From an uncultured Erysipelotrichaceae bacterium (lineage in GTDB: Bacteria; Bacillota_I; Bacilli_A; Erysipelotrichales; Erysipelotrichaceae), in NCBI GenBank assembly GCA_947569705.1, contig CANOSP010000004.1, forward strand, positions 1-64,000: 64,000 nt of DNA. The letters run 5' to 3'. Below, piece after piece: positions 1 through 64,000 of the stretch (its first letter is position 1; each line of letters opens with the position of its first letter). The position numbers and the translations under genes are program-made. The notes below the pieces were generated by a model. It saw only the letters and a program-made list of their open reading frames with translations. It was not told where the DNA came from and ran no database searches.

Positions 1-54
1 ACTACTTCCGCTTCTTCCTGATATTTACGGTTTACACAAAATTTGAGACACTCT

Positions 55-83
55 CTCTAAACTCAACACATTTTTAACACACG
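55..83. other. att-like site, left end of the integrated element
   Basis: 29 bp that recur at 11885-11931, there broken by two short insertions made of ATGTGTT-like units. The first 17 bp (CTCTAAACTCAACACAT) match exactly. The site lies just past the 3' end of the integrase gene, where many tyrosine-recombinase elements keep attP. The call is inferred from the repeat and its position; the crossover point cannot be read. Confidence 0.5.
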
Positions 84-128
84 ATGAATTGAACACGCCA
101 TTTAAAGCGGTTCTTTTTTTCTCGTCAT

Positions 129-1178
129 TTATATGAGTATATAATGTATTGTCGTATTAAAGCTGCTATGTCGCATTAACTCTTGCGTTACTTTAATATC
201 AACCTTGTTAGTAACTAACATAGTAGCAAAGGTATGCCTTAACATATGATAGTGGAAGTAAATACCTAGTTTCCTTGTTATTATTCTGACATCTGTACCA
301 AATACATTCGGATTAAGATAGTAACCATCAATATCACAGATAGCTTTTTCATATGGATTAGTTTCAAACCATTTCATCAAGACATCTTTTAATGGATCGG
401 CAAGTGGTATGTAGGCGTTGGAACTTTTAGATTTCATTTCATGGGTTACGTAAAATTCTTTTTTTGTCAGACCTTGATAATTTAGCTTCTTATTTACGTA
501 TATCATATTATTAAGAAAATCAATATCTGCCTTATCTAGCGCTAAAACCTCGCTAACTCTTAATCCTGTATACAAACCAATTTGTAGGGCAACAGCATAA
601 CATTTATGCTTGTAATCCCCTTTTGCTTCTAATTCTGAAATTATTCTTGAGAAGTCCTCTAGTGATATAACCTTTTCTTTATTATTCGCCATTTCGATAC
701 CCTTTACGGTAACAAGACTTACGGGATTGCTACTTATATAACCGACAGTAATAGCGTAGTTTAATACTCTATTGATCGCCTTTTTTATATTTTTATTCTT
801 AGCTATACCGCCGTCAGCAATAGAATTAAAGTATTTTTGTAATAATGGATAATCGAGCGCCGCAATCTGATAGTGTCCTATTGCTTTTTGCAGATACATG
901 TTAATAGTATTGCGGATCGTATTATATTGATATTTATCACAGCCTATTTGCAAAAACTCATTATATACTTCATCAAAAGTCTTTTTGCTTTCCTTTCGTA
1001 ATTTACCGCTGCTTTGGATTTCGGCTTTCATTAATATTTCGTGTTCCTCAGCCTCCTTCTTGGTTGTAAAGCCACGTTTAGAGTAGTGCTGTGTGATTCC
1101 GTTTTCTTTGTATGTGATGAAAACCTCGTACACATGCCCGCTCTTAGCTTTCTTACTGGCTCTTTTTCTAATACTCAT
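129..1178 (-). CDS. int: Tyrosine-type site-specific integrase, C-terminus probably frameshifted
   Basis: Phage-type integrase that would cut and rejoin att DNA for integration and excision. Residues 1-60 form an AP2-like arm-binding domain, about 65-155 the SAM-like core-binding domain and 165-349 the catalytic domain. The catalytic arginine is in TGLRVSEV, and HMLRHTFAT gives the H-x-x-R box. The ORF ends NTTIHYILI, three residues after a possible nucleophilic tyrosine. Another frame at the same place reads YTHINDEKKRTALNGVF, a normal integrase tail, so a small indel near position 150 has probably broken the end. Its activity is therefore doubtful. A TCCTCC ribosome site (minus AGGAGG) lies before the ATG. 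It is transcribed away from the repressor module. Confidence 0.85.
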   Translation of the reverse strand: MSIRKRASKKAKSGHVYEVFITYKENGITQHYSKRGFTTKKEAEEHEILMKAEIQSSGKLRKESKKTFDEVYNEFLQIGCDKYQYNTIRNTINMYLQKAIGHYQIAALDYPLLQKYFNSIADGGIAKNKNIKKAINRVLNYAITVGYISSNPVSLVTVKGIEMANNKEKVISLEDFSRIISELEAKGDYKHKCYAVALQIGLYTGLRVSEVLALDKADIDFLNNMIYVNKKLNYQGLTKKEFYVTHEMKSKSSNAYIPLADPLKDVLMKWFETNPYEKAICDIDGYYLNPNVFGTDVRIITRKLGIYFHYHMLRHTFATMLVTNKVDIKVTQELMRHSSFNTTIHYILI

Positions 1179-1246
1179 ATACTTTTCCTCCTTTATAGTT
1201 TGTTTGTATTACACGCTGTATATATGCTATAATAGGAGTGCAAACA

Positions 1247-1271
1247 AAAAACGTACTCGCAATATGCTTAA
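1247..1271. repeat. 25-bp inverted repeat, left copy (flanks repressor module)
   Basis: Matches the reverse complement of 2762-2786 at 24 of 25 positions; the core is TTAAGCATATTGCGAGT in one orientation. It lies between int and the repressor. A second, 8-bp inverted repeat (GTGCAAAC/GTTTGCAC, 1238-1245 and 1273-1280) encloses this copy. Confidence 0.7.
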
Positions 1272-1283
1272 AGTTTGCACCTT

Positions 1284-1312
1284 GCACCTCTATTAGCCGT
1301 AGGGGTGCTTTT
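1284..1312. terminator. Hairpin after the repressor gene
   Basis: GCACCTCT / AGGGGTGC stem with a 9-nt loop and TTTT on the plus side. It lies between the convergent-side end of the repressor gene and int. The T-run favours plus-strand termination, so its role for the minus-strand repressor transcript is uncertain. Confidence 0.4.
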
Positions 1313-1325
1313 AATTTGTTAAAAA

Positions 1326-2150
1326 TTATCTAATGTTATGGTTTCGTTCATATTTTTTGATTTCAGCCTCTAAATCATTTATTTTTTCTTCGAGAAGCCT
1401 AATATTAATGCTTGAATTTTCTTTAACAGTAAGAGCAAATTTTTTATATGCTTTAGCCATTGCTTCATTGCCGAACTCTTTTCCTGCATCAAAAATTTTG
1501 CTTGGTATTTTTTTTGAAAAATAGTCATGCTCATCTAACTGTTTTTTTAATATGTCTAATTCCTTTTTGTTATAGTTATACTTTTCCTCGCTATTATCTT
1601 TGATTTTTTTTAATTTTGACATTACACTATCCAGCATTATTTTTTCATAACTATCACTTGAAATAAATGAATACTTACAATCATCAAGTTTTGCTTCCCA
1701 TGGTGGAAGAAATTCATCGGCAGAAACAACATAGTGAGATTTTTCATTAGGGAAGTAATAAAGATATTCTTTACATGATGTTAGAAACTCTCCAGCATAG
1801 TCCGATTCCAAAATGTCATTTAATGCAAGGATTCTGTCATTACCTAAATGAAACTCAGTTAATCTATTTACAACAGATGGAGAAAGCCTTGTCTTAAGGC
1901 TTATATCTCTCAATTCTACGTCTAAAGATGATATATCACTTAAACCAAGTAAATAATCAAGTGAAGTATTCAATCCCTTTGCAATAGGTATGATAGTTTC
2001 AATACGGGGATTTTTTCTTTCACCCGTAATGATTGCATTTAAAGTAGATGTCTTCATTCCTATTTCATTACATAAATCAGTCTGTGTTTTGCCTTGTTTT
2101 AATAATGTATCTGCTATTCTTTCCCCTAATGTTAATTTACAATCACTCAT
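1326..2150 (-). CDS. Phage-type repressor with N-terminal HTH (CI-like)
   Basis: Probable master repressor of the element. Residues 5-65 are an XRE-family helix-turn-helix (QTDLCNEIGMKTSTLNAIITG). The remaining 200 residues contain long charged, probably coiled-coil stretches, and no LexA/CI peptidase Ser-Lys pair is evident. So it may be switched by a partner protein and not by RecA-driven self-cleavage. The ATG at 2150 is preferred over the upstream GTG at 2159 because AAAGGAG sits 8 nt before it. It is divergent from the Cro/excisionase-like pair, and TGTGGAAA half-sites lie between them. Confidence 0.75.
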   Translation of the reverse strand: MSDCKLTLGERIADTLLKQGKTQTDLCNEIGMKTSTLNAIITGERKNPRIETIIPIAKGLNTSLDYLLGLSDISSLDVELRDISLKTRLSPSVVNRLTEFHLGNDRILALNDILESDYAGEFLTSCKEYLYYFPNEKSHYVVSADEFLPPWEAKLDDCKYSFISSDSYEKIMLDSVMSKLKKIKDNSEEKYNYNKKELDILKKQLDEHDYFSKKIPSKIFDAGKEFGNEAMAKAYKKFALTVKENSSINIRLLEEKINDLEAEIKKYERNHNIR

Positions 2151-2166
2151 ACATAGCACTCCTTTA

Positions 2167-2284
2167 TTGTGGAAATCTCAAATAATAAATCCGCATTAAA
2201 TACACAAAACATGAATTTTCTAAGATTATCAAAATTTCATGCTATCATATTTAATGTGGAAAACACAACCAACATATCCACAAT
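2167..2284. promoter_or_regulatory. Divergent operator region of the repressor switch
   Basis: Three copies of a TGTGGAAA-like half-site are visible: 2167-2176 (TTGTGGAAAT), 2254-2262 (ATGTGGAAA) and, inverted, 2277-2284 (TCCACAAT). They lie between the divergently transcribed repressor and Cro-like genes, as expected for shared lysogeny operators. Which protein binds which site is inferred. Confidence 0.5.
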
Positions 2285-2343
2285 GAAATTATAGCTTATT
2301 TTTCCAACAGAAGCAACAACAAAATTAAAGGAGTGATGAAAAA

Positions 2344-2529
2344 ATGAAAAATAAGGATTTAAGAGATTACGCAAAGAGCAAGGCAGTAAAGTTATGGGAA
2401 ATCGCAGATAAGCTGGGCATATGCGAAATGACCATGACTAGAAAATTACGGTATGAGCTACCGACAGATGAAAAAGAACGTATTAAAGGTATCATCGACG
2501 AAATCGTGAAAGAAAGAGAGGGTGAGTAA
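2344..2529 (+). CDS. Small Cro-like HTH protein
   Basis: 61 residues. Residues 14-38 (LWEIADKLGICEMTMTRKL) read as a helix-turn-helix, followed by a charged helix. Position, size and divergence from the repressor fit a Cro-type anti-repressor or an early activator. AAAGGAG lies a few bases before the ATG. It is followed after 2 bases by the excisionase-like gene, so the two are probably one transcript under the TGTGGAAA operators. No family name can be given with certainty. Confidence 0.6.
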   Translation: MKNKDLRDYAKSKAVKLWEIADKLGICEMTMTRKLRYELPTDEKERIKGIIDEIVKEREGE

Positions 2530-2531
2530 TA

Positions 2532-2765
2532 ATGAGTGATTTAAAGATGCTCACGCTTGAGGAAGTGGCAGAAATTACAGGTGTGCATCGAAATACAGTT
2601 ACAATGTGGCGTGAAATAGGCATTATCCAAGCCACTAAAACAGGTAGAGGCTATATGTTCTCACAAGAGGAAATCAGGCGATTTCAGCGTGATTACAAAG
2701 GCTATGACATCAGCTGTAAAGTAAAGGCTATTGAAAGCTATAACATTGTTAATGCGAACTGTTAA
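2532..2765 (+). CDS. Excisionase-family / MerR-like DNA-binding protein
   Basis: 77 residues. LTLEEVAEITGVHRNTVTMWREIG followed by GRGYMFSQEEIRRF is the winged helix-turn-helix typical of excisionase (Xis) and plasmid/phage helix_turn_helix_17 proteins. The role would be bending att DNA to direct excision, or regulation of early genes. The start follows GGTGAG with a TAATAATG junction to the upstream Cro-like gene. Xis is favoured because int lies in the same element. Confidence 0.65.
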   Translation: MSDLKMLTLEEVAEITGVHRNTVTMWREIGIIQATKTGRGYMFSQEEIRRFQRDYKGYDISCKVKAIESYNIVNANC

Positions 2766-2786
2766 GCATATTGCGAGTGCGTTTTT
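2762..2786. repeat. 25-bp inverted repeat, right copy (flanks repressor module)
   Basis: Partner of 1247-1271, in opposite orientation with 24/25 identity. It starts inside a further stem, GTTAAGC (2761-2767) / GCTTAAC (2793-2799). A second stem follows, TACGACCG / CGGTCGTA (2811-2848). The whole 2761-2850 gap is therefore structured. Confidence 0.7.
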
Positions 2787-2872
2787 ATTATGGCTTAACA
2801 GTATTACGATACGACCGTATTACTTGATAAAAAGCTATGCGGTCGTACTTGATTATGAAAAGGAGGCAAATA

Positions 2873-3775
2873 ATGGCTGATAGTAAAAAATACTATTATA
2901 TGCGATTGAAAGAGGATTACTTTGATTCAAACGAGATTGCAGCTCTCGAATCAATGGAAAATGGTTTTTTATACAGTAATATTCTTTTAAAGCTTTATCT
3001 ACGTAGTTTAAAAGATGATGGACGCTTAATGTTTAATAACTGTATACCATATGATGCTAAAATCATCGCATCAATAACAAGACATGAAATAAGCACAGTT
3101 GAACAGGCTTTAAATGTCTTGCAAAAGCTTGGATTAATTGAAATTCTTGATAGTGGCGCAATTTATATGCTGAACATACAGCAATACATAGGTCAATCAA
3201 GCAGTGAAGCAGATAGAGTTAAAGCATATAGAAAAAGACTTGATAAGGAAAAAAACAGCAAGTCATCTAATGACAAAAATTTGCATAAAAAGAACGAAAA
3301 ATATAGTGTACAAATGTACACAAAACCTTGTACAAATGTACACCAAGATAACGTACAAATGTACGGGTGTACAAATGTACACCAGAGAATAGAGAATAGA
3401 GATAAAGAATATATAAAAACATATGCGCATCAAGATGCGCGAGTGTCTAAGAATGATTCTAAAAATAATGAACTAAAAGATAGCAATTTAAAAAATGAAT
3501 TTGAAAAGTTATGGGAATCATATCCAAACAAGAAAAGTAAAAGCAAAGCTATGAAGTCATATATCAAAGCTAGAAAAAGAATCAAGAATCCAGTAACTTA
3601 TGAACAAGTAGAAAAAGGCATAGAAGCATATACACAGTATATCCAAGAAAAAGGACTTGATATGCAATACGTTAAGCATGGTTCTACTTGGTTTAATAAC
3701 GAGTGTTGGAACGATGATTATACCATAGACCCAAACAAGCAAAATAGCCTAAACAAAAATAACGGTTGGTTTTAA
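2873..3775 (+). CDS. Phage replisome organizer (initiator) protein
   Basis: 300 residues from the ATG at 2873, chosen because AAAAGGAGG precedes it by 7 nt; a longer reading from 2837 has no ribosome site. The N-terminal 115 residues (KKYYYMRLKEDYFDSNEIAAL, then a winged-helix region) match the phage replisome-organizer N-terminal family. The middle is low complexity. The C-terminal part (FEKLWESYPNKKSKSKAMKSY) is the DnaD-like/DUF tail common in such initiators. It should bind the origin and load the helicase encoded downstream. Four iterons lie within its own coding sequence, as in the lambda O gene. Confidence 0.8.
   Translation: MADSKKYYYMRLKEDYFDSNEIAALESMENGFLYSNILLKLYLRSLKDDGRLMFNNCIPYDAKIIASITRHEISTVEQALNVLQKLGLIEILDSGAIYMLNIQQYIGQSSSEADRVKAYRKRLDKEKNSKSSNDKNLHKKNEKYSVQMYTKPCTNVHQDNVQMYGCTNVHQRIENRDKEYIKTYAHQDARVSKNDSKNNELKDSNLKNEFEKLWESYPNKKSKSKAMKSYIKARKRIKNPVTYEQVEKGIEAYTQYIQEKGLDMQYVKHGSTWFNNECWNDDYTIDPNKQNSLNKNNGWF
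3306..3382. repeat. Four iterons inside the initiator gene, candidate replication origin
   Basis: GTACAAATGTAC occurs exactly at 3308-3319, 3330-3341, 3353-3364 and 3369-3380. Each has inverted arms GTACA/TGTAC, and three have TGTACA-type extensions. The array sits in the middle of the replisome-organizer gene and encodes repeated VQMYTK / CTNVHQ. Iterons within an initiator gene are the known layout of lambdoid and many Firmicute phage origins. Confidence 0.65.
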
Positions 3776-3790
3776 ACGGAGGTATGCACA

Positions 3791-4027
3791 ATGACAGAGA
3801 ACGAAACGCAAGTATTACTAACAACTATCGAAGGATCATATAAAAACTTTCTCATGGGTAGAAACAAGCAGATAGTATTTAAAGCGTGGTATGAAGTTAT
3901 GCGTAGTCAAGATTACAGCAAAGTACACAGCAAATTAACAGACTGGATCATGAGCAACAATACACCTCCTGCAATTAGTGATCTTGTATGCGTAGATTGG
4001 AGAAAAAGATATGAACAAGCAGGCTGA
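3791..4027 (+). CDS. Helicase loader/inhibitor-like small protein (G39P type)
   Basis: 78 residues. AWYEVMRSQDYSKVHSKLTDWI...PPAISDL resembles the N-terminal helical domain of phage helicase loader/inhibitors (G39P and DnaI-like). In those proteins a Trp, a short helix pair and a PP(T/A)I motif recur. Its place between the initiator and the DnaB-type helicase supports a role in helicase loading. AACGGAGG precedes the ATG. It overlaps the helicase start by 17 bases, suggesting coupled translation. The assignment rests on a short motif and on context. Confidence 0.6.
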   Translation: MTENETQVLLTTIEGSYKNFLMGRNKQIVFKAWYEVMRSQDYSKVHSKLTDWIMSNNTPPAISDLVCVDWRKRYEQAG

Positions 4028-5186
4028 TATACAAGCAGAATGTATCGGTACATTGTCTTTGTATCCTGAATTATTCCAACATAGCGTATTAAAATCTGAA
4101 TACTTCACAAAAGGTTATGCAGAAATATACGCAGCTATGAATCAATGCTACAGAAAATCCAAAACGCTTTTAACGGCTGATTTAACGAGGTGTAAAGACT
4201 TCAACCTCGATTTGTATATGAACTGCACTGAAACAGGCTTCAGCAAAGACACAAACCGCTTCAAACGAATACAGCAAGTAGTGATTGACAGATACAAGGA
4301 GCGACGTATTAAGCAGCTATCCGATGATCTACGAGCAAATGCAATTACATTAAACGAATACGATAGTGAATATCGTAAAATCATAGACTTGCACACTGAG
4401 GAAACAAGCAGAATCACAGCGGATGATCTGATAGAAGCTTGCAAAGACGATAAGAAAAACATATTTTTTCATAGATTCAGACATCTAGGGGGATTGATGA
4501 AGCTGAAAGAGAATGATTTTGTAGTCGTTGCAGGAGTTACTGGTGGCGGTAAATCAGGACTTGCTTTAAACCTGTTAGAGGATTTATCAACTGATTATAA
4601 ATGTTTGTACTTTAATCTTGAAATGGTACAACAAGAATTACTGCAAAGGCTTATAGCGCTCAAAAGCAGCTTACTGCAAGATGAAATTGCAAAGATGGAT
4701 AAATTATCACTCGTTATCCAAAACAAAGCCACAGAGGCTATTAATGAGTTCTCACAACGTGAAATACACATCATCAGTAAAAGCCAAACACTGGATACAA
4801 TCAGAGCAAATATAGCGATGAACGACACAAAAAAGCATATGATTGTGATTATCGACCATATCGGATTGATTGGTACAAAAGCAAGAAATTCCTACGAGCG
4901 TATGACGGAAATAGCGAAAGAACTGCGTAAGTATAGCTTAGATTTCAACTGTACGATCATAGGGATATGTCAGCTTAACAGAGATGCAACTAAATCAAAT
5001 GACGGTCCCAAGCTATCAATGCTGCGTGATAGCGGAGAGATTGAACAATCAGCCAGTAAGGTAGTATTTGTTTGGAATGATGATAACGGCTATAGCTTGG
5101 TACTACTTAAAAACCGCAGCGGCAGAACAGGTGTAATCAATGTACATTACAACAAAGGCACACAAAGAATGGAGGAATACTCATGA
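4011..5186 (+). CDS. dnaB: Replicative DNA helicase (DnaB family)
   Basis: 391 residues, shorter than the 440-460 of chromosomal DnaB and typical of phage versions. The N-terminal helical domain is about residues 1-110. The RecA-like motor has Walker A GVTGGGKSG near 173-181, Walker B MIVIIDHIG near 276, and a C-terminal arginine-finger-type stretch (LLKNRSGRTG). It unwinds DNA at the fork set up by the upstream initiator. It overlaps the gene before it, and its stop overlaps the next start (ATGA), so the replication block is one operon. Confidence 0.9.
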   Translation: MNKQADIQAECIGTLSLYPELFQHSVLKSEYFTKGYAEIYAAMNQCYRKSKTLLTADLTRCKDFNLDLYMNCTETGFSKDTNRFKRIQQVVIDRYKERRIKQLSDDLRANAITLNEYDSEYRKIIDLHTEETSRITADDLIEACKDDKKNIFFHRFRHLGGLMKLKENDFVVVAGVTGGGKSGLALNLLEDLSTDYKCLYFNLEMVQQELLQRLIALKSSLLQDEIAKMDKLSLVIQNKATEAINEFSQREIHIISKSQTLDTIRANIAMNDTKKHMIVIIDHIGLIGTKARNSYERMTEIAKELRKYSLDFNCTIIGICQLNRDATKSNDGPKLSMLRDSGEIEQSASKVVFVWNDDNGYSLVLLKNRSGRTGVINVHYNKGTQRMEEYS

Positions 5187-5311
5187 CAAAATGGCGAATA
5201 TATGAAATGCTTAAAAGAACGTGCAGCATAAATTATGCAGTCCTGTATCAAGCAAGAAAAAGGGACTTAATAGAAGCTATCATTGAGTACATACGAAGCA
5301 ATGGCAAATAA
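5183..5311 (+). CDS. Small phage protein, 42 residues, function unknown
   Basis: Reads MTKWRIYEMLKRTCSINYAV and continues to SNGK. The start overlaps the helicase stop (ATGA) and has GGAGG 7 nt upstream, which is strong translational evidence despite the size. It is basic and helical with no motif I recognise. The next gene starts within its last codons, so it is embedded in the replication operon. Confidence 0.6.
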   Translation: MTKWRIYEMLKRTCSINYAVLYQARKRDLIEAIIEYIRSNGK

Positions 5312-5561
5312 TCAGAATCTAAAACCATTCACAAAAGAGAATGCTGCTGAAATGGGTAGAAAAGGCGGCATAGCTTCAGGAAAAACAAGGTTAAAACAAA
5401 TGTGGCTGAAAGCATATCTTTATGTGATGTATAAAAGACTTGAAAGCGGCGAAATAAAGCTAGAAAAGAACATAAGTGTAAGGGATGCTAAAAGATATAT
5501 GAAATCGGGAAATAATGAGTACTCCGATCGTTGTACTAAGAAAAGTACTACGATAAAATAA
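5301..5561 (+). CDS. Small phage protein with KGG-type motif
   Basis: 86 residues from the ATG at 5301; an upstream TTG at 5283 is less likely. The N-terminal AAEMGRKGGIASGKTR is the glycine/lysine motif found in many small phage and plasmid proteins whose role is not settled. The rest is helical and basic. The final codons lie on an 11-bp imperfect inverted repeat (ATCGTTGTACT 5527-5537 / AGTACTACGAT 5544-5554), so the true C-terminus may have been altered. Confidence 0.5.
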   Translation: MANNQNLKPFTKENAAEMGRKGGIASGKTRLKQMWLKAYLYVMYKRLESGEIKLEKNISVRDAKRYMKSGNNEYSDRCTKKSTTIK

Positions 5562-5654
5562 AATGGTATAACGCATATTCTGCAATGATAGTAGGGTATA
5601 AGTGAATTGTGATAAGATAAATAAACCGCAATATACAAAACAACGAATAAAAAG

Positions 5655-5681
5655 GACTGCCTAAGTATCGCTTAGCCAGTC
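5655..5681. promoter_or_regulatory. Hairpin in the gap before 5737
   Basis: GACTG-C-CTAAG, 5-nt loop, CTTAG-C-CAGTC: a 10-bp stem with a single C/C mismatch. It lies in the 175-bp gap between 5561 and 5737, ahead of the ribosome site ACGGAGG. No T-run follows, so it is more likely an operator or RNA structure than a terminator. Confidence 0.35.
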
Positions 5682-5736
5682 AACCGGAACACCTTTTCCG
5701 TTGGGATAATTATATCACATACGGAGGAATCAGGAA

Positions 5737-6459
5737 ATGAACAAATCAAAAGTTTCTATTATTCAGGCAGTGGCAATGAGCAAGGCGAAGCTAACACTGG
5801 ATAAAGATTATTTATCAGCAGCATTAAAAGCATTAAAATGGGAAAGTACCCAAACAGATACCTATAGAGCTTTATATCTAGCGTTTGCAGATGATGTTAA
5901 AAGGTTTATAGACAATATACCTAGCGCAGTAGTAGACAAGTACACTTTATTCAACGTATTTCATCAACACTTTGCCTATCGTCTGCCATTAGCTGATTCA
6001 ATCAATAACGGTAAGAAAGATGCTCATAGTGCATATATACAGCATATACGTTATACGTTGAAAAGCAACGAGAAAGAACAGATTACACAAGCAAAGGAAA
6101 TCATAAGAGAATGCGAAAACGCAATCAGAGAAATACGATGGAAAATGAGCGGCGTGAAAGGTGTCGATACGACAGCGCTTAAGTTAGAAAATCGTAAGTA
6201 TAGCGATGAAAGGCTGCTGAAATTCATTGAGCAGATACAAGATCAAGAAGATAACATAGCTGTTTACAAGCTGTACATTGTTTTACTGGAGAAACGAGCA
6301 AAAGAAAAGCAAGCCTTTATTAATTCGTTAAAGTCTAATGAACGAAGCTTATTGATTGAATACATAGATAACAAAACCTATCAGCATGAGGAAATCGATA
6401 AAATTATTAAAAGCAATTTGCAGAGGTTGGAAGCTGCTTCAAAAAGTATCGAAGCGTGA
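5737..6459 (+). CDS. Phage protein of unknown function, helical/coiled coil
   Basis: 240 residues with no family I can name. Residues 1-75 look globular. Residues 95-215 are rich in Glu, Lys, Gln and Leu, with heptad-like spacing (IREIRWKM, FIEQIQDQEDNIAVYKLYIVLLEKRAK), indicating a long coiled coil. The ATG follows ACGGAGGAATCAGGAA. Position, late in the early region and after the replication genes, suggests an accessory replication or DNA-processing role, but that is only context. The last codons (SIEA) lie in a 30-bp repeat that recurs exactly 120 bp downstream. Confidence 0.5.
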   Translation: MNKSKVSIIQAVAMSKAKLTLDKDYLSAALKALKWESTQTDTYRALYLAFADDVKRFIDNIPSAVVDKYTLFNVFHQHFAYRLPLADSINNGKKDAHSAYIQHIRYTLKSNEKEQITQAKEIIRECENAIREIRWKMSGVKGVDTTALKLENRKYSDERLLKFIEQIQDQEDNIAVYKLYIVLLEKRAKEKQAFINSLKSNERSLLIEYIDNKTYQHEEIDKIIKSNLQRLEAASKSIEA

Positions 6460-6595
6460 GCGAAGCCCGAGAAAATGATATAAATGCTTCAGTTTAAGGC
6501 AGGAGATATTACCAACCTCATAGCCGTTAGCATAAAAATAATACCGTCGCAAATCACGACGGAATGTATCGAAGCGTGAGCGAGGCAAGAGAAAA
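6446..6595 (+). repeat. Two direct copies of a ~30-bp repeat, 120 bp apart
   Basis: 6446-6475 and 6566-6595 share GTATCGAAGCGTGAGCGA and most of the next 12 bases. The first copy covers the stop region of the 5737 gene. The second ends a 31-codon reading frame (6485-6580) that finishes in the same residues (IEA stop). This looks like a tandem duplication of a gene end. Confidence 0.55.
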
Positions 6596-6630
6596 TAAAA
6601 AATTACTGCTAAGCCTTCCAACGTAAAAGT

Positions 6631-6786
6631 GGAAACAGAAGTGTAAAAAAGGCAACAAAGTGCGGAAACAAAGCAAAAATCACTGGAAACAGTGGAAACA
6701 GAGACGGAAACAATTATTTTAAGAATTGTTGCCACAAAATAGCCTTTAAATAAAGGCGCAAATGAATGGCGGAAACAATGGAAACA
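6631..6786 (+). repeat. GGAAACA repeat array
   Basis: Seven exact GGAAACA copies start at 6631, 6664, 6685, 6694, 6706, 6771 and 6780. A perfect GCCTTTA/TAAAGGC hairpin lies at 6742-6757. A GC-rich hairpin follows at 6851-6874 (ACGCG-GTATA / TATAC-GCGT). Together with the repeat above, this fills the 6460-6928 gap, where no convincing gene is seen. Confidence 0.5.
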
Positions 6787-6928
6787 ATTTTTTGAACCAC
6801 TTAATGAATATTTTAATTAGGTAGTATAGAGCATGCCTGTACACGCCTAAACGCGTGTATATGCGTATACGCGTAGGAGAGTGTTGCCATTGTTGCCAAG
6901 ACAGGAGATACGAAAGGAGCGAATAAAA

Positions 6929-7222
6929 ATGGGATTAACAAGATATGAACAAGAAGTATTAATAAATTTTAACGCAGAAGAACAAACGGCAAGCATATAT
7001 ACAGCCAATCCGATATGGCTTCGTAAAATGGATAAGCTTGCTACAGCACACCCTGAAAACTTTAAACAGATAGCCGAAGAAAAGCTAGAGGGAAAGATTA
7101 TCAGCAAAACGTATGAATTTCCTAAGGACTTAATAACAATAAGATCAGCAAAGGTTAAACGCAACCTTACAGATGAACAAAGAAAAGCAATAGCGGATAG
7201 AATGAAGCACATAACCTCATGA
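6929..7222 (+). CDS. Conserved-looking phage/plasmid protein, ~97 residues
   Basis: Start chosen at the ATG at 6929, which has AAAGGAG 8 nt upstream; the longer reading from 6881 lacks one. The sequence runs MGLTRYEQEVLINFNAEEQT, then YTANPIWLRKMDKL, and ends in a basic helix NLTDEQRKAIADRMKH. This looks like a small alpha/beta protein of the kind found beside phage single-strand-binding and Holliday-junction genes. I cannot assign a function. It stands just before the packaging-gene remnant. Confidence 0.55.
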   Translation: MGLTRYEQEVLINFNAEEQTASIYTANPIWLRKMDKLATAHPENFKQIAEEKLEGKIISKTYEFPKDLITIRSAKVKRNLTDEQRKAIADRMKHITS

Positions 7223-7380
7223 AACAATGTTAAAATCGATTTTACGCTTAGTATCCTAATGTACAATTGGAAAAACGCAAGTGAAACATCTTTCCGAGTA
7301 TAAATATACCCCTTAACAGTTTTATTCGTCAGAACGGCTGTAATTCATTGATATAAACGAAAAAGACAAACGAAAAAAGT

Positions 7381-7658
7381 ATGCACACAAAATGCACACA
7401 AAAAAAGCAAGATAAACCATCGGCTATAACAGAGCTATCTATTGAAGAAATAGAGACGTTGAAAAATGAGGAATTAACCGATAAACAACGTCTTTTTTTT
7501 GTTTGTATTACTCAAAGACATTCAATGCGACAAGAGCATATCAAAAAGCATATAAAAAGCAGCTATACAACAGCTTTAACAAATGGCTCTGCACACTCGG
7601 AAATGCTAGAGTAAAAAATGAAATCATTGATAGAAAAGCAATACGTGCATGTGGATAA
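7381..7658 (+). pseudogene. Terminase small subunit remnant (TerS), multiple frameshifts
   Basis: The intact frame begins MHTKCTQKKQDKPSAITELS and reaches LTDKQRLFF. The conserved TerS core CLYYSKTFNATRAYQKAYK then continues in another frame, SSYTTALTNGSA returns to the first, and LGNARVKNEIID lies again in the other. At least three indels are needed; one falls in the eight-T run at 7493-7500. TerS recognises phage DNA for packaging. No large terminase, portal or head gene follows, so this marks where the prophage lost its late genes. Confidence 0.7.
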
Positions 7659-7664
7659 AGAAAG

Positions 7665-7696
7665 AGAACCTAACTCAATTTAGTTTAGGTTCTTTT
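7665..7696 (+). terminator. Terminator hairpin after the TerS remnant
   Basis: GAACCTAA (7666-7673), 11-nt loop, TTAGGTTC (7685-7692) followed by TTTT. A typical intrinsic terminator facing right. Confidence 0.7.
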
Positions 7697-7726
7697 AATT
7701 CCTTTTCATTACTGAAACACATGAAT

Positions 7727-7751
7727 GCAAAAGGTCAATTTGTCCGTTTGC
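7727..7751. repeat. 25-bp inverted repeat, left end of toxin segment
   Basis: Begins GCAAAAGGTCAATTTGTCCG and matches the reverse complement of 9320-9344 at 24 of 25 positions. A shorter inverted copy of the core (GGACAAATTGAC) also occurs at 7889-7900. The 7752-8102 interval holds a hairpin (ACCGTCC / GGACGGT, about 7860-7883) and no supported gene. Confidence 0.75.
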
Positions 7752-8102
7752 TTAGCTTCAGATTTCTTTACAGCAAATCCTTAAATTTAGGAATCGCAAG
7801 CAATTTCCTGTAACTCTCTGTATTTTAAAACGAATCGTGACTTTCACGAAATGCTGTAACCGTCCTAAATTTCAGGACGGTTGCAACCAAGGACAAATTG
7901 ACTGCGGTCGGTGTACGTTAAAATCAATTCTAAGGGGGCAAACAGGCTGAATCACGGTGGTTTGCTATTGAATGGTAAGAGAAGCTGCTTTTGACTATTC
8001 TGCGTTCTATGCGCTGTTATTGGTGGTTATATGATATGCAGTTGAAAAGGGGAAGATTCTTATCTCCAGTAAACGGTCGAGATTTACAGATAATATTAAT
8101 AC

Positions 8103-8191
8103 ATTGGGTGGGCGATAGTTCCACCATCTCATCGAGCATAAGCCCTACACTTGACATTTTCATGCGTGATAGCCATCTTTCTATCCTCAAT
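8103..8191. repeat. 89-bp repeat, copy 1
   Basis: Near-identical to 12592-12680, with 2 mismatches in 89. On the minus strand it carries a 15-codon frame, MAITHENVKCRAYAR, followed by a GGTGG/CCACC hairpin (8107-8125). The DNA on either side of the two copies has diverged much more, which makes this block stand out. Confidence 0.8.
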
Positions 8192-8223
8192 GTATAGCTA
8201 TTATACGATATTTTTATTTAATA

Positions 8224-8844
8224 TTAACCCTTTACTAGACTTTCCCGATAATCTTCTATTTCTTTTTGTAATTTAGTTACATTCTCTTTTAATTGGTTTC
8301 TTTCTTTTAATAAATCCTCATATTCTCTATAAAATGATGCGAAATGTTTTTGAATTGTCATGTGTTCTATGTTTTTAAAAGCATCGCTATGTATATCAAA
8401 ACGAGCATCATGGCTATATAAAATTCTATTTATGCTTACAGAGCGCAAATCGTTTAACTTGATTACAGAATCATGGTTTATAAATTTAAATTCATCACTT
8501 TTTAATAAATAGAAATCGCTTATTGATTGATTATTACTTACAGGATGATAAGCATCAGCATGGATGTCAGGCTTATATGAAAATATTGGCAACACATATA
8601 ATAATTGTTTTCTTACTCCAATGACAACCCCTCTATGTTCGTATGACATTTCAGGAACAAAGTTTTTACCAAAATCAAATTGATATATTTCACCTTTTTT
8701 TACACGTCTCCGTTGCTTGATTCCCATTTTAGATAGAGCCCATTTTATTTCAGATTTCGATATTCTCGATATTTCATCACTTCCATTAAGTTTCTGTATA
8801 ACATCGTTTGTTTTATTTATAGCATCAAGATATTTTTTATACAT
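8224..8844 (-). CDS. MazF/PemK-fold toxin, long form
   Basis: About 206 residues. Counting from the upstream ATG at 8850, the MazF-like barrel starts at residues 50-60 (RVKKGEIYQFDFG). It continues through EHRGVVIG (71-78), which offers the conserved Arg, and LLYVLPIFS (83-91), which offers the Ser/Thr-side motif. MazF-fold toxins are mostly endoribonucleases. Here a helical arm of 48 residues precedes the barrel and a coiled coil (ERNQLKENVTKLQKEIEDYRE) ends it. The ATG at 8844 is preferred over 8850 because AGGGAG lies 8 nt before it. No protein antitoxin is adjacent. A promoter, four hairpins and a terminator lie directly upstream, so an RNA antitoxin or structured leader is possible. Confidence 0.75.
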   Translation of the reverse strand: MYKKYLDAINKTNDVIQKLNGSDEISRISKSEIKWALSKMGIKQRRRVKKGEIYQFDFGKNFVPEMSYEHRGVVIGVRKQLLYVLPIFSYKPDIHADAYHPVSNNQSISDFYLLKSDEFKFINHDSVIKLNDLRSVSINRILYSHDARFDIHSDAFKNIEHMTIQKHFASFYREYEDLLKERNQLKENVTKLQKEIEDYRESLVKG

Positions 8845-8863
8845 TCCCATCTCTCCCTTAATG

Positions 8864-8892
8864 AAAAAGGATGCAGACGTCTCCGCACCCTT
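8864..8892 (-). terminator. Terminator between structured RNA and toxin gene
   Basis: On the minus strand: 11-bp stem (8882-8892 with 8867-8877, two G-U pairs) closed by a 4-nt loop, then UUUU. It lies 14-20 bases before the toxin start, so most transcripts from the upstream promoter would stop here. Confidence 0.75.
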
Positions 8893-8996
8893 CTAGGCTC
8901 TCGCCTAGGTGACCTCGTCGGTCAAAGAAACTCCTTCAATAGTGGCTTTGTCAGCCAAATATAACAATATAAATCTATACCAATTTATATATGTTT
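8864..8996 (-). ncRNA. Candidate structured RNA upstream of the MazF-like toxin
   Basis: About 130 nt on the minus strand from the predicted promoter to the terminator. Visible hairpins in order are GGCT-loop-AGCC (8944-8956), GACC-loop-GGTC (8911-8923), CTAGGC-GAGA-GCCTAG (8893-8908, a GNRA tetraloop) and the terminator stem (8867-8892). No reading frame of note is present. An RNA, a terminator and then a MazF-fold toxin is the layout of type III toxin-antitoxin loci, but the tandem repeats usual for ToxI-type antitoxins are absent. It may instead be an attenuating leader. Confidence 0.55.
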
Positions 8997-9002
8997 ATAG
9001 AT

Positions 9003-9031
9003 ATATTACTCTATTATTTCTTGAATGTCAA
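9003..9031 (-). promoter_or_regulatory. Sigma-A-type promoter for the structured RNA/toxin
   Basis: Minus strand TTGACA (9026-9031), 17-nt spacer, TAATAT (9003-9008). Predicted transcription start is near 8996. It is an almost ideal promoter, unusual for a toxin gene unless restrained downstream. Confidence 0.75.
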
Positions 9032-9179
9032 ATACTATTTAACACAAAACAGCACGTAATAAGCACATAGTGATATGTAACAGCATGAAACAAGTATAAA
9101 CCTTATTGATATATTAGGCTGTCATCAAAAAGAGGAAAGCCTTAAATAGTTGCAATATTGAGGGTTTATTGGGTAGATA

Positions 9180-9319
9180 GAAGCACCCCCATTACAAAAA
9201 GACACCTCATTAAAAGTGTCCTTTGTGATGTAATGCTTGGCTGGTCTATCAACTCCAGCATTTCTTTTCAGCTCATAGGCGCGTAGCGATAGGTTTTCTA
9301 CTTCAAGCATTCATAGTTG
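9180..9319. repeat. Diverged repeat, copy 1
   Basis: 9201-9319 resembles 12867-12987. Shared blocks include ATGCTTGGCTGGT, CCAGCATTTCTTTTCAGCTC, GTAGCGATAG and CTACTTCA. On the minus strand copy 1 keeps a 61-codon frame (9125-9310, MLEVENLSLRAYELKRNAGV...). Copy 2 has a frameshift in the same frame, so coding function is doubtful. Confidence 0.6.
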
Positions 9320-9344
9320 GCGAACGGACAAATTGACCTTTTGC
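9320..9344. repeat. 25-bp inverted repeat, right end of toxin segment
   Basis: Partner of 7727-7751 in reverse orientation, one mismatch. The pair bounds 1.6 kb holding the 89-bp repeat, the MazF-like toxin and its upstream RNA. The matching place in the second module (near 12988-13012) is recognisable but diverged. Confidence 0.75.
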
Positions 9345-9403
9345 CATGTCAATATGATATAACATAGTTACCTATTTGTAAAAGCTGTATTTGAATTAGA
9401 ATC

Positions 9404-9763
9404 TTATGGTTTTGGTTTATTCTCACCATTCTTTTTTTTGAGAGTTAAATAAGCCGTAATTGCTGCTATGGTCGTTGAACCTAAGAAAGTAACTATTTGC
9501 GTTGTCGCATTTAGACAGTCTTTAAATTCAAGCTTATACGGTTCTAATTTGAATTTTTCCCAAGCTATCAAACTGTAATAATATGTAACGTCTAAAGCTA
9601 TAAATATTAATAAAGCTATTCCAAAACCACAAAAGATAATAAAGATTATATCATCTGATTTTTTACTCTGTAATTTTCCATTTTGTTTCAACACAAGAAC
9701 TACTGCAGAAAAACACACTATTAATAATGCAATAACACTTATATAGAGGTTAAATGAGATCAT
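9404..9763 (-). CDS. Small phage membrane protein, three TM segments
   Basis: 119 residues. Hydrophobic spans lie at about 5-25 (LYISVIALLIVCFSAVVLVL), 38-60 (IIFIIFCGFGIALLIFIALD) and 88-108 (TQIVTFLGSTTIAAITAYLT), with a lysine-rich C-terminus. It starts 5 bases after the Cro-like gene ends, with AAGGA upstream, so the two form one operon. Small membrane proteins beside phage regulators can act in superinfection exclusion or as holin-like proteins, but nothing in the sequence decides this. The second module lacks it. Confidence 0.55.
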   Translation of the reverse strand: MISFNLYISVIALLIVCFSAVVLVLKQNGKLQSKKSDDIIFIIFCGFGIALLIFIALDVTYYYSLIAWEKFKLEPYKLEFKDCLNATTQIVTFLGSTTIAAITAYLTLKKKNGENKPKP

Positions 9764-9767
9764 TGTA

Positions 9768-10007
9768 TCATTCCTTTTCCTGCTTTAAATCCGACTTATC
9801 AAATTCAATCAACGGCCTACCTGTTTCATTATCATTGAATGCAAGCGTTGTATTAGTAAGATCAGCTAACGCTATCAAATCGGCAGCATTCCATGATGAA
9901 CGTGCTATTTTATTTGAAATATTAGCTTGGCTTCTTTTAGTGTGATTTGCATAACTGGTTACCGTTTCACCCTTTAATTGTAATAATGCTTTAATCTTGT
10001 TATTCAT
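9768..10007 (-). CDS. Cro/XRE-type HTH regulator
   Basis: 79 residues. KALLQLKGETVTSYANHTKRSQANISNKIARSSW is a lambda-repressor-like helix-turn-helix as found in small phage and conjugative-element regulators. The C-terminal acidic tail is short. It is divergent from the 10174 gene across a 166-bp region with a TTGACA promoter and ACGAAAACGT, a likely operator. A truncated copy of this gene lies at 13745-13903. Confidence 0.7.
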   Translation of the reverse strand: MNNKIKALLQLKGETVTSYANHTKRSQANISNKIARSSWNAADLIALADLTNTTLAFNDNETGRPLIEFDKSDLKQEKE

Positions 10008-10103
10008 AGGTATTTTCCTCCTTCTTTATCATTATATCACTAAATCGTTATTTTAACAAATGATAAAATTATAAAAAAAACACTAAAACATTATTAAAAA
10101 GTG

Positions 10104-10131
10104 TTGACATATAACGAAAACGTGATACAAT
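10104..10131 (+). promoter_or_regulatory. Promoter for 10174-11846 genes with operator-like core
   Basis: TTGACA (10104-10109), 16-nt spacer, TACAAT (10126-10131). The spacer holds ATAACGAAAACGT. The reverse complement of this 13-mer recurs at about 13911-13923 beside the truncated Cro-like gene, suggesting that the Cro-like protein binds it. Confidence 0.65.
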
Positions 10132-10173
10132 ATACCTGTAAGATAGATAAGGCAATCACAGGAGGTAAGAGCC

Positions 10174-10395
10174 ATGAACTTAACAAGCAGCTATTACGAA
10201 GCAGAAAAGAGATACTTAACACCGGCAGAGATGAACAGCAAGACAGAACAGCATTTACAGGCTGTTAAGGAATTAAAAGACATGATCTACAGCTTAGAGA
10301 ATGAATTAGATGAACTGTATGAAGCTGGCATCACTGACGATGAAAAGGAATGGGAGCTAGAGGAACTAAAAGAACGCCTATCATCAATGGCTTAA
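10174..10395 (+). CDS. Small acidic coiled-coil phage protein
   Basis: 73 residues, acidic and helical throughout (EQHLQAVKELKDMIYSLENELDELYEAG). CAGGAGG lies 10 nt before the ATG. It is the first gene of a plus-strand set running to 11846. A 52-bp fragment of it (10242-10293) recurs at 13924-13975 fused to a broken Cro-like gene. No function recognised. Confidence 0.5.
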   Translation: MNLTSSYYEAEKRYLTPAEMNSKTEQHLQAVKELKDMIYSLENELDELYEAGITDDEKEWELEELKERLSSMA

Positions 10396-10444
10396 TTACC
10401 GCCTTATGATTGCCTACTATTTTAAATGTAAAGGAGCAAAGACA

Positions 10445-10720
10445 ATGAGTAATGAGGAAATGACAGCAAAGCTGAATGAAATCAGCAAAGCAAAGAAGCA
10501 GTATACCAAACTGAAAGCGAAGATTGAACAGCTTCAGAGTGAGCTTAAACAAGAAATGACCGTAAGAGGCACAGAGACAGAAACCATTGGTGATTACAAA
10601 GTACAGTGTATCTCTTATGCTTACAGCCAGTTTGATGCTAAGAGCTTCAAAGAAGAACACCCACGTTTATATAACCGTTATGCAGTGCCTACCACACGCA
10701 GACGGCTTACAATTCAATAA
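10445..10720 (+). CDS. Phage protein of unknown function (Gp157-like size and layout)
   Basis: 91 residues from the ATG at 10445, which has AAAGGAG upstream; the in-frame start at 10406 lacks one. Residues 1-40 are a coiled coil (KKQYTKLKAKIEQLQSELKQ). The rest (IGDYKVQCISYAYSQFDAKSF, HPRLYNRY, RRLTI) resembles the C-terminal half of Siphovirus host-nuclease-related or Gp157-like proteins. The resemblance is loose and I would not assign a function. Confidence 0.45.
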   Translation: MSNEEMTAKLNEISKAKKQYTKLKAKIEQLQSELKQEMTVRGTETETIGDYKVQCISYAYSQFDAKSFKEEHPRLYNRYAVPTTRRRLTIQ

Positions 10721-10724
10721 AAAG

Positions 10725-10808
10725 GACATACGTAAGGGATAGTAAAAGCCTTATGTATGTCACGTGTTGTGGCTTCCTGATGCGCCAACATCATAAGAGG
10801 AAGTCACA
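10725..10808 (+). ncRNA. Two strong hairpins in an intergenic gap
   Basis: Stem 1: 13 bp, 10725-10737 with 10749-10761 (one G-U). Stem 2: 11 bp, 10768-10778 with 10798-10808 (one G-U), with an inner GATG/CATC stem. They are separated by only 6 bases and no T-run follows. This may be a small RNA or a processing/antitermination structure between the 10720 and 10876 genes. Confidence 0.4.
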
Positions 10809-10875
10809 GCGGTATAATATCATAATTGCATTAAAGGTACAATGAAAAATGACAAATCAAGGAGAGATGAAATAA

Positions 10876-11439
10876 ATGGATAATAATATGATTGCTGGGA
10901 TGAAACTGGTGCAGTACCCTAATTTAGTGATAGCGCATAAATGCGGTTGGAATATTGACGCTTTAGCATGTGGCGCAGAGGTATCAAAAGAAGTCATGAT
11001 CGATGTGTTAAACAGCGATGATGACCTTACATTTAGTGAAAAGGTTCGCCTTGCTAATTACATCGAAATAGATTATCGTGTGCTATTCGCTCCGAGGATA
11101 AGCTTTATTGACACGAGAAAGCCGAAATGGAAATTGTTTATTCAAGGCATGGATCAAAAGTATACCGATATATTAAATGCCTTGGGAGAGTGTGAAAAGC
11201 CGTGGAGATTGCGATATTACGAGGATATAAAAAGCGTTATGAGTAAAACGCAGCTTATATGGTATGTGCAGCTACTTTATTCCAAGCGTGAGCTTACAAT
11301 GGTTCATCATGATATATGCTATAAGCCAAAGGTTAGATCAAAACCGATCCAGTGTAAGGTTAGCACAGTGGGTAATATAGATCGTTGGAATGAAAGCAAG
11401 ACGACACAATACCGAAGTCTATACAAGACGCTTCAATAA
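10876..11439 (+). CDS. Phage/plasmid protein of unknown function, possible N-terminal HTH
   Basis: 187 residues. Residues 20-65 (KCGWNIDALACGAEVSKEVMIDVLNSDDDLTF) could form a helix-turn-helix, and the rest is Trp/Tyr-rich and mixed alpha/beta. AAGGAG lies 11 nt before the ATG. The C-terminus overlaps a 53-residue frame that starts at 11390. No family recognised; regulator is the most that context and the HTH suggest. Confidence 0.45.
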   Translation: MDNNMIAGMKLVQYPNLVIAHKCGWNIDALACGAEVSKEVMIDVLNSDDDLTFSEKVRLANYIEIDYRVLFAPRISFIDTRKPKWKLFIQGMDQKYTDILNALGECEKPWRLRYYEDIKSVMSKTQLIWYVQLLYSKRELTMVHHDICYKPKVRSKPIQCKVSTVGNIDRWNESKTTQYRSLYKTLQ

Positions 11440-11551
11440 GCAACCGAAAGATTATGAGGAAGTCAAGGCATGGATCAACAACATAGTAAAGGGAAGTGAT
11501 GCCAAGGATTGCGGTAATACCGTATTGCCGTACTTGGGAGAGGTTCAATAA
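11390..11551 (+). CDS. Small phage protein, 53 residues
   Basis: Reads MKARRHNTEVYTRRFNKQPK and ends LPYLGEVQ. It overlaps the previous gene by 50 bases in another frame and ends on TAATG, where the next gene starts. The ribosome site is weak. Tight stop-start coupling with the next two genes is the main support. Confidence 0.4.
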   Translation: MKARRHNTEVYTRRFNKQPKDYEEVKAWINNIVKGSDAKDCGNTVLPYLGEVQ

Positions 11552-11721
11552 TGGCAAGGATAGAGATACATAGGGATGCCGTTAAAAGTTTCATCTACTA
11601 TGATCTTGAAGATAACAGTATAAATCTTTGCATCGGCAAACATGACGACATGATCGATGTATTTAGATTTGCTTATGCTGAAATGAAGAAAAGGAATTGC
11701 TTCAGGGGATTAAGTGAATGA
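11551..11721 (+). CDS. Small phage protein, 56 residues
   Basis: Reads MARIEIHRDAVKSFIYYDLE, then INLCIGKHDDMIDVFRFAYAE. GGGAGAGG precedes the ATG and the start overlaps the previous stop (TAATG). It is probably a beta-rich small protein. No function recognised; it is coupled by ATGA to the next gene. Confidence 0.5.
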   Translation: MARIEIHRDAVKSFIYYDLEDNSINLCIGKHDDMIDVFRFAYAEMKKRNCFRGLSE

Positions 11722-11846
11722 CATTGATTGTTATATGGTCTCTGTGTACATTGATATATCAATGGAAGCAAATAGGTATTGATACATTAAATTACTATGA
11801 TGATCCTGATTACTTTAACCAATTAGATAATATAAAAGAAATGTAA
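11718..11846 (+). CDS. Small membrane-anchored phage protein, 42 residues
   Basis: Starts MTLIVIWSLCTLIYQW, one short hydrophobic segment, followed by an acidic tail (NYYDDPDYFNQLDNIKEM). ATGA overlap with the upstream gene. It is the last gene before a terminator and the att-like site, so it ends the element. Function unknown. Confidence 0.45.
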   Translation: MTLIVIWSLCTLIYQWKQIGIDTLNYYDDPDYFNQLDNIKEM

Positions 11847-11847
11847 C

Positions 11848-11876
11848 GAGGCACTTAAAAGGTGCTTTTTCATTAT
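11848..11876 (+). terminator. Terminator at the right end of the element
   Basis: GGCACTT / AAGGTGC-type stem followed by TTTTT, directly after the 11846 stop. Confidence 0.6.
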
Positions 11877-11884
11877 AAAAGGAC

Positions 11885-11931
11885 CTCTAAACTCAACACA
11901 TAAATAACACATTTTTAACACATAACACACG
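11885..11931. other. att-like site, right end of the integrated element
   Basis: Shares CTCTAAACTCAACACAT with 55-71, then repeats CACATTTTTAACACA and AACACACG with two insertions relative to the left site. If both are att sites, the element is about 11.85 kb. Downstream, GATATGTAACAGCATG (about 11942-11957) also occurs at 9071-9086. Confidence 0.5.
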
Positions 11932-12066
11932 ATATACGTAATGATATGTAACAGCATGTAATGTATGTATCGGTTCAAAAGTCCTTTATATAAAGGCATA
12001 TAACAGCGTGTAACAAAGTGTAATAATATGAATCTCATAGCCTGAGGGGTCACCATTTTGATTTAT

Positions 12067-12097
12067 AAAGGCTTTCTGAAATGGGCGGAAAGCCTTT
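12067..12097. terminator. Strong hairpin between element and next module
   Basis: Perfect 10-bp stem AAAGGCTTTC / GAAAGCCTTT with an 11-nt loop and A/T flanks, suitable as a two-way terminator. Confidence 0.55.
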
Positions 12098-12123
12098 ATT
12101 TATGGGATTTGAGTTATCAGCGT

Positions 12124-12517
12124 TTAACCTGATATAAAGAATGATTTTTCTTTAAGTTTTGCCTTTTTCGTCTCGCTTATTGGATAAAGCGTTTTTATTT
12201 TAAATTCTTTAGATGATGATATTCTTACTGCAATTAAAGTGTTATCATCAAGCTATTTTACAAACTCTAAAGAGTTATTTTTATCGTTAAGTGATATGAA
12301 ATTAGGATTGTTAATTATTTCATTTATATTCAATATTGATTTTTTATATGCTTCTATACTTGAAAATTCATACTTATGTTTTTCAAAATGCTGATAACGA
12401 TCTTCATATAAAACGATTGACTTTTCTTTATAAATTTGTGGTAAATTGTATTTTTGTATATATGAACTAAAATGATTTTAATAACTCTCTTTTTTGTTCT
12501 ATTGTTAGCTTTGACAT
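12124..12517 (-). pseudogene. Broken phage-type nuclease-like gene (PBECR-like)
   Basis: A good start (GGAGGTG before ATG at 12517) begins MSKLTIEQKRELLKSF, then a frameshift near 12470-12474 is needed. The continuation reads HFEKHKYEFSSIEAYKKSIL, NINEIINNPNFISL, then an in-frame TAG (12253-12255), then LDDNTLIAVRISS and KIKTLYPISETKKAKL. The pattern of NP, a middle basic strand and YPISE resembles phage Barnase/EndoU/RelE-like (PBECR) nuclease domains. The family call is tentative; the loss of function is clear. Confidence 0.5.
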
Positions 12518-12591
12518 ATAAAAATGCACCTCCATTATTTGTGTCCAAATTTTGGGGTGCACTTCAAAATGGGAGTAAGATGATTAAGCTT

Positions 12592-12680
12592 ATTAGGTGG
12601 GCGATAGTTCCACCATCTCATCGAGCATAAGCCCTACACTTGACATTTTCATGCGCGATAGCCATCTTTCTATCCTCAAT
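12592..12680. repeat. 89-bp repeat, copy 2
   Basis: Two mismatches from 8103-8191. The mini-frame reads MAIAHENVKCRAYAR here (Thr to Ala). The 12681-12866 interval that follows holds no gene, whereas in module 1 the MazF-like toxin occupies this place. The 12518-13089 gap is therefore repeats only. Confidence 0.8.
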
Positions 12681-12866
12681 AAGCATAACCATGTTTCTAT
12701 GTCCACTATTATTATATGCTAGATTATGAAAGAAATCAAAATTTTTGAAACTTTTATAACAACACACAGAGATACACAATGATACGAAACAGCATAAAAC
12801 CAGCATGGTTTTCATTATTTTATGACACCCTTTAAGAGGTGTAACAGCATAGAATCTGCATAACAA

Positions 12867-13012
12867 AAGGACACCTATTAAGTGTCCCTTGTACTATTAT
12901 GCTTGGCTGGTAATCAAATCCAGCATTTCTTTTCAGCTCATATGGCACGTAGCGATAGATTCCCTACTTCAGGCATTCACAACTAGCAAACGGATATAAA
13001 AACCATTTGCCA
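12867..13012. repeat. Diverged repeat, copy 2
   Basis: Counterpart of 9201-9344, with an inverted stem GGACACCT/AGTGTCC near 12879-12898 conserved in outline. One extra base breaks the minus-strand frame after LSLRAI. The end (CAAACGG...CCATTTGCC) is a degraded version of the 25-bp inverted repeat. Confidence 0.6.
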
Positions 13013-13089
13013 TAATAATTGATATAACATAGCAATCTAAAAGAAAAGGAAATACAATTCTATAATTTTGACCCTTAGCGGTGCTAATC

Positions 13090-13365
13090 TTATTTTTGCC
13101 TATACACTTCTTTTCGATGTCCTACGGATACAATTTCAATAGTCAGTATTTGCTCGTACACAGTGCATATAATTCTATAGTTTCCAACACGATAGCGTAC
13201 ATAACTCGATAAATTACCTTTTAATTCCTTGTATTGCGGAATCGTATAAGGATTATCACAGTCCAGTAGATTGTGTTCAATCCATTTTATCAGAATTATC
13301 CTTGTAGGCTTATCAAGCTTGTGCAACTGTTTCAGTGCTTGCTTAGAATATTGTAGTTTATACAT
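13090..13365 (-). CDS. RelE/ParE-family toxin
   Basis: 91 residues, the usual size. Reads MYKLQYSKQALKQLHKLDKP, then the family core YKELKGNLSSYVRYRVGNYRIICTVYEQ and IEIVSVGHRKEVYRQ. Arg residues in YRVGNYR and the terminal HRKEVY match RelE-type mRNA interferases, and ParE-type gyrase inhibitors share the fold. It lies 8 bases after the antitoxin gene on the same strand, forming a normal type II operon. Confidence 0.88.
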   Translation of the reverse strand: MYKLQYSKQALKQLHKLDKPTRIILIKWIEHNLLDCDNPYTIPQYKELKGNLSSYVRYRVGNYRIICTVYEQILTIEIVSVGHRKEVYRQK

Positions 13366-13373
13366 AGTTTGCC

Positions 13374-13592
13374 TCAGTCTATTCCAAGCATGTCTTTAAC
13401 TTCTTCATGTGAATAAGAAACGGGATCTTTCATGTGTTCTGCATATGCTTCATCAGCGAGTTTAATATCGTACATATCCTCTAGTTTCTCATTAATAATT
13501 TTGCGAACATATTCGGATACACTGATACCCTCAAACTTTGCAATTTCTTTCAATTCTTTTTCAGCTTGTGTGTTTAATCTGATCGATAACAT
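13374..13592 (-). CDS. RelB-like antitoxin (ribbon-helix-helix)
   Basis: 72 residues from the ATG at 13592, chosen because AGAGGTG lies 6-7 nt before it; a 119-residue reading upstream has no support. MLSIRLNTQAEKELKEIAKFEG, then SVSEYVRKIINEKLED is a ribbon-helix-helix DNA-binding domain. The acidic C-terminus (YSHEEVKDMLGID) would wrap the toxin. A TGTATG/CATACA inverted repeat upstream is the likely operator. Confidence 0.85.
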   Translation of the reverse strand: MLSIRLNTQAEKELKEIAKFEGISVSEYVRKIINEKLEDMYDIKLADEAYAEHMKDPVSYSHEEVKDMLGID

Positions 13593-13613
13593 TAATATCA
13601 CCTCTATTATTAT

Positions 13614-13633
13614 TGTATGACAAATGACATACA
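13614..13633. promoter_or_regulatory. Probable antitoxin operator
   Basis: TGTATG-8 nt-CATACA inverted repeat directly upstream of the antitoxin start, where RHH antitoxins autoregulate. Binding is inferred. Confidence 0.45.
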
Positions 13634-13744
13634 TATGCAACAATATTTTTAAAACATTATTATTATTCGTCTTTTTAGTGGTTTGAATCTTTGCGATCTG
13701 AGAGTAAAAGGATGTCGGTAAAACCGATACCATTTAATAATCGC

Positions 13745-13903
13745 TTACTGGTCTTTGCTCTCTTTCAAATCTGATTTATCAAACTCAATCAACGGCTTAC
13801 CTGTTTCGTTATCATTGAATGCAAGCGTTGTATTGGTAAGATCAGCTAACGCTATTAAATCGGCAGCATTCCATGATGAATGCGCTATTTTATTTGAAAT
13901 ATT
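13745..13903 (-). pseudogene. Truncated copy of the Cro-like regulator
   Basis: Begins at NISNKIAHSSWNAAD and runs to the stop at 13745-13747, matching 9768-10007 closely. The first 28 or so residues, including the start codon and half of the helix-turn-helix, are missing. It cannot be expressed as a regulator from this copy. Confidence 0.8.
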
Positions 13904-13923
13904 TTATGTTACGTTTTCGTTAT

Positions 13924-13975
13924 GACAGAACAGCATTTACAGGCTGTAGAGGAATTAAAAGACATGATCTACAGC
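13924..13975 (+). pseudogene. 52-bp fragment of the 10174 gene
   Basis: Matches 10242-10293 with two mismatches. It is joined to the truncated Cro-like gene with only the ACGTTTTCGTTAT operator-like core between them. The deletion removed the promoter region and both gene starts. Confidence 0.75.
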
Positions 13976-14068
13976 CGGGAGTTTTAGTGTGTCCGCATTT
14001 TTTATCCTTCACAAAAGGGAGAACAAAGGGAATATGCAAATAAATGTACGAAAATACCCCGAAATCAC

Positions 14069-14097
14069 TTTAAAAAAATGCGATTGTGGATTATAAT
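14069..14097 (+). promoter_or_regulatory. Promoter of nifJ
   Basis: TTTAAA (14069-14074), 17-nt spacer, TATAAT (14092-14097), then AAGGAGG at 14119 before the ATG at 14138. Confidence 0.55.
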
Positions 14098-14137
14098 ATT
14101 AAAGTAATGTTTTTACGCAAGGAGGAAAACAAAACTT

Positions 14138-17100
14138 ATGGCAAAGAATTTCATGTCTATGGACGGTAATACCGCTGCAGCACATTGTGCGTATGCGCTT
14201 ACCGAACTGTCAGCGATTTACCCGATTACTCCATCCTCTCCGATGGCAGAGGTTGTAGACCAGTGGGCAACGCAGGGCAGAAAAAATGTATTTGATACGG
14301 TTGTAAAAGTAGCTGAGCTGCAGTCAGAGGGCGGTGCTGCCGGTGCAGTACACGGTGCTTTGCAGGCAGGTACTTTGGCAACAACCTTTACAGCTTCACA
14401 AGGCTTATTATTGATGATTCCGAATATCTATAAGATGGTCGGTGAATGTCTGCCGGGTGTTATTCACGTTGCGGCTCGTGCGCTTGCGGCTCGTGCATTG
14501 AACATTTTCGGCGATCATGAAGATATTTACGCATGCCGCCAAACAGGTGTATGTATGCTGTCTTCTCATTCCGTACAGGAAGCAATGGACTTAGCCGGTG
14601 TTGCACACTTGGCTGCTATCGAAGGTCATGTACCGTTCATGCACTTCTTTGACGGATTCCGTACTTCTCATGAAATCCAAAAAGTTGAAATGATGGATTA
14701 TGAAGTATTAAAAGGACTTGTGAATCAGGAAGCACTTGCATCTTATCGCAAGCAGTCTTTAAATCCGCATACCAATCCGGTAACTCGTGGCGGTGCTGAA
14801 AATGACGATATTTTCTTCCAAGGTATGGAAGCACGCAACCAACATTATGATAAGGTTCCTGAAATCGTAGCACGCTACATGAAGGAAATCTCTAAAGTAA
14901 CCGGACGTGAATATGCACCATTTACATATTACGGTGCTGAGGATGCAGAAAGAATCATCGTAGCGATGGGTTCTGTAACCGAATGTGCTAAGGAAACAAT
15001 CGATGCCTTAGTCGCTAAGGGTGAAAAAGTCGGTATGATCAAGGTTCACTTGTATCGTCCGTTCTCAGTAAAATACCTGTTAGATGTATTACCTGCGACA
15101 GTTAAGAAAATTGCTGTATTGGATCGTACAAAAGAAACAGGCTCTATCGGCGAACCGCTTTACTTAGATATTCTTGCCGCATTAAAAGATAAGAATATTG
15201 AAATTATCGGCGGACGCTACGGTTTAGGTTCTAAGGATACTCAGCCGAACCATGTAAAAGCAGTATTCGATCACTTAAAGGGTGATAAGCTGATTCATGG
15301 CTTCACAATCGGTATTGAAGATGATGTTACAAACTTGAGCTTGACACCGGATGAAGACTTTACAGTTGAATCAGACTGCACAAGCTGCTTATTCTGGGGA
15401 CTTGGTTCTGACGGTACCGTTTCTGCGAATAAATCAACGATCAAGATTATCGGTGATAATACTGATCAGTATGCACAAGCATATTTCGCATATGACTCTA
15501 AAAAAGCCGGCGGTGTAACACGTTCTCACCTACGCTTCGGAAGCACACCGATTCATTCTACTTACTATATTAACAATGCGGACTTTATTTCCTGCTCACT
15601 TGATGCGTATATGTTCAAATACGATATGGTAAGAAACCTGAAAAAAGGCGGTACCTTCTTATTGAATACAACTTTCTCTAAAGAAGAAATTGTTGAGCAT
15701 ATGCCGAATCGTATGAAGGTTCAGTTAGCGAAAAAGGAAGCAAAATTCTATATTATCAATGCGACTAAGATTGCACAGGAAATCGGTATGGGAAGACGTA
15801 CCAACACAATTCTGCAATCAGCATTCTTCGCATTGAATGAACAAATTATGCCTTATGATACAGCCGTAGATTTAATGAAGGCAGCAGCTAAGAAATCTTA
15901 CTCTAAGAAGGGTGATGCGGTTGTTCAATTAAACTACAAAGCAATTGATGCAGGTAAAGACGGTATCGAACAGGTAGCTGTAGATCCGAGCTGGGCTGAG
16001 TTGACTTATAATGCCGGACGTAAATTAACCGGAGATGAATATTTCGATAATCATGTTGCGGTAATCAACGGCTTAGAAGGCTATGATATGCCGGTCAGCG
16101 CATTCACTAACGATTTCTTGTTAGACGGAAGCATCCGCAATAACGTATCTTTCAACGAAAAACGTACCATTGCGGTTCAAGTACCTACTTGGCATCCGGA
16201 AAACTGTATCCAGTGCGGTATCTGTTCCTTTGTATGTCCGCATGCGACAATTCGTCCGTTCTTATTGACTGATGAAGAAATCGCTGCCGCTCCGATGGAA
16301 TTCAAAACAATTCCGGCAATGGGCAAAGGCGTAGAGAATATGAAATATCGTATTCAGGTTACTCCGGCAAACTGCGTCGGCTGCGGTCTGTGCGTGGTTG
16401 AGTGTCCAGGTAAAGCAGGCAATAAAGCACTTGAAATGGTTGATATCAATGAAAAATTGGATCAGGAACCGTTGGCTGATTACCTGTTCAAAAACACTGA
16501 ATATAAAGATGAGTTCTTCCCTAAAGATACGGTTAAGGGTTCACAGTTCTTAATGCCGTACTTTGAAATTTCCGGTGCTTGTCCGGGATGCGGTGAAACT
16601 CCGTATTATAAATTAGTTTCTCAGCTGTTCGGTCGCGATATGTTAGTAGCGAACGCAACCGGCTGCTCGATGATTTACTGCTCTTCTACTCCGTCAACTC
16701 CGTTCGTAAATGATAAGAACGGTGAAGGTGTTGCATGGGCAAACTCCTTGTTTGAGGATAATGCGGAATTCGGTTACGGTATGGCACTTGCCAACAACTA
16801 TAAAGAAGCACGTATTCTGAAAATCATGGAAGACAATAAGGACAGCGTTGCGCCTGAATTGAAAGCAGCGTTTGAGAAATACTTAGAGGTTCACGGAGAT
16901 CGTGACGCAGAGCGCGAGGTTGCACCGACCATCAAAGAATTAGCCGCAAAAGAAGCTAATGCAGATGTGAAATCCTTAGCTGATGAGGATCTGATTTCTA
17001 AATCAATCTGGATCGTCGGCGGTGACGGCTGGGCATATGATATTGGTTACGGCGGATTGGATCATGTACTTGCCAATAACTTAAATGTAAACGTATTAGT

Positions 17101-17644
17101 ATTAGATACTGAGGTTTACTCTAATACCGGCGGTCAGTCTTCAAAATCTTCTCAGGCAGCTTCTATTGCGAAATTCGCAGCCGGCGGTAAAACAACGGCG
17201 AAGAAGGATTTGGGACAGATTGCGATGGCATACGGTCATGTATATGTAGCGCAGATTTCCATGGGTGCTAATAAGGCGCAAACCTTGAAGGCATTGAAGG
17301 AAGCAGAAAGCTATGACGGACCATCTTTGATTATCGCTTACTCTCCATGTGCAGAACACGGTATCAAGGGTGGACTTGCGAACCATCAAAGAACACAGGC
17401 AAAAGCTGTTGAATGCGGTTATTTAGATCTGTATCGCTTTGATCCACGCAAAGAACAGCCGTTGACAATCGACTCTAAAGAGCCTGATTTCGATAAGATG
17501 TTAGACTTCATGATGTGTGAAACACGTTATGCACAGCTGCCGAAGCTGAAGGGTGAAACTGCATACGAAATGTTTGAAAAGACAAAGAAGGATGCAATCA
17601 AGCGTCACAAACGCTTATTGGCACTGGCAAAAGAAGAGAATTAA
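14138..17644 (+). CDS. nifJ: Pyruvate:ferredoxin (flavodoxin) oxidoreductase
   Basis: 1168 residues, the full length of a homodimeric PFOR. It oxidises pyruvate with CoA to acetyl-CoA, CO2 and reduced ferredoxin, the central step of anaerobic fermentation. Domains: N-terminal pyruvate-binding (AYPITPSSPMAE-type start near 25-40), domain II near 260-390, gamma domain near 420-620, two 4Fe-4S sites near 688 (CIQCGICSFVCPH) and 745 (CVGCGLCVVECPG), and the TPP domain with CPGCGETPYYKL and GDGWAYDIGYGG. A terminator follows, so it is transcribed alone. High expression is suggested by the strong ribosome site. Confidence 0.97.
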   Translation: MAKNFMSMDGNTAAAHCAYALTELSAIYPITPSSPMAEVVDQWATQGRKNVFDTVVKVAELQSEGGAAGAVHGALQAGTLATTFTASQGLLLMIPNIYKMVGECLPGVIHVAARALAARALNIFGDHEDIYACRQTGVCMLSSHSVQEAMDLAGVAHLAAIEGHVPFMHFFDGFRTSHEIQKVEMMDYEVLKGLVNQEALASYRKQSLNPHTNPVTRGGAENDDIFFQGMEARNQHYDKVPEIVARYMKEISKVTGREYAPFTYYGAEDAERIIVAMGSVTECAKETIDALVAKGEKVGMIKVHLYRPFSVKYLLDVLPATVKKIAVLDRTKETGSIGEPLYLDILAALKDKNIEIIGGRYGLGSKDTQPNHVKAVFDHLKGDKLIHGFTIGIEDDVTNLSLTPDEDFTVESDCTSCLFWGLGSDGTVSANKSTIKIIGDNTDQYAQAYFAYDSKKAGGVTRSHLRFGSTPIHSTYYINNADFISCSLDAYMFKYDMVRNLKKGGTFLLNTTFSKEEIVEHMPNRMKVQLAKKEAKFYIINATKIAQEIGMGRRTNTILQSAFFALNEQIMPYDTAVDLMKAAAKKSYSKKGDAVVQLNYKAIDAGKDGIEQVAVDPSWAELTYNAGRKLTGDEYFDNHVAVINGLEGYDMPVSAFTNDFLLDGSIRNNVSFNEKRTIAVQVPTWHPENCIQCGICSFVCPHATIRPFLLTDEEIAAAPMEFKTIPAMGKGVENMKYRIQVTPANCVGCGLCVVECPGKAGNKALEMVDINEKLDQEPLADYLFKNTEYKDEFFPKDTVKGSQFLMPYFEISGACPGCGETPYYKLVSQLFGRDMLVANATGCSMIYCSSTPSTPFVNDKNGEGVAWANSLFEDNAEFGYGMALANNYKEARILKIMEDNKDSVAPELKAAFEKYLEVHGDRDAEREVAPTIKELAAKEANADVKSLADEDLISKSIWIVGGDGWAYDIGYGGLDHVLANNLNVNVLVLDTEVYSNTGGQSSKSSQAASIAKFAAGGKTTAKKDLGQIAMAYGHVYVAQISMGANKAQTLKALKEAESYDGPSLIIAYSPCAEHGIKGGLANHQRTQAKAVECGYLDLYRFDPRKEQPLTIDSKEPDFDKMLDFMMCETRYAQLPKLKGETAYEMFEKTKKDAIKRHKRLLALAKEEN

Positions 17645-17652
17645 TTATAATG

Positions 17653-17688
17653 AAAGAATCATTTCCTGACGGATCTGATTCTTTTTTT
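17653..17688 (+). terminator. Terminator of nifJ
   Basis: AAAGAATCA / TGATTCTTT stem followed by a T-run. Confidence 0.85.
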
Positions 17689-17769
17689 GTGAAAATCAGT
17701 TTTTACCTTAATATATTTTTTCTTATTTATTCAGTTCACCACTTTCCATTTTATCGATTATGTTTTTTG

Positions 17770-17796
17770 AGCATTCTTTATAACAGAATGCTTTAA
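17770..17796. terminator. Hairpin in the nifJ - TM2 gap
   Basis: Perfect AGCATTCT / AGAATGCT stem with TTT. The 17689-17991 gap also holds a minus-strand open stretch without a start (about 17810-17935, reading VYEFLVPDTTIIEEIPYNRY), possibly a gene scrap; nothing else is seen. Confidence 0.4.
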
Positions 17797-17991
17797 TAAG
17801 GCTCTGTTTAATCGCATTTTAATAATTGGTAAAACATCGGCTCAGATTGGTTTACAATGATGGATCGTAAGTACCTATTATAAGGAATTTCTTCAATTAT
17901 GGTAGTATCTGGAACTAAAAATTCATAGACTAATATATGAAAATAATGTATAATAATAAAAAATGATAAAATAAAGAAAAGGAGAATGTAA

Positions 17992-18339
17992 ATGCGTTGT
18001 AAATCATGTGGTGCGCCGGTGGAGAACGGTGTTTGTACGTATTGCGGACAAAGAGTAGGGGAAGATCCGGTTGAACAAGCGATTGCGCAGAATACACAGG
18101 CGCAAACCAATACAAGTTATGCAAATCCTTATCAGTCAAGTCAATATAATAAAGGTGTCGCATTAGTACTTTGTATTTTTCTCGGCTTTTTCGGAGCGCA
18201 TTACTTTTATACGAAGAAGACCGGAATGGGACTTATATATCTTTTTACCCTGGGATTGTTTTATTTCGGGTGGATAATCGATATTTTCCGTATTGCATGC
18301 GGTAAATTTATTGACGGCAACGGAGATGTGTTGCGATAG
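17992..18339 (+). CDS. TM2-domain membrane protein with N-terminal zinc ribbon
   Basis: 115 residues. Residues 3-21 (CKSCGAPVENGVCTYCGQ) are a four-Cys zinc ribbon, 25-50 a polar linker, and 53-110 a TM2 domain with two membrane helices (ALVLCIFLGFFGAHYFY and GLIYLFTLGLFYFGWIIDIFRI). The DxF-type loop motif is present. AAGGAG precedes the ATG. It is 13 bases ahead of an SPFH/zinc-ribbon protein, and the shared zinc ribbons suggest that they act together at the membrane. The exact role is unknown. Confidence 0.8.
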   Translation: MRCKSCGAPVENGVCTYCGQRVGEDPVEQAIAQNTQAQTNTSYANPYQSSQYNKGVALVLCIFLGFFGAHYFYTKKTGMGLIYLFTLGLFYFGWIIDIFRIACGKFIDGNGDVLR

Positions 18340-18352
18340 AGGAGGATAGAAT

Positions 18353-19411
18353 ATGTCAAGCTTATTTCGTCGTCCCGGTGAATTTCTTGATCTGATTGAA
18401 TATGATGATCCCAGCGGGAAAATACTTGTCGCACAATATGATCGCGGCAATCATGAAATTAAACAAGGCTCAAAATTAATCGTAAGAGAAGGACAGGCAG
18501 CGATTTTCTTAACCGGTGGTGAAGTAGCCGATATTTTTGATGAAGCAGGAACGTATAAATTAGATACGGGCAACCTGCCGATTTTATCAAAGATCTTGGC
18601 ATTGCCTTACGGCTTCAGTTCACCGATCAGAAGTGATGTGTTCTTTATCAGTATGCAGCAATTTATCGGAAATACTTGGGGTACCAAAAATCCGATTATT
18701 CTGCGTGATACTGATTTCGGTATGGTAAGGGCAAGAGCATTCGGAACCTATGCGTTTCAAGTGTGTGATTTATCAGCATTTATGAGTGAGTTTATCGGTG
18801 CCAGAAAAATGATTTTGACTTACGATATTATCACTTATTTATCTTCCATCATTGTGGAAGCAATCGTTGCAGGTATTTCGGCACAGGGCGGATCGGTACT
18901 TGATCTTTCCGGCTGCTATGCATCAATCGGTGAAATTGGAAGAAAGAATGCCAATGAACGTATGGCACAGATGGGTGTTCATATTACACAGCTTCAAATT
19001 GAAAATATATCCTTACCGGAAGAAGTTGAAAAGATGATTGATGAACAATCTGGTATTCATATGGCATCATCGAATATGCAGAATTTCATGCAGTATCAGT
19101 CAGCGCGCGCAATGCGTGATGTCGCTCAACAGGACAGCAGTCTCGGTGCAGGAATCGGCAGCTTAGGTGTCGGTATGGTAGCGGCACAACAGCTTTCACA
19201 GCAGTTTGCCAACAGCGCACAGATGCAGCCGCAGGCACAGGCAGTTCGTATTTTATGTCAAAGCTGCGGTGCGCAAAATGAAGTGAATGACCGCTTTTGT
19301 TCTAACTGCGGTGCAGCGTTACAGCCGCCGAAGCCGAAGTGTCCTAATTGCGGAGAACAATTGGAAGGGGACGATAAATTCTGTCCCGAATGCGGTACAA
19401 AAGTAAGATAA
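18353..19411 (+). CDS. SPFH-domain protein with C-terminal zinc ribbons (YdjI-like)
   Basis: 352 residues. Residues 20-240 form an SPFH/virion-core-like domain (GSKLIVREGQAAIFLTGGEVADIF, and QIENISLPEEVEKMIDEQSG near the end). A Gln/Ala-rich linker follows, then two zinc ribbons (CQSCGAQNEVNDRFCSNCG and CPNCGEQLEGDDKFCPECG). Bacillus YdjI has this layout and is tied to membrane-stress responses. GGAGG lies before the ATG. It is in one operon with the TM2 protein and is followed by a terminator. Confidence 0.82.
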   Translation: MSSLFRRPGEFLDLIEYDDPSGKILVAQYDRGNHEIKQGSKLIVREGQAAIFLTGGEVADIFDEAGTYKLDTGNLPILSKILALPYGFSSPIRSDVFFISMQQFIGNTWGTKNPIILRDTDFGMVRARAFGTYAFQVCDLSAFMSEFIGARKMILTYDIITYLSSIIVEAIVAGISAQGGSVLDLSGCYASIGEIGRKNANERMAQMGVHITQLQIENISLPEEVEKMIDEQSGIHMASSNMQNFMQYQSARAMRDVAQQDSSLGAGIGSLGVGMVAAQQLSQQFANSAQMQPQAQAVRILCQSCGAQNEVNDRFCSNCGAALQPPKPKCPNCGEQLEGDDKFCPECGTKVR

Positions 19412-19420
19412 GAATGATGA

Positions 19421-19449
19421 AACAAGGGTTTATATACTCTTGTTTTTTT
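19421..19449 (+). terminator. Terminator after the SPFH gene
   Basis: AACAAG / CTTGTT stem followed by seven T. Confidence 0.75.
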
Positions 19450-19574
19450 ATAAAATGCACTGTTTCTCAGATCAGTCTATACTGAAAACAGTGTTTATTT
19501 TTATATTTCTGAATGATACACGTAAGACATGAAAAGATCATTGATGTCATAAAATAGATTGAGGTGGTCACAGA

Positions 19575-21515
19575 ATGATACGTGGTAAGGTTAAAAAAAG
19601 AATTATGATCATATTTATTTGTTGCAGCTGTATTTTTACCTTGATTCTCGGTAAATTAGGCTATGAACAAATATTTCATCATACCGATATAATGGCAAAG
19701 GCTTTGAACTTATGGGAGCGTGATTTCACTGTAGCCGGTCTGCGCGGAAGTATTTTGGATAAAAACGGTAACATTTTAGCACATGATATACCGTCTACCT
19801 CAATTATGGTTGTTCCGGCACAGATCAAAGATGCGAAAGCGACTGCGGAAAAGCTTGCCGAGGTATTAGAAGCGGATAAAGACAAAATCTATGAGACAAT
19901 CACTAAGCATGTCAGTACGCAAAAAATTCAGCCGGAAGGACGTTTGATTTCTGATGATAAAGCAATAAAGCTGGAGTCAATGGATCTGCCGGGTGTTTAT
20001 TTGGTGCAAGACTCTCTGCGCAATTATCCAAACAACAATTATTTGGCACAGGTGCTTGGCTTTACCGGTATTGACAATCAAGGACTGGCAGGTTTAGAGC
20101 TACAATACGATGATATTTTGAGTGCCAAGAGCGGTGCTTTGAATATTCCCTTTGATGCGAAGGGTCATAATGTGGAATTATATAATGAATCATATGAAGC
20201 ACCGGGTCATGGCATGGATGTTAAACTGACGATTGATTCAAATATTCAAGATATTGTAGAGCGCGAACTGAATAATATGATGAAGCGCTATCATCCCGAC
20301 AACGCCTTGGCAATTGCCATGGATCCTAAAACCGGTGCTGTTTTAGCTATGGTTTCCAAACCTGATTTTGATCCGAATCATTATGAGGATTACAGCAGTG
20401 ATATATATAATCGCAATCTGCCGATATGGAAAAGCTATGAACCGGGTTCTACGTTTAAATCGGTGACGTTTTCCTCAGCGCTTGATTTAAACTTGTTTGA
20501 TATGTTTAAAGATACGTATATGGATAAGGGCTACGAGATGGTCGGCGGAGCGCGAATTAAATCGTGGCGTGCCGGGGGGCATGGTCTCCAGACTTTTTTA
20601 CAAGTGTTGGAAAATTCCTCTAATCCCGGTTTTGTGGAAATCGGGCGCCGATTAGGTTTGGATAATTTATATTCTTATGTGACTAAATTCGGCTTCGGTT
20701 CTAAAACCGGCATCGATTTGCCGGGAGAATCAACCGGCATCATGTTTAAAAAGGAAGCGATGGGCGAGGTAGAACAGGCAACCGTAGCGTTCGGACAAGG
20801 TCTTTCCGTTACTCCGATCCAGCTTGTGACTGCATTCAGTGCGATTGTGAACGGCGGAACGCTGTACGAGCCTTACATTACAAAGGCGATTGAAGATCCG
20901 CTGACTCATGATACGATTTTAGAATATCAACCGACCGTGAAGCGTCAGGTGATCTCAAAGGAAACAAGTGATAAAATGCGCTATGCATTAGAGAGTGTTG
21001 TCGCTAACGGCGGCGGTAAGCCTGCTTATATAGAAGGCTATCGTATTGGTGGGAAAACGGGAACAGCGCAAAAAGCTCAAAACGGTGTTTACATGGCTAA
21101 TGAATATATTCTGTCAATGATTTGTGCTGCGCCGATGGATGATCCGCAGATTGTATTATATATCGCTGCCGATGCGCCGCATAATGATATACTGTACGGC
21201 GGAACCGTTGTCGGACCGATTATTAAGAATTGTCTGCAGGATATTTTGCCGTATTTGGAAGTGAAGAAAACCGATGAGCAATTACCGAAGAAAAAGGTAT
21301 GGGGTGATGTGAATCGTATTAAAGTAGCTGATTTTATCGGAAAGGATAAAAAGGAAGCTGCACAGGAAGGCTTGTTATTTGAGTTTATCGGTGAAGGAGA
21401 TGTTATCATCGATCAACTTCCGCAAGCCGGTGCAGTCTTAGATGAAGGTGGAAAGGTGTGGATTACCCTTGGCAAGGATCTCATTGGTGAAACTGTTCCG
21501 ACAGCTTCAAATTGA
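19575..21515 (+). CDS. Class B penicillin-binding protein with PASTA domain (SpoVD/PBP2x-like)
   Basis: 646 residues. A membrane anchor at 9-28 (IMIIFICCSCIFTLILG) is followed by the PBP dimerisation domain. The transpeptidase domain has active-site SxxK in GSTFKS near 293, SSN near 348 and KTG in GGKTGTAQK near 493. One PASTA domain lies near 575-635. It cross-links peptidoglycan outside the membrane. The next genes are murE and mraY, the usual order after ftsI/spoVD in the dcw cluster. A second class B PBP lies at 62439 with mraZ-rsmH-ftsL, so this organism has split the cluster and has two paralogues. Sporulation versus division use cannot be told from sequence. Confidence 0.92.
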   Translation: MIRGKVKKRIMIIFICCSCIFTLILGKLGYEQIFHHTDIMAKALNLWERDFTVAGLRGSILDKNGNILAHDIPSTSIMVVPAQIKDAKATAEKLAEVLEADKDKIYETITKHVSTQKIQPEGRLISDDKAIKLESMDLPGVYLVQDSLRNYPNNNYLAQVLGFTGIDNQGLAGLELQYDDILSAKSGALNIPFDAKGHNVELYNESYEAPGHGMDVKLTIDSNIQDIVERELNNMMKRYHPDNALAIAMDPKTGAVLAMVSKPDFDPNHYEDYSSDIYNRNLPIWKSYEPGSTFKSVTFSSALDLNLFDMFKDTYMDKGYEMVGGARIKSWRAGGHGLQTFLQVLENSSNPGFVEIGRRLGLDNLYSYVTKFGFGSKTGIDLPGESTGIMFKKEAMGEVEQATVAFGQGLSVTPIQLVTAFSAIVNGGTLYEPYITKAIEDPLTHDTILEYQPTVKRQVISKETSDKMRYALESVVANGGGKPAYIEGYRIGGKTGTAQKAQNGVYMANEYILSMICAAPMDDPQIVLYIAADAPHNDILYGGTVVGPIIKNCLQDILPYLEVKKTDEQLPKKKVWGDVNRIKVADFIGKDKKEAAQEGLLFEFIGEGDVIIDQLPQAGAVLDEGGKVWITLGKDLIGETVPTASN

Positions 21516-22893
21516 AACAAGCGATCGCCGAATTGTGTCAGGAGTCAGTGATGACAGTCGTTTGGTACAAAAGGACTGGATCTTTTTGGCACGAAGAGGT
21601 ACTGTGAAAAACGGTGCCGATTTTGTGCAGGAAGTACTGTCAAAAGGCGCAGTAGTCTTATGGGAACAAGAAAACGCACCGAATTGTTATCATTGTGAGG
21701 ATATAAATAAGGCTCAGGAAATTTTATTACGCAGTTTTTATGAGGATCCGAGCCGACATTTGCAGGTGATCGGCGTAACCGGAACCAATGCCAAAACAAG
21801 CGTGAGTAATCTGCTTGCACAGATGCTGGAAAGTCTTGATCGCAAGGTGATGGTCATCGGTACCGGTGCGATTCGCTTTCTTGATCAAGAAATAGCGATT
21901 GATAATACAACTCCCTCCGCCTGTATGCTTGCTTACTATTTTCATCAGGCGATCCTTCATGACATTTCAACGATCATCATGGAAGTTTCGTCACATGCGA
22001 TCGATCAGAATCGAATCGGTTTTATTCGGTTTGATGCGGTTATTTATACGAATATCGCCAGTGATCATTTAGATTATCATATCACAAGAACGCACTATCA
22101 ATATACAAAACTGAAGCTGCGCAACTATTTAAAGCGCAACGGTATTTTAATTGTAAATCACGATGATGAATCGCTTCATCCGCTGTATTCTCTTGATGAT
22201 CACAAGGTTGTGACAGTCGGTGTGAAACAGGCGCATTTACAAATCAGTGAGATGGAATTAAAACCGTACGGAAGCAGCTTTTGCTTAGAAAACATTCATT
22301 ATGAAATGAGTTTATTAGGTATTCATAATGTATATAATGTTGGACAATGCTTGGTGATTTTACATGAATTGAATATCGAAGCGGAAACAAGACAGCGAAT
22401 TGTGAAGTCTTTACATGCGGTTGCCGGCAGAATGGAATTTCATACGATTGCTCATACGTATGCGATTATTGATTATGCTCACACAGCCAGTTCGTTATCG
22501 GCACTGTTAGAAACAGTGAGTCAGATCAAGGAGCGCAGAATGATCGTCATTTGCGGCTGCGGCGGTAATCGCGATCGCTTAAAGCGCAAGGAAATGGCGC
22601 AAATTGCATTGCGGTATGGAGATATTGCGATTTTCACCACGGATAATCCGCGTCAGGAAGCACCGTATCAAATTCTGTATGATATGACACAAGGTCTGAT
22701 CGGATCTTATGAAATATTTGAAAATCGCTACTGTGCGATAAAATATGCAGTGAAAATTGCGCAGGAGCGTGATATAATAGTAATCGCAGGAAAAGGGAAC
22801 GAACGCTTTCAAGTGTTTTTTGATAAGAAATATCCTTTTTCAGACCAAGCTGCTTTGCGAAAGGCTTTGGAGGAAATTCACTATGAATCTTAA
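21484..22893 (+). CDS. murE: UDP-MurNAc-tripeptide synthetase
   Basis: Adds the third residue of the peptidoglycan stem peptide. The Mur-ligase ATP site is GVTGTNAKTS. The substrate-selecting stretch reads TTDNPRQEAP, and DNPR is the form associated with meso-diaminopimelate; genes for DAP synthesis lie at 56.5-60 kb. The annotated longest frame starts at 21442 inside the PBP gene. The TTG at 21484 or GTG at 21487, preceded by AAGGA, gives the expected N-terminus LVKLFRQLQIE. Even so it overlaps the PBP end by about 30 bases, and it overlaps mraY by 11, so all are coupled. Confidence 0.92.
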   Translation: MVKLFRQLQIETSDRRIVSGVSDDSRLVQKDWIFLARRGTVKNGADFVQEVLSKGAVVLWEQENAPNCYHCEDINKAQEILLRSFYEDPSRHLQVIGVTGTNAKTSVSNLLAQMLESLDRKVMVIGTGAIRFLDQEIAIDNTTPSACMLAYYFHQAILHDISTIIMEVSSHAIDQNRIGFIRFDAVIYTNIASDHLDYHITRTHYQYTKLKLRNYLKRNGILIVNHDDESLHPLYSLDDHKVVTVGVKQAHLQISEMELKPYGSSFCLENIHYEMSLLGIHNVYNVGQCLVILHELNIEAETRQRIVKSLHAVAGRMEFHTIAHTYAIIDYAHTASSLSALLETVSQIKERRMIVICGCGGNRDRLKRKEMAQIALRYGDIAIFTTDNPRQEAPYQILYDMTQGLIGSYEIFENRYCAIKYAVKIAQERDIIVIAGKGNERFQVFFDKKYPFSDQAALRKALEEIHYES

Positions 22894-23845
22894 TTATTTG
22901 ATCGCATTTATTGCCGGTCTTTTAGCTACATTGGCAACGATGCCGCTGCTTATTCCGTTTTTACATAAGATTAAATTCGGACAGGTAGAGCGTGAGGAAG
23001 GCTTAGCATCCCATAAGGCAAAGGGCGGTACTCCGACTATGGGCGGTATTATTTTTGTCCTTGTTCCCGTCTTGGTTACGTTAATATTGCGGCCGCATTC
23101 TGTCTTTAATACGGAAATGATGATAGTGATATTGGCATATTTAGGCTATGCACTGATCGGTTTTATCGATGATTTTATCATTGTGGTAAGAAAGAACAAT
23201 GAGGGACTGCGCCCTGCATATAAATTTGCTTTACAGTCGCTGCTCGCAGTAATTTTTTATTTTATTTACCAAAGTATTGCGGAAACGACGCTGCATATAC
23301 CGGTACTGCATGTGACTTGGGAAATGGGCATTCTGTATTTTATTCTGATTTTTATTATGTTTACGGCAGAATCCAATGCGGTGAATTTTACCGATGGTTT
23401 AGACGGTTTATGTGCCGGAACATGTTTGATTGCGATTTTCCCTTATATTATTTTTGCGCTTGTACAGGAAAAAAGTGATCTTGCCTTATTTCTATTGGCA
23501 ATCAGCGGTTCATTGTTGGGCTATCTGCGCTTTAATCTGCATCCGGCAAGAATATTTATGGGAGATACCGGAAGCTTAGCACTCGGCGGTCTGTTGGCGG
23601 CAACGGCGATGATTTTAAAGCAGGAGCTGTTATTGGTAATTATCGGAGGTGTGTTTTTAGCTGAAATGTTATCGGTTGTGATTCAGGTATCTTATTATAA
23701 ACGAACGAAAAAACGCATCTTTAAAATGGCACCGCTTCATCATCATTTTGAAATGAGCGGCTATAAAGAGACACAGGTTGTGATCTTGTTTTGGAGCATC
23801 GGGTTGATCTGCGCCGTAATCGGTTTAATCCTTGCGTTTATTTAA
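22883..23845 (+). CDS. mraY: Phospho-MurNAc-pentapeptide transferase
   Basis: 320 residues, normal length, about ten membrane helices. It transfers phospho-MurNAc-pentapeptide onto undecaprenyl phosphate to make lipid I. Signature stretches are KGGTPTMGG near 40, IDDF (mid, Asp pair), NAVNFTDGLDGL (catalytic Asp region) and APLHHHFE near 285. The ATG at 22883 is used because GGAGG lies 9 nt upstream and a longer frame would run deep into murE. Confidence 0.96.
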   Translation: MNLNYLIAFIAGLLATLATMPLLIPFLHKIKFGQVEREEGLASHKAKGGTPTMGGIIFVLVPVLVTLILRPHSVFNTEMMIVILAYLGYALIGFIDDFIIVVRKNNEGLRPAYKFALQSLLAVIFYFIYQSIAETTLHIPVLHVTWEMGILYFILIFIMFTAESNAVNFTDGLDGLCAGTCLIAIFPYIIFALVQEKSDLALFLLAISGSLLGYLRFNLHPARIFMGDTGSLALGGLLAATAMILKQELLLVIIGGVFLAEMLSVVIQVSYYKRTKKRIFKMAPLHHHFEMSGYKETQVVILFWSIGLICAVIGLILAFI

Positions 23846-23903
23846 TTGTTTCGGTTGTTTCTGATTCAATTTCGTTATACAATAAGAAAAAAAGGAGAAT
23901 AGT

Positions 23904-24731
23904 ATGGATTTTATTGAAATATGTAAAGCTGTCATATTAGGGATTATTCAGGGAATTACCGAATGGCTTCCGATCAGCAGCACCGGGCATTTGATTTTAT
24001 TTGACCGTATTTGGCCGATGACCTCTTCCCCTGAATTTTTTGAGGTATTTAAGGTCGTGATTCAGTTCGGATCGATTCTTGCCGTACTTATGTTGTATTT
24101 TCATAAGCTGAATCCGTTTTCATCAAACAAGACGATCAGTGAGAAGCGTGAAACATTGGAATTATGGAAAAAAGTCATTATCGGATGTCTGCCGATTGTT
24201 ATTGTCGGTTTACCGCTGGATATGATTCTGGAAGATTATCTGTCCGGTGAATTTGTGATCGCAGCGACCTTGATTATTTACGGTATTGCCTTTATCGCAA
24301 TTGAAAGCCGTGATCATAAACCTGCTATGCGCAGTTTGGAATCCCTGACCTATCGTACCGCATTTCTCATCGGATGTTTTCAGGTTTTGGCGGCGATTCC
24401 CGGAACCTCTCGCAGCGGCGCAACGATTTTAGGAGCGGTATTGCTTGGCTGTTCCCGTTATGTAGCGAGTGAATTCTCATTCTTTTTGGCAGTGCCGGTC
24501 ATGGCAGGGGCAAGCTCGTTAAAGCTGTTAAAGTATTTTTTAAAGGTCGGCATGTTTACCGCTGAGGAATGGATATTATTGTTTATCGGTACATTTATTT
24601 CATTTATCGTATCGGTATTTGCCATCAGAATGTTATTGTCTTATATCAGAAAGCACGATTTCAAGGTATTCGGTGTATATCGAATTATTCTCGGAATCAT
24701 TGTGCTTGTATATTTCGGTTTGCTTGTATAA
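23904..24731 (+). CDS. uppP: Undecaprenyl-diphosphate phosphatase
   Basis: 275 residues, multi-spanning. It dephosphorylates undecaprenyl diphosphate to recycle the lipid carrier MraY needs; extra copies give bacitracin tolerance. Signature motifs are GIIQGITEWLPISSTGHLIL (residues 14-33) and PGTSRSGATI (near 170). AAAGGAG precedes the ATG. It is 58 bases after mraY and is followed by a terminator, so it probably ends the cell-wall operon. Confidence 0.95.
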   Translation: MDFIEICKAVILGIIQGITEWLPISSTGHLILFDRIWPMTSSPEFFEVFKVVIQFGSILAVLMLYFHKLNPFSSNKTISEKRETLELWKKVIIGCLPIVIVGLPLDMILEDYLSGEFVIAATLIIYGIAFIAIESRDHKPAMRSLESLTYRTAFLIGCFQVLAAIPGTSRSGATILGAVLLGCSRYVASEFSFFLAVPVMAGASSLKLLKYFLKVGMFTAEEWILLFIGTFISFIVSVFAIRMLLSYIRKHDFKVFGVYRIILGIIVLVYFGLLV

Positions 24732-24749
24732 TCACATTGTTATTAAACG

Positions 24750-24780
24750 GAATTGTATTGAAAAATGCAATTCTTTTTTT
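24750..24780 (+). terminator. Terminator after uppP
   Basis: GAATTG / CAATTC stem followed by seven T. Confidence 0.75.
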
Positions 24781-24800
24781 CTATACAAATCTATTGCTTG

Positions 24801-24837
24801 TTGACACACAATATTATACAATATATAATATTGTGTG
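24801..24837 (+). promoter_or_regulatory. PadR promoter embedded in a perfect palindrome
   Basis: TTGACA (24801-24806), 17-nt spacer, TATAAT (24824-24829). A perfect 14-bp inverted repeat (CACACAATATTATA 24805-24818 and its complement 24824-24837, 5-nt spacer) overlies both promoter boxes. Binding of a dimer here would block RNA polymerase, the usual PadR autoregulation. Confidence 0.75.
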
Positions 24838-24851
24838 AGAGGAAGGATATC

Positions 24852-25178
24852 ATGGTATTTCAATTAGGCGCATCTTTACTGGATGCATTGGTATTGGCAG
24901 TTTTGCATAAGGAAGCTGCTTACGGCTATAAATTGACCCAAGAAGTAAAATCAATGATGCAAGTTTCTGAATCTACATTATATCCAGTCTTAAGAAGACT
25001 AACACGCGAGGGTTGTTTAGAGACATATGATGAAGAGCATATGGGTAGAAATCGACGCTATTATCGTCTGACTGAAAAAGGCAAAGATCAGTATGCCTTT
25101 TATGTCAAAGAATGGCAAGTCTTTCGAGATCAAATTGACGGTATGCTGATAAAGGGAGGGAATGAACATGAATCGTGA
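24852..25178 (+). CDS. PadR-family transcriptional regulator
   Basis: 108 residues from the ATG at 24852 (GAGGAAGGA upstream); the longer frame starts inside the operator. Winged helix-turn-helix: LDALVLAVLHKEAAYGYKLTQEV, SESTLYPVLRRLTREGCLE, then GRNRRYYRLTEKG. It probably represses its own operon, which continues through DUF1700, DUF4097 and further genes. PadR with DUF1700 and DUF4097 partners is a common Firmicute membrane-stress arrangement. Confidence 0.9.
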   Translation: MVFQLGASLLDALVLAVLHKEAAYGYKLTQEVKSMMQVSESTLYPVLRRLTREGCLETYDEEHMGRNRRYYRLTEKGKDQYAFYVKEWQVFRDQIDGMLIKGGNEHES

Positions 25179-25755
25179 GGAATATATTGTAGAATTGAAA
25201 CAGCGATTGGCAGGTATGAGTGAAGCAGAAATTGACGATGCGATCGCATATTGCGAAGAATATTTCAATGAAGCAGCGGATGATGCGGCTGCGATTGCGG
25301 AGTTGGGTTCTCCGTATCGGTTTGCGGCTCAATTAAAAGCGGAATCGGTTATGAAAGAAGTACAAAGCGAGAAAACACAGAAGCATCCCAATGTTATGAA
25401 ATCACTGTTGTGGATGTTTATGGGAATCTGCGCATTGCCGATTGCTTTACCGTTGGCACTGACAGCGGCAATTCTGCTCGGTGTAGTGATATTGCTTCTT
25501 TTTGTCTTCGCCATGCTTATCGTCGTTTTATTAGGCGTATGTATTTATGCGGCGGCTGCTTCGTTTGTCACCGGGATTATGAATATTACAGTACCGGCAG
25601 ATATGATCCTGCATCTTGGCTTTTCTATTCTTTGTATCGGTATTGCCGGATTTAGTTTTTTAGCGGCATATGCGTTTATTAAGAGGTTCTTGCCGTTTTT
25701 CATTAAGCGATTATCGGACTTTTACTATCGTTACGGAAGGAGAACAGAACGATGA
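25168..25755 (+). CDS. DUF1700-family membrane protein
   Basis: 195 residues. The N-terminal MNREEYIVELKQRLAGMSEAEI, CEEYFNEA and ELGSPYRFAAQL are the HAAS-type helical signature of DUF1700. It is followed by about four membrane helices (85-175). The ATG at 25168 suits the GGGAGGG site; 25162 is too close to it. It overlaps padR by 11 bases and DUF4097 by 4. The N-terminal part is thought to regulate its partner; function is not established. Confidence 0.85.
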   Translation: MNREEYIVELKQRLAGMSEAEIDDAIAYCEEYFNEAADDAAAIAELGSPYRFAAQLKAESVMKEVQSEKTQKHPNVMKSLLWMFMGICALPIALPLALTAAILLGVVILLLFVFAMLIVVLLGVCIYAAAASFVTGIMNITVPADMILHLGFSILCIGIAGFSFLAAYAFIKRFLPFFIKRLSDFYYRYGRRTER

Positions 25756-26573
25756 AATCATACAGAATTATTGTCCTCATTGCTACAGCGTGTATCGGAA
25801 TCGGAATTGTTTTATGCGTATTCGGTTATGCTTTGGGCGGAAGGATGCATGAGTCATTCGGCATTCATTACGGAAAAGACGGTGCTTTCGGGGTAGGTTA
25901 TTATGATTCAGAGGACCAAGAACCGCACGTATCTGAATTATCAGCGTATAAGCATTTGGAAATGGATATACAGCTCGGTGATATTACGATCAAACGCGGA
26001 GATCGTTTCATGCTGTATACGGAGCAGTTAGATGCGGATGACTATGAACTGATTCAAGACGGAGATACTTTAACGATTAATTCAAAGAGCAAGCATCATA
26101 TATTTTCATTTTATTTTCGCTTACCCGATTATCATTATATTTTGACTGTTCCTAAAGATGTTAAACTGGAATCTTTAACACTGAACTCTCATATGGGCGA
26201 TGTTACTGTAGATCAAATCGCTTTAAATCACTGTGATATTCATCAATCTTTAGGGGATGTGGTGATCAGTGATGTCAATTATGCCGAAATGAATATTGAT
26301 CAAAAAATGGGTGATGTGGAATATGAAGGATTGGGACAGGGGGATATGCGAATCGATAATTCCATGGGCGATATTATTGTAAGTCTGAAAGATAAGGAAA
26401 AGTTTTATGCATATGAGCTTCATACTTCTATGGGTTCAATCGAGACAGAGCGAGAAACAGCCGACGGCGCATCGCAGAGCGTGGAATCGCATCCCAAAGA
26501 TGCTCGTTATCAGCTAAAAGCCGATTGCAGTATGGGTGATATAGAATTGGAGTTTGAAGATGATTCGGATTGA
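25752..26573 (+). CDS. DUF4097-family surface/membrane beta-repeat protein
   Basis: 273 residues. N-terminal membrane segment (IIVLIATACIGIGIVLCVFGYAL) followed by a right-handed beta-repeat region in which MGD(V/I) recurs about every 20 residues (HMGDVTV, SLGDVVI, KMGDVEYEG, SMGDIIV, SMGDIELEF). This is the DUF4097 adhesin-like fold. It is exposed outside the membrane by topology. It is coupled to its neighbours by short overlaps; role unknown. Confidence 0.85.
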   Translation: MKSYRIIVLIATACIGIGIVLCVFGYALGGRMHESFGIHYGKDGAFGVGYYDSEDQEPHVSELSAYKHLEMDIQLGDITIKRGDRFMLYTEQLDADDYELIQDGDTLTINSKSKHHIFSFYFRLPDYHYILTVPKDVKLESLTLNSHMGDVTVDQIALNHCDIHQSLGDVVISDVNYAEMNIDQKMGDVEYEGLGQGDMRIDNSMGDIIVSLKDKEKFYAYELHTSMGSIETERETADGASQSVESHPKDARYQLKADCSMGDIELEFEDDSD

Positions 26574-27774
26574 TCAGCTGATTCGAGAGGGGATTGCGGA
26601 ATGGAAGAAAACAAATGCATATGAAGGCTTACATCACTGGGTACAGGCGGATGATATACGTCAGGATTATGAGGCTCAGCTTGATGCACTGTTTCTGAAG
26701 GTTGCGTCATTTATGAAGCAATTTCCCAAGCAGGAAGCTAAACGACGGATTTGGAAACAAAAGGCTGTTTCTGAAATCAATCGAATTATGCAAAACGGTG
26801 ACAGCTACTTCTTCAGCGGTTTAACCGAAGCAGAAAGAAAGCTTTTTCAAGAGATCACGATTGCTTTCCTGCGTGATGTCAGAAGCTTTGATCGTGAACT
26901 GTCTTTGCAGGATACGATGCAGGCATTGCGCAATATATGGATCTTGGCAATTTTGCAGTGTCTTTTCCAAAAAAATATCGGTTATCATCAAGCGATGTTT
27001 GCCTACAGTATGCTGTATCCGTATTCCGATAATTATTTAGATGACAGTCTTGTTTCATCGAGTGAAAAACAGCGGTTTAACGAATGGTTCACTGAGCGAT
27101 TAAAGGGATCTGCGTCAGCGCCGCATAATGATCATGAAGCGAAAATATCTAAATTGATTGCGATGATTGAGCAACAGTTTCCGCGTACACAATATCCCGA
27201 TGTATATGAAGCATTACTGTTAATTCAGGCGGCACAGATTTGCTCGCTGCACCAACAGGACGGTAAGCAGTCCTTGAGTGATGAAGAACTGCTTGCGATT
27301 TCCTATGAAAAGGGCGGTACCTCGGTAATCGCAGACGGCATATTGATCGACGGCACATTAACTCACGATCAACAGCGCTTCTGTATGCAGTTCGGCTTTC
27401 TGTTACAGCTCGGCGATGATATTCAGGATGCCCGAGGCGATCACATGAACAATCATCAGACATTGTTATCCAATCATCTCGATCAATGCGGTGACGCATT
27501 GATTAAGCAGCTGCTTCAATACATTGAAACTACCGTATTATCTACACCGGTATGTACAAGAAAAGAACTGTTGAACTTTGTGCAAAAGGATTGCTTCTAT
27601 TTGATTTTTTATGCACTGTTTCAAAGAAATGCAATCCCTGTATCAGAATCGCTGGCGCATAACATTGCGCAATGTCTGCCGTTATCATCAGCTTTTTTGA
27701 ATCAAATAATGAATCAGTACGGAAATCTGTACAGTGAAGCAGCGTTATGGGAATATATTGACGCATTGCTGTAA
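26560..27774 (+). CDS. Class 1 isoprenoid-synthase-fold enzyme, divergent
   Basis: 404 residues from the ATG at 26560 (GGAG 7 nt upstream; the in-frame TTG at 26554 is weaker). Two acidic motifs fit a trans-isoprenyl synthase fold: DNYLDD near 165 and LQLGDDIQDARGD near 290. The N-terminal 130 residues are an extra helical domain, and the usual basic pyrophosphate motifs are not obvious. It is likely to act on a prenyl diphosphate, but synthase versus other chemistry is open. Its place in the PadR operon is unusual for a housekeeping prenyltransferase. Confidence 0.65.
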   Translation: MIRIDQLIREGIAEWKKTNAYEGLHHWVQADDIRQDYEAQLDALFLKVASFMKQFPKQEAKRRIWKQKAVSEINRIMQNGDSYFFSGLTEAERKLFQEITIAFLRDVRSFDRELSLQDTMQALRNIWILAILQCLFQKNIGYHQAMFAYSMLYPYSDNYLDDSLVSSSEKQRFNEWFTERLKGSASAPHNDHEAKISKLIAMIEQQFPRTQYPDVYEALLLIQAAQICSLHQQDGKQSLSDEELLAISYEKGGTSVIADGILIDGTLTHDQQRFCMQFGFLLQLGDDIQDARGDHMNNHQTLLSNHLDQCGDALIKQLLQYIETTVLSTPVCTRKELLNFVQKDCFYLIFYALFQRNAIPVSESLAHNIAQCLPLSSAFLNQIMNQYGNLYSEAALWEYIDALL

Positions 27775-27814
27775 ATGTTATTCTGTAAATGGGGAAAGTG
27801 AAAGGAAGCTGTGT

Positions 27815-28552
27815 ATGAAAACAAAAAAAGGTTTCGGCTTTTTTATGATTTGGCTTATCATTTATTTAATAATGATTAATGCATCAACGGTATTATCGCA
27901 GGCAGTCGGTATAAATAATCTTTTTACTGCCGTTTTCGAATGCTTATTTGTTATAGTAATGTTGTTGTATTTGAAAAAACATCAATTGCTTACGTATTAC
28001 GGATTGAAGCCGTTAAATAAAATGAATTATCAAAAACTGTTGTATTTGATACCATTGATCATATACGGTTCCTCAAACTTATGGTACGGAATTCATTTAG
28101 ATGGTACTTTGGACCAGCTGTTATTGATTACCGTCAGTATGCTTTGTGTCGGTTTTGCCGAAGAGATGATCTTTCGCTCCTTCTTAATTAAGTCATTGCG
28201 TCATAAGCGTGATATAACCGCGGTGAGCGTATCGGCTGTCTTATTCGGCGGGCTGCATCTGTTAAATGTATTAGGCGGAGCCGATCTGTTTTTAACGCTG
28301 TTACAGGTTTTGAATACAACAGCGTTCGGCTTTATGTGCGCAGCTTTTTATTGTAAGACAAACCATATACTGCCATGTATTCTTTGTCATGGATTATACA
28401 ATACATTTGATATTTTTATGCCGACAGAAAGCTTGGATGTCATGTTTCTCGGTGAAGCGATTGTAATCATCATTGCTTTTGCTTACGGAATCTATTTAAT
28501 AAAAACGGATAATTCAATGATAAAAACACCTTGTATTCCGATCATTGATTAA
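27815..28552 (+). CDS. CPBP-family intramembrane glutamic protease-like protein
   Basis: 245 residues, six to eight membrane helices. Motif 1 FAEEMIFRSFLI carries the paired Glu. Motif 2 FGGLHLL and motif 3 CHGLYNTFD carry the His residues of the Abi/CAAX-protease fold. Start at 27815 with AAAGGA upstream. It closes the PadR operon. Members process prenylated or membrane-bound peptides, or give bacteriocin immunity. The adjacent prenyl-type enzyme makes a link to lipidated substrates conceivable but unproven. Confidence 0.8.
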   Translation: MKTKKGFGFFMIWLIIYLIMINASTVLSQAVGINNLFTAVFECLFVIVMLLYLKKHQLLTYYGLKPLNKMNYQKLLYLIPLIIYGSSNLWYGIHLDGTLDQLLLITVSMLCVGFAEEMIFRSFLIKSLRHKRDITAVSVSAVLFGGLHLLNVLGGADLFLTLLQVLNTTAFGFMCAAFYCKTNHILPCILCHGLYNTFDIFMPTESLDVMFLGEAIVIIIAFAYGIYLIKTDNSMIKTPCIPIID

Positions 28553-28628
28553 ATGCGGATTACATGTGAAGTTTTGATCTGAATCTGTGTGTATCTTGAG
28601 TGAATATTGTGAATCTTCCATGAAAAGC

Positions 28629-28657
28629 TTGACTCCGACTTTGGTTCATGTTAGTAT
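28629..28657 (+). promoter_or_regulatory. Promoter of the cold-shock gene
   Basis: TTGACT (28629-28634), 17-nt spacer, TAGTAT (28652-28657). It predicts a 5' leader of about 140 nt before csp. Confidence 0.6.
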
Positions 28658-28719
28658 ATACACGTAATAAAAAGCAACAAATAACTATGATTTCACTGGT
28701 CTGGAATTATATTTAGATG

Positions 28720-28767
28720 TTCAATGTATTATAAGTCCAAAGAACAGTGATTTTTTTATACATTGAA
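28720..28767 (+). promoter_or_regulatory. Stem in the cold-shock mRNA leader
   Basis: Perfect 10-bp stem TTCAATGTAT / ATACATTGAA with a 28-nt loop, 30 bases before the ribosome site AGGAGG. Long structured leaders that refold with temperature are known for cspA-type genes; here only the stem is seen. Confidence 0.5.
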
Positions 28768-28802
28768 GGCTTCTTATTAAACATTTATAGGAGGTATTCA
28801 AA

Positions 28803-29006
28803 ATGAGTACAGGTAAAGTAAAATGGTTTAATGCCGACAAAGGTTACGGATTTATTACCGGAGAAGACGGAAAAGATATTTTCGTTCACTACAGTGCAAT
28901 TCAATGCGATGGTTTCCGTACATTAGAAGAAGGTCAGAGCGTTGATTATGAAGTAGTAGAAGGCGAGCGCGGCGAACAAGCAGCGAACGTTTCTGTAAAC
29001 GCATAA
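28803..29006 (+). CDS. csp: Cold-shock protein, RNA chaperone
   Basis: 67 residues, full length. A single cold-shock OB-fold domain with RNP1 KGYGFITG and RNP2 IFVHYSAI. It melts RNA secondary structure at low temperature and during growth. AGGAGG precedes the ATG at good spacing. It is monocistronic, with its own promoter, a long leader and a terminator. Confidence 0.96.
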
Positions 29007-29022
29007 TTAAAACCGAATTTAA

Positions 29023-29057
29023 AACAGAGGTTTCGTTGATGAGACCTCTGTTTTTCT
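29023..29057. terminator. Terminator between csp and the convergent EamA gene
   Basis: AACAGAGGTTTC / GAGACCTCTGTT stem, T-run on the plus side. It probably serves both convergent genes. Confidence 0.8.
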
Positions 29058-29934
29058 ATGCTGTTACAGTATCAGATTCTTTTTGATAGATGATTTTTAA
29101 TGAAATAACGATTAAGAGTGCCGCAATGATTTTATTTAAACTTATGGCTTCATTCAGGAAGAGAATTCCGACAAGTAATGATGTGATCGGCTCTAACAGG
29201 CAATACAGGGCAGCGGTGCTGCCGGAAAGCAAGCGAATGCCGATTTGTAACAGAATGACAGCGAAAATTGCCGAGCAAAGCGCCAAAAGCAGTATTAAGC
29301 CATAGGCAGGCAGCGGCAGCGAAAACTGAAGCTGCGGCTGAAACAGATGAAAGCACATTGTCTGTATTGCGGTAAATAATGCGAGATAAAAGGATAATTT
29401 AAACGGTTTTATATCAGTCAGATGCTTTTGTTCGGAATAGATGATATAAAAAGCATAGGTCAGAGCTGAGGCAATTGCTAAACCATAACCGCGAAAGCCA
29501 ATCGCATTGCCGTCTGATAAAAACAGCAACATCGCCGCACATGCCGACAGAAGTGCATATATTTTACGTTTCGTAAGCGGTTCATTGAAAAACAAACGTG
29601 CCGATACAGCTACAAACAACGGGTATAAGAAATGCAGTCCGGTCGCACTTCCGGTATCGATATAAGCATAGGATTGAAACAACAGAATCGTTGTTAAGCC
29701 GCTTCCTAATATCGCAGTAACCGCCAAGTCTTTCAGCTGTTGTGCCGTAATGCGCAATGAAACACGTTGAAAAGCACATAAGAGCGCTGATAAAACAAGC
29801 GCAAAGACAGAGCGATAAAATACCGTTGTCATTGTATTTATTCCATAGGAGTAAATCATTGTGGTCAACAGCGGTGTTGCTCCGAATAAGATCGCTGATG
29901 CACAGGTTGCGATAATTCCTTTTTTCACTTTCAT
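29056..29934 (-). CDS. EamA/DMT-family membrane transporter
   Basis: 292 residues from the ATG at 29934, ten predicted membrane helices in two EamA repeats (each about 5 helices). Probably exports a metabolite; the substrate cannot be told. A minus-strand TATAAT lies about 15-20 bases upstream of 29934. Transcription therefore begins after the upstream in-frame ATG at 29982, which rules out the longer form. A GTG two codons on (29928) has better ribosome-site spacing. Confidence 0.82.
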   Translation of the reverse strand: MKVKKGIIATCASAILFGATPLLTTMIYSYGINTMTTVFYRSVFALVLSALLCAFQRVSLRITAQQLKDLAVTAILGSGLTTILLFQSYAYIDTGSATGLHFLYPLFVAVSARLFFNEPLTKRKIYALLSACAAMLLFLSDGNAIGFRGYGLAIASALTYAFYIIYSEQKHLTDIKPFKLSFYLALFTAIQTMCFHLFQPQLQFSLPLPAYGLILLLALCSAIFAVILLQIGIRLLSGSTAALYCLLEPITSLLVGILFLNEAISLNKIIAALLIVISLKIIYQKESDTVTA

Positions 29935-30110
29935 CATCCTTTTCCATGTAGCTATTATACGGGATTTTAAATAAAAATCCATCTTTTTTTATATGAATGA
30001 TTCGTTTTTACAGCAGTGTTTAATGGAAATCGCTTTTATCTGTTGAAATTTACAAGACAGTGCATATTTTTTATGCAATTATCAAAAACTATGTGAAATA
30101 ATAAAAAGTA

Positions 30111-30166
30111 TTGACTGTCATAAACTTTTGACTATAATAGTATATTGATTGTTAAGTGACTTAACA
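30111..30166 (+). promoter_or_regulatory. Promoter and MarR operator
   Basis: TTGACT (30111-30116), 16-nt spacer, TATAAT (30133-30138). Just downstream is TGTTAAG-TGA-CTTAACA (30150-30166), a perfect palindrome of the MarR type, placed to repress the marR-ABC operon. Confidence 0.7.
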
Positions 30167-30196
30167 GTTAATTAAATTAAGGATTAGGAGAAATGT

Positions 30197-30649
30197 ATGA
30201 ATGATATAGAGAAGGCGAAGCGATTAAGTCATCTGTTTTATATTATGAAAAAGCGTCATCTTTCTGCGCATGAGAGTCAAAAACAACAGTTTTTTCGTAT
30301 GCGTGATATGATGACATTGGGTGTGATCTTAGATGAAACGGAAAAAAGTGAAACAGGAATGATCAAAATGAGTGATGTTTCGCATATATTTCATATTACA
30401 CCGGCGGCTGTTTCGCAAATGGTTCGTGATTATGAGCGAAAAGGATGGCTCAATCGGGTGGTTCTGGAACATGATCGACGCAGTGTGTATTTACGGTTTA
30501 CCCCCGAAGCTTTAGAGTTGTTAAAACAGAACGAGGAAGAGCTGTTAGCGGGAATTGTGCAGTTTATTCATTACTTGGGAGAAGAGGATAGTGATGCGTT
30601 GCTCAGAATTTTAGATAAAGCAAAGGCATACGGTCCGATTATGAAATAA
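30197..30649 (+). CDS. MarR-family transcriptional regulator
   Basis: 150 residues. Winged helix-turn-helix: KMSDVSHIFHITPAAVSQMVRDYERKGWLNRVV, then HDRRSVYLRFT, the MarR wing. The likely ligand is a drug or toxic metabolite. It sits 22 bases ahead of a pair of ABC exporter half-genes and behind a palindromic operator, so it probably represses itself and the exporter until the ligand binds. Confidence 0.9.
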   Translation: MNDIEKAKRLSHLFYIMKKRHLSAHESQKQQFFRMRDMMTLGVILDETEKSETGMIKMSDVSHIFHITPAAVSQMVRDYERKGWLNRVVLEHDRRSVYLRFTPEALELLKQNEEELLAGIVQFIHYLGEEDSDALLRILDKAKAYGPIMK

Positions 30650-30671
30650 GTGAGTGAAAGGAGATGAAACG

Positions 30672-32939
30672 ATGATTTCATTGATGATTAAATATTTAAA
30701 GCCGTTTACGTTGTCGGTAATAGCAATTATTGCGCTGTTATTTGTACAGGCACAAACGGAGTTGTCACTTCCTGATTATATGTCGGATATTGTTAATACC
30801 GGTATTCAAACAGGCGGGATTGATGAAAGTGTTCCTAAGGTGATCAGAAAGAGTGAGTATGAAAAGATTCTGTTATTTTTAAATTCCGAAGAAAAAAAAG
30901 TGATGAAAAACAGCTATCATATAGTGGATAACAAAATCGCGACCGAGGAACAGAAAGCAGCGTATCCGTTGTTAAAAAGTGAAGTGTTGTATTTGTTAAA
31001 TGATCAGGAAACGCTTGATATGAATCGATTGAGCATCTGCTTTCGAGAACCGGCTATGTTGGTGATGAGCTTGAATCAAATCTCACAAGGGGACGGCAAC
31101 AGTGCATTTGCCAAAGGTGAAGAAGCGGAAGAATGGGAAGAAATGATACAGAATCTGCCTGCGGGCATGACTGTATTTGATGTATTGAAAGCAACATCGA
31201 GTGAAGAACAGCTGCTCGATATGCGTAAGGATATGCGTGAGAAGCTTTCTGCGATGGGAGATTCAACGATGCAGGGAGCGGTGGCAGCGTATATTAAAAG
31301 TGAATATGAAGCAATCGGAATTGACACGGATGCGATTCAAAACGATTATATTATGGCAGCCGGACTTAAAATGCTCGGAATGTCGTTATTAAGTGCTGTC
31401 TGTGCTGTATTTGTCGGCTTTTTCGCCAGTAAGATCGCAGCCGGTGTCGGCAAGCGTATGCGCGGTGATGTTTTCAAAAAGGTGGAAAGCTTCACCAATA
31501 CCGAATTCAATCGGTTCTCCACCGCTTCATTGATTACTCGTAATATCAATGATATTCAACAAGTACAAATGGTGATTGTCATGTTTCTGCGCATCGTGAT
31601 CTATGCGCCGATTATCGGTGTCGGAGCGCTGTTGAAGGTGATCAGCTCCGGGGCATCTATGACGTGGATTATTGCTCTTGTATTGGCCGTAATTCTCGGA
31701 TTGATTTTCACGATTTTGTTTGTCGCAATGCCGAAATTTAAACTGATTCAAAAGCTGATCGATCGCTTAAACCTTGTCATGCGTGAATTCTTAGACGGCA
31801 TGAGTGTAATCCGTGCCTTTAATACACAGGATTATGAGGAAGCGAAGTTTGACAAGGCAAACAAAGATATTACCAAAACGAACTTGTTTGTTAATCGTAC
31901 GATGGCAGCGATGATGCCGTTGATGATGTTAATTATGAATACGGTCGCACTGTTGATCATATGGGTCGGCGGACATCAGATTGATACCGGAACGATGCAG
32001 ATCGGTGATATTATGGCGTTTATCCAATATACGATGCAGATCATCATGGCGTTCCTGATGATTTCAATGGTAGCGATAATGGTACCGCGTGCCGCAGTTG
32101 CCGGTGTACGTGTCAAAGAGGTATTGGATTGTGAGGTCAGTATTCAGGATCCTAAACAGCCGAAAGCATTTGATGATGCACAAAACGGCTTGATTGTGTT
32201 TGATCATGTCAGTTTCCGTTATCCGGGAGCCGAGGAAGATGTTCTGCATGATATTAGCTTTACGGCTGAGCCGGGCAAAACAACGGCGTTTATCGGCAGT
32301 ACCGGCAGCGGAAAATCGACGCTGATCAATCTGGTACCGCGATTCTATGATGTCAGCGAAGGTGCTGTTTATGTCGGCGGAGTCAATATCAAAGAGGTAA
32401 CGCAGGCATCCTTGCGCGATAAGATCGGTTACGTACCGCAAAAGGGAATTTTATTCTCCGGAACGATCGAATCCAATCTAAGATATGCCAAAGCCGATGC
32501 GACGCAGGCTGACTTGGATATGGCATGTGAAATTGCACAGGCAAAAGAGTTTGTAGAGGCAAAACCAAATCGCTATGAAGAAGAGATTGCACAGGGCGGA
32601 ACGAACGTATCCGGCGGTCAAAAGCAGCGTTTATCAATTGCCCGTGCTTTGGTAAAGCAGCCTGATATTTATATATTCGATGACAGCTTCAGCGCACTGG
32701 ATTTCAAAACCGACGCTAAGCTAAGAAAAGCCTTAAATGAATTAACTGCGAAAACTAAGGCAACCGTACTTGTTGTTGCACAGCGTATTTCTTCGATTAT
32801 GCATGCGGATTCTATTATTGTACTCGATAACGGACGCATTGTCGGCAACGGAACCCATGAGGAATTGTTGAAAAATTGTTCCGTTTATCAAGAAATTGCT
32901 TATTCTCAATTATCAAAGGAGGAACTGCACCATGAGTAA
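30672..32939 (+). CDS. ABC exporter half-transporter A (multidrug type)
   Basis: 755 residues from the ATG at 30672 (AAAGGAG upstream). A six-helix membrane domain is split by a long extracytoplasmic insert of about 170 residues after helix 1 (LSLPDYMSDIVNTGIQTGGI marks its start). The nucleotide-binding domain has Walker A GSTGSGKST, signature VSGGQKQR and Walker B IYIFDDSFSAL. Asp replaces the usual catalytic Glu after Walker B, so this half may hold a degenerate ATP site, as in heterodimeric exporters. Its stop overlaps the next start. Confidence 0.9.
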   Translation: MISLMIKYLKPFTLSVIAIIALLFVQAQTELSLPDYMSDIVNTGIQTGGIDESVPKVIRKSEYEKILLFLNSEEKKVMKNSYHIVDNKIATEEQKAAYPLLKSEVLYLLNDQETLDMNRLSICFREPAMLVMSLNQISQGDGNSAFAKGEEAEEWEEMIQNLPAGMTVFDVLKATSSEEQLLDMRKDMREKLSAMGDSTMQGAVAAYIKSEYEAIGIDTDAIQNDYIMAAGLKMLGMSLLSAVCAVFVGFFASKIAAGVGKRMRGDVFKKVESFTNTEFNRFSTASLITRNINDIQQVQMVIVMFLRIVIYAPIIGVGALLKVISSGASMTWIIALVLAVILGLIFTILFVAMPKFKLIQKLIDRLNLVMREFLDGMSVIRAFNTQDYEEAKFDKANKDITKTNLFVNRTMAAMMPLMMLIMNTVALLIIWVGGHQIDTGTMQIGDIMAFIQYTMQIIMAFLMISMVAIMVPRAAVAGVRVKEVLDCEVSIQDPKQPKAFDDAQNGLIVFDHVSFRYPGAEEDVLHDISFTAEPGKTTAFIGSTGSGKSTLINLVPRFYDVSEGAVYVGGVNIKEVTQASLRDKIGYVPQKGILFSGTIESNLRYAKADATQADLDMACEIAQAKEFVEAKPNRYEEEIAQGGTNVSGGQKQRLSIARALVKQPDIYIFDDSFSALDFKTDAKLRKALNELTAKTKATVLVVAQRISSIMHADSIIVLDNGRIVGNGTHEELLKNCSVYQEIAYSQLSKEELHHE

Positions 32940-34791
32940 ACAAAATACACCTCCGAAACGCATGCCGCACGGTCCGATGGGACCGATGATGGGTGGCAAT
33001 GCGAAAGCCAAAAACTTTAAGGGCACTATGCGTCAGCTGATTCAATATATGCGCCCTTATTATGTGCAAATCATCATTGCGATGGTCTTTGCGGTAGCCG
33101 GTACCGTCTTTATGATTGTCGGACCGAAAATATCCGGTAAAGCGACTACGGCACTTGCCGAAGGCTTTATGAATAAGATCAGTGGAGCCGGCGGAATAGA
33201 TTTTGATTATATTCTTCAAATCATCTTGTTTATGTTGGTTCTGTATCTCGCCAGCAGTATCTTCTCCTTTATTCAACAATATATTATGTCTTCGGTCACT
33301 CAACGCACTGCTTATGATCTGCGTCAAAAAATTGCCGCCAAGATCAATCGGATGCCGTTTCGCTATTTTGATACGAATTCCCACGGCGATGTGTTGTCTC
33401 GTGTGACTAATGATGTCGATACCTTGGCGCAATCATTATCACAGAGCTTAAATACGGTAATTACAAGTGTTGTGAATATTATCGGTTTTACGATTATGAT
33501 GTTGTCAATCAGTTGGCAAATGACGCTGGTTGCCTTTGTCAGTGTACCGCTGTCCTTATTTCTCGTGCTGTCGATTGTGAAGCATACGCAGAAATATTTC
33601 AGCCGCCAACAGCGCTATCTCGGTGATGTGAACGGTCATATTGAAGAGATGTACGGCGGTCATATCGTAATGAAGGCATTCAACGGTGAAGCACGCAGTA
33701 TCGAAGAATTCGAACATCATAATCAAAAGCTTTACGGAGTTGGCTGGAAATCACAGTTTTTCTCCGGATTGATGCAGCCGGTCATTGTCTTTGTCGGCAA
33801 TATCGGATATGTCGGTGTTTGTATCGTCGGCGGTTACTTAGCTGCGGCAGGAAGTATTGAAATCGGTGATATTCAGGCATTTATTCAATATGTGCGTAAC
33901 TTTAATCAGCCGATTACCCAAATGGCTCAAGTTATGAATATGTTGCAGTCTACTGCGGCTGCGGCTGAGCGAGTCTTTGAATTCTTAGGCGAAAGTGAAG
34001 AAATTGCAGAGTGTGAAAATCCGGTGGAAATCTATGACGCAGACGGAAACTGTAATATTCAAGGGCAGGTTACCTTTGAAAATGTACACTTCGGTTATAC
34101 GGAAGATAAAATTATTATCAACGATTTTTCCATGTATATAAAACCGGGTAAAAAGATTGCAATCGTCGGTCCTACCGGTGCCGGAAAAACAACCATTGTT
34201 AAGCTGTTAATGCGCTTTTATGAATTAAACAGCGGAGCGATTTATATCGACGGAATTAAAACGACGGATATGCGCAGAAGTGATTTAAGATCATTGTTCG
34301 GTATGGTTTTACAGGATGCATGGCTGTTTAACGGTACAATTATGGATAATCTGCGTTACGGTAAGCTGGATGCCACAGATGAAGAAGTTATGAAAGCAGC
34401 GGATGCCGCTTATGTCGATCACTTTATTCGTACCTTGGATCACGGCTATCAAACCGAAATCAACGAGGATTCCAATAATGTATCACAAGGACAAAAGCAG
34501 CTGTTGACAATAGCACGTGCGTTTTTGGCCGATCCGAAAATTCTTATTCTTGATGAAGCGACATCTTCTGTCGATACAAGAACAGAAGTGTTGATTCAAA
34601 AAGGGATGGAAAAACTGATGGAAAATCGAACAAGCTTTGTGATTGCGCATCGTCTTTCCACCATTCGTGATGCCGATCTGATTCTGGTAATGAAAGACGG
34701 CGATATTGTAGAAGCCGGCAATCATGTGGATTTAATGAAAGACAACGGATTCTATACTCAGCTTTATAATTCACAGTTTGAAAATGCATAA
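32932..34791 (+). CDS. ABC exporter half-transporter B (multidrug type)
   Basis: 619 residues. Six membrane helices, then the nucleotide-binding domain with Walker A GPTGAGKTT, signature VSQGQKQL and Walker B ILILDEATSSVD with the catalytic Glu. The N-terminal Met/Pro-rich tail (RMPHGPMGPMMGG) is typical of the partner subunit. Overlap ATGAGTAA couples it to half A, and together they should form a heterodimeric drug or lipid exporter. A terminator follows directly. Confidence 0.92.
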   Translation: MSKQNTPPKRMPHGPMGPMMGGNAKAKNFKGTMRQLIQYMRPYYVQIIIAMVFAVAGTVFMIVGPKISGKATTALAEGFMNKISGAGGIDFDYILQIILFMLVLYLASSIFSFIQQYIMSSVTQRTAYDLRQKIAAKINRMPFRYFDTNSHGDVLSRVTNDVDTLAQSLSQSLNTVITSVVNIIGFTIMMLSISWQMTLVAFVSVPLSLFLVLSIVKHTQKYFSRQQRYLGDVNGHIEEMYGGHIVMKAFNGEARSIEEFEHHNQKLYGVGWKSQFFSGLMQPVIVFVGNIGYVGVCIVGGYLAAAGSIEIGDIQAFIQYVRNFNQPITQMAQVMNMLQSTAAAAERVFEFLGESEEIAECENPVEIYDADGNCNIQGQVTFENVHFGYTEDKIIINDFSMYIKPGKKIAIVGPTGAGKTTIVKLLMRFYELNSGAIYIDGIKTTDMRRSDLRSLFGMVLQDAWLFNGTIMDNLRYGKLDATDEEVMKAADAAYVDHFIRTLDHGYQTEINEDSNNVSQGQKQLLTIARAFLADPKILILDEATSSVDTRTEVLIQKGMEKLMENRTSFVIAHRLSTIRDADLILVMKDGDIVEAGNHVDLMKDNGFYTQLYNSQFENA

Positions 34792-34800
34792 TGACGTATA

Positions 34801-34830
34801 AAAAAGCGATGCCGACGGCATCACTTTTTT
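34801..34830. terminator. Terminator between convergent ABC genes
   Basis: AAAAAG-GATGCC / GGCATC-CTTTTT hairpin with a GAC loop; usable in both directions. Confidence 0.85.
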
Positions 34831-36296
34831 TAAAGCTCGATGATTTTTGTAGCAACAGCTTCTTGAAAGTATTGATCATGTTCAACAAGTACCATCGTAC
34901 CGTCAAAGCTTTGCAATAATTCTTCCAGCTGCATTCTTGTATAAATATCAATGTAATTTAACGGTTCATCCCATAAATACAAATGTGCGCTTTCACAGAG
35001 ACTTTTGGCAATTAACACCTTCTTTTTCTGACCGTCAGAATAGCTGCTCATATCTCGCTCAAACTGCAGGCGTGAAAAATCCAGTTTTCTCAGTATGGCT
35101 TTCATCAAACTTTCATCAATATGATTCGTTTGAATAAATTGTGATAAGCTGCCGCTGAGAAAGGAACAATCCTGCGGCACATAAGAGATTTTCAGCTGAG
35201 GATTGATCAAAGCTTCTCCGCTGTACGAGATCGCTTCTTTGTTTAACAGTTTTAACAATGTGCTTTTACCGCTGCCGTTTTTACCGTTCAAAATGATATG
35301 ATCACCTTGTTCAATCGTAAAGCTTAACGCGCTTGTGATCGGCTTTTGATCATATTGAAGTATCACTTCACGAAAGACTGCGAGTGTTTGCGTATGATGT
35401 TTCAGCGGCTGCAGCTTTAACGGCTGTGTTTCTTCCTGATTTTTCAAAAGAGCTGCTTTTTGATCAATGGAACGCTGTTGTCGGGCAACAGCCGCTTTAG
35501 AGCGTTTCATCATTTTAGCGGATTTATGTCCGATAAAACCGCGATCGACAGGTCCGTTTTGAAATTTAGACGCTTCGATTCGATCGGACCATACCGCAGT
35601 TCTTTGCGCCGATTGCTTCAGCTGCTTGATTTCCTTTTTTAATTGTGTGCTTTTGGCGATTTCATATTCCTGTTGCTTCTGAAAATTATTCATCCATGAT
35701 GAAAAATTACCGCTTTGTACCGTAATATTACTGCGATTCAGCGATATGACATGATCAATGCATAAATCTAAAAAATGACGATCGTGAGAAACTAACAGAA
35801 AGCCTTTTTTATGACGCAGATAAGCGGCAAGCACCGCTCTGCCTTCTGCATCTAAGTGATTGGTCGGCTCATCAATCAATAAAAAGCGCTGTTCATGAAG
35901 GAATAGGGCAGCCAACTGAATTTTGGTTTTTTCACCGCCCGAGAGTGTTTCAAAGCTGCGTTCCAGTATTGTTGTCGGTAATTGTAATGCGGATAATTCG
36001 CGCTTGAACTCCCATTCCTCACAAAGCGGACACAGCGATTGTAAAAGTGCCAGTGTAGTCACCGTTTCATCCGCAATTACATAAGGAAAATAGGCGCACG
36101 CTGAACTCTTATAAATGTTGCCGCTGTATGAATACTCATCTATTAATATTTTTAACAGCGTAGTTTTTCCTTTACCGTTTCTGCCGATCAGTCCGATTTT
36201 CCAATCGGTATCAAGAATCAAGTTAAGATCATCAAATACATCTTCAAAGCTGCTCGGATATGCAAAGCTTAAGTGTTCTATTTTTATCATCGACAT
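34830..36296 (-). CDS. ABC-F protein, Lsa-type ribosomal protection family
   Basis: 488 residues from the ATG at 36296 (AAGGAGG 9 nt upstream). Two ATP domains without membrane helices: GRNGKGKTT, LSGGEKTK, LIDEPTNHLD, and GKNGSGKST, YSDGQKKK, LWDEPLNYID. The linker between them (about 190-300, Lys/Gln-rich, with ARQQRSIDQK) is the arm that reaches the ribosome. WDEPLNY in the second domain is characteristic of Lsa/Vga-type proteins that displace lincosamides, pleuromutilins and streptogramin A. Resistance is inferred from family; the spectrum depends on the linker. The leader-peptide/terminator region upstream supports drug-inducible control. Confidence 0.88.
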   Translation of the reverse strand: MSMIKIEHLSFAYPSSFEDVFDDLNLILDTDWKIGLIGRNGKGKTTLLKILIDEYSYSGNIYKSSACAYFPYVIADETVTTLALLQSLCPLCEEWEFKRELSALQLPTTILERSFETLSGGEKTKIQLAALFLHEQRFLLIDEPTNHLDAEGRAVLAAYLRHKKGFLLVSHDRHFLDLCIDHVISLNRSNITVQSGNFSSWMNNFQKQQEYEIAKSTQLKKEIKQLKQSAQRTAVWSDRIEASKFQNGPVDRGFIGHKSAKMMKRSKAAVARQQRSIDQKAALLKNQEETQPLKLQPLKHHTQTLAVFREVILQYDQKPITSALSFTIEQGDHIILNGKNGSGKSTLLKLLNKEAISYSGEALINPQLKISYVPQDCSFLSGSLSQFIQTNHIDESLMKAILRKLDFSRLQFERDMSSYSDGQKKKVLIAKSLCESAHLYLWDEPLNYIDIYTRMQLEELLQSFDGTMVLVEHDQYFQEAVATKIIEL

Positions 36297-36383
36297 ATAA
36301 AAATGCCTCCTTTTTGTTATCGTAAGAAGAAGCACTTCGCATTATGAAAGCTGCTTAAAAATTGCAGTGTTAAAAATTGTATA

Positions 36384-36417
36384 TAAAAAAGCTACAAGAA
36401 AGAACTCTGCAGCTTTT
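36384..36417 (-). terminator. Attenuator terminator in the ABC-F leader
   Basis: Minus strand AAAAGCTGCA / TGTAGCTTTT stem (one G-U) and U-run, about 90 bases before the ABC-F start. GCAGC at 36447-36451 could pair with GCTGC at 36409-36413 as an antiterminator. Confidence 0.75.
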
Positions 36418-36494
36418 GTTTATTAAGATTCATAGGGAAAAGACGTGCTGCCTTCTTACATGATGAAATACCTTCAGGTATTAGAAATTCTGTT

Positions 36495-36518
36495 TTATCT
36501 GTAAGAAACAGTCTTCAT
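36495..36518 (-). CDS. Leader peptide of the ABC-F gene
   Basis: Seven codons reading MKTVSYR and stop, with AAAGGAG 7 nt before the ATG. It is followed by a small AATACC/GGTATT hairpin (36467-36482) and then the terminator. This is the classic layout in which a ribosome stalled by antibiotic on the leader lets transcription continue into the resistance gene. Confidence 0.65.
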   Translation of the reverse strand: MKTVSYR

Positions 36519-36545
36519 CCTCTCACTCCTTTTCCATGCGACAGT

Positions 36546-36574
36546 ATTATCTCACGGTTGAAGAAGGAATGCAA
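36546..36574 (-). promoter_or_regulatory. Promoter of the ABC-F leader
   Basis: Minus strand TTGCAT (36569-36574), 17-nt spacer, GATAAT (36546-36551) with a TG-n extension. It predicts a 240-nt leader. Confidence 0.65.
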
Positions 36575-36792
36575 GTATAATTGAATTCGAAAGCTTTTTA
36601 TTCGTTTAAAAGTTAGAGGATCTATTCTGTTAGTAATCAAAAACGTTGATAAATAAAAGTTACTTTTATTTAAGTTATTATAATAAAAAGTATAAAATTT
36701 TTGTTAAAAAGTACAAACAAGATCTACTATACATGTGATATACTTTAAATATAAGAAAGCGCATACATATAATGCGTATTAGTTTATAAAAC

Positions 36793-36890
36793 TGTACTTT
36801 TGTGAATTAACAGCTGAAATAGAAAAAATGCCGATTTATATTCAATAAAACGACATTTTAAATGGTTGATGCATCATTCACAAAAGTACA
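36793..36890 (+). promoter_or_regulatory. Long-range perfect stem in the leader of the surface glycosidase
   Basis: TGTACTTTTGTGAAT (36793-36807) and its exact complement (36876-36890) are separated by 68 nt that contain a weaker inner AAAATG/CATTTT stem. The 36575-36969 gap holds this and AT-rich promoter-like DNA, and no other gene. Confidence 0.55.
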
Positions 36891-36969
36891 CATTTGTAGA
36901 CATAAGTGAGGTGTTGCCGAAAAAGGAAGAAATCCGGATTTTATGAGAATATATGATAGGAGGACAAAG

Positions 36970-39900
36970 ATGAAAGCGATACAAAAATTTACTAAACTGT
37001 TGTTAGCTGCATGCTGCTTTGTTTCAGTGATTACGATGAATCAAGTCATAGAAATTAAAGCAGCTGATGAAGGCGAAATCATTGATGATAATGATGCACG
37101 CTTTGTGTATTCCAGCGGTAACAGTAATAACGGCGGTTGGGACTATTGGCCTACGACAGGCGGAAGTTCTGCTGATGTAACAGAGCATTGGAGTAATTCG
37201 GCAGGCGCTACCATTGATATAACATTTAATGGTACAAAACTGGAATTATACGGGAAAAAGGCTGCTGATCATGCAATGTTCAGTGTTGCGATTGATGGAG
37301 GAACGGCGACAGAGCATGATGCTTATGCGAGCACAACGCAAACTAATGTGAAGTTGTATGAGAGTGCCGAATTGAGCCCGGGAGATCATACTGCGAAGGT
37401 AACTGTATTAGGGAAACGAAATTCTGCTTCTACAGGCAGTGGTACTACCTATGGTGTACAATTCGTTTATGCAAAGGTTTTCGGAAACTCTGATACCGGC
37501 TTTACTGTGATTGAGGATGTGATGGCAACCGAAACCGATGAGTTATTTAAGATCAAATATACCGGAACATGGGGTGGCGGAGAATCTTATTATCCTGATT
37601 ATTTTCATGACGGATACGAGCATTATACAAGCAACGGCTATTTTGAAATGCGATTCGTCGGAACTAAATTTCAGCTTATCGGTTCTAAGAACAGCGGACA
37701 CGGTGTGTATAAAATCAGTGTAGACGGTGCAGAGGTAGGTACCGCAGATGCGACAACTACAGGCAGTGCCCAGCATCAGCAAATGCTGTTTGAATCCTCT
37801 GAATTAGATAATAAAGAGCATACATTAAAGGTTGAACTGAAATCAGGCTCTGCACTTCAGATAGATTATTTAAAGGTTTATCATGAAGACATGCCGATTA
37901 CAAGAATATTTGCGGATACAGATGATATTGATTTAGGAATTAATCAAACAGCTGAATTCCCGGCAATTTCTTATGAGCCTTGGTTTAATGAAGAACCTGA
38001 AATCGTTTACTCCAGTGCTGATGCTTCAGTGGCTACTATCGATGCTGACGGAAATATTACCGCAATCAGTAAAACGAAGTCACAAACGCAGGTTACTGCG
38101 ACGGTAAAAGATACTGCTATTTCTGTTTCTGTTACGGTCAATGTTGATCCTGCTATTAAAGACTTAAATGTTTCCGTAGGCAACGAAAAGCTGTTGGAAA
38201 CGCAACGTGATTTTGATGATCTTTTAGCAGCTGAAATCGTTAGAAATTGGAGCGGTGTTGCTTGGAAGGGCGACATCTTAAATTCAAAGCTTAATATTTT
38301 AGCAAAAGCCAATGTGCATAATATCAATATTACAGCTTCTGATTTTACCGATAATAACGGCAATAAAATTGCTGCTGATAATATAGATATTAAATGGCTG
38401 AAAAATGTCAAAGCGAATGATGGAAGAGCCTTGGCAGGAACCGTATTAGATTTCCCTGATGTGATTCATAAGGGCGGTGCGCATGATGCCGCAAAGAATA
38501 CCGCAAATTTCGCATGGGTAAGTATGAATGTTCCTCAAGCAACAGTGCCGGGCAACTATACGGGAAAAATTACCGTTACCGCAGATGAACTTGCGAATCC
38601 GATTGAATTAACATATGAAATCGAAGTTTTGAATCTTGTTCAGCCGGAAAACGAAAAGACGGAATTACAGATTTGGCAACATCCGTTTGCGGTTGCGAAT
38701 TATTATTTAGGCTTAGGCTCTACTCCGAGTGGCGGTATTTCAAATGATTCTAATGATGCTTTCTATTTCACTGAACAGCACTTTAATCTGTTACGTGAGT
38801 CCGTAAAGGAATATGCGGATAACGGCGGTCATGATATTGTTGCGAACATCGTGGAGGAAGCTTGGGGTCACCAGTCTTATTATAATGATCCGTCTATGAT
38901 TAAATGGACAAAGAAAAGTGACGGTACATGGGAATTCAATTATGACTGGTATGATAAATGGATTAATTTCATGATCGATTCCGGTGTTATTGATCCGGTA
39001 AACGGTATCGGTAAAATTAAATGCTTCAGTATTGTTCCTTGGGGTAATCAAATCAAGTATTATAATGAGGCTACTTCTGCTTATAAAACTGAAGTATTAA
39101 AAGCAGGTACGACAGCCGGTGATGCGGCGTGGTCTGCATTCTTAACAGATTTCATGAAACACTCTAAAGAAAAAGGCTGGTTTGATATCACCTATATTTC
39201 AATGGATGAACGTGAATTAGATGATTTAACGGCTGCAGTCAACACCATTGAATCTGTAACGGATTCTGAGGGCAACAGCTTTAAAATTTCATCAGCATTA
39301 AACTATGCTGCTCCGGATCAGTATTCATTAACCGATCGTGTCAATGATATTTCAATCAACCTAGGTAATGTAACGAGTCAGACGCAGATGAATCAGCTGT
39401 CAGATCACAGAAGAGAGTTAGGCTTAACTACTACCTTCTATTCCTGTACAGGTGACTATCCTACAAACTTTATGATTAGTGACCCGGGTGATAACTATTG
39501 GACTATTTGGTATACAATGACCTTAGGAACCGATGGCTTTATGCGCTGGGCATGGGATAATTATGTATATGATATGCATGGTGACGCCAGCTATCGTTAT
39601 TGGGAGCCGGGTGACGGATGGTATGTGTATCCGGTAGAACGTGATCAAATAGATGCTGATTATAACGCTTCCTTCTACAGCACTCCGAGATATGAAATGT
39701 TGAAGCAAGGTATGCGTGATGTTGCGAAGGCGAAGTATTTGATGGAACAAAGCGATGAGTATAAAACGGAAATAACGACATTGACAAAATCAATGAAGCT
39801 TCCTGTAAAATCAACTTATCACGGCAGTGCAACCTACGCCGATGAGGTTCAACGAATGCTCGTACATTCGGAAACGGACAGAATGTATGATAAGGTAACT

Positions 39901-41838
39901 GAAATTGCCAGAGAATATGCCGCAACACAGGTTGTAGTTGATAAGAGCCTTTTGGAAGCAGAGATTGAAAAGGCAGAGAAATTGACGGAAAAAGACTATA
40001 CAGCAGACAGCTGGGCAGATTTGGAAAGTGCTTTAACTGCTGCACAAACGGTAAACGATGATGCGGACGCAACACAGGATGAGGTTGACAAGGCATGTGC
40101 CGCTTTAAAGGCAGCGTATAAAGCTTTGGTGACCGTTCCTGAGGTGGATAAAAGTGACTTACTGACTGCTATTAATAAAGCAGAGATTTTAACTGAGGAC
40201 CATTATACAGCTGCAAGCTGGAAAGTGTTGGAAGCTGCATTGAAAGCAGCGCAGCAAGTAGAAGCGGATGCAGATGCTACCCAAGATGAAGTAGATGATG
40301 CATGTGCTGCATTGAATAAAGCAGTAGATGACTTAATTAAGGTTGATCCGACATTCCCTGACGAAGTGTATAAAGGTGATTTGACTGCTGCTATCCATAA
40401 AGCAGAGTCTTTAACAAAGGATCATTATACGGCAGACAGTTGGAAGATGTTAGAAACTGCATTGGACAAAGCACAGCGAGTGGAAGCAGATGCAGACGCT
40501 ACTCAAGATGAAGTAGATGATGCATGCGCTGCATTGAATAAAGCAGTAGATGATTTAATTAAAGTTGATCCGACAATTCCTGATGAAGTGTATAAAGGTG
40601 ATTTGACTGCTGTTATTCACAGAGCTCAGTCTTTAACAGAGGATCATTATACAGCTGAAAGCTGGAAAAATTTGGAAGCTGTATTAAAAACGGCAAAACA
40701 AGTAGAAGCAGATGCAGACGCTAATCAGGATGAAGTAGATATTGCATACAAAGCATTAAATGCAGCTATAAAAGCTTTAGTCAAAGTTGATCCGTCAATT
40801 CCTGATGAAGTGTATAAAGGTGATCTGACTGCTGCTATTCACAGAGCACAGTCTTTAACAGCAGGTCATTATACGGCAGAAAGCTGGAAAGTGTTGGAAG
40901 ATGCGTTAAAAACGGCAATACAAGTAGAAGCAGATGCTGAGGCTAATCAGGATGAAGTAGATGCAGCATGCACTGCGCTGAATTCTGCTGTAAAAGATTT
41001 GGTCAAAGTAGATCCGACCATCCCCGATGAAGTATTCAAAGGTAATTTAGCGACTGAAATCAAAAAAGCTGAAGCTTTAACAAAAGATGATTATAAAACT
41101 GACAGTTGGGCTGTTTTGGAAGCTGCTTTAACTAAAGCCAGAGCGATAAATCAAGATCCGAATGCAACACAGGAAGAAATAGATGATGCTTGTGCAGCCT
41201 TAGCGGCAGCTATCAAAGCGTTGGTGAAAATAGATTCTTCAACTCCGCTGCCTACACCTAAGCCGCCGAAACCAAGTAATCCGATTAAACCGAATGAACC
41301 TATTAAGCCGAATCTTCCGGGCTATGTGAATCAAATTCATAATAATACTAATCAAGTAACGGTTTTAGGAAGATTCCCTGAAGATGTACAATTAATCGTA
41401 GAAACTTTAGCAGATACAGCTAAGGCGGAAATTATCAATAAAATTACAAACAAGAATGATTTGGCAAATTATAATATCGAAAAAATATATGATATTTATA
41501 TGCTGCAAAAAGGGATGCAATATATACCGGACGGAACTTTCACCGTTAAAATCAAACTTGATGATGAGTTGTTGGCTAAACGCTATTTAGGAATTGTGTA
41601 TATCGCTGATGACGGAACAGTTACTATGGTTCCTTCTAAGGTAGAAGACGGATTTATCACTTTTACGACAAATCACAATTCTTATTATGCCATCGTATCA
41701 AGTGACAGTCCGATTGTAAATACTGCAACTACGAATCCGATTATCGGTATTAACGCCTTCTCGGTTATAATGCTGGGTATGTTGCTGGCTTTCATGGTAA
41801 AGAAATCAGACAGCTTACTGAAAAAAGAATCGGAATAA
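36970..41838 (+). CDS. Large surface glycosidase, GH123/DUF4091-like, with FIVAR repeats
   Basis: 1622 residues from the ATG at 36970 (AGGAGG upstream), starting with a signal peptide (AIQKFTKLLLAACCFVSVITM). Domains: two jelly-roll sugar-binding modules (about 40-170 and 190-305), a Big_2 Ig-like domain (310-395), a GH123/DUF4091-type catalytic barrel (480-950) with the Asp-Glu pair in YISMDEREL near 746, and six FIVAR repeats (990-1420). A Pro-rich wall linker (PTPKPPKPSNP) follows, then a globular domain and a C-terminal membrane helix with KKSD tail. GH123 enzymes release beta-GalNAc from host glycans. No LPxTG motif precedes the helix, so sortase anchoring is doubtful. Single gene with own terminator. 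Confidence 0.8.
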   Translation: MKAIQKFTKLLLAACCFVSVITMNQVIEIKAADEGEIIDDNDARFVYSSGNSNNGGWDYWPTTGGSSADVTEHWSNSAGATIDITFNGTKLELYGKKAADHAMFSVAIDGGTATEHDAYASTTQTNVKLYESAELSPGDHTAKVTVLGKRNSASTGSGTTYGVQFVYAKVFGNSDTGFTVIEDVMATETDELFKIKYTGTWGGGESYYPDYFHDGYEHYTSNGYFEMRFVGTKFQLIGSKNSGHGVYKISVDGAEVGTADATTTGSAQHQQMLFESSELDNKEHTLKVELKSGSALQIDYLKVYHEDMPITRIFADTDDIDLGINQTAEFPAISYEPWFNEEPEIVYSSADASVATIDADGNITAISKTKSQTQVTATVKDTAISVSVTVNVDPAIKDLNVSVGNEKLLETQRDFDDLLAAEIVRNWSGVAWKGDILNSKLNILAKANVHNINITASDFTDNNGNKIAADNIDIKWLKNVKANDGRALAGTVLDFPDVIHKGGAHDAAKNTANFAWVSMNVPQATVPGNYTGKITVTADELANPIELTYEIEVLNLVQPENEKTELQIWQHPFAVANYYLGLGSTPSGGISNDSNDAFYFTEQHFNLLRESVKEYADNGGHDIVANIVEEAWGHQSYYNDPSMIKWTKKSDGTWEFNYDWYDKWINFMIDSGVIDPVNGIGKIKCFSIVPWGNQIKYYNEATSAYKTEVLKAGTTAGDAAWSAFLTDFMKHSKEKGWFDITYISMDERELDDLTAAVNTIESVTDSEGNSFKISSALNYAAPDQYSLTDRVNDISINLGNVTSQTQMNQLSDHRRELGLTTTFYSCTGDYPTNFMISDPGDNYWTIWYTMTLGTDGFMRWAWDNYVYDMHGDASYRYWEPGDGWYVYPVERDQIDADYNASFYSTPRYEMLKQGMRDVAKAKYLMEQSDEYKTEITTLTKSMKLPVKSTYHGSATYADEVQRMLVHSETDRMYDKVTEIAREYAATQVVVDKSLLEAEIEKAEKLTEKDYTADSWADLESALTAAQTVNDDADATQDEVDKACAALKAAYKALVTVPEVDKSDLLTAINKAEILTEDHYTAASWKVLEAALKAAQQVEADADATQDEVDDACAALNKAVDDLIKVDPTFPDEVYKGDLTAAIHKAESLTKDHYTADSWKMLETALDKAQRVEADADATQDEVDDACAALNKAVDDLIKVDPTIPDEVYKGDLTAVIHRAQSLTEDHYTAESWKNLEAVLKTAKQVEADADANQDEVDIAYKALNAAIKALVKVDPSIPDEVYKGDLTAAIHRAQSLTAGHYTAESWKVLEDALKTAIQVEADAEANQDEVDAACTALNSAVKDLVKVDPTIPDEVFKGNLATEIKKAEALTKDDYKTDSWAVLEAALTKARAINQDPNATQEEIDDACAALAAAIKALVKIDSSTPLPTPKPPKPSNPIKPNEPIKPNLPGYVNQIHNNTNQVTVLGRFPEDVQLIVETLADTAKAEIINKITNKNDLANYNIEKIYDIYMLQKGMQYIPDGTFTVKIKLDDELLAKRYLGIVYIADDGTVTMVPSKVEDGFITFTTNHNSYYAIVSSDSPIVNTATTNPIIGINAFSVIMLGMLLAFMVKKSDSLLKKESE
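39940..41235 (+). repeat. Six FIVAR-coding repeats, ~222 bp units
   Basis: Units begin GTTGATCCGAC... / GACGAAGTGTATAAAGGTGA near 40344, 40565, 40787 and 41008, with two more diverged units before them. Each encodes about 74 residues (LTxDHYTAxSW, DATQDEVDDACAALN). The four central units are the most alike, indicating recent unit expansion. Confidence 0.8.
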
Positions 41839-41861
41839 AAACAATATATAAAGTTTATCAT

Positions 41862-41895
41862 AGACAGGGAGCCTTAAACTCTCTGTCTTTTTTTC
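41862..41895 (+). terminator. Terminator after the glycosidase
   Basis: AGACAGGGAG / CTCTCTGTCT hairpin followed by seven T. Confidence 0.8.
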
Positions 41896-41906
41896 AGAAC
41901 AAAGTA

Positions 41907-41961
41907 TTGACAATGAAGTTAGCGTATGCTAACATTTATACATAAGTTAGCGTTCGCTAAC
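41907..41961 (+). promoter_or_regulatory. feo promoter with two metalloregulator palindromes
   Basis: TTGACA (41907-41912), 17-nt spacer, TAACAT (41930-41935). GTTAGC-GTAT-GCTAAC (41918-41933) overlaps the -10 box and GTTAGC-GTTC-GCTAAC (41946-41961) covers the start site. The palindromes resemble DtxR/IdeR-type boxes; an iron-sensing repressor is inferred. Confidence 0.75.
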
Positions 41962-41982
41962 TTTCTGGAGAGGAGCGTAGTT

Positions 41983-42210
41983 ATGACACTTACAATGGCA
42001 GTTAAAGGAAGGGAGCTTATTGTATCCAAGATTATCGGTCATGATGAAATACGCTTGCGTTTAGCTAGTATGGGATTTGTGTCCGGGGCGAAATGTGCGC
42101 TTGTAAATGAAATTAACGGGAATTTGATCGCTATGATCAAGGATACACGTATCGCTTTGGATAAATCTTTAGGAAACCGTATTATTGTAAGACAGGAGGA
42201 ATCAGGATGA
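41983..42210 (+). CDS. feoA: FeoA-type ferrous iron transport protein, first copy
   Basis: 75 residues from the ATG at 41983 (GAGAGGAG upstream); a longer frame from 41926 would include the operators. SH3-like fold: ELIVSKIIGHDEIRLRLASMGFVSGAKCALVNEING...RIALDKSLGNRIIV. Small cytosolic partner of FeoB. Its stop overlaps the second feoA start. Two tandem feoA genes ahead of feoB occur in several Firmicutes. Confidence 0.9.
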   Translation: MTLTMAVKGRELIVSKIIGHDEIRLRLASMGFVSGAKCALVNEINGNLIAMIKDTRIALDKSLGNRIIVRQEESG

Positions 42211-42431
42211 AGCTGAATGAATTGAAGCAAGGGCAAAGTGCCAAGATCTTGAATATTTCAGGTGCTGCTGCCACAAAAAGAAGATTGATGGAGTTAGGTC
42301 TAACAAAAAATGCCGTTATCATAATAAAAAAGACTGCTCCCTTAGGGGATCCGCTTGAACTTCATGTGCGCGGTTATGAATTGACGATTCGTAAAAAAGA
42401 CGCAGCAGGTATTGATGTAGTAAAAGTATAA
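42207..42431 (+). CDS. feoA: FeoA-type ferrous iron transport protein, second copy
   Basis: 74 residues. LNELKQGQSAKILNISGAAATKRRLMELGLTKNAVIIIKKTAPLGDPLELHVRGYELTIRKKDA is the canonical FeoA pattern, closer to the family norm than the first copy. GAGGAATCAGG precedes the ATG; ATGA overlap with the first copy. The third palindrome lies between it and feoB. Confidence 0.93.
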   Translation: MKLNELKQGQSAKILNISGAAATKRRLMELGLTKNAVIIIKKTAPLGDPLELHVRGYELTIRKKDAAGIDVVKV

Positions 42432-42448
42432 TTTTTTTTAACAATAAA

Positions 42449-42464
42449 GTTAGCTCTAGCTAAC
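42449..42464 (+). promoter_or_regulatory. Third metalloregulator palindrome, before feoB
   Basis: GTTAGC-TCTA-GCTAAC, same arms as the two sites upstream of feoA, in the short gap between feoA2 and feoB. It could give separate control of feoB. Confidence 0.7.
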
Positions 42465-42478
42465 AAAGGAGGATGAAC

Positions 42479-44620
42479 ATGAAAATTGCATTAGCGGGTA
42501 ATCCGAACTGCGGAAAAACAACAATTTTTAATGCCTTAACCGGCAGTAATCAATATGTAGGTAATTGGCCGGGAGTAACGGTAGAGAAAAAAACAGGCAG
42601 ATTAAAGACAAACAGTGAAGTTCAAATAATTGATTTACCGGGAATTTATTCACTTTCACCATATTCTTTAGAAGAGCGTGTTGCGCGTGAATATTTAATC
42701 AATGAACGACCTGATATAATTATTAATTTATTAGATGCGACGAATTTAGAGCGAAGTCTTTACTTAACAACACAGCTGCGAGAAATCGGTATACCGATGG
42801 TGATCGCACTGAATATGAGCGATTTATTGAAAAAGGATCAAGTAGATACCGATCAGCTTTCTAAGTTGATGGAGTGTCCGATTGTGCATGTATCGGCATT
42901 AAAAAACGAAGGATTAGAGCAGTTAATTTCCCATGCATATCAGCTTGCTCAACAACCTCGTCCCGCTTATACAAATATATATCATGGTAATATTGCGCTT
43001 GCGCTAGAACAGATAAAAGCAGTGATCAGTGAGCATTATGAGCCTTTTGAGCAGAATTGGTATGCGATAAAATATTTGGAAAATGAAGAAGAGTTAAAGA
43101 ATCAACAGCTATTAAATCAAATTCAGTATGAAAGCATCAGTGAAATCAGAAAACGCTTGGAAACAGATGCCGATGATGACTGTGAAAGTATTATGACTGT
43201 CGCTCGCTATGATTATATCACTGAGGTTCTCTCACAGACTTATCGTAAATTAAACAACGGCATCAGCATTTCGGATCGTATAGATCGCATTGTGACTCAT
43301 CGTTTATTGGCTTTGCCGATCTTTGCCGCAATTATGACCTTTATCTACTATATGGCAGTAACAGGCATTGGAGGCATAGCGACTGATTGGGTGAATGATG
43401 TTCTGTTCGCTGAAATTATTCCGCCGGTAATAGAGAATGTTTTATTATCAATTCATTGTGCGGATTGGTTGATGTCCCTGATTCTTGACGGTATAGTTGC
43501 CGGGGTCGGCGCGGTATTAGGCTTTGTCCCGCAAATGCTTGTGTTATTTCTTTTCTTGGCACTTTTAGAGGAAATCGGTTATATGGCACGCATTGCTTTT
43601 ATATTGGATCGGATATTTCGTAAATTCGGATTATCGGGGAAATCATTTATTCCGATGTTGATCGGAACCGGCTGCAGTGTTCCGGGGATTATGGCAAGTC
43701 GAACAATTGAAAATGAATCCGATCGAAGAATGACGGTCATTACGACCTCTTTTATACCGTGCAGCGCAAAGCTTCCGATTATCGCTTTAATTGCCGGCGC
43801 ATTATTTCAAGGAGCGTGGTGGGTGAGTCCTTCTGCTTATTTTGTCGGTATTGCGGCGGTGATTCTTTCGGGTATCACACTGAAGAAAACAAGTTTATTT
43901 GCTGAGGAAGCGACACCGTTTTTGATGGAACTTCCGGCATATCATATGCCTAAGGTAAATAATGTTCTTCTCAGTACACGGGAGCGCGGCTTTAGCTTTA
44001 TTAAAAAGGCAGGGACGGTTATCTTATTATCTACGATGATCATTTGGTTTTTATCAAGCTTCGGTATGGTGAGCGGTCATATCGAAATGTTAAGCAGCGA
44101 TCAATTAGATCAAAGCTTTTTGGCAGCACTCGGATCTGCGTTATCCTTTCTGTTTATTCCGCTGGGATGGGGAAATTGGGAAAGTGCGGTTGCGGCAATT
44201 TCCGGACTCGTTGCTAAAGAAAATGTAGTATCGACATTTGGGATTTTATACGGATACGGAGAGATTGCCGAGGACGGTGCTGAAATATGGGGAAGCTTAG
44301 CAGCGAGTTTCACGATGGCATCGGCATATTCATTTATGATTTTCAATTTACTTTGTGCGCCGTGCTTTGCGGCAATCGGAGCCATAAAGCGTGAAATGAA
44401 TCATCGCAAGTGGACGATCTTCGCAATCGGTTATCAATGTGCTTTGGCATATGCGGTTTCCTTTATTGTATATCAGCTTTGGATTTGGTTAGACAGCGGC
44501 ATTTTTACGTTGATGACAGCTTTTGCGGGATTGACGCTGTTTGGGATGTTATATATGCTGCTGCGCGTAAAACGCAATGATGCAGCGGGAAAGCGGGTGA
44601 GTCAGTGTCAAGTATCATAA
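42479..44620 (+). CDS. feoB: Ferrous iron transporter, GTPase-permease
   Basis: 713 residues from the ATG at 42479 (AAGGAGG 6 nt upstream; the ATG at 42473 touches the ribosome site). N-terminal G domain: NPNCGKTT (G1), GNWPGVTVEKKTG (G2), DLPGIYSL (G3), NMSD (G4), then a helical GDI domain. The membrane part follows with two Gate motifs (PMLIGTGCSVPGIMASRTI and later repeats). It imports Fe2+ under anaerobic conditions. Co-transcribed with the feoA pair and the small Cys-rich protein. Confidence 0.96.
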   Translation: MKIALAGNPNCGKTTIFNALTGSNQYVGNWPGVTVEKKTGRLKTNSEVQIIDLPGIYSLSPYSLEERVAREYLINERPDIIINLLDATNLERSLYLTTQLREIGIPMVIALNMSDLLKKDQVDTDQLSKLMECPIVHVSALKNEGLEQLISHAYQLAQQPRPAYTNIYHGNIALALEQIKAVISEHYEPFEQNWYAIKYLENEEELKNQQLLNQIQYESISEIRKRLETDADDDCESIMTVARYDYITEVLSQTYRKLNNGISISDRIDRIVTHRLLALPIFAAIMTFIYYMAVTGIGGIATDWVNDVLFAEIIPPVIENVLLSIHCADWLMSLILDGIVAGVGAVLGFVPQMLVLFLFLALLEEIGYMARIAFILDRIFRKFGLSGKSFIPMLIGTGCSVPGIMASRTIENESDRRMTVITTSFIPCSAKLPIIALIAGALFQGAWWVSPSAYFVGIAAVILSGITLKKTSLFAEEATPFLMELPAYHMPKVNNVLLSTRERGFSFIKKAGTVILLSTMIIWFLSSFGMVSGHIEMLSSDQLDQSFLAALGSALSFLFIPLGWGNWESAVAAISGLVAKENVVSTFGILYGYGEIAEDGAEIWGSLAASFTMASAYSFMIFNLLCAPCFAAIGAIKREMNHRKWTIFAIGYQCALAYAVSFIVYQLWIWLDSGIFTLMTAFAGLTLFGMLYMLLRVKRNDAAGKRVSQCQVS

Positions 44621-44775
44621 TTGTTGTTTTATTGCTTCTGCTTATTAAAAAGTGCATTCAATCCATCCGCAACAATTCCGGCTGTAACGGCAGCTGCGGA
44701 AGCTGCAGCGCTTGTAATAAGGGAACTGCACTTTATGAGCATTATCAAAAGCATCATAAAGATTCCTATTGCTAG
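44605..44775 (+). CDS. FeoB-associated Cys-rich membrane protein
   Basis: 56 residues starting with GTG inside the end of feoB (16-base overlap). One hydrophobic helix (SSIIIVVLLLLLI) followed by NSGCNGSCGSCSACNKG, the cysteine cluster that defines the FeoB-associated family, and a His-rich end (YEHYQKHHKDSYC). It probably plays the FeoC-like accessory part at the membrane. The terminator after it ends the operon. Confidence 0.85.
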   Translation: MSSIIIVVLLLLLIKKCIQSIRNNSGCNGSCGSCSACNKGTALYEHYQKHHKDSYC

Positions 44776-44829
44776 TTTAGCTTTATTAGTATTAAGATTG
44801 TATATAAACTGCAGCATTTCTTTAACCAC

Positions 44830-44862
44830 AATAAAAGTGACTCGCTATAAGTCACTTTTATT
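44830..44862. terminator. Terminator of the feo operon
   Basis: Perfect 13-bp stem (AATAAAAGTGACT and its complement) with a 6-nt loop and T-run; bidirectional. Confidence 0.85.
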
Positions 44863-44991
44863 TTTTTATCTATTTTTACACAACTTGTTCTTTGTATCAT
44901 TAATTGCTTGAATCGCTGTTTTTAATTCATCTGTTGAGCTTTGTTTTTGAAGCAGGAAATAGCCGTTCATAAAGGCGTTTTCATATTGCTT

Positions 44992-45411
44992 TCATGATTC
45001 TTCACTGTATATGCGTTCCTGTAATTCACTGACCTGTGCAATACATTGTTTCAGCTGTTCATAGGCGCTGAAGTATTCGTGTTCCTTCATCAGCTCTTGA
45101 AATAAATCAATCAAACGCCATGATTGATTGTGTTTGGTAACGACACATTTATAGGGGACGTTGATTCCTTGTTGTTTCAGAAGATCAATGACAATGCCGA
45201 TTTGTTCATCATTCATTTCATGAAAAATCATGACTGTGATATTCGGCAGTGTACATGAATCGGCAGACTTTTGATTTTGGTTAATGATCTCATCAATTGT
45301 CAAACAGCCTTGATTTTGTTGAATCCAAGTAACATCGATATTTACGGAAGACAACACTGCGGATATTTTTTGATAGCTTTCATAGCTTACGCTGTAATAA
45401 AGAATTTTCAT
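44992..45411 (-). CDS. DUF3783-family protein
   Basis: 139 residues. MKILYYSVSYESYQKISAVL, then VMIFHEMNDEQIGIVIDLLKQQG and PYKCVVTKHNQSW match the DUF3783 pattern seen across Firmicutes. The last third is a coiled coil. AGGTG precedes the ATG. It lies 8 bases after the ABC permease gene on the same strand, so it is probably co-transcribed, though no functional link is known. Confidence 0.75.
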   Translation of the reverse strand: MKILYYSVSYESYQKISAVLSSVNIDVTWIQQNQGCLTIDEIINQNQKSADSCTLPNITVMIFHEMNDEQIGIVIDLLKQQGINVPYKCVVTKHNQSWRLIDLFQELMKEHEYFSAYEQLKQCIAQVSELQERIYSEES

Positions 45412-45419
45412 ATGCGCAC

Positions 45420-47057
45420 CTATAATTTATCAATGGCATTTTGTGCAAGTGTACCACACAGCCAATATCCCAGAATACTTGCGACAATACAAAGAATGAG
45501 AAAAAAGGCAGTGGCCAACAGAATGTATTCATTAGGCATAAGCAGAGCCACCAAAATCATACCGGTGCATAATCCCAACATAATCATTGTCGCAAAGAAA
45601 GAACTGAAATTCTGTTTGATTGCTGACGCTTCTTGTTCCCAAACAAGCTTAGGCTTATGCATATCTACAATAATGCATATTTCATTTGATAATACGGTAC
45701 TGATGCACATACAAATGAATAGGAGTACATAATAATACCAGTCAAACGATAAGATGCTCATTATTGCGAATATGATCAAAAGATCACTGACGATACCCAT
45801 AATAATTCCTAACAGCATTTTTGCGTGAATCTGTTCACGATATGAAACCGGTAGATATTTCATAACGATATAGTTGTTACCTTCACGTGAGACAGCGGTA
45901 GCGGATACCATGTTCACACATCCGATAAACAATCCCGCTCCAAGCCCGAACATGATTACATAATAGATGAAATTTGAATCGTATTGAATGGTATCGATCA
46001 TTGAAAATAATAATTTTTGATCTTGCGAAAAGATCGACATAAACAACAGCATGCAAGGAAAGATAACGGTGGAACCGATACAGTTCGTCGCAAAAGCCGG
46101 TGTTCGAAACAACATTCGCCATTCTTTTTTCAGATAAGCAATTGTTTTATTCGTCTGTTTCATTTCCTTTTGTGACAGCTCACTCAGCTTTTTATGGTTT
46201 GCGGAAGCTTCACTGTTGCCGATTGCGCCTTTGAAGTACCACATTCTGCCAAGCCCCGTTAAAATGATAAAGGACAGTATACAGATTCCGACAGCGATTA
46301 TAAAATCAACTATACTTCCCTGTACAATCGCACGAGCAAAATAAGGAATCACGGGAAAGAAATTCATAAACAAGGTTAAAAGTGAATTGTCTCCGCTGAA
46401 CAACAGACTAAGCATTTCACTTTCATCTCCCGCTTGTATGGAATTCATATAAACAGAGATTGAAATTCCGATTACAACTAATAAGATCCCCGAGATAAAA
46501 TGAAAATGATCTTTGTTTTTGAAAAAAGGCATAAAGCGCATAATTAATATGGTTAAGCCGGCTGAGATCGCAAGCGGAAATATAGGGATTAACAGTGCCG
46601 TTAACAGCGCAAACAGACAAAGCGATACCGAGAAGCCGCACACGCTTAAATAAGCAGCGGTGGCAGGTATTAAAATCGCAAATGTCGTAAGATATTCATA
46701 CATCAAGCATACGGTGAATTTCGATGCGATAATATGATCTCCTTTAAGCGGTAAAGCAAGCAGAAAATCAATATCATTGCTGAAATAAAAGATGCTCGGA
46801 ATAATAAACAATGAAAACAGAAAAGTTGTAATACAAACAATAAAGAGAATCACGCCCATTAATGATGCACTTTGATCGATTTGATTGTACATCGGTAAAG
46901 TGGTGATAATCAAGATATAAATGGATGCCAGTGTCGGTAAAACGGCAATCAGTAAAATGAAATACAACAGGAAACGATAGGCTTTGCGAAGCTTTCCGTC
47001 CTGTAAGGCGAAGCCGCTTTTCATCAATGTTTTTGTCAATGAGAGATATTTATGCAT
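45420..47057 (-). CDS. ABC-2-type exporter permease
   Basis: 545 residues, about twelve membrane helices. The N-terminus (DGKLRKAYRFLLYFILLIAVLP) and FSNDIDFLLALPLKGDHIIASK are features of the large ABC exporter permeases that pair with bacitracin/Ecs-type ATPases. It overlaps its ATPase gene by 8 bases. Substrate unknown; lipid or peptide export is the usual role for the family. Confidence 0.8.
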   Translation of the reverse strand: MHKYLSLTKTLMKSGFALQDGKLRKAYRFLLYFILLIAVLPTLASIYILIITTLPMYNQIDQSASLMGVILFIVCITTFLFSLFIIPSIFYFSNDIDFLLALPLKGDHIIASKFTVCLMYEYLTTFAILIPATAAYLSVCGFSVSLCLFALLTALLIPIFPLAISAGLTILIMRFMPFFKNKDHFHFISGILLVVIGISISVYMNSIQAGDESEMLSLLFSGDNSLLTLFMNFFPVIPYFARAIVQGSIVDFIIAVGICILSFIILTGLGRMWYFKGAIGNSEASANHKKLSELSQKEMKQTNKTIAYLKKEWRMLFRTPAFATNCIGSTVIFPCMLLFMSIFSQDQKLLFSMIDTIQYDSNFIYYVIMFGLGAGLFIGCVNMVSATAVSREGNNYIVMKYLPVSYREQIHAKMLLGIIMGIVSDLLIIFAIMSILSFDWYYYVLLFICMCISTVLSNEICIIVDMHKPKLVWEQEASAIKQNFSSFFATMIMLGLCTGMILVALLMPNEYILLATAFFLILCIVASILGYWLCGTLAQNAIDKL

Positions 47058-47775
47058 ACTGTATTACCTCTAAGAACAGTGCTTCCAATGATTCACAATG
47101 CGGATGTTCATCCATCAGCTCTTTTAACGTACCGAAAAAGAGAATATTGCCGTTATTGATAATTGCGACTTTATCACAAAGCTTTTCGGCAACCTCTAAT
47201 ACATGGGTAGAGAAGAATACACAGTTGCCGCGATTTGCATGTTCGCGCATTCGCTCCTTTAAACGAAAGGCTGATTGCGGATCCAAACCGGTTAACGGCT
47301 CATCCAAGATCCAAACCTTAGGATCACAGATCAATACGCCCATAATCACGATCTTTTGGCGCATACCGTGTGAATAGGACAATATTTTATCATTCAATGC
47401 GTTTTCCATGGCAAATAATTCAGCTAATTCTTTGATTCGCTGCGGACGAAGCGATTGTTCCACTTCATACATATCGGCCATAAAGTTTAAATATTCGATT
47501 CCTTTTAAGCGTAAAAAAATATCAGCTTGATCGGGAACAAAACCGATTTCTTGTTTTGCCTTAAGCGGTTCTTTAGCAATCGGAATATGATTGATCAAAA
47601 TTTCCCCCTCATCAGGATTCAATATACCGGTAATCATCTTGATTGTAGTTGTTTTACCGGCTCCGTTAGGTCCGATAAATCCGATGATTTCTCCGTCATT
47701 GATCGTAAGTGATAAATCATCCACTGCTTTTTTAGTTCCTCCAAAGGTTTTTGTTACATGCTTAATTTCTATCAT
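47050..47775 (-). CDS. ABC transporter ATP-binding protein
   Basis: 241 residues. Walker A GPNGAGKTT, Q-loop (EIGFVPDQADIFLRL), signature SYSHGMRQK, Walker B VWILDEPLTGLD and H-loop STHVLE. It powers the adjacent 12-helix permease. AAAGGAG precedes the ATG, and it overlaps the SdpI-like gene by 14 bases. Order in the operon: SdpR-like, SdpI-like, ATPase, permease, DUF3783. Confidence 0.93.
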   Translation of the reverse strand: MIEIKHVTKTFGGTKKAVDDLSLTINDGEIIGFIGPNGAGKTTTIKMITGILNPDEGEILINHIPIAKEPLKAKQEIGFVPDQADIFLRLKGIEYLNFMADMYEVEQSLRPQRIKELAELFAMENALNDKILSYSHGMRQKIVIMGVLICDPKVWILDEPLTGLDPQSAFRLKERMREHANRGNCVFFSTHVLEVAEKLCDKVAIINNGNILFFGTLKELMDEHPHCESLEALFLEVIQYA

Positions 47776-48421
47776 AAGTATTCTCCTTTCGCATTTTTCG
47801 ATATATATAATAAGCGTATAGATTCGGTAAGATGATAATGAAAAAGATCATGGCCAGCATCAAAAGATGACTGAAAGAAGGCATGACGCTGAACAAACAG
47901 ACGGCGATACCGCAGACAAACCAAAGTCTGCCGCTGAATCGCTGCGTTTTTTGCCATACGATGTCACTGTGCAACGTCCAAGGATTGCGTATACCGATTG
48001 TATAGTTTGAGCGAATTTTCGGCAGAATATTGCCGATGATCATAATCATGATGCCGACAAAACACGGCGCAATCACTTCTATATTCAGTGTTTTCGGATA
48101 AAGCGTTTCAATACAAGTCAGTATCGTGCAGATGAATAAAATCGCTGCGATAATAAAGCGCACTGCTTGGATACCGGATGCAGATTTTTGTATATTATTC
48201 TTTCGCGGATCCAGATGAGAGATCCATATGATTAAACCATCGATAAGCGGAATCAGAAAGGGTAGTATCAAAATAATTTCTTTAGGCGCATACCCGTCGG
48301 CATTGCCGTTGAGGTCCCAATGGATGATGATTTCATCATTTGCCTGTATAAATGTATAAACGGCGGCAGCCAACGCAATAAGAGTGACTGCGAATATCTT
48401 ATAACTGAATTTATTTTTCAT
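47762..48421 (-). CDS. SdpI/DUF1648-family membrane protein
   Basis: 219 residues, six membrane helices. N-terminal DUF1648 signature ANDEIIIHWDLNGNADGYAPKE followed by the SdpI domain (NYTIGIRNPWTLHSDIVWQKTQRFSGRLWF). In Bacillus SdpI gives immunity to the SdpC toxin and sequesters SdpR. No sdpC-like toxin gene is seen nearby, so a general signalling or immunity role fits better. Starts within the regulator's end with AAGGAGG. Confidence 0.85.
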   Translation of the reverse strand: MKNKFSYKIFAVTLIALAAAVYTFIQANDEIIIHWDLNGNADGYAPKEIILILPFLIPLIDGLIIWISHLDPRKNNIQKSASGIQAVRFIIAAILFICTILTCIETLYPKTLNIEVIAPCFVGIMIMIIGNILPKIRSNYTIGIRNPWTLHSDIVWQKTQRFSGRLWFVCGIAVCLFSVMPSFSHLLMLAMIFFIIILPNLYAYYIYRKMRKENTYDRN

Positions 48422-48695
48422 TGCTGTCCTCCTTCCTTGTGTTCAGAGCGGAAAACCATCCGATAATTTCATCTAGGACTGATGTATTTAATTCATAATA
48501 AATATATTTTCCTTGTTTGTCATCAATAATCAATCCTGCTTTTTTCAGAATAGACAAATGGTGAGAAACAGTTGCGTTGGTAATATCGAAGTGATCGACA
48601 ATCTGTTGAGCATGGAGCGGTCCGCTCTGTAACAGTGTGATAATTGCTCGTCGTGTCGGATCACTCAACGCTCGAAAGGTCTCCTGTATATGCAC
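48411..48695 (-). CDS. ArsR-family regulator (SdpR-like)
   Basis: 94 residues from the GTG at 48695, which has AAGGAGG 5 nt upstream. An ATG at 48722 lies inside the operator with no ribosome site. Winged HTH: FRALSDPTRRAIITLLQSGPL, DHFDITNATVSHHLSILKKAGLI and GKYIYYELN. No Cys metal site, so a non-metal SdpR-type member. It is expected to repress the operon through the palindrome at 48721-48740. Confidence 0.85.
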   Translation of the reverse strand: MHIQETFRALSDPTRRAIITLLQSGPLHAQQIVDHFDITNATVSHHLSILKKAGLIIDDKQGKYIYYELNTSVLDEIIGWFSALNTRKEDSNEK

Positions 48696-48720
48696 GATTT
48701 CCTCCTTGTCTGTTTTTATC

Positions 48721-48770
48721 ATTTAGATAATGATCTAAATATATTATAGTCAAAACCTGCGGATTGTCAA
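48721..48770 (-). promoter_or_regulatory. Promoter and operator of the sdpR-like operon
   Basis: Minus strand TTGACA (48765-48770), 16-nt spacer, TATAAT (48743-48748). ATTTAGAT-4 nt-ATCTAAAT (48721-48740) is a perfect palindrome over the start site. A weaker copy lies near 48773-48795. Confidence 0.75.
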
Positions 48771-48938
48771 AACATTTTGATAAATATCTAAATGTTTTTG
48801 TATTTCAGATATATAAGGATTATGATAAAGCGATGGTTAAGTCATGATGCATTGTTCCTGTAATTTGATGCTTTGTGTCTGAAAAGCAATATTGAACAGA
48901 TCGAAACCATGAAAATGATTTTATTGACGGAATTATGC

Positions 48939-48944
48939 TATAAT
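48939..48944 (+). promoter_or_regulatory. Extended -10 box of pepF
   Basis: TATGC directly before TATAAT gives a TGn extended -10, 30 bases before the pepF start; no clear -35. Confidence 0.5.
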
Positions 48945-48976
48945 AGGGTAAGCTATATTAGAAAGCAGGTGGAATT

Positions 48977-50755
48977 ATGAACGATACATGGTCTTTGGAC
49001 GCCTTATATACAGGCTATGACGATCCTAATTTTCAACAGGATAAAACGCAGTTAGAGCAGTTGATTAACGATTTGAATGAATCGGTGAAGCAGTTGAACC
49101 ATGAGGATGAGGTACGCAGTATAACCGATATTTTGCAAAAACAGGAACAGCTGGCACTGTGCAGTTGGAAACTTGGAAGTTATTTATCTTTGAGGCAGTC
49201 GGTGGATACAAGTGATGCGCAGACGGTTGCTTTATTGGGACAGCTGAATCAAACCGCCAGTGAGGGTGCGAAAGCGTTGGCGCAAATGGATGCGTTTATT
49301 CAGGATTGTGCTGATATTGATCAAGTGGTCCAACAAAGTGACTTTTTGAAATCCTATGAATATTTATTAAAGGAAACCAAGAGAGACGGGAAATATCGCT
49401 TGTCGGATGATGTGGAGGAAGTGATTACCAAACTGAATATATCAGCCGGTGATGCTTGGTCCAATTTGCAGGAATATTTAACGAGTACATTAGAGGTAGC
49501 GTATCAAGATAAAAAAATTACGTTGAGTGAAGTCCGCATTCTTGCTTATGACAGTGATGCCGCAGTCAGAAAAGCAGCGTATGAGGCAGAATTAAAGGCA
49601 TATGATGCGATTAAGCAAAGTGTTGCGTTTGCCTTGAATAATATCAAATCACAGGTGAATACCGTCTGTGATTTACGAAAGTTTACCTCTCCGTTAGATA
49701 TGACCCTATATTACTCGCGAATGGAGCGCAAGACGCTTGATGTGATGATGGATGCGATTACCGATACCTTGCCGCTGTTTCATCGTTATTTAAAGCGAAA
49801 AGCGGAAATGTTGGGACATCAAAACGGGTTGCCTTGGTATGATTTATTCGCTCCTTTATCTTCAAAAACACAGTCTTCAAAAAAATATACGATTGCGGAC
49901 GCAAAAGCATATTTATTGAATCATTTTTCACCCTTTGCACAAGATCTGGCTGATATGATTGAAACTGCCTTTGATCAGGAATGGATTGATTTTTATCCGC
50001 GCAAGGGAAAAGTGGGCGGTGCTTTCTGTGCGAATCTGCCTTTTATCAAACAGAGCCGTGTTCTGACGAATTATGACGGCGAACTCGGCGATATTGTGAC
50101 TTTGGCGCATGAGTTAGGTCATGCATATCACGGTATGATGATTGAGGACCATCGCATTTTGAATACCGATTATTCAATGCCGGTGGCGGAAACAGCTTCT
50201 ACCTTTAATGAAAATATTATTATGAACGCTGCGATAAAAGAGGAAAGCGATCCACTTCAAAAACTACTTTTGATTGAGAAGCAGCTTCAGGATCTGACTC
50301 AGATTATTTGTGATATTTATTCACGCTATTCCTTTGAAAAAGCCGTGTTTGAAAAACGAAGAACTTCATTTTTATTTGCGGATGAATTATGCGAAATGAT
50401 GTTAGATGCACAAAAGAAAGCATACGGTGATGCTTTGGATCCGCAGTATTTACATCCGTTTATGTGGATCAATAAATCACATTATTACTCACCTTCACTA
50501 AGCTTTTATAATTTCCCTTATGCATTCGGAGGATTATTTGCCCGCGGTTTAGTGGCGCGTTATGAAAAAGAAGGAGCGCCTTTTGTGGATAAATATCGTG
50601 AAATGCTGAAGGCTACTACTGTTTCTCATGTGGAGAATGTGGCGGCTATGGCAGGAATCGATCTGCAGGATCGCTCATTTTGGGAGGAAAGTCTTGAGAC
50701 TTGCCGACAGCGTATTGATGAATTTTTGGAATTATCCGCACAGTTGACAGATTAA
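48977..50755 (+). CDS. pepF: Oligoendopeptidase F (M3 family)
   Basis: 592 residues, normal length. The zinc site is TLAHELGHAYHG near 376-387, with the third ligand Glu in the following helix (ETASTFNEN). The N-terminal helical half (1-190) is the M3 clan substrate channel. It is cytosolic and cleaves peptides of about 7-17 residues in protein turnover. GCAGGTGG precedes the ATG; terminator 34 bases after the stop. Confidence 0.95.
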   Translation: MNDTWSLDALYTGYDDPNFQQDKTQLEQLINDLNESVKQLNHEDEVRSITDILQKQEQLALCSWKLGSYLSLRQSVDTSDAQTVALLGQLNQTASEGAKALAQMDAFIQDCADIDQVVQQSDFLKSYEYLLKETKRDGKYRLSDDVEEVITKLNISAGDAWSNLQEYLTSTLEVAYQDKKITLSEVRILAYDSDAAVRKAAYEAELKAYDAIKQSVAFALNNIKSQVNTVCDLRKFTSPLDMTLYYSRMERKTLDVMMDAITDTLPLFHRYLKRKAEMLGHQNGLPWYDLFAPLSSKTQSSKKYTIADAKAYLLNHFSPFAQDLADMIETAFDQEWIDFYPRKGKVGGAFCANLPFIKQSRVLTNYDGELGDIVTLAHELGHAYHGMMIEDHRILNTDYSMPVAETASTFNENIIMNAAIKEESDPLQKLLLIEKQLQDLTQIICDIYSRYSFEKAVFEKRRTSFLFADELCEMMLDAQKKAYGDALDPQYLHPFMWINKSHYYSPSLSFYNFPYAFGGLFARGLVARYEKEGAPFVDKYREMLKATTVSHVENVAAMAGIDLQDRSFWEESLETCRQRIDEFLELSAQLTD

Positions 50756-50788
50756 GCAAAAGTATTTGAAATAATCATAAGATAAATT

Positions 50789-50825
50789 AACAGGTATTGG
50801 ATTCATTTCTTGTACCTGTTTTTAT
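50789..50825 (+). terminator. Terminator of pepF
   Basis: AACAGGTA / TACCTGTT stem and T-run. Confidence 0.8.
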
Positions 50826-50944
50826 ATGAATGAAAAAGTATAGGAAGAAACGGTAAAGTGAAAGCAGAATAAGAACAACTGTTTCATGCGGAAAGCTTGT
50901 ATAATATGGTATGATCAGGAAATAGTAAACCATAGAGGTATATT

Positions 50945-51001
50945 ATGAATAATGCAATGAAGTATATAGTCGGCTTTAATAAAATAGTCGAAAATCGATA
51001 G
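50945..51001 (+). CDS. Possible 18-residue ORF before hrcA
   Basis: MNNAMKYIVGFNKIVENR with AGAGGT upstream and TATAAT at 50900-50905. It ends just before the first CIRCE element. It may be a gene scrap. The rest of 50826-51003 shows nothing else. Confidence 0.2.
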   Translation: MNNAMKYIVGFNKIVENR

Positions 51002-51003
51002 TT

Positions 51004-51075
51004 TTAGCACTTAGGGTATTGACAGTGCTAATGAAAAAGCATATACTATTAGCAGACATAGAGCAAGAGTGCTAG
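51004..51075 (+). promoter_or_regulatory. Two CIRCE-like operators and the heat-shock promoter
   Basis: TTAGCACT-12 nt-AGTGCTAA (51004-51031) has one base more than the CIRCE standard of 11 between these arms. A second, degenerate copy (51049-51075) has canonical 27-bp length with GAGTGCTAG on the right. Promoter: TTGACA (51019-51024), 17-nt spacer, TATACT (51042-51047), lying between the two copies. HrcA with GroEL is the expected regulator. Confidence 0.8.
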
Positions 51076-51090
51076 AAAGAGGTGTTACAG

Positions 51091-52116
51091 ATGTTGACAA
51101 ACCGGCAAATCGTAATCTTTAAAACAATCGTTGATGAATTTACGAGAACGGCTGAACCGGTTGGTTCCAAAACACTGATGACACTGTTAGATTTTCCTTG
51201 TTCTTCGGCGACCATCCGCAATGAAATGGCGGCGCTCGAAGCTGAAGGCTTGTTGGAAAAAACGCATACATCCTCAGGGAGAATTCCGAGTTCTGCAGGA
51301 TACCGCTTCTATGTGGAAAACCTTATGGAAAAGGAATTGGACGAAGGTGTTAAGAATTCCTTGCAGAAGGTTTTCAAGGAAAGACATTATTCTTTAGATG
51401 AGATTGTTAAAAAAAGCTGTGATATTTTATCAGATATGACGAATCTTACTTCAGTGGTTCTGGGACCTGATTCAAAATGTCAGCGGCTTCAGCATGTACA
51501 GCTGATACCGATCAGTGAGCGCAGTGCCGTAGCAATCTTTGTTACCGATCATGGTCATACGGAGAATAAAACATTTCAATTTGATGAAAAGATCAGTGTT
51601 GAGGATATACAAAACTGCTGTGTGATTCTGAATGAAAAACTGAGCGGGACACCGATCAGCAGCGTGGTTGAGCGGATGCAGGAGATACAGCCGCTGTTGG
51701 AAGCGCATATCACAAGGCACGAGGTGCTGTTTCAAGCCTTTGTAAATGCGTTTGTTCGCTTTGCGAGTGACAATGTCTACTACAGCGGGCAAAGCAATAT
51801 GCTGTATCAGCCGGAATTTGCCGATATAGAGAAACTGAAGCAGCTGATGAGTATGCTTGAGGATTCCAGCGTGTGGCGTGAGCTTGCCAATCATGAAGGC
51901 GATTTAATGGTCTGTATCGGTGAGGATAATACCAATCAGGTACTGCATATGAATAATGTTGCGGTAGTTGCCAGCAAGTTTAAGTTAAATGAGGAAGAAG
52001 AAGGACAGCTGATGATTGTCGGTCCGACTCGGATGCAGTACAATCGTGTGGTTGCCTTGATGGAATATATGAGCAGGGTCATCGAGGAGATGTATCGTGA
52101 TGAGTACGAAGGATAG
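51091..52116 (+). CDS. hrcA: Heat-inducible transcription repressor
   Basis: 341 residues from the ATG at 51091 (AGAGGTG upstream). N-terminal winged helix (LTNRQIVIFKTIVDEFTRTAEPVGSKTL, CSSATIRNEMAALEAEGLLEKTHTSSGRIPS) and GAF-like C-terminal domain. It binds the CIRCE sites upstream and represses hrcA-grpE-dnaK-dnaJ until heat titrates its chaperone. Confidence 0.96.
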   Translation: MLTNRQIVIFKTIVDEFTRTAEPVGSKTLMTLLDFPCSSATIRNEMAALEAEGLLEKTHTSSGRIPSSAGYRFYVENLMEKELDEGVKNSLQKVFKERHYSLDEIVKKSCDILSDMTNLTSVVLGPDSKCQRLQHVQLIPISERSAVAIFVTDHGHTENKTFQFDEKISVEDIQNCCVILNEKLSGTPISSVVERMQEIQPLLEAHITRHEVLFQAFVNAFVRFASDNVYYSGQSNMLYQPEFADIEKLKQLMSMLEDSSVWRELANHEGDLMVCIGEDNTNQVLHMNNVAVVASKFKLNEEEEGQLMIVGPTRMQYNRVVALMEYMSRVIEEMYRDEYEG

Positions 52117-52125
52117 GAGGTACTT

Positions 52126-52710
52126 ATGCAGGAAAATGAAATTAAACAGGAAACGACAGAAACGGTAGCGGAAGCTGCCAATACAGCGGAAGAAACGCCG
52201 AATAAAAAGGAAGCGGAACCAAAACCGAAGGCTGCCAAAAAGAAAAAGCTGCAGGAGCTGGAAGCGGAAATTGCTTCTTTGCAGGAAGAGTTGGCAGCGA
52301 GCAAAAATGCTTATTTCAAAGCATATGCGGATGCGGACAATATGAAAAAACGTCTGCAGGCAGAGGCGGATAATGTGCGTAAATATCGCATTCAAAGCTT
52401 TGCTCAAGAGGTGCTTCCGGTGCTGGATTCTTTAGAGCGAGCGCTTGATGTCAAAGTAGACGATCAAAACATTAAAAATTATGTCAAGGGTTTTGAAATG
52501 ATCTATACTCAATTGAAATCGGTGCTTGAAAAAGAAGGCGTATGTGAAATTGAAGCTTTGAATAAGCCGTTTGATCCTAATTTCCATAATGCTTTGATGC
52601 AGGAAAAGAAGGAAGATGTAGAAAGCGGCATGGTAATTGAGGTTTTACAAAAGGGTTATATGTTAAAAGATCGAGTGTTGCGTGCAACATTAGTTAAAGT
52701 AAGTGAATAA
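52126..52710 (+). CDS. grpE: Nucleotide exchange factor GrpE
   Basis: 194 residues. A charged, disordered N-terminus (1-45), a long dimeric coiled coil (45-110), then the beta-wing with FDPNFHNALMQEKKED and VLQKGYMLKDRVLRATLVKV. It drives ADP release from DnaK. AGGAGG precedes the ATG, 9 bases after hrcA. Confidence 0.96.
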   Translation: MQENEIKQETTETVAEAANTAEETPNKKEAEPKPKAAKKKKLQELEAEIASLQEELAASKNAYFKAYADADNMKKRLQAEADNVRKYRIQSFAQEVLPVLDSLERALDVKVDDQNIKNYVKGFEMIYTQLKSVLEKEGVCEIEALNKPFDPNFHNALMQEKKEDVESGMVIEVLQKGYMLKDRVLRATLVKVSE

Positions 52711-52715
52711 ATTAG

Positions 52716-54515
<1,800 letters not shown>

Positions 54516-54521
54516 TCGAAT

Positions 54522-54553
54522 CAGACGATGCTTGAATAAGCTCGTCTGTTTTC
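54522..54553 (+). terminator. Hairpin between dnaK and dnaJ
   Basis: CAGACGA / TCGTCTG stem followed by TTTT. A weak terminator here would lower dnaJ relative to dnaK; the remaining 130 bases before dnaJ show nothing else clear. Confidence 0.5.
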
Positions 54554-54683
54554 CGTAAGAAACATACAGATAAGATAAAGCTGTGATTGGGATTTTGAAT
54601 GGAATCGGGATGTGAAGCTGCTTTGCGTCTGCTGAAAAGATCATTTATAGCTGAATCACACTGAATCAGGAAGGTGGTTGTAA

Positions 54684-55781
54684 ATGAGTAAACGTGACTA
54701 TTATGAAGTTTTGGGACTCAGTAAGGGTGCCAGTGACGATGAAATAAAAAGAGCTTATCGAAAGATGGCTAAGAAATATCATCCCGATGTCAATAAAGAA
54801 AGCGGGGCAGAGGAAAAATTCAAGGAAGTCAATGAGGCTTACGAGGTATTATCCGATCCTCAGAAAAAAGCAACGTATGATCAATTCGGACATGCAGGAA
54901 TGGACGGGGCGAATTTCGGCGGTGCCGGCTTCGGCGGATTTGAGGATTTCGGTGATATTTTCGGATCTTTCTTCGGCGGCGGCTTCGGCGGCAGAACGCG
55001 CCAAAGCAACGGTCCGCGCAAAGGGAATGACCGCTTTATGCAGCTGCGCATTGATTTTATGGATGCGATTTTCGGCAAGGATGAAGAAATCGGGGTTGAT
55101 GTGGATGAACAGTGTACTGCCTGCGGCGGCAGCGGTGCTTATTCAAAAAATGATATTCATACATGTTCAACCTGCGGCGGCAGCGGCAAGGTAACGACCC
55201 AACAGCGTACACCGTTCGGTATATTTCAAAGTCAAAGCATTTGTCCTGATTGCGGCGGTCGCGGTAAGACGATCTCTAAAAAATGTGATAAATGCCACGG
55301 ACGCGGTTATGAACATAAACGAATTAAATTAAATATCAGAATTCCGGCGGGGATTCAATCAGGTCAACAGGTTCGTGTAGCTAACAAAGGGGAACGCGGG
55401 ATCAACGGCGGCGCAAGCGGTGATTTATACATTGAAATTTTAGTAAGTCGTCATAAGAATTTCGTTCGTGACGGTAACGATATTCACCTCAGTGTTCCGA
55501 TCAGTGCAATAGATGCGACGCTCGGCTGTAAAATCGCTGTTCCGACTGTCTACGGAGAAGAAGAACTAACGATCCCTGCAGGTACACAGCACGGACATCA
55601 GTTCCGCCTGCGCGGTAAAGGTGTAAAATCTCGCCGCGGTCAACAAGGTGATCAGTTTGTAGAAATCGTCATTGAAATTCCGACGAAGATCACTCGTGAA
55701 GAAAAAGGTCTTTATGAGAAAATTCGCAGTGCAGGGGCACATGAATCTCCGTTTGCGAAATTTAAAAAATCGTTCAAATAA
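54684..55781 (+). CDS. dnaJ: Chaperone DnaJ (Hsp40)
   Basis: 365 residues. J domain 1-70 with HPD, a Gly/Phe-rich linker (75-115), four CxxCxGxG zinc motifs ([32 protein letters not shown]) and two beta-barrel substrate domains. It delivers clients to DnaK and stimulates its ATPase. AAGGTGG precedes the ATG. It has a 168-base gap from dnaK and its own terminator. Confidence 0.98.
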
Positions 55782-55798
55782 TAGAATGAATATGTTTT

Positions 55799-55825
55799 AA
55801 GCCGATGCGCTGCATCGGCTTTTTA
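55799..55825 (+). terminator. Terminator of the dnaK operon
   Basis: Perfect AAGCCGATGC / GCATCGGCTT hairpin with a 3-nt loop and T-run. Confidence 0.85.
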
Positions 55826-55897
55826 GTAATAAAAAATCAAATGTTACAGAACACTTGATCAAAATATGATACAATGATGAAAGAACGGAGTGATCTT

Positions 55898-56539
55898 ATG
55901 AATTATACAGCTTTAATTGTAGCTGCGGGAAGCGGCTCTCGTATGGGATTGGGATACAATAAACTACTATATCCGCTGACTGAGCAACAAACGGTTATTG
56001 AAAAAACAGCCTTGATATTTCTTCGTGATCAGCGCTGTAAACAAATAATTATTGTGACAAGTGAAGCCGATACGGGACAGATGAAACAGCTTTTTCAAGG
56101 AAAAGATATTACATTTGTGCTTGGCGGCAAAACACGGCAGGAATCAGTATACAACGGACTTCAACAGGTAAAGGAAGCACTTGTACTGATTCATGACGGC
56201 GCTCGTCCGTGGCTTCCGCTGTCCTGCATTGATGATTTGTTGGCATGTTTAAAGAAGCATCGTGCATGTTTATTATGTGTACCGGTCAAGGATACGATTA
56301 AACGTGTGAATAACGGTGTAATCACCGTGACATATCCGCGAGCGGAATTAATGCAGGCACAGACTCCGCAGGCTTTTCATCTTGATGTCATTAAAGATGC
56401 ATATGAAAAGGCAATGCTTCAACATATCAGCGCTACGGATGATGCACAGATCGTAGAATTGTGTACAGAAGTACAGGTTCATGTTGTAGAAGGAAGCTAT
56501 GAAAATCGCAAGATTACAACTAAAGAGGATCTAAATTAA
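55898..56539 (+). CDS. ispD: 2-C-methyl-D-erythritol 4-phosphate cytidylyltransferase
   Basis: 213 residues from the ATG at 55898 (CGGAGTG upstream). Nucleotidyltransferase signature ALIVAAGSGSRMG near 3-16 with conserved Lys in YNKLLYPL. IHDGARPWL, VPVKDTIK and QTPQAF fit IspD better than TarI, though the two are close. Third step of the non-mevalonate pathway to isoprenoids, including the undecaprenyl carrier used by MraY/UppP. Confidence 0.88.
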   Translation: MNYTALIVAAGSGSRMGLGYNKLLYPLTEQQTVIEKTALIFLRDQRCKQIIIVTSEADTGQMKQLFQGKDITFVLGGKTRQESVYNGLQQVKEALVLIHDGARPWLPLSCIDDLLACLKKHRACLLCVPVKDTIKRVNNGVITVTYPRAELMQAQTPQAFHLDVIKDAYEKAMLQHISATDDAQIVELCTEVQVHVVEGSYENRKITTKEDLN

Positions 56540-56563
56540 GAGGCTTCACAAGCTTTCATCAAG

Positions 56564-57655
56564 CTAAATATCTACGTCAAGCAATTTACGATAAATACTT
56601 ACACCTTCACTTAAACAGCTGTCATCAAAATCAAAATGATCGCTGTGCAAAGAAGGGACATCTCCGATACCTAAATAGAAAAACAGACTTTTTACGGCTT
56701 TTCCGTAATAGGCAAAATCTTCACTTAATAAATCCGGTTTGCTTAAAACGATCATATCCGATAAAAGAGATCGTGCTTGTTCAAACAAGTATGCATCGTT
56801 GGATAAAGCCGGATAACCTTCGGAAAGATGAATCGTAAACTCACAGCCGTTTTCCTTTTGAAGCTGTTCGCCCAATGACATCATTCGCTGACGGAAAAAA
56901 CAAAAATCATTATTAGTGAAAACTCGTAAGCTTCCTTTCAGTATCGTATGATCACTGAGGGCATTGCATACTTGACCGCTTTGACAAAAACCGAACTTTA
57001 CCAAGTGATCCTTGTTGGGATAAGCATTTGATATGTCATAAAGACGCTGAATAAAACAACAGGCACTCCATAGTGCATCGCGACCTTTTGAATGTTGTGC
57101 AATATGAGTTGCTTTTCCTTTGATAGCCACTGTGATTTCAGCGGACTTTGCCATCATATAACCGCTTTTAGAGGCAACTTTGCCTTTTTTTATTCCCGGT
57201 TTTACATGAATTCCGAAAAGTGCAGCGACACGATATTGTGAAAATAATTCGGTTTCAACAATTTCTTTGGCACCGCCGGTTGTTTCCTCAGCCGGCTGAA
57301 AAAGCAACAGCACATTATGTTTTGCGCATTTGCATTGATTCAGATATTTCGCAAAGGATAACAAGATTGCCATGTGTGCGTCATGTCCGCATGCATGCAT
57401 TTGCCCGCCGTGCGTTGAGCAATAGCTTATAGTATTACGTTCCTGTATTGCTAAAGCATCCATATCACTGCGATAGGCAACGGTCGATAATTGATTGAAA
57501 TCAAAATAAGCACAGACAGCACTCGGTATCGGTTGAAATATTTTACAGTGCATTCCGTCAAGAAATTGCTTGATATAAGCGATTGTTTTCGGGAGCTGAT
57601 GATCAAGCTCGGGAATTTGATGAAGTTCACGTCTGATTTTTTGTATTTGTTCCAT
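56564..57655 (-). CDS. dapL: M20D amidohydrolase, probable N-acetyldiaminopimelate deacetylase
   Basis: 363 residues. Metal-binding motifs HACGHDAHMAI near 92, FQPAEETTGGAKE near 119 and the late HSDHFDFDD. The N-terminal IRRELHQIPELDHQLPKT is the family start. Several M20D enzymes act on other amides. The neighbouring dapF, dapB and dapH, with the acetyl-type acyltransferase, make deacetylation of N-acetyl-LL-DAP precursor the best guess. It is divergent from dapF, so separately controlled. Confidence 0.72.
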   Translation of the reverse strand: MEQIQKIRRELHQIPELDHQLPKTIAYIKQFLDGMHCKIFQPIPSAVCAYFDFNQLSTVAYRSDMDALAIQERNTISYCSTHGGQMHACGHDAHMAILLSFAKYLNQCKCAKHNVLLLFQPAEETTGGAKEIVETELFSQYRVAALFGIHVKPGIKKGKVASKSGYMMAKSAEITVAIKGKATHIAQHSKGRDALWSACCFIQRLYDISNAYPNKDHLVKFGFCQSGQVCNALSDHTILKGSLRVFTNNDFCFFRQRMMSLGEQLQKENGCEFTIHLSEGYPALSNDAYLFEQARSLLSDMIVLSKPDLLSEDFAYYGKAVKSLFFYLGIGDVPSLHSDHFDFDDSCLSEGVSIYRKLLDVDI

Positions 57656-57805
57656 AGGTACCTCATTTCCTTACAGTATATGATCCGGTCATCAGTATTT
57701 GAATGATCTGCTTTCATTTAATTGAAATTCTTCTCATATCCTAATACCAAGCAGCGTAAAATAGAAGGCATACAGAAACAGATATAATGAAAAAATGGTG
57801 ATTCT

Positions 57806-58627
57806 ATGCTTTCACTCAGTAAATATCACGGCTGCGGAAATGATTTTTTAATAACCGAAGAAAAGGGGCTGACTCCTGCACAAAAATGCGCATTATCAAA
57901 AAATCTATGTGAACGCCATACCGGTATCGGTGCTGACGGCATGATTTTTTTGAAAAGCGACCCTTTGACAATGGAAATATATAACAGCGACGGTTCTTCG
58001 GCACCTATGTGCGGAAACGGCATTCGGTGTTTTGCGAAGTATGTACTCGATCGGAATATCATCACACAGAACGATTTTTATGTGCATACAGAAGCAGGCA
58101 GAAAAGCTTTGCATATCCATTCAAAATATCCGTTTTCCGTTTCGGTCAATATGGGAAAGGCCTCTTTTGATCCGCATGATACAATGCTTAAGGATCAACG
58201 GTTGATTAATTATCCGCTACGCATTGAAAACCGGTTATTTGACATCACAACGGTGTTTATGACTACGCTTCATACGGTACTGTTTGTGGATCAAGAACCT
58301 GTTCACACTTTAAAGAAATTCGGAAAAGTAATTCATGAACATCCTTTGTTTCCGCAAAAAACAAATGTGAATTTTGTCCGTGTGATCAATCGCTCTCATC
58401 TATCCGTAAGTACTTATGAGCGCGGAGCGGGAATGACCCTTGCGTGCGGAAGCGGTTGTTGTGCGGCGGCATATGTAGCGTGGCTTCAAAAGCTTGTGGA
58501 TTCACAGGTCCATATCAGTTTGCCGAAAGGGACACTGCAGATTCAAATAGATGAACAGGAGTGTTTGATTATGCGCGGCGGTGCTGAAAAAATCATGGAT
58601 GCATTTGTCACAATCCCTGTCCTGTAG
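57806..58627 (+). CDS. dapF: Diaminopimelate epimerase
   Basis: 273 residues. Both active-site cysteines are in place: MCGNGIRCFAKY near 73 and ACGSGCCAAAYV near 218. The start YHGCGNDFL is the family signature. It converts LL-DAP to meso-DAP, the form MurE would add. The ribosome site is weak (GGTGAT), suggesting modest expression. Confidence 0.94.
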   Translation: MLSLSKYHGCGNDFLITEEKGLTPAQKCALSKNLCERHTGIGADGMIFLKSDPLTMEIYNSDGSSAPMCGNGIRCFAKYVLDRNIITQNDFYVHTEAGRKALHIHSKYPFSVSVNMGKASFDPHDTMLKDQRLINYPLRIENRLFDITTVFMTTLHTVLFVDQEPVHTLKKFGKVIHEHPLFPQKTNVNFVRVINRSHLSVSTYERGAGMTLACGSGCCAAAYVAWLQKLVDSQVHISLPKGTLQIQIDEQECLIMRGGAEKIMDAFVTIPVL

Positions 58628-58706
58628 GCATGTTGAGACAGGAAAACGCATAAGCTGAAGAAATGGGATTAATTTGGGAAGCAAATGGTAAAGGAAGCGG
58701 ATAAAG

Positions 58707-59444
58707 ATGATACATGTAGCGCTTTGCGGGTACGGACATATGGGGAAGATGCTGCAACAAAAAATCAAGCATTGTCATGATATGGAAATCACAATGATTG
58801 TAAATCGCTGTAATGAGCATGATCTTTATCAGCTGAAACAGCCGATTGAGCTGATGCTTGATTTTTCTCATCCGGATTATTTCAGTATTGTAAGCAGATA
58901 TGTAAAATACAGCGGCTGTGCCTTATTGTCGGGTACTACCGGTTTTTCACCGGCACAATATGATCATTTAAAAAGCTTAGGCAATAAAACAAGGGTTTTG
59001 CATTCGGTAAATTATTCTTTGGGAACAGCGGTGATGTTAAAAATAATTCGCTCTGTTACACCGATTTTAGCTGATGATTTTGACATGGAAATCATGGAGC
59101 TGCATCATAATCAAAAACAGGATGCGCCCAGCGGTACTGCCAAGCTGATGTTGGAAGCGATTGATCGCGATAAAAAATATAAAGTTTGTTTCGGCAGAAG
59201 CGGGATGGTCGGCACTCGCCAAAAGGAAATCGGTATTCACTCGCTGCGCGGAGGAAGCAGTGCAGGAGAACACAGTATATTGTATTTGGGAAATGATGAA
59301 AAACTGGAAATTAAGCATACGGCTATCAGCCGGCAAATCTTCGCGGAAGGTGCGCTTAAGGCTGCTTACTGGCTGCTTCAAAAGCCCAACGGCTTTTATG
59401 ACTTGGATCAAATGATTGAGGAGAATTTTTATGGATGTAAATGA
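58707..59444 (+). CDS. dapB: 4-hydroxy-tetrahydrodipicolinate reductase
   Basis: 245 residues. A Rossmann site GYGHMGKML at the N-terminus, GTTGFSP, then the catalytic [13 protein letters not shown] near 132-144. It reduces the ring intermediate to tetrahydrodipicolinate with NAD(P)H. AAGGA precedes the ATG. It overlaps dapH by 14 bases. Confidence 0.95.
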
Positions 59445-60123
59445 AATCATTAAGAAAATACAAAATGCGCCCAAAAAGACACCGGTCAAGGTATATGTGA
59501 AAAGCAAGAAAGCATTATCTTTTCCGAATGCCAAGGTTTACGAAGGAAAAGATCAAATTGTTTTCGGTGACTATGAGGATATTTGTGCAATACTGGATAA
59601 GCATCGACAGGATATTATCGACATTGAAATCGAACAAAGCTGTCGTAATTCCGCTTTGCCGTTGTTGGATATTAAATCATTATCGGCACGGATTGAACCG
59701 GGTGCGATTATACGAGATCAAGTAGAAATCGGTGAAAATGTCGTTATTATGATGGGCGCAATTATCAATGTCGGAGCGGTGATCGGAGCTGAAACCATGA
59801 TTGATATGGGAGCGGTACTCGGTGGGAGAGCGATCGTCGGCAAGCGTTGTCATATCGGTGCCAACGCAGTGCTTGCCGGAGTGATAGAACCGCCCAGTGC
59901 TGTTCCGGTCATTGTGGAAGATGATGTGCTGATCGGTGCCAATGCGGTCATTATTGAAGGGGTTCGCGTGAAAACCGGCGCAATCGTCGCTGCGGGTGCT
60001 GTAGTTATCGAAGATGTTGAGGAAAATACGATTGTGGCGGGAGTTCCCGCAAGAGTTGTGAAAATACCCGATCAAGCATCGCGAAATAAAACTGCCATGA
60101 TCGCGGCACTGCGTCAATTATAA
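59431..60123 (+). CDS. dapH: Tetrahydrodipicolinate N-acetyltransferase
   Basis: 230 residues from the ATG at 59431 (GAGGAGA upstream). A left-handed beta-helix of hexapeptide repeats ([20 protein letters not shown] to [20 protein letters not shown]) after a short N-terminal domain. The size and N-terminus fit DapH, the acetyl version, and not DapD, the succinyl version. It feeds the acetylase branch closed by the M20D deacetylase. Confidence 0.93.
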
Positions 60124-60132
60124 TGTGATTGT

Positions 60133-60182
60133 AAGAATATGTAGGCTTTCTTCTTTGCAGGAAAACGACATATTCTTTTTTA
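60133..60182 (+). terminator. Terminator of the dapB-dapH operon
   Basis: AAGAATATGT / ACATATTCTT stem, 25-nt loop, T-run. Confidence 0.7.
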
Positions 60183-60469
60183 TTTGCGTCAGCGGTTTTC
60201 ATTTTTATTTGATTCACTTGACTCTAAAATCAAATACAACTGTATTTCACGTTTATTTGACAAAAGATTCAGATGATGAAACTGTGCTTACAGCTTTTGC
60301 TTTATGTGTATTATGAATGAATGCCTGATAAAAAAGCACGATAATATCAACATCACAAGCATATTACGTTTATAGTAAGAAACAATGATTGAAAGCATTT
60401 CTGTCGATATAATATTATTCAGATCATTTTAACTGAAAAAGGCTTAAGCGATAATCAGCAGATTTTTTT

Positions 60470-60512
60470 ACAAAAAAATCACTATTCAAGCGATTTTATT
60501 GTGATTTTTTGT
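60470..60512. terminator. Second hairpin in the dapH - mraZ gap
   Basis: ACAAAAAAATCAC / GTGATTTTTTGT stem with one bulge. The 60183-60618 gap is AT-rich and otherwise shows no gene. Confidence 0.4.
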
Positions 60513-60618
60513 CATACAAGACATTGTGTCTGAATATCTGATAAAAAACTGTAGAATGACCCTAAAAATTGGAAAATAAAAAAGTAAAGTTTTCCTATAC
60601 AAATTACCTCAAAACAGG

Positions 60619-60660
60619 TATAATAGTGGAGGAAAGTAGCACGTTGTGGCAGAAAGTGGA
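60619..60660 (+). promoter_or_regulatory. mraZ promoter with MraZ-box repeats
   Basis: TATAAT at 60619-60624. Then GTGGA (60626), GTAGC (60636), GTGGC (60646) and GTGGA (60656) recur every 10 bp with 5-bp spacers, the pattern known for MraZ autoregulation of the division cluster. Confidence 0.65.
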
Positions 60661-60670
60661 GGTGATGACT

Positions 60671-61102
60671 GTGTTCATGGGCGAATACGCACACAATATT
60701 GATAAAAAAGGGCGTATGATTATTCCGGCAAAATTCCGTGAAGAATTAGACATGAAGGTCATTATCACCAGAGGACTCGACGGCTGCTTAAATGCTTATA
60801 CAAAGCAACAATGGGAAATTATTTATGATCAGCTGTTAAAGCTGCCGACGACCAAAAAGGATGCCCGCATGTTTGTACGTATGATGACAAGCAAGGCGGC
60901 TGAATGTGAAATCGATGCACAGGGACGTGTATTGATTCCGTCCTCTTTGATTGCGGTTGCGCAGCTACAGAAAGAATGCATGATTATCGGAGCGGCCAAT
61001 CACATTGAAATATGGGCAAAGGAGAAATGGGAAGCTGTAGATGAGCAGGCGAATGAAAGCTTTGAAGAAATCGCCGAAAATCTAAGCGACTTTATGTTAT
61101 GA
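60671..61102 (+). CDS. mraZ: Transcriptional regulator MraZ
   Basis: 143 residues from the GTG at 60671, giving the usual start (M)FMGEYAHNIDKKGRMIIPAKFRE, with GGAGG 8 nt upstream. Longer frames would run through the promoter. Two AbrB-like repeats: DKKGRMIIPAKFR and DAQGRVLIPSSLI. It forms a ring that binds the direct repeats just upstream. First gene of the division cluster; overlaps rsmH by ATGA. Confidence 0.95.
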   Translation: MFMGEYAHNIDKKGRMIIPAKFREELDMKVIITRGLDGCLNAYTKQQWEIIYDQLLKLPTTKKDARMFVRMMTSKAAECEIDAQGRVLIPSSLIAVAQLQKECMIIGAANHIEIWAKEKWEAVDEQANESFEEIAENLSDFML

Positions 61103-62028
61103 AACATTACAGTGTCTTATTGAAAGAAAGTATCGAAATGCTGGATATCAAGCCGAACGGTATTTATATCGACGGAACGCTGGGCCGCGGCGGACATAGT
61201 GCTGAAATCTTAAAGCGTTTAGATGACGGAATGTTAATTGCGTTTGATCGTGACAGCAGTGCAATCGCTGAATCAAAACAGCGTTTGAGTGCCGTATCCG
61301 ATCGGATTACTTATGTTCATGCGAATTTTTCCATGATGAAACAAGAATTGCGAAAACTCGGAATTAAACAAGTAGACGGAATTTTATTAGATCTCGGTGT
61401 TTCCTCACCGCAGTTTGATGAGGCAGAGCGCGGTTTTTCCTATCGTTTTGATGCACCGCTTGATATGCGGATGAATCAAGAACAGGAATTAACTGCGGAG
61501 ATCATCGTAAATACTTGGAGCTACGAAGAACTTGTAACTATTTTCTATCGCTACGGCGAAGAAAAATTTGCGAAACAAATTGCCCGTGCAATCGAAAAAC
61601 AACGCGAGAAACAGCCGATTCACACCACATTTCAGTTGGTTGATGTGATTAAATCGGCACTGCCGCAGAAGGTGCTGAATAAAAAGGGACATCCGGCAAA
61701 GAAAGTATTTCAAGCAATTCGTATTGCGGTTAATGATGAATTGGGTGAGTTGGAAAAAGCGCTGCAGGACGGCATGAACATGTTGAATCCGCACGGACGC
61801 TTCTGTGTAATTTCGTTTCATTCCTTAGAAGATCGCATGGTCAAGGAAGCATTTGTCGCAGCGAGCAGTATACCTTATTTTGATAAGCGTATGCCGATTA
61901 TACCTGCGGAGCTGACAATTACTAATTTTAAAATTGTACATAAAAAGCCGATTACGGCAGATGAAACAGAATTAAATGAAAATAACCGTTCGCATTCTGC
62001 GAAACTCAGAACAATAGAAAGGATATAA
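61099..62028 (+). CDS. rsmH: 16S rRNA (cytosine1402-N4)-methyltransferase
   Basis: 309 residues. SAM site YIDGTLGRGGHSAEIL, LLDLGVSSPQFDEAERGFSYR and the insertion domain, ending with HSAKLRTIERI. It methylates C1402 of 16S rRNA. Second gene of the cluster, coupled to mraZ by ATGA and 3 bases ahead of ftsL. Confidence 0.97.
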   Translation: MKHYSVLLKESIEMLDIKPNGIYIDGTLGRGGHSAEILKRLDDGMLIAFDRDSSAIAESKQRLSAVSDRITYVHANFSMMKQELRKLGIKQVDGILLDLGVSSPQFDEAERGFSYRFDAPLDMRMNQEQELTAEIIVNTWSYEELVTIFYRYGEEKFAKQIARAIEKQREKQPIHTTFQLVDVIKSALPQKVLNKKGHPAKKVFQAIRIAVNDELGELEKALQDGMNMLNPHGRFCVISFHSLEDRMVKEAFVAASSIPYFDKRMPIIPAELTITNFKIVHKKPITADETELNENNRSHSAKLRTIERI

Positions 62029-62031
62029 ATT

Positions 62032-62328
62032 ATGGCAAAAATCATTAGAAAAAAACGTAAATTAAAAATACAGGCATTAGCCTCCTTGTTTTTCTTCTTT
62101 TCCATGTTATTATATTTAGGATCGGTAACGATGCTGAAATCATATAATTATGTCCTTTCGGCAAAGGCAGAAAGCATCGAAGCACAGCGAGTAGATTTAC
62201 AGGCTCAGGTCGCTACTTTAGAGGCTACCGTGAAACAGTTGTCCAATTATGATTATATCGTCGGTATAGCAGAAAAGGCAGGCATTAAAGCCAATCAATC
62301 CAATGTGAAAATATTAAGCGGTGAATAA
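62032..62328 (+). CDS. ftsL: FtsL-like division protein
   Basis: 98 residues. A basic N-terminus (KIIRKKRKLKIQAL), one membrane helix (ASLFFFFSMLLYLGSVTML), then an extracytoplasmic coiled coil (AKAESIEAQRVDLQAQVATLEATVKQL). Size, topology and position between rsmH and a class B PBP identify it, since FtsL sequences are poorly conserved. It links FtsB/DivIC to the septal PBP. AAAGGAT precedes the ATG. Confidence 0.8.
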   Translation: MAKIIRKKRKLKIQALASLFFFFSMLLYLGSVTMLKSYNYVLSAKAESIEAQRVDLQAQVATLEATVKQLSNYDYIVGIAEKAGIKANQSNVKILSGE

Positions 62329-62355
62329 CAGTCTTTGTACAAACTGAAAAAGAAT

Positions 62356-62378
62356 AGGAAACAAGCGTTTCCTTTTTT
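62356..62378 (+). terminator. Hairpin between ftsL and the PBP gene
   Basis: GGAAAC-AAGC-GTTTCC followed by six T, inside the division cluster. It would limit read-through into the transpeptidase gene. Confidence 0.65.
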
Positions 62379-62438
62379 CGCTTATAGATAGGATTTTTGA
62401 TCAGGGGTTTGCGTGATAATAAAATGAGGTGACACATC

Positions 62439-64000
62439 ATGAATCCAAAACGTGCCAATCGAACCTTAACTACGATTGCGATGATCTGTATCGTTGTTTC
62501 GTGTTTGATTTTATCTAATGTGATATATACTATGGTAACCAAAACGCATTTGCGCAGCGGTACTGTCGTAACTGATTACAGCAGCTCGGCAGAGCGTACA
62601 CGAACGCTCAGTGCGAATCGCGGTATCATATATGACCGTAATAAAGAAATCGTTGCGCAGGATGTTGATACATACACAATCTTTGCAATATTAGATCCTT
62701 CTCATACAGGGATCGGTGATACTCCCGAATATGTAAGTGATGCGAAGCTGACATCCGAGAAACTGGCGCCGATGCTGAATATGAGTGTAGAAGAAATGAT
62801 GAATTATTTTGAAATTGCACAGGCAGGCAATATGTATCAAACGGAATTCGGATTAAACGGAAAAAATTTAAGTACGACGCAAAAAGAAGCAATCGATGCG
62901 TTGGAATTGCCCGGCATTGAGTTTAATAAATCCAGTAAGCGTTTTTATCCGAACGGTAAATTTGCTTCTCATTTGATCGGTTATGCACAATACGATGAAG
63001 AACAATCACGCGTTGTGGGAAAAATGGGGATTGAAAATACCTTGGATCAATATTTAAAGGGAACGGATGGGGAAGAGCGCTACAGCGCTTCGGCAAGCGG
63101 AACGGTATTACCCGGAACAAAGCATGTGACAGCACAAGCTGTGGACGGCAATGATGTGTATCTGACCTTGGATAAAAATGTTCAGGTTGCGTTGGAAAAA
63201 TGCTTGGAGACCACGATGAAGGATTTTAAGGCAAAACGAGCATGGGGCATTATTATGGAAGTGGAAACCGGACGTATTTTAGGTTATGCGGCTTATCCGA
63301 CCTTTGACTTAAATCAACGCGATATTAAAAGCTATCAAAATGTGCCGAGCGATTCTGTATATGAACCGGGTTCGATTATGAAATCAATTACCTATGCGGC
63401 GGCGATCGATTCAGGAAATTATCCTGCCGGAAAAACATATCAGAGCGGACGCTTTTATATGGGGGTTGACGCAAACGGCCAGGCATATCGTGCTTCGAGT
63501 AAGGCACAAGCCGAAGAAGTCATTTTAGATGCATTGGAAAAAGATTACGGTACCATTACTTTTGAGGAAGGGTTTGCCCGTTCCAGTAATGTCGGTATCA
63601 GTGAATTATTGACAAAATATCTTCCGACAAATATTTTTGAAGAATATTTGGATCGCTTCCGTTTCTTCCAACCGGTAAAACTCGTCGGAGTTGAAAATGA
63701 AGCGACCGGTGTGAAAAACTTCACTTATCCGATTGAAAAACTGACTACAGGCTTCGGTCAAGGTTCCAGTGTTACGGCAATGCAGATTGTTCAGGCTTAT
63801 ACCGCATTATTTAATGACGGAAAAATGATGAAGCCGTATTTTATCGATAAAATTATTAACAGCTACAACGGCGAAGTGATTGAAGAATATTCACCGGAAG
63901 TTGTCGCAACACCGATTTCAAAAGAAACGGCCGATAAAATGAAGGAATTGATGTACCGAGTCGTAAATGATCCGAATATGGGCGGCGCCTATAATCGTTA
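62439..64000 (+). CDS. Class B penicillin-binding protein, division type (partial, runs off right edge)
   Basis: At least 520 residues; the frame is open to the end of the window. ATG with GAGGTG upstream. An N-terminal anchor (TTIAMICIVVSCLILSNVIY), the dimerisation domain (ANRGIIYDRNKEIVAQDV), then the transpeptidase with SxxK in EPGSIMKSITYAA near 310 and SSN in ARSSNVGIS near 386. The KTG motif would lie beyond the edge. By position after ftsL it is the septal PBP (FtsI/PBP2B type). The 19575 protein is a paralogue. Confidence 0.93.
   Translation, partial: MNPKRANRTLTTIAMICIVVSCLILSNVIYTMVTKTHLRSGTVVTDYSSSAERTRTLSANRGIIYDRNKEIVAQDVDTYTIFAILDPSHTGIGDTPEYVSDAKLTSEKLAPMLNMSVEEMMNYFEIAQAGNMYQTEFGLNGKNLSTTQKEAIDALELPGIEFNKSSKRFYPNGKFASHLIGYAQYDEEQSRVVGKMGIENTLDQYLKGTDGEERYSASASGTVLPGTKHVTAQAVDGNDVYLTLDKNVQVALEKCLETTMKDFKAKRAWGIIMEVETGRILGYAAYPTFDLNQRDIKSYQNVPSDSVYEPGSIMKSITYAAAIDSGNYPAGKTYQSGRFYMGVDANGQAYRASSKAQAEEVILDALEKDYGTITFEEGFARSSNVGISELLTKYLPTNIFEEYLDRFRFFQPVKLVGVENEATGVKNFTYPIEKLTTGFGQGSSVTAMQIVQAYTALFNDGKMMKPYFIDKIINSYNGEVIEEYSPEVVATPISKETADKMKELMYRVVNDPNMGGAYNR

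Follow-up and report, generated by a model that had tools for sequence, protein, structure and literature searches.

What part might a fourth, enzyme-like gene play in an operon whose other three genes make up an already described type of regulatory cassette? The question is raised by a locus within the 64,000-nt stretch of DNA from an uncultured Erysipelotrichaceae bacterium (hereafter the window) that was analyzed for this report. Four genes, all on the forward strand, overlap there head to tail and form an operon. The first, padR (24852..25178), encodes a PadR-family repressor (PF03551, 2.5e-19) and overlaps by 11 nt, counted from the ATG at 25168, the gene for a HAAS (DUF1700) protein (25168..25755; PF22564, 8.2e-10), a probable membrane sensor partner of PadR that carries a GSP (GxP) motif in its HAAS domain and, by hydropathy, four hydrophobic segments besides that domain. 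An overlap of 4 nt leads to the gene for a DUF4097, or Toastrack, protein (25752..26573; PF13349, 5.3e-28) with a single, N-terminal hydrophobic segment and a weak similarity to LiaG (7.9e-11, below the curated cut-off), and an overlap of 14 nt leads from there to the gene for a 404-aa protein (26560..27774) that motifs, their spacing and profile comparison suggest to be a diverged relative of the class I isoprenoid synthases. A CPBP-type gene begins after a further 40 nt. The initial description of the genes as overlapping or nearly touching was accurate.

The combination of padR, HAAS and DUF4097 is already described; what is new here is the fourth gene. In the HAAS-PadR-like wHTH systems of PMC11237479, a standalone PadR is joined by a HAAS-TM protein and a Toastrack protein; likewise here, a standalone PadR wHTH gene adjoins the gene for a HAAS protein with membrane segments, and a Toastrack gene lies within the same operon. 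The partners named in the section of that source consulted here are FtsX, RodA/FtsW, VanZ, pentapeptide and other proteins, with no prenyl-synthase-like partner among them. It also proposes the Toastrack domain (DUF4097) as a stress-signalling platform, a description at odds with the "adhesin-like" label given to this protein in the first-pass annotation. In Listeria monocytogenes, lltR-lmo0600-lmo0601 specify a PadR repressor, a DUF1700 membrane protein and a DUF4097 protein in the same order, and these genes are strongly derepressed in an lltR* mutant in which lmo0602 and the LiaI/LiaH phage-shock genes are likewise up; lmo0602, however, encodes an N-acetyltransferase, and the Listeria set (PMC6624303) is without an isoprenoid-type enzyme. 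In one of the relatives compared here (L118), DUF4097 is followed by a GNAT gene. Of 20 HAAS loci that were compared, three had no match to our custom HAAS model. The BC4206-BC4207 pair of Bacillus cereus, which is induced by a membrane-active bacteriocin, also combines a PadR gene with one for a 4-TM membrane protein, but consists of two genes only (PMC2774856). Titles and abstract openings of 14 papers on DUF4097 or the HAAS domain place no isoprenoid enzyme alongside these domains, and a search confined mostly to journals open without subscription found no report that brings together PadR, a polyprenyl synthetase and envelope stress.

The operon is preceded by a sigma-A-type promoter on the same strand (24801..24829), in which the letters read directly as TTGACA (24801-24806), a 17 bp spacer and TATAAT (24824-24829), and which stands in the same register 5' of padR in 8 loci. 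Superimposed on it is a perfect palindrome (24805..24837), with 14-nt arms at 24805-24818 and 24824-24837 and a 5-nt loop, which had been noticed at the outset. It is the longest of the perfect inverted repeats with a loop of at most 8 nt in the window, and when the 120-nt intergenic region was shuffled 2000 times with its dinucleotides preserved, no shuffle reached arms of 14 nt (maximum, 12). The earlier statement that both promoter boxes lie wholly within the palindrome holds for TATAAT; the repeat covers the -10 box and the spacer, whereas TTGACA shares only 2 nt with its arm and the -35 box lies mostly outside. The repeat, the shuffles and its conservation mark this element as the probable PadR operator. 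Comparison across the enzyme operons delimits a core, ATATTATA-N5-TATAATAT (24811-24831), which is found in register in all nine enzyme-bearing operons (eight exact, one with one mismatch) and within one mismatch in 11 of 17 enzyme-less PadR operons of the family. Since this core is so placed in 9/9 enzyme operons, and since the genome itself contains exactly one exact copy, the arrangement fits a local autoregulation by PadR.

Of the family's 272 genomes, 10 were found to carry the fourth gene, distributed over four genera and including all seven genomes of the genus to which the window belongs. The order padR-HAAS-DUF4097-enzyme is preserved in 9/9 loci with full context, as a conserved neighbourhood would have it; the tenth locus (L023) lies on a contig of 3 kb, where DUF4097 and the enzyme alone are seen. 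The enzyme gene is confined, as far as these sequences go, to this operon, which itself occurs in at least four flank contexts, and its dN/dS of 0.11-0.16 indicates purifying selection. Relatives were detected neither in plasmids nor in the viral contigs searched. After inspection, 8 of 9, 4 of 5, 5 of 6 and 10 of 10 matches in the genome scans were retained as true relatives; two weak matches were dropped on visual judgement, one to a P-type ATPase-like ORF (L022) and the other to a TetR-like ORF (L010). A scan of genome contigs with the single protein returned only L019, apparently the same contig as G079:C108 (L011), to judge from their equal length, and the two were counted once.

The fourth protein is best read as a candidate effector of an envelope-stress cassette, a lineage-specific enzyme of the class I isoprenoid type. 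Its motifs are D157-N-x-L-D-D162, K251-G-G and D286-D-x-Q-D290, followed by D294; none of the ten members deviates in either Asp-rich motif, in the Lys or in D294. We also considered that it might be a catalytically weak or dead binder of prenyl diphosphates, which would sense cytoplasmic polyprenyl diphosphate and signal to HAAS and PadR instead of acting as an effector enzyme. Such a role would suit a gene that is always located inside a regulatory operon, whose product lacks the IPP-site motif RRG in 10/10 members and has DNxLDD, with Asn for Asp as second residue, as its first motif in all of them, and whose genome encodes a canonical prenyl synthase elsewhere. The invariance of the Asp motifs, the Lys and D294, however, seemingly exceeds what a mere binder would need, and neither a sensory domain nor a fusion was seen; we regard this alternative as unlikely.

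Assignment to the isoprenoid fold itself has to be weighed against the prospect that the Asp-rich motifs have arisen by coincidence in some other fold. None of the Pfam or NCBIfam families matches the enzyme above any cut-off, its PDB profile matches are individually non-significant, and the structure models are helical and too poor for reading a fold, at pLDDT 39.7 for the model from a single sequence and 45.8 for the one from two sequences, which covers the core (residues 88-390); Foldseek against the PDB gave no match at E <= 0.001, and a pair of human squalene synthases, ranked 33 and 38, was not counted as evidence. On the other hand, IspA, FPPS or GGPPS chains make up 6 of 8 rows among the PDB matches listed, at the same place in the alignment (E 0.57-1.4), and the enzyme profile scores 33.8 in hhalign, with a probability of only 22.8%, against a set of 29 canonical prenyl synthases, a score attained by none of 200 shuffles (15.2 +/- 2.9, maximum 29.1) and not by the reversed profile (22.7). 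The motif positions are close to the canonical register, with 89-94 residues from the first Asp motif to the Lys (canonical 85-97, median 94) and 35 from the Lys to the second Asp motif, 3-6 fewer than the canonical 38-41; a second Asp-rich motif preceded by Lys near the canonical spacing is the pattern of the class I isoprenoid superfamily. A non-isoprenoid protein appears improbable. The similarity does not extend to squalene/phytoene synthases (PF00494), where the score against 18 such sequences is 14.5, the level of the shuffles; the genome itself has no PF00494 match.

Slightly less probable still is that the fourth protein is a drifted trans-prenyl diphosphate synthase of the ordinary, chain-elongating kind. 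It resembles these enzymes (PF00348; IspA, FPPS, GGPPS) in profile register and in the spacing of the two Asp-rich motifs and the Lys. However, of 25 canonical synthases whose motifs were recognized, 23 have RRG (four of the 29 were left out, their motif patterns being unmatched), while all ten members of the new group lack not only the DDxxD-then-RRG arrangement but any RR in the 22 residues counted from the first Asp. A single Arg stands where classical synthases carry GKR-R, an N-terminal extension of variable length is added, and the Pfam polyprenyl_synt cut-off is never passed, the best E value being 0.18, in one of ten members. Because RRG is missing and one Arg remains at the GKR-R position, elongation with isopentenyl diphosphate is unlikely; the enzyme is probably not a chain-elongating synthase, and it more likely acts as a lyase or cyclase or transfers its substrate to a different acceptor.

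Taken together, we consider it probable that the locus represents a PadR-HAAS-Toastrack cassette of the envelope-stress type which regulates itself and which, within one bacterial lineage, has been extended by a fixed fourth gene for a class I isoprenoid-type enzyme, and the early proposal of a diverged prenyl-synthase-like protein in such a unit is supported. This explanation is favoured by the operon context, the operator core, the dN/dS, the shuffle controls, the motif spacing and the envelope roles of related cassettes described in PMC11237479 and PMC6624303; it is weakened by the lack of a significant family model, the low hhalign probability, the non-significant PDB rows, the poor models without a Foldseek match, the Asn in the first motif, the shorter distance from the Lys to the second Asp motif and the canonical synthase elsewhere. 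In the mechanism we envisage, PadR would occupy the operator and block RNA polymerase until a membrane disturbance, sensed by the HAAS protein with the Toastrack protein, released it, whereupon all four proteins would be produced together; with its two Asp-rich motifs the enzyme might then hold an allylic or polyprenyl diphosphate via Mg2+ and convert it, altering the isoprenoid pool of the membrane under stress. More tentatively, the enzymes might constitute a class I isoprenoid family not described before, in which the site for isopentenyl diphosphate has been lost and a HAAS-PadR membrane-stress circuit switches on the conversion of a prenyl or polyprenyl diphosphate, isoprenoid chemistry thereby being the very output of the envelope-stress response; this we regard as possible rather than probable. 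HAAS-PadR-Toastrack cassettes are widespread, and few of their outputs are known; here, a single soluble enzyme-like protein fixed in one lineage offers a concrete candidate output that can be assayed. Should a prenyl diphosphate be what it converts, the sensing of envelope stress would be linked to the same pool of isoprenoids that supplies the carrier lipid of the cell wall, and a family beyond the coverage of Pfam and NCBIfam would be added.

The gene downstream of the operon (27815..28552, forward strand) encodes a CPBP intramembrane-protease-like protein with a CPBP/Rce1-like family match (PF02517, 5.4e-20). The first-pass annotation had suggested that it, the enzyme and the adhesin-like protein form a lipid-linked surface or stress system; the stress part agrees with the envelope-stress cassette, while the surface part is very improbable and largely refuted by the neighbourhoods, since the CPBP gene, for all its family match and its place directly 3' of the enzyme in the window and in L013, is intact in only 2 of 7 genus genomes. 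Loci L014-L017 and L026 do not have it 3' of the enzyme, and it is not in that position in any of the other three genera. In the remaining genomes of the genus it is broken by an internal deletion or frame break in two (L011 and L012), and no orthologue was found in three. The CPBP gene is, to judge from this comparison, a recent and decaying neighbour that lies outside the conserved unit.

Four genes of the operon in the window overlap on the + strand: padR (24852-25178), the gene for a HAAS (DUF1700) membrane protein (25168-25755), that for a DUF4097 (Toastrack) protein (25752-26573) and that for a 404-amino acid protein resembling trans-prenyl diphosphate synthases (26560-27774), here called the enzyme. 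They share 11, 4 and 14 nt in turn, and a CPBP-like gene (27815-28552, +) follows after a gap of 40 nt, much as the first-pass annotation had described genes that overlap or nearly touch. Upstream lies uppP (23904-24731, +) and downstream a cold-shock gene (28803-29006, +). The conserved neighbourhood that had been anticipated exists for the first four genes, since the order padR-HAAS-DUF4097-enzyme recurs in all nine loci with sufficient flank; L023, a contig of 3070 bases, shows DUF4097 and the enzyme alone. The uppP gene is located 5' of the operon in the window and in the related loci L011, L012 and L013, while three other sets of flanking genes are found, one shared by L014 and L015, one in L016 and one shared by L017 and L026. 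A profile search detected the enzyme gene in 10 of 272 Erysipelotrichaceae genomes, representing four genera, and in 7/7 genomes of the genus; no true carrier was found outside the family in samples of 395 genomes from the class and 392 from the phylum. One further match in these samples, L022, is an ATPase-like ORF and was rejected as a carrier. The enzyme gene is under purifying selection, as indicated by NG86 dN/dS values of 0.130, 0.108 and 0.164 for three pairs. In L015, part of the cassette is duplicated in tandem: additional HAAS and DUF4097 stretches (8622-10381) separate padR from the normal HAAS gene.

The cassette itself is already known; new are the enzyme family and the fixed position that it occupies there. 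The core padR-HAAS-DUF4097 matches lltR-lmo0600-lmo0601 of Listeria, for which PMC6624303 describes an lltR* mutant with these three genes increased >100-fold, the N-acetyltransferase gene lmo0602 increased 12.7-fold, LiaI/LiaH likewise increased and a cold-growth defect that requires lmo0600. Ravi et al. (PMC11237479) define HAAS-PadR systems as an alternative to two-component ones and regard Toastrack as a platform beneath the membrane. A family sample of 95 genomes includes 62 with HAAS, our own models recognize the complete cassette in 13 of 20 fetched HAAS loci that are without the enzyme, and in one of those 20 (L118) a GNAT acetyltransferase gene (3876-4379, - strand), the same type of fourth gene as lmo0602, overlaps the end of DUF4097; the three-gene cassette is thus common and its fourth slot variable. 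In L119 (1923-5042, - strand), padR-HAAS is followed by three consecutive DUF4097-like genes. The window's own genome has a second HAAS domain (G000:C1:74320-74469) in a frame of 363 residues with one internal TGA, perhaps a decayed HAAS gene.

A perfect palindrome with 14-nt arms (24805-24837) precedes padR, and none of 2000 shuffles of the intergenic region equalled it. The promoter boxes had been placed wholly within it; the -10 box and the spacer are indeed covered, but just 2 nt of the -35 box. The core ATATTATA-N5-TATAATAT lies at a constant distance from the -35 box in seven related loci as well as in the window, and L026 likewise carries it; by inspection, it is exact in 8 of the 9 enzyme-bearing operons, with one mismatch in L017. 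Among 17 padR upstream regions of other HAAS operons of the family (from the 20 fetched loci), the core is present at <=1 mismatch in 11, with two or three mismatches in three and not at all in three. Within the window's own genome the exact core occurs only at padR, and there is one one-mismatch site elsewhere, the same number as for a reversed control pattern. This distribution and uniqueness fit a local PadR that would repress itself, with HAAS-Toastrack operons, rather than the enzyme specifically, as the probable target class. The sole other perfect inverted repeat in the window with arms of at least 12 nt (44830-44862; 13-nt arms, 7-nt loop) is perhaps a terminator.

Single-sequence searches of Pfam, NCBIfam and PDB with the 404-amino acid protein gave no match. 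Residues R124, D157, N158, L160, D161, D162, K251, G252, G253, D286, D287, Q289, D290 and D294 are invariant in ten members of its family. Aligned by hhalign with 29 canonical prenyl synthases, the family scored 33.8; 200 column shuffles gave 15.2 +/- 2.9 (maximum 29.1), a reversed alignment 22.7, and a comparison with 18 squalene/phytoene synthases 14.5. Kinship with prenyl synthases is well supported but not certain, because the hhalign probability is just 22.8%. In a PDB profile search, 6 of 8 rows were IspA, FPPS and GGPPS chains (E 0.57-1.4), all aligning at the second Asp motif and four additionally at the Lys region. The motif spacing is close to canonical: the first Asp and the Lys are 89-94 residues apart (85-97 across 25 canonical sequences), the Lys and the second motif 35 (38-41), and the Arg of QALRN lies 33 before the first Asp, against 35-37 for the last Arg of GKR-R. 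Whereas RRG occurs in 23 of the 25 canonical sequences, all ten enzyme members lack an RR pair after the first motif. GKR and RRG bind the diphosphate of IPP in prenyl synthases, so that with both lost the enzyme is probably not a chain-elongating synthase.

Gene order, operator and enzyme motifs are conserved, and we infer that, most likely, PadR would repress its own promoter, HAAS together with Toastrack would sense a membrane disturbance and release PadR, and the enzyme would be the output, acting catalytically on a prenyl diphosphate.

The CPBP protease, proposed as a partner in the operon, does not keep that place. Intact orthologues lie 3' of the enzyme only in the window and L013; what is left of the gene in L011 and L012 has an internal deletion or a broken frame, and in L016, L017 and L026 CPBP is not 3' of the enzyme. 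A search of the genus gave no CPBP match in G153 or G705, the latter being weak evidence since that genome is 66% complete, and only a distant CPBP protein, on a different contig, in G049, the genome that holds L015. CPBP is thus a decaying lineage neighbour, outside the mechanism. The gene has decayed separately in the sister genomes (L011, 7440-8160; L012, 7880-8520, additionally with an in-frame stop), where the four upstream genes are intact.
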